Positions 1-11,232 of a DNA stretch of 11,232 nucleotides are shown here, in pieces (within the stretch, counting starts at the first letter, position 1; each line of letters begins with the position of its first letter). The DNA is taken from positions 1 through 11,232 of the forward strand of contig JABFST010000112.1 in assembly GCA_013140465.1 (NCBI GenBank), read 5' to 3'. The position numbers were made by a program, and so were the translations under genes. The notes under the pieces are model-generated. The model made no database searches, was not told the DNA's origin, and worked only from the letters and a program-made list of their open reading frames with translations. Source of the DNA: Methylococcaceae bacterium. Lineage in GTDB: Bacteria; Pseudomonadota; Gammaproteobacteria; Methylococcales; Methylomonadaceae.

Positions 1-501
1 CAGCACCACGCTTTTGACGCTATTATCCACTGAAACGACAGAAAAACACTGATCGCTAGCCCTACGGATAGACAGCACGTCCGACCCGACAACAGGGTTA
101 TTCAGCGTATTCATCGCATCTTCATTCATATCATCTGCGCCTATAGTGGGTGTCCAGGCGGTTGTTGAAATCGCTTCAAAACCTTCTATAAAAACTTTAA
201 ATACATAGAGATAATTGCTAGGCGCAGCAATATTTAAGTTGATATTAAAAGAAACATCTTTATCAGGTTGGCTTGAACACCCCCTATACCCCGACATACG
301 GATGTCCCTGGCGATAAAATCCAAGGCAAAACGGCCATTTTCTTGCACCCGCGACAAGCCTTCCTGCACTTGGTAGGTTTTGCGGCTATCCGCAAAAAGT
401 TGTATTAGCCCGCCAGTTAAAAACACGCCCAACATCATGGCGATCAAAAACTCCACCATCGTCAAACCATTTTGGGTAGTGTACCTGATACGCAGCTTCA
501 T
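1..501 (-). CDS. pilW: Type IV pilus minor pilin PilW, 5' part (runs off window)
   Basis: The first 167 codons of a PilW-type minor pilin are visible; the C-terminal half lies beyond the window edge. PilW belongs to the minor-pilin complex that primes pilus assembly at the inner membrane. The protein starts MKLRIRYTTQNG and is followed by LTMVEFLIAMMLG, a class III prepilin signal: PilD would cut after Gly12, and Glu17 is the conserved +5 glutamate. The +1 residue is Leu rather than the commoner Phe. The hydrophobic helix covers roughly residues 13-33. The stretch RVQENGRFALDFIARDIRMSGYRGC, split here as RVQENGRFALDF and IARDIRMSGYRGC, is a PilW hallmark. The start ATG overlaps the pilV stop by 4 nt (ATGA), which implies translational coupling. 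Confidence rests on the signal, the hallmark and the gene order. Confidence 0.9.
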   Translation of the reverse strand, partial: MKLRIRYTTQNGLTMVEFLIAMMLGVFLTGGLIQLFADSRKTYQVQEGLSRVQENGRFALDFIARDIRMSGYRGCSSQPDKDVSFNINLNIAAPSNYLYVFKVFIEGFEAISTTAWTPTIGADDMNEDAMNTLNNPVVGSDVLSIRRASDQCFSVVSVDNSVKSVVL

Positions 502-1052
502 AATTGAAAACTCATCTTTAACGATGTAGTGTCGGTTGTATTTTTGAGTGTGCCCGTACCGCCTTCTTGGGCATACCGATCTTCTGTCCAGCTCAGGGTT
601 ATGGTAAAAATCGAGCCATTATTGCTGATAGTGCCCATGCCACTAGGTAATGTAGAGTTGATGGCATCCGACCATTCGCGCAAATCGTTTTGTGCCATTT
701 GTGCGGCGGTACAGCCCACAACTTCAGTCACTGGGCAATAGGAATTGCCATCTTCGTCAAGCTGTAATGTTTCTGGGCAAGTTGATGCCGAAAAACAAGT
801 GGGCTGCACCTGGGCCTCTGCGGGATCAGTGGTGGTATAAACATTATTCAGCAGCACTTTTGCATAAACCCGGTTGGCCCGCATCCTGTCAGCCATTTCA
901 TAAGCCAACTGGGTGGCTTGGCTACGGTGATAAGCACTTTGGTTACTTTTAAGGCTTGTTGCCTGTAACCCCGCCAGCCCTAACAACCCTATCGACAGCA
1001 CAACCATGGCGACCAACACTTCAATCAGGGTAAATCCGCGCTCAGTTTTCAT
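498..1052 (-). CDS. pilV: Type IV pilus minor pilin PilV
   Basis: A 184-aa minor pilin. The N-terminus MKTERG followed by FTLIEVLVAMVVLSIGLLGL is a class III prepilin signal, with predicted PilD cleavage after Gly6, Phe at +1 and Glu11 at +5. The following GLAGLQATSLKSNQSAYHRS and AYEMADRMRANR are typical of PilV. Four cysteines in the first half of the globular domain (around residues 86-114) could form disulfides. A good ribosome site, AGGA, lies 7 nt before the ATG. The gene starts 18 nt after fimT and overlaps pilW by 4 nt, so the three are one operon, in the usual fimT-pilV-pilW order. The protein is inner-membrane anchored before incorporation into the pilus tip complex. Confidence 0.92.
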   Translation of the reverse strand: MKTERGFTLIEVLVAMVVLSIGLLGLAGLQATSLKSNQSAYHRSQATQLAYEMADRMRANRVYAKVLLNNVYTTTDPAEAQVQPTCFSASTCPETLQLDEDGNSYCPVTEVVGCTAAQMAQNDLREWSDAINSTLPSGMGTISNNGSIFTITLSWTEDRYAQEGGTGTLKNTTDTTSLKMSFQL

Positions 1053-1070
1053 CAGGCAATCCTGTTAAGC

Positions 1071-1652
1071 TTACGGTGTGGAAGTTGGGCAGCTACCGGA
1101 ACAGTCAGTGCCATTGCCATGACATATGCGCACCCGCCCCGTAGCACTGACAATAATCTTTAAGGATGTCGAAGCCTGAGCACTACTGTCACACAAACGA
1201 AATGAATCATTAGCCAAGCCGCCATTACAATCAGAACCCGATCCACGGCTTAAGCCCACCGAATTATAGGCCAACCAACAGGCAAAATTATCGCCTGACC
1301 TTAAAGTCACCCCATTGCTTAAGGCCGGATATTCCCTAAGCAACACGTCAGTACCCGCATCCAGTACACCATCCACATCTACATCGGTAAACACTTCCCA
1401 ACCCGCATCCCAATTGCTGTTAGAAACACCTTTTCTTCTGACCGTCACTTGCATACTGCGCCTAATCGACTCACTGCGCGCCAAATTAAGCGCACCTACC
1501 ATATCATTGGCATAAGCCGTCAAACGGTTGTTGTCAATCAGGGAGACAAAACTAGGGATGCCTATGCCCAGCACGATACTGGCAACGGCAATCGTCATCA
1601 TCAGCTCAACAAGCGTGAAACCAGATTTATGGGTTAAGGTGTTAAGCATCAT
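1071..1652 (-). CDS. fimT: FimT/GspH-family minor pilin
   Basis: A 193-aa pseudopilin of the GspH/FimT family. MMLNTLTHKSG then FTLVELMMTIAVASIVLGIG is the prepilin signal: cleavage after Gly11, Phe12 at +1 and Glu16 at +5. The next segment, IPSFVSLIDNNRLTAYANDM followed by ALNLARSESIRR, is the signature of this family, close to the common pattern IPSF...NNRL...L..ARSEAI. The C-terminal part has several cysteines and ends CSGSCPTSTP. Two adjacent ATGs (1652 and 1649) could be the start, and neither has a strong ribosome site. It is the first gene of the minor pilin cluster and FimT proteins in some bacteria contribute to DNA binding during uptake; whether this one does cannot be read from the sequence. 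FimU is an equally acceptable name. Confidence 0.88.
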   Translation of the reverse strand: MMLNTLTHKSGFTLVELMMTIAVASIVLGIGIPSFVSLIDNNRLTAYANDMVGALNLARSESIRRSMQVTVRRKGVSNSNWDAGWEVFTDVDVDGVLDAGTDVLLREYPALSNGVTLRSGDNFACWLAYNSVGLSRGSGSDCNGGLANDSFRLCDSSAQASTSLKIIVSATGRVRICHGNGTDCSGSCPTSTP

Positions 1653-1727
1653 CGGTTAAATTTAAGGTAAAAATCTAGGGCTGTAAAAACCCAAATGGTA
1701 TATATCGACTGTGAAAGTATTCATGTG

Positions 1728-1767
1728 GGAGAGGCTTTAGCTTCAACTAAGAGGCTAAAGCCTCTCC
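1728..1767. repeat. REP-like palindrome
   Basis: A perfect 14-bp inverted repeat: GGAGAGGCTTTAGC at 1728-1741 and GCTAAAGCCTCTCC at 1754-1767, with a 12-nt loop. It lies in the 192-bp spacer between pgpA (whose 3' end faces it) and fimT (whose 5' end is on the other side). Neither side has a clear run of T, so it is not a textbook rho-independent terminator, although the hairpin would protect mRNA ends. The core resembles the GTGGGAGCGGCTTTAGCCGC type of repetitive extragenic palindrome known in pseudomonads and relatives. Only one copy is present in this window. Confidence 0.75.
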
Positions 1768-1844
1768 AACAAACAATAAAATCAATCGCTTCAAAAATAA
1801 AGTTAGCTTTGGGAAGATGTTTTTCCTAATACTTTTACCGTCTC

Positions 1845-2360
1845 TTAAGCAAGAAATCCGCCGTCCACCAGCAGCCACAACAAACCGCCCGCAAACACCG
1901 CCGCCAACACATCATCGATCATAATGCCCAAGCCGCCTTGCACCTGTTGGTCTAGCCACTTAATGGGCCAGGGTTTAAGAATATCGAAAAACCGGAACAG
2001 CACAAAACCCGCGAACAAGTTCATCCAAGAAAAAGGCACTAGCCATAAAGTAATCAACAAGCCGGCAATCTCATCCCAGACTATACCGCCAAAATCATGC
2101 TCGCCTAATTTATCTGCGGCACGCCCGCAAATCCAAATGCCAATAACCGTTATCATCACCGTGAACAGGCTATAAAACCCCAAGCCCAGCTGCACAATCA
2201 GCAAATACAGCGGCACGGCAGCCAGCGTGCCAAAGGTGCCGGGGGCTTTTTTTGCCAACCCTGAACCAAAGCCAAACGCCAAAAACAGCACCGGATCAGA
2301 CAAAATTTGCCGAACTGTCAATTTATTGTTGCCGTATACGGAATTAACAAAAATGCTCAT
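1845..2360 (-). CDS. pgpA: Phosphatidylglycerophosphatase A
   Basis: A 171-aa inner-membrane lipid phosphatase, the usual family length. It removes the phosphate from phosphatidylglycerophosphate to give phosphatidylglycerol. Family motifs in order: GSGLAKKAPGTFGTLAA (residues 33-48), GGIVWDEIAG (91-100), FRFFDILKPWPIKWLD (122-137) and GIMIDDVLAA (145-154). The acidic residues in the WDE and IDD motifs are the probable metal-binding catalytic positions. Hydrophobic segments lie around residues 22-32, 45-78, 98-125 and 151-166. The start overlaps the thiL end by 17 nt, so the two are translationally coupled. It is the last gene of the rib-nusB-thiL-pgpA string. An upstream extension of about 20 residues before the SDPVLFLAFG segment is ordinary for the family. 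Confidence 0.93.
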   Translation of the reverse strand: MSIFVNSVYGNNKLTVRQILSDPVLFLAFGFGSGLAKKAPGTFGTLAAVPLYLLIVQLGLGFYSLFTVMITVIGIWICGRAADKLGEHDFGGIVWDEIAGLLITLWLVPFSWMNLFAGFVLFRFFDILKPWPIKWLDQQVQGGLGIMIDDVLAAVFAGGLLWLLVDGGFLA

Positions 2361-3288
2361 AAGCCTTACTGGTTAAAGGTTGAATAACACCCGATTTATG
2401 CAGCCGCAAACCTGGCGTGGCTTCAATAATGCCTATGCGCGTACATTCAATAGCCAGCAAATGCACTTGTGCAGGGCTAACCGTAAAGCACAACTCATAA
2501 TCATCACCCGCCGTCAACGGCATCAGCGCGTCATTGGTATCATTTATATAGGTCTGTACAGCATCAGAGATAGGCAGTTTATTCCAGTTTAGACCAGCAC
2601 CTACATGGCTTTGTTCCAAAATATGACCCAAATCACCCAGCAAGCCATCAGAAATATCGATACAGGCACTCGCTACGCCTAACAGGGCCAACCCTTCAGT
2701 GACACGCGGCAAGGGTTGGTTAAAACGGTTTAAAGCGGCCTCAGGATGCTGGCACGCATAGCCTTGATTGATCTTCAAACCTAAACCCGCATCGCCCAAA
2801 CGGCCTGTGACATAAATAAAGTCGCCGACTTGCGCACCCGACCGCCGCAAAGCTTTACCGCGCGGCACTAAGCCCAGCGCCTGTACCGTCAGCGTCAACG
2901 GGCCTGAGGTGGTATCGCCGCCGATCAAATCCACCCCATAATGTGCAGCCAGACTTAAAAATCCTTCGGCAAAAGCGGCAAGCCAGGCTTCATCCGCTTT
3001 AGGCAAGGTTAAGGCTAAGGTAACAGACAAGGGCTTTGCGCCCATACTTGCTAAATCGCTTAAATTGACAGCCAATAACTTATGGCCTAATTGCTTGGGA
3101 TCAGCCCCAGCAAAAAAATGGATGTTTTCCACCATCGTATCGGTGGTGATGGCCAGTTCATAGCCGTCAGGTATAGCCAACAAAGCACAATCATCACCAA
3201 TACCTAAGCGGGTGGACGGGTTTTTTAGCGTTTGTTGGCTAAAAAACCGTCGGATCAGCGAAAATTCACCTAAAGAGGGAACTGTCAT
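2344..3288 (-). CDS. thiL: Thiamine-monophosphate kinase
   Basis: A 314-aa ThiL, which phosphorylates thiamine monophosphate to thiamine diphosphate with ATP and magnesium in the cytosol. The metal- and nucleotide-binding motifs of the PurM/ThiL fold are all present: GIGDDCA (29-35), ITTDTMVENIHF (47-58), AVNLSDLASMGA (73-84), LIGGDTTSGP (121-130), DISDGLLGDLG (211-221) and GDDYEL (261-266). Length and motif spacing are normal. The start ATG overlaps the nusB stop by 4 nt (ATGA), and the gene end overlaps pgpA by 17 nt. The nusB-thiL-pgpA order is the standard proteobacterial arrangement. Confidence 0.96.
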   Translation of the reverse strand: MTVPSLGEFSLIRRFFSQQTLKNPSTRLGIGDDCALLAIPDGYELAITTDTMVENIHFFAGADPKQLGHKLLAVNLSDLASMGAKPLSVTLALTLPKADEAWLAAFAEGFLSLAAHYGVDLIGGDTTSGPLTLTVQALGLVPRGKALRRSGAQVGDFIYVTGRLGDAGLGLKINQGYACQHPEAALNRFNQPLPRVTEGLALLGVASACIDISDGLLGDLGHILEQSHVGAGLNWNKLPISDAVQTYINDTNDALMPLTAGDDYELCFTVSPAQVHLLAIECTRIGIIEATPGLRLHKSGVIQPLTSKAYEHFC

Positions 3289-3725
3289 TTACTCTCTGTC
3301 CGCTTGCCCCGCTCTTCCAGCACCCGGACTTTTAGGGCAATCTTATCCAATATGCCATTAACATATTTATGGCTGCCATCGGCGCCAAAATCCTTGGCGA
3401 GATTGATGCCTTCGTTTAACACCACCCGATACGGCATATCCAATCGGTGCAACAATTCATAAGTGCCTATCCGTAAAATCGCCCTTTCTACAGGATCTAT
3501 GGTATCTACCGGACGATCAACAAACTCGGTCAAGGCTTCGTCTATTGCCGACAAATGCTTGGGTACGCCATGAAACAGCTCGGTAAAATAACTTTTTTGG
3601 GCATCTTTCAGGCGTTGTTCTTCCAAAAACTGCCGTTCAATCTCAACTAAACTCTGCCCTGTCATCTGCCATTGATACAATGCCTGCACAGCAGCTTTAC
3701 GGGCATTGGTACGCGCTAAACTCAT
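3285..3725 (-). CDS. nusB: Transcription antitermination factor NusB
   Basis: A 146-aa all-helical NusB. With NusE (S10) it binds boxA RNA and supports antitermination of rRNA transcription. Seen here: the N-terminal ARKAAVQALYQWQ (residues 8-20), the central DPVERAILRIGTYELL (77-92), and the C-terminal VVLNEGINLAKDFG then KYVNGILDKIA (101-130), all typical. The gene shares one base with the ribH stop (TGATG) and four with thiL (ATGA), so the three are translated as a coupled set. Length is standard for the family. Confidence 0.96.
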   Translation of the reverse strand: MSLARTNARKAAVQALYQWQMTGQSLVEIERQFLEEQRLKDAQKSYFTELFHGVPKHLSAIDEALTEFVDRPVDTIDPVERAILRIGTYELLHRLDMPYRVVLNEGINLAKDFGADGSHKYVNGILDKIALKVRVLEERGKRTESK

Positions 3726-4201
3726 CAGGCTTCCAAACTAGCAAATAAACTGACCATTTCTATCGCCGACAAGGCCGCTTCCGCGCCTTTGTTGCCCGCT
3801 TTAGTCCCTGCACGCTCTATGGCCTGTTCAATGCTATCCACCGTCAACACCCCAAAACTGACCGGAATATCATATTGCAAAGACACATTTGCCAAACCTT
3901 TCACACACTCGCCCGCGACATATTCAAAATGTGGCGTACCGCCCCTAATCACTGCACCCAAGGCAATAATTGCATCATATTTTTTGCTTGCCGCAACGCG
4001 CTGCACCACCATCGGCAACTCAAACGCGCCCGGGGCTTTCACCAAATGGATGTCGGCACGGTCAGCACCATGACGCACCAGCGCATCTATCGCACCCGCT
4101 TCGAGTTGTTCAACAATAAAGCTGTTGAAACGTGACGCAACTAAGCAAAATTTACCGCCGTGGACGAGTAAATTGCCTTCATAAGTTTTTATTTTTGACA
4201 T
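3725..4201 (-). CDS. ribH: 6,7-dimethyl-8-ribityllumazine synthase
   Basis: A 158-aa lumazine synthase. It condenses 3,4-dihydroxy-2-butanone 4-phosphate (the product of ribBX) with the ribitylaminopyrimidine to form lumazine, the penultimate riboflavin step. Motifs: [11 protein letters not shown] (23-33), KAPGAFELP (55-63), [14 protein letters not shown] (82-95) with the catalytic-type His91, [17 protein letters not shown] (116-132) and GNKGAEAA (136-143). A plausible ribosome site, GAGA, precedes the ATG. In related genomes ribH normally follows ribBA directly; here a foreign-looking block of about 1.76 kb separates them, so either read-through from ribBX or a new promoter in the cassette or in the 65-bp spacer must drive ribH-nusB-thiL-pgpA. 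I see no clear promoter there. Confidence 0.96.
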
Positions 4202-4263
4202 GGTTTTCTCTGTGGTATCGTGTTATAAATTTTATTGCAAAAAATGGGTACGATCTTAGAATT

Positions 4264-4271
4264 AAATTATC
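4264..4271. repeat. Left copy of 8-bp inverted repeat at cassette edge
   Basis: AAATTATC here is the reverse complement of GATAATTT at 6021-6028. One copy overlaps the stop codon of the last cassette frame; the other sits immediately beside the ribBX stop. Both are AT-rich and only 8 bp long, so coincidence is quite possible. No target-site duplication is evident. Confidence 0.3.
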
Positions 4272-4449
4272 TTGCTACATTTTCATGAAACCGACAAAAA
4301 TGTACAGATAACTTAAATATAAACATATAAAATCCCACTTGACTTAAAGTGAACAACTTTTCGCAACGAGGGTTTTTAGATACATAATTTAAAGGTACTG
4401 TTTGCAAGTCGCTAAGCAATGCCATATAGTCCGCATCTAGCTTATCATT
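4267..4449 (-). pseudogene. C-terminal part of the third cassette protein, in the shifted frame
   Basis: About 60 codons, from NDKLDADYMALLSDLQTVPL to FCRFHENVAR, that read as the natural C-terminus of the gene upstream. Both frames stay protein-like up to the CCCCAAAAA run: frame one gives KVTHIFFLPQK then stop, and the next frame continues smoothly. The segment KLFTLSQVGFYMFIFKLSVHF is hydrophobic and regular, and the stop (TAA) lies 65 nt before ribH. An independent small gene starting upstream at MARFAQLRNKKS (4509) is the alternative, but it would overlap the preceding gene in another frame over a stretch where that gene looks genuinely coding, and it has no convincing ribosome site. Confidence 0.6.
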
Positions 4450-4858
4450 TTTGGGGTAAAAAGAATATATGAGTGACTTTTTGTTCCTTAATTGAGCGAA
4501 TCTTGCCATCTATCTTATCTTTGTCTATCCCTTTCTTTATTAGCAGATCAGTGTATTTATCAATTTTTATAAGTGGGGCAAAAGTCATCTTAATAGGTAA
4601 ATCCCGATAGTTACCAGTATCCATATCGCAAGAATTTGATAATAAAATCCCTTTTGTAAACTTTCTTTCCCCGCTGTCAAAATTAATAATTTGCAGCCCT
4701 GCCATACCGTCACCTTGCAAAATATCATTAGGGTAACGAGTCGTGTAATAATTTATTTTTTCAGGAAAATCGCTCAGCTCTTTGAGCAAGCCTTGTTTTG
4801 CATCTTCAGTTAGGTAGTATGGGATATGATTGGCTATGGAGTCTTCGCTTAATATCAT
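4445..4858 (-). CDS. Third cassette protein, N-terminal part (137 aa before frameshift)
   Basis: An unrecognised soluble protein that begins MILSEDSIANHIPYYLTEDA. I chose the ATG at 4858 because it lies one base after the stop of the preceding gene; a longer start (4906) would overlap that gene by 47 nt. A notable central segment, GILLSNSCDMDTGNYR, followed by ITFAPL-like text (MTFAPLIKIDKY), resembles the S-x-[ST]-C-D-[ILM] ... APL pattern I recall from several uncharacterised bacterial proteins; that is memory, not a search. The Cys-Asp pair could be functional. The frame stops at KVTHIFFLPQK, but the next frame continues with about 60 convincing residues, giving an intact length near 197 aa. 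No signal peptide or membrane helix is seen in this part. Confidence 0.65.
   Translation of the reverse strand: MILSEDSIANHIPYYLTEDAKQGLLKELSDFPEKINYYTTRYPNDILQGDGMAGLQIINFDSGERKFTKGILLSNSCDMDTGNYRDLPIKMTFAPLIKIDKYTDLLIKKGIDKDKIDGKIRSIKEQKVTHIFFLPQK
4448..4456 (-). other. Frameshift site, CCCCAAAAA
   Basis: On the minus strand the reading is TTA CCC CAA AAA TGA in the upstream frame and TAC CCC AAA AAT GAT in the downstream frame. One extra base in either homopolymer explains the break. The arrangement also allows a tRNA-Pro on CCC to slip one base forward onto an overlapping CCC just two codons before a TGA, so a programmed +1 shift cannot be excluded. A simple indel or a base-calling error in the homopolymers is more likely. 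Confidence 0.65.
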
Positions 4859-4859
4859 G

Positions 4860-5183
4860 TCAATCTTCGTATAGATCCCATAGATTATCAAATAAGACCT
4901 CTTCAAACTCTGTCCCTAAGGGTTCTTGACTTGCTAGCAGACTCGTGTAAAAACCCATAATCGATTTTTCAAAAACATCTTTTGTCGGTTTATATTGAAG
5001 GTGATTATTAGTTATTTGACTATATTCACTAAAAGTGCCACTGGTATCAGCTTCATTTTTAAAAGTGTCATTAACATAAACCTTATCAATATCACTAAAT
5101 AAAGCCTGACCCACCAACATGCCTGACATGATAATGACAGACCCTATCGTGCTTGGCTGTTGGTTTAAAATAAAATTACTCAT
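4860..5183 (-). CDS. Second cassette protein, 107-aa hypothetical
   Basis: A small protein of unknown function. The ATG at 5183 is preferred to the longer start at 5204 because GGAG lies 7 nt before it, and because the start codon overlaps the end of the TIGR04255-like gene by 8 nt (ATGAGTAA), a coupling arrangement. The N-terminus MSNFILNQQPSTIGSVIIMS leads into a mildly hydrophobic, glycine-containing stretch (residues about 11-28, ending GMLVGQALF) that could be a short membrane or packing helix. The middle is polar and rich in Asn, Ser and Thr; the C-terminus is acidic and aromatic (FEEVLFDNLWDLYED). Its size and position between two larger partners suggest a linker or regulatory subunit, which is only inference. 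Confidence 0.7.
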   Translation of the reverse strand: MSNFILNQQPSTIGSVIIMSGMLVGQALFSDIDKVYVNDTFKNEADTSGTFSEYSQITNNHLQYKPTKDVFEKSIMGFYTSLLASQEPLGTEFEEVLFDNLWDLYED

Positions 5184-5919
5184 AAATTGGCTCCAGTGAC
5201 TCAATAGTCTTTTGAGTTAAACAATCAAAAAACTTAATTTTATTTACCTTTCTCGTATCATCAAAACGACCGACAAGTGTCTCTAGCGATACATCATTGA
5301 GGATAGCTATGGTATCAATATCAACAATTACGCCCTTTCTAACCGAATCATCTGGCAACACTATCTCTGCTGATGACATAATACTAATAACATTTACTAA
5401 CTGACCTTCATTAACCTCAAGACGCAGTTGAAATGCTTCATTTGTAAGCCGATGGTTAGCAAGCGTGACATTAAAATTAATGAATGAAACCTGCTCTTCC
5501 AAGCTCTCCGATGGAATAAGATTTATATACTTAATAGAATATCGTTGTACAGACTCAACAATGTGTATCTCTATCAATATATTTAATATTTCATTTATGG
5601 CGTCTTTAAATGCTAGCCATCCTGGATACTTAGGTGCTTGACTAGCAATAGAAATATTATTATCACCCACATTAATGTGAAACTGCTTCCAAATTAACCT
5701 ACTTATAGGAGCAAACCGCAAATGTGGGTCGGCATCCCTTATTGCCAATGGGATTTGCGCAACCGCAAGTTGCTCAATGCGCTTATCGCCCTCAAGCTTG
5801 CTGAATAACAAACCCGGAAGCACTGTTGACGCAGGGAATGCACTTGTAAACCTCACTTCAAACAAAGCCTCAAGCAAAGGGTCTTTATTAAGTTGTATAG
5901 GGAGTTCTTTTGTCATCAT
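5176..5919 (-). CDS. TIGR04255-like family protein, first gene of cassette
   Basis: A 247-aa protein whose layout matches, as I remember it, the sporadically distributed family TIGR04255 (about 250 aa, function unknown). Seen: the N-terminal PLLEALFEVRF motif (about residues 12-22 from the chosen start), a central YPGW..F element, a beta-rich QRYSIKYINLI segment, VIVDIDTIA, and the C-terminal KIKFFDCLTQKTIESLEPIY. The start is taken at one of two adjacent ATGs (5919 or 5916), giving MMTKELPIQLNKDPLLEALF; an upstream ATG at 5958 adds 13 residues that look unlike the family. The ribosome site is weak. It follows ribBX by 109 nt without a clear promoter. No signal peptide or membrane segment. 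Function unknown; neighbours suggest it acts with the next two products. Confidence 0.75.
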   Translation of the reverse strand: MMTKELPIQLNKDPLLEALFEVRFTSAFPASTVLPGLLFSKLEGDKRIEQLAVAQIPLAIRDADPHLRFAPISRLIWKQFHINVGDNNISIASQAPKYPGWLAFKDAINEILNILIEIHIVESVQRYSIKYINLIPSESLEEQVSFINFNVTLANHRLTNEAFQLRLEVNEGQLVNVISIMSSAEIVLPDDSVRKGVIVDIDTIAILNDVSLETLVGRFDDTRKVNKIKFFDCLTQKTIESLEPIYE

Positions 5920-6020
5920 TGCGATCAATCTTATGGCTAAACTTGTTACACATTGCAAGTGAAGGGCAACTTTACCCGAATATGATATGCCAAAGCGGTT
6001 TTACGCTCCATCAATCATCC

Positions 6021-6028
6021 GATAATTT
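6021..6028. repeat. Right copy of 8-bp inverted repeat at cassette edge
   Basis: GATAATTT, inverted relative to AAATTATC at 4264-4271. It directly abuts the ribBX stop codon (6029-6031), so if it is a real boundary, the insertion happened right after ribBX. Confidence 0.3.
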
Positions 6029-7135
6029 TTACCCCACATGCTCACACACTTCCAAATCAAAGCCCGACAAGCCTATATATTTTTTATGCGTACCCAACAC
6101 CTTTAATTTATGCACGCCCAAATCAGCCAAGATGCGCGCCCCGGCCCCGGTCATGCGCCAATCGTCATTAGTGTCTACGGCTTTGGCGGCATCGACGATG
6201 CCGTGGTCTTGCAATTGGTAACGGTGGATCAGTTCGATCAGCGATTTATTGTCCTCGCTTTGGCGCACAATCACCAACACCCCACGCCCTTCTTCGGCGA
6301 TTTTTTGCATGGCGGTGCGTATCGACATACTGTAAGTATTGCGTTTGGACGACAACATATCATCCAGCAAATTGCGGGCATGAACGCGCACCAGCACCGG
6401 CTCATCGCCGGACACTTTGCCCATCACCAAGGCTAAATGCAGGTTATTGTCGTTTTTGTCCTGATAGGCGTACATCCTAAAATCACCAAACTCGGTCGGA
6501 AACGCACATTCGCTAATACGTTCCAAGGTGTTTTCGTGTTGGATACGGTAATGGATCAAATCGGCTATCGTACCCATTTTCAGCTTGTGTTGTTGGGCAA
6601 ACACTTCCAGGTCGGGCCGTCTTGCCATCGAACCATCTTCATTCAAGATTTCCACGATTACCGCCGACGGATCCACCCCAGCCAAACGCGCCAAATCGCA
6701 GCCCGCCTCGGTATGCCCGGCACGGCTTAACACGCCACCGGATTTTGCCATTAACGGAAAAATATGCCCAGGCTGCACCAAATCATCGGCTTTGGCATTC
6801 GCCGCGACCGCGCATTGCACCGTCCGCGCCCTATCGGCGGCAGAAATGCCCGTGGTCACGCCCGTTGCCGCTTCTATCGACACGGTAAAATTAGTCGAAT
6901 GCGCGGTTTTGTTGGCATTGGTCATCAACGGCAAGCGCAATTGCTGGCAACGCTCGCTGGTCAGCGTCAAACAAATCAGGCCACGCCCGTAACGCGCCAT
7001 AAAATTAATGTCTTCAGGGCGCGTAAACACCGCCGCCATCAACAGATCACCTTCATTTTCGCGGTCTTCATCATCCATAATGATGACCATTTTGCCTTGT
7101 TTTAAATCGTCTATGATTTCTTCAATAGTATTCAT
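6029..7135 (-). CDS. ribBX: 3,4-dihydroxy-2-butanone 4-phosphate synthase with degenerate GTP cyclohydrolase II domain (RibBX type)
   Basis: A 368-aa two-domain protein. The N-terminal DHBP synthase domain (about 1-200) converts ribulose 5-phosphate to the C4 precursor of riboflavin and is intact: DDEDRENEGD (21-30), STNFTVSIEA (80-89), GHIFPLMAKSGGVLSRAGHTEA (split GHIFPLMAKSGG, 123-134, and VLSRAGHTEA, 135-144) with the active-type His141. The C-terminal domain aligns with GTP cyclohydrolase II, but the three zinc cysteines of RibA are Asn255, Asn266 and Tyr268, and the catalytic RQEGRGIGL motif reads RQSEDNKSL. This domain is therefore unlikely to open GTP. Such RibBX proteins are described in Proteobacteria, where a separate ribA supplies the activity. 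I chose the ATG at 7135 (MNTIEEII) over an upstream TTG at 7144, with GGGG just before it. Confidence 0.93.
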   Translation of the reverse strand: MNTIEEIIDDLKQGKMVIIMDDEDRENEGDLLMAAVFTRPEDINFMARYGRGLICLTLTSERCQQLRLPLMTNANKTAHSTNFTVSIEAATGVTTGISAADRARTVQCAVAANAKADDLVQPGHIFPLMAKSGGVLSRAGHTEAGCDLARLAGVDPSAVIVEILNEDGSMARRPDLEVFAQQHKLKMGTIADLIHYRIQHENTLERISECAFPTEFGDFRMYAYQDKNDNNLHLALVMGKVSGDEPVLVRVHARNLLDDMLSSKRNTYSMSIRTAMQKIAEEGRGVLVIVRQSEDNKSLIELIHRYQLQDHGIVDAAKAVDTNDDWRMTGAGARILADLGVHKLKVLGTHKKYIGLSGFDLEVCEHVG

Positions 7136-7194
7136 CAGCCCCAAAATCCACTCTTTTGCAATAAGTCTTCAGTCATGCTGCCCAGTTGTTGGGC
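7135..7194 (-). pseudogene. Possible C-terminal remnant of riboflavin synthase (ribE)
   Basis: In the minus strand, reading in the frame that ends TGATG on the ribBX start, the codons give AQQLGSMTEDLLQKSGFWG then stop. The tail TEDLLQKSGF resembles the [ST]-[IL]-[ST]-x-x-[FL]-L-x-x-x-GF end that many riboflavin synthase alpha chains have, and the one-base overlap of stop and start is what an intact ribE-ribBA pair would show. A TAG stop at 7195-7197 closes the frame upstream, so at most 19 codons survive. This is short and could be coincidence. Confidence 0.4.
7180..7194. repeat. Small hairpin before ribBX, stem GCCCA/TGGGC
   Basis: A 5-bp stem (7180-7184 with 7190-7194) around a 5-nt loop, about 45 nt upstream of the ribBX start in its likely leader. 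There is no T-run, so it is not a terminator. It may be structural or chance. Confidence 0.35.
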
Positions 7195-7411
7195 CTATTT
7201 ACCTGCATTGACTGCATTACGCGTAACAGACGCGTTCCGGCGACAATATTAACACCAATCGCGCGACTAAAGGCGGGATGAACGGCTAAAATGCAAGAAT
7301 CCATTGGGCCATAACTTTATTTCTCGATTCATTCTGCCAACAAATCAACCATCTGCACATTTTTTTGCAATTACGCACCAAAAAGATTTGACGATTGACT
7401 ACCCAGTTAAA
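7195..7411. other. Gene-poor junction between the 1245-aa gene and ribBX
   Basis: No accepted gene. It contains a 43-codon minus-strand frame (7173-7304, MDSCILAVHPAFSRAIGVNI...) with GC-rich, coding-like third positions but no ribosome site, a 6-bp-stem hairpin at 7219-7235, and a repeated CTGCATT. The part from about 7200 to 7305 is more GC-rich than the AT-rich tail at 7310-7411. I found no terminator after the large gene, no recognisable FMN riboswitch and no strong promoter for ribBX. The GC-rich part may be a dispersed repeat or scrap of a lost gene. Confidence 0.5.
7203..7235. repeat. Direct repeat CTGCATT and ACGCGT hairpin
   Basis: CTGCATT occurs at 7203-7209 and 7212-7218. Directly after it, ACGCGT at 7219-7224 and again at 7230-7235, separated by 5 nt, can pair as a hairpin because ACGCGT is self-complementary. 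The cluster of small repeats sits about 70-100 bp upstream of ribBX. It could be part of a dispersed intergenic element or an operator; no known factor is recognised. Confidence 0.4.
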
Positions 7412-10400
7412 TCAAAACCTATTCCGCATAGCCAAAGTAGCCAACTCTTCGGCAAGATCGCCCATATAAAGCACACCTACTGGATCGCTGTCATTCCCTG
7501 TACCAATTTGCCGATAAAGTGGCCTACAATTTTGCGCGTGACTCGCTGCGGTGCGTAGCAATAGATCGGTTTCACGACGTTCAGCAGTGGATAAGGCGTT
7601 ACTTTGGGCTAAACCTTGCAGTAACTGGGCGGCCGCTAAAACAACACTGCCGCGCGTACTATTGGCTTGCTCGCCAATCATCAGTTGGCGTAGCTTGTCC
7701 AACACTTGACCGCCTTCTAACGATTTAATTTTCGGCAACACTTCAGCTACCCGCTGTTGCACAGCAACATCGCCGTGTAAACCATATAATAAGGCATCCA
7801 GCACCGTGTAGTTTTCACCGTTAACTTCAAATACCAGTTGCAAATCGACCCGCTTTAACCGACTAATTAAGGTTACGATCGCCATTTGGCTACGAAGGGA
7901 CGTTCTTAAATACATTAAGCGAGCCAAAGCAACTTGGAATTGGTGAGGCTGAACATCAAGGCGATCAATGTAATTGATGTAAGTGCTAGGATTACGCTCA
8001 CTAAAACACACGGCAAAACTTAATAAAGCTTCAAGTTTACGCTCTTGCACTAGAGATTCAGCTGTATTGTCGTTGCTAGAAAAGGGGGCATGGACAATGA
8101 CAGTGTGTAACCAACTCATTAACGCATAGGTAAACTGTGGTTCATAAAGTTTTGCAAAAACCAAAGGCAGACAATCTTCGGGAAACTCACCTAGCCAAGA
8201 ATAACTGATATTACCTAACATTTTGAGTATCTCTGTATCAGGCGCACTTTGTTTGCCCTCTGGAAACAAAGGCATTTGCGTCGCCTTAAACTCTTGTTCA
8301 GCTTCCTGAACATAGCTGTGCACATCACTATAAAAAACAGCTGCCAAGCGACCAAGCACTGTCAAAATAGATTCATATTCACCGTGTTTGTTGTCGGCTT
8401 GGACAAAACAATGCAATTGCCGTATAGGGTCGTTTTCAGGTATTAGGCTTAAAGAAGCTAAGGCGTTAGCGTCCAATTCCGCGTTTTTGATATAGTACAA
8501 ACGGGCCACCCACTTAACTAAAGCCTTATGCCGCCGATTAGCTGACAACCCACTGCCAGACAATAACCATGCACATAACACTTGTTGGCAATCTGCCGTC
8601 CATAGATCAACCCAGTCAGTAATTTGTAATAAAGTAGCCTCTTCGTGGCTATCGGCAACCGCCTTATCACACCAGTGTTGTAATGCCTCGGCATCATCAA
8701 ACCTCCAATCATTAAGAGCCAGTCCGGCACATCTGTATAAATGCCGTTTATTGGCATCATTTTGGTAAACAAGACTCAGTTCAGCTAACCGTTTGGCGAT
8801 GTCAACACCATTTTTAGTTAAGCTAAATCGCCGCTGTTCCCGTTCAGCTTTTCTATAAGGACTGGCAAGTATAATTTCGGCACGCGTAGCAGCCATGTCA
8901 TCCCCATATTCACGTAGCCAAAACAGCGGCTCCAGCAATTCGGGCGTCAACACTTTGTTGCGCTCAGCCAATAATAATGCTGCAACCGCTTTCAAATGTT
9001 GGGTATAAACACCACCATCCTCTTGCGTCAACCAATTGTTTAACAATGGCATTACGGCACTGCTAGGACGAGTTAACAACGTCAACAGCCGGGCCACATG
9101 CAAATCAGATCGTGATTTGAGAGTGTTAATGGCTTTAATTGCCGCTACAGTACACTCTAGCCCATTCACTCCCGAACGCGAAAGGATGTCTTCAATTACC
9201 GATAAATCGGGGTTTTCGGCTAGGTTTTGCCATAAGCCACTTAGATCTTGCTGCGCAGATTTAACCGTAACTATGTCAGCCATAGCCGCATATGACGCCA
9301 CCACAACCCACGCTGGGTCAGTACCTAGCACATCTGGGGCATTCCACGGAAATGCTGATTGGCATAGATATTGGCCTACCCGTCCTAAGGCATGGGTAGC
9401 CAGCAAGGGGCTGCGGGATTTTAGTTGTCGCACCAGCACCTTGTGTTGCTGCTCCAGAGCCACATCGATTAAATCATCTGGAAGTTGGCGAAAGCGGGCG
9501 AGAAATTCGGCTTGGGCATAATCATCAGGATAGTGGGCTAATTTACTTAATGCTTGCTTCAACCATATTTGCGCAATATCCAAGGGCGCATATTGGGCTG
9601 ACCGCACCAACAGCAAACAAGCATCAAATTGACTTTTCTCAGCCAAACGTTCAACTAAAGCATCAAAATAACTAGCAGTTTTTTCGCTTATGCTTATTCT
9701 GCACTCAGCCAATCCCAATTCTAACTGCATAATGGCATCGTTGGTTTTGGAGTTGTTCCTTATAAGATCCCAGTGGTTTTCTTCAGATAAGCCAATACCT
9801 TGGTATCTCGATTTCAACGTTTTCATAAACAAGTGTAGTTCTTGCTGTAATTGCAGCCCTATCTCCCTATTCGGAAAATCAAAGCCCAGTAAAAACAACA
9901 ATTGATTTTTTTGTTGGCCTATTTCGCCCATAGCCGAAATATGTTTAAGGAATAACTCGGCAAAACCTAAACCAAAATCTGGATGGAGTTCGTTGGCAAC
10001 CCAGGCTAACCGCTCTAGGGCTTGATAAAAATCAGGGGGTATAAGCTGCTCCTCAGGAATAATCCCCCAAAATGCGGGATACGGCACTGGCTCTAAAGTA
10101 GGCACATAGCGCAAATTAGGATTGTCTAAAATGCGTGATAATAGTGGTAAAGCGGATACCCAGCCACTATCTGCAGGGCCTTGGGTGTCCAGCATGACTG
10201 CAAAGTTATAAACAAAGTCATCGGATTGTTTAGAAAAGCGTGCGGCCCATTGATTAGCACGACAGACGACTGCGAGTTGGTTTTGGCCACCGTTACCCAT
10301 CAAAATAGTGGCATCCAATGCGCTAATAGCGGCATTGACCACTCTGTTAAAAATGATGGCCTGTTTTCCATCGCTTAAACTTGATACAGCTAAGCTGTCA

Positions 10401-11149
10401 GCAGCTTCATCAGTTGTTGTGGCCAAGCCAAACCAATAGTTTGCTTGACTACTAACCGCACGAAAAACCGCATCACGCAAACCTTGCATACAACGATAAC
10501 AAGCATCTATGAGTGCTTGTGTGGGCACCTCAGATATTTCAATACCCATTAAGACTAAGCCCATTTTTGCGTACGCCATGCTATTGGCATAGCCTTGGCG
10601 CGCTAAATGTTCCAACTCGGCTATAAGCGTTTTGTCGGGATGGATATCGATAGCTGCGCGTTGAATAACTTGTTCAATAGGGCTAGGCAGTTGGGTAACG
10701 ATAAACTGTGGGGCAATCTGCGGAATTGCCACTACCCGCTTAAACCGCCAGTCGGGATTGGTGTCGAGATATACCGCCATATTATAAACAGTATTCTCCA
10801 CTCCCCAGCGAGGCACAAAAATACGGGGATTAGCCTTCATTTGTTCTTGGCGTAATGTATCTGACCCTTGTAAAAAAGCAGCAATCCAGCGGTATTCCAG
10901 CGACCAACGTATCGCCTCAAGATTATCAACGGCCCCTAACATAGCCGCCAAAACACGCAAGCAATTCGGGTTGCTTGCCATAACCGTCCATGCACTTTTG
11001 TTAAGGCCAAAAAATTCGCGTAAAGGGAATACCGCAATAGGTAGATCATCTTCTGTTATTTCTTTGTCGGCAAACAACTGTCGTTGTTGTTGCCAGGCAC
11101 CCACACCACATACGCGCCAACTTAAGCCCCTATCCCATTGATTAAACAC
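7412..11149 (-). CDS. Large (1245-aa) alpha-helical protein of unknown function
   Basis: An intact 3.7-kb gene whose product I cannot assign. It starts with GTG at 11149 (MFNQWDRGLSWRV), which overlaps the stop of the preceding gene by 8 nt; the first in-frame ATG would lose 56 residues. No signal peptide, membrane helix or nucleotide-binding P-loop is visible. From about residue 470 to the end it is a long run of Leu/Ala-rich amphipathic helices such as VARLLTLLTRPSSAVMPLL (686-704), like HEAT/ARM or TPR solenoids, with a proline-glycine linker near residues 959-972. The N-terminal part holds a divergent internal duplication: VYNMAVYLDT (121-130) and VYNFAVMLDT (313-322). Composition resembles the housekeeping genes rather than the AT-rich cassette. 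A scaffold or sensor role with the upstream gene product is plausible but unproven. Confidence 0.85.
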   Translation of the reverse strand: MFNQWDRGLSWRVCGVGAWQQQRQLFADKEITEDDLPIAVFPLREFFGLNKSAWTVMASNPNCLRVLAAMLGAVDNLEAIRWSLEYRWIAAFLQGSDTLRQEQMKANPRIFVPRWGVENTVYNMAVYLDTNPDWRFKRVVAIPQIAPQFIVTQLPSPIEQVIQRAAIDIHPDKTLIAELEHLARQGYANSMAYAKMGLVLMGIEISEVPTQALIDACYRCMQGLRDAVFRAVSSQANYWFGLATTTDEAADSLAVSSLSDGKQAIIFNRVVNAAISALDATILMGNGGQNQLAVVCRANQWAARFSKQSDDFVYNFAVMLDTQGPADSGWVSALPLLSRILDNPNLRYVPTLEPVPYPAFWGIIPEEQLIPPDFYQALERLAWVANELHPDFGLGFAELFLKHISAMGEIGQQKNQLLFLLGFDFPNREIGLQLQQELHLFMKTLKSRYQGIGLSEENHWDLIRNNSKTNDAIMQLELGLAECRISISEKTASYFDALVERLAEKSQFDACLLLVRSAQYAPLDIAQIWLKQALSKLAHYPDDYAQAEFLARFRQLPDDLIDVALEQQHKVLVRQLKSRSPLLATHALGRVGQYLCQSAFPWNAPDVLGTDPAWVVVASYAAMADIVTVKSAQQDLSGLWQNLAENPDLSVIEDILSRSGVNGLECTVAAIKAINTLKSRSDLHVARLLTLLTRPSSAVMPLLNNWLTQEDGGVYTQHLKAVAALLLAERNKVLTPELLEPLFWLREYGDDMAATRAEIILASPYRKAEREQRRFSLTKNGVDIAKRLAELSLVYQNDANKRHLYRCAGLALNDWRFDDAEALQHWCDKAVADSHEEATLLQITDWVDLWTADCQQVLCAWLLSGSGLSANRRHKALVKWVARLYYIKNAELDANALASLSLIPENDPIRQLHCFVQADNKHGEYESILTVLGRLAAVFYSDVHSYVQEAEQEFKATQMPLFPEGKQSAPDTEILKMLGNISYSWLGEFPEDCLPLVFAKLYEPQFTYALMSWLHTVIVHAPFSSNDNTAESLVQERKLEALLSFAVCFSERNPSTYINYIDRLDVQPHQFQVALARLMYLRTSLRSQMAIVTLISRLKRVDLQLVFEVNGENYTVLDALLYGLHGDVAVQQRVAEVLPKIKSLEGGQVLDKLRQLMIGEQANSTRGSVVLAAAQLLQGLAQSNALSTAERRETDLLLRTAASHAQNCRPLYRQIGTGNDSDPVGVLYMGDLAEELATLAMRNRF

Positions 11150-11232
11150 GGCTTAGCCCGATGTCCCGGGCTTGTCGCAACAGGGTAAGGATGGGGTTGG
11201 GCAAACCTTGCAACGTCCGCTTTCTGGGACGT
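11142..11232 (-). CDS. 3' end of an unknown gene upstream of the large protein
   Basis: The frame ending TAA at 11144-11142 reads RPRKRTLQGLPNP and ILTLLRQARDIGLSRV, open to the window edge, so at least 29 codons are visible. It is basic and looks like a real C-terminus. It overlaps the GTG start of the 1245-aa gene (GTGTTTAA), implying that the two are translated together and probably work together. Too little is present to name it. Confidence 0.55.
   Translation of the reverse strand, partial: RPRKRTLQGLPNPILTLLRQARDIGLSRV

Follow-up and report, generated by a model that had tools for sequence, protein, structure and literature searches.

The rib operon of this Methylococcaceae genome contains, between ribBA and ribH, a three-gene module (g1, g2, and g3) that is very likely a recurring piece of transferable cargo, often carried by temperate phages. 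On balance, we lean toward reading the trio as a conserved accessory module, often carried by temperate phages and integrative elements, that protects the lysogen from other phages, in the manner of abortive infection or superinfection exclusion. We computed the recurrence of the trio, the linked divergence of its proteins, its sporadic spread, the phage placement of several copies, the predicted fold of g3, and the empty site in relatives.

The insert and its genes

In the window (the whole 11,232-nt stretch of DNA that we analyzed), the insert is a 1.8-kb block of low GC content with three coding stretches on the same strand, flanked by ribBA and ribH. The names ribBA, ribH, nusB, thiL, and pgpA come from an earlier sequence-only reading of the window, and the translations agree with them by eye. 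The features are as follows.

6029 to 7144, minus strand: ribBA, upstream flank, intact; RibBA is 97% identical to that of relative G002, whose junction is empty
4202 to 6028, no strand assigned: 1,827-nt intergenic stretch between ribBA and ribH that contains the insert
5176 to 5919, minus strand: g1, 247 aa, TIGR04255/phrog_5464 protein by its matches to both, putative sensor or adaptor
4860 to 5183, minus strand: g2, 107 aa, possible antitoxin or tether; matches phrog_5728 (E value, 9.2e-5)
4445 to 4858, minus strand: g3, first piece, 137 aa from its ATG, interrupted by a frameshift; matches phrog_4575 (E value, 2.8e-41; profile positions 8 to 145)
4267 to 4509, minus strand: g3, second piece in another frame, not a separate gene; matches phrog_4575 (E value, 1.4e-17; profile positions 130 to 206)
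3725 to 4201, minus strand: ribH, downstream flank, intact; nusB, thiL, and pgpA come after it

The sequence-only reading had described an AT-rich block of coupled genes in the same orientation as the operon, and this held up. All of the genes are on the minus strand, g2 shares 8 nt with g1, and g3 starts (4858) one base past g2, leaving a 1-nt gap. The GC content of the block is 0.359, versus 0.467 to 0.514 for ribBA, ribH, nusB, thiL, and pgpA. Within the genome itself, 21 of 205 windows of the same size (1.77 kb; from 20 of the 507 contigs) were as AT-rich or more so, in a composition that is very spread out (standard deviation, 0.129). This wide spread, together with the completeness (83%) and contamination (2.5%) of the bin, means that the bin may be mixed. 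A weak scan found no minus-strand promoter-like site between ribBA and g1, and the insert may be expressed from the rib promoter. No phage gene was recognized beside the module in this rib operon. Elsewhere in the window, two minus-strand genes at 498 to 1652 have type IV prepilin-like starts (GFTLIEVLVAM and GFTLVELMMT, recognized by eye) and are probably minor pilins.

The three-gene content stood in part: there are three coding stretches, but what had been taken for a gene of roughly 197 aa does not form a single open reading frame. The ATG frame of g3 ends at 4445, and homology to the C-terminal part continues in a different frame (4509 to 4267). Because the two pieces match successive parts of phrog_4575 (positions 8 to 145 and 130 to 206 of 209), we consider g3 to be one gene split by a frameshift; intact copies are present elsewhere. 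With its frameshifted g3, this genome's copy of the module is probably inactive; this would not hold if the frameshift arose from an error in sequencing or assembly. For this copy, with its already broken third gene, we find no support for the proposal that a site among essential genes protects the module from loss.

Empty sites and sporadic distribution

We searched 40 relatives for the ribBA-ribH junction; 29 gave a fetched locus and 11 gave none, and 2 of the 29 loci end at a contig edge. In all 27 relatives with both genes readable, the junction was under about 185 nt and lacked the trio, and in G002 it measured about 83 nt. The sequence-only reading had proposed an alignment with close relatives to look for such an empty junction. 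The genes are on the same strand as the operon and tightly packed with it, as native, vertically inherited rib-operon genes of the lineage would be, but their absence at the site in 27 of 27 testable relatives, including one with a 97% identical RibBA, and the presence of phrog_4575 in only 5 of 151 family genomes (own genome counted) leave that explanation next to no probability; the empty sites already refute it. In two relatives (L012 and L017), the ribBA-ribH gap holds a short palindromic, MITE-like stretch (seen by eye), so the junction may be permissive for insertions.

At the phylum level, with the own genome counted, phrog_4575 was found in 8 of 398 genomes and phrog_5464 in 5 of 398. 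Among the eight genomes with phrog_4575, phrog_5464 was also present in the window, G431, G315, and G503. Profiles built here detected divergent g1 and g3 in G250 and G314 (E values, 1e-15 to 1e-24), with a gene of 121 or 123 aa between them. In G272, g3 and a 123-aa gene lie behind a 308-aa gene, which the g1 profile did not match, and the g2 profile matched none of the middle genes of G250, G314, and G272. The locus of G302 ends at a contig edge.

Recurrence of the trio

A search seeded with the g3 profile alone gave 80 genome loci (of 95 relatives found) and 33 viral loci. In 103 of these 113 loci, g1 lies directly upstream of g3 on the same strand, with room for g2 between them. The loci are partly redundant: several of the viral ones are nearly identical or repeat genome loci, and 85 distinct g3 sequences occur among the 103. 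By our reading of the record titles, they span about ten phyla (Pseudomonadota, Desulfobacterota, Campylobacterota, Bacteroidota, Ignavibacteria, Verrucomicrobiota, Lentisphaerae, Fibrobacter, Cloacimonadota, and Hydrogenedentes), and many are metagenome bins. An open reading frame (ORF) fills the gap between g1 and g3 in 98 of the 103 loci, three of which we judged to be in the wrong frame. The start of 53 of the 95 retained g2 sequences allows an 8-nt overlap with g1 exactly as in the window; 4 allow a 4-nt overlap and 38 neither.

The pairwise distances of the three proteins correlated at 0.81 to 0.84 over 76 loci, a value reached in 0 of 1,000 permutations, although shared host ancestry contributes to this correlation. 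Between a Desulfobulbaceae bin and a genome of the window's family, g1 was 72% and g3 75% identical, a pattern that transfer between phyla would leave, although a bin may be a mixture. Moreover, in all but one of 67 genome loci (66), the GC content of the module was below that of the flanking sequence. Neither outcome that the sequence-only reading had named as refuting arose: relatives lack the genes at this site, and the trio recurs in unrelated genomes. The empty site, the sporadic distribution, and the conservation of the trio in prophages and integrative elements strongly support the transferable module that this reading had suspected.

Genomic settings of other copies

Several copies lie at phage cargo sites. 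In phage VW-6S and three IMG/VR prophages (L129, L130, and L132), the trio comes after a CI repressor on the same strand, at a distance of 43 to 218 nt. It follows an integrase in six loci (L051, L054, L109, L149, L152, and L157) and likewise on a circular, integrase-bearing Phocaeicola element. Among annotated phages, tblastn matched g1 in 4 records and g3 in 4 records; all are Pseudomonas phages, and one phage is entered twice. In the phiCTX/P2-like phage Dobby, the trio adjoins the portal gene. The passages of the Dobby paper bearing on this (PMC7454045) give seven hypothetical proteins absent from phiCTX and do not state whether the trio belongs to them.

Nearly identical copies (at least 99%) were present in 92 of 5,426 complete Escherichia coli genomes. 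All three that we opened adjoin the antiterminator Q of a lambdoid-type prophage; a holin lies directly on the other side in two, and in RM8082 (L196) a transposase and other genes come before the holin. In addition, g3 is annotated as shorter in RM8082 and g1 is frameshifted in SUISSEKPC3NDM5 (L197). By annotation, then, two of the three opened copies are damaged, which indicates that decay of the module recurs. An intact E. coli trio, in a lambdoid prophage, spans L195:14001-15728.

The sequence-only reading had proposed a check for known defense genes nearby. One copy (G041) adjoins HsdR, HsdM, and HsdS of a type I restriction-modification system together with an AAA_15 ATPase. However, no defense family dominated the 126 neighbor genes of the genome loci. 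Only 7 to 9 of these neighbors were integrases, and phage carriage is therefore shown for part of the copies only.

The three proteins

The sequence-only reading had called the first gene TIGR04255-like, and g1 scored 88.9 bits against NCBIfam TIGR04255 (E value, 4.6e-25; model positions 2 to 252 of 252), well above the curated whole-protein cutoff of 30 bits. It is thus a clear member of this family (model sporadTIGR04255), and it also matched phrog_5464 (E value, 4.3e-57). The AF2 model of g1 (pLDDT, 96) had no match in the PDB well above background. The protein database contained 51 matches to g1, among them a 98% identical g1 (P0001) from a 13.4-kb contig, and columns of g1 are conserved across distant copies. 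The TIGR04255 model carries no function; here g1 is part of a recurring trio, and other members of its family sit in other operons. A second g1-family gene in the same genome (L189, G000:C277, 6989 to 8979; phrog_5464 E value, 1.6e-47) is followed by two genes with the same spacing as in the trio (overlap of 8 nt, then a gap of 1 nt). These encode 187 and 225 aa, differ from those of the trio, and had no Pfam or PADLOC match. In L193 (G363:C94, 384 to 8769), a g1-family gene lies inside a multigene cluster. To one side of it are genes for a DUF499 AAA protein and a weakly PglZ-like protein; to the other are a 95-aa gene, a true MazF/PemK gene (PF02452; E value, 1.1e-18), and a large DNA methylase gene. 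From these two cases, g1 may be a sensor or adaptor that is shared among different effectors.

The g2 protein, matched by 28 database proteins (one 99% identical), has a hydrophobic N-terminal segment (about residues 13 to 29) and a conserved C-terminal tail that ends in DNLWDLYED.

A MazF/CcdB fold was predicted for residues 45 to 192 of g3. An intact g3 had 1,131 database matches, of which the best 120 were listed. The first piece in the window holds the N-terminal extension and much of this region, and the second holds the C-terminal part with a conserved K.S.H..R..E...R helix. Like MazF/PemK/CcdB toxins, g3 has a small gene just upstream. In contrast to them, it has an N-terminal extension of about 45 residues and conserved residues of its own (QGD, SNSCD, and H..R..E...R), and the trio has a third gene (TIGR04255). 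Neither the g3 pieces nor the divergent relative L191 matched any family in a Pfam scan, MazF/PemK (PF02452) included, and a profile-profile comparison with 24 MazF sequences gave a P value of 0.058. The catalytic residues of MazF/PemK are an Arg and a Thr. When mapped by eye, the Arg-like position of g3 was K or R in 59 of 85 sequences, and no conserved Thr was found at the apparent equivalent of the MazF Thr.

The predicted fold, the small second gene with its conserved tail, and carriage on an integrase-bearing circular element are also what a toxin-antitoxin addiction module would show, with g3 as toxin and g2 (with or without g1) as antitoxin, retaining the prophage or element instead of blocking phages. 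We consider this rather unlikely, as three genes co-occur and not two, copies are placed at phage cargo sites, and the conserved columns of g1 would need another role for that protein. It is likewise improbable, in our judgment, that a lysogen-expressed module does some other job (control of phage genes, lysogenic conversion, or host metabolism) and that the MazF-like fold is a plain binding domain. The sequence-level link to MazF is missing, the g1 family has no known function, and CcdB, which shares the MazF fold, poisons gyrase and does not cut RNA, but a role in conflict agrees better with the occurrence in about ten phyla and in several types of phage and with the copy that lies in a restriction-modification locus.

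Comparison with known systems

RexAB is among the closest known systems. As with Rex, several prophage copies of the trio, though not all, share the strand of CI and lie downstream of it; unlike RexAB and other lysogeny-linked exclusion systems, the trio has three genes. No Rex family appeared among the window's matches to PHROGs (phrog_5464, 5728, 4575, and, weakly, 27626) and Pfam (only a weak DUF5497), assuming that these libraries hold Rex models. A further likeness is to 3HP, which we take to be the three-gene P2-hotspot system of PMC9122126: both have three genes without recognized domains, and the Dobby copy adjoins the portal gene of a P2-like phage. PADLOC-DB 2.0.0 gave no convincing model match for any of three trio copies; the window matched only PDC-M01A (E value, 0.0036), and the E. 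coli and Dobby trios matched nothing at an E value of 0.1. By passages of PMC10855318, this catalog includes 3HP; no 3HP model appeared by name in our scans. Literature searches by term returned no paper on the trio and no published test of it for phage protection.

Proposed function

A defense or toxin-antitoxin-like role, raised earlier as a hypothesis, now appears better founded, given the predicted MazF-type fold of g3, the phage cargo sites, and the copy beside type I restriction-modification genes. Since g3 is predicted to fold like an RNA-cutting toxin, the trio is probably an unnamed antivirus or toxin system. We infer the defense function, sensing by g1, inhibition by g2, and RNA as the target. 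Under the protective reading that we prefer, g3 would be a growth-arresting effector with a MazF/CcdB fold, most likely aimed at RNA. The conserved tail of g2 would keep it inactive, the hydrophobic segment of g2 would perhaps place the held g3 at the membrane, and g1 would sense a sign of infection, upon which g3 would be released. More tentatively, the trio may represent an undescribed three-component immune family in about ten phyla, with a TIGR04255 sensor that is reused with different partners, a small tail protein at the membrane that acts as a plug for the effector, and a nuclease of MazF fold whose active site (QGD, SNSCD, and H..R..E...R) would be new, as its chemistry or target might then be.

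If g3 combines a MazF-type fold with a different set of residues, toxin active sites would be more diverse than is known so far. TIGR04255, a family without assigned function that is also annotated in E. coli, gains partners that recur with it, a frequent place on temperate phages, and a role that can be tested. The nearly identical copies in complete E. coli genomes make a laboratory test straightforward.
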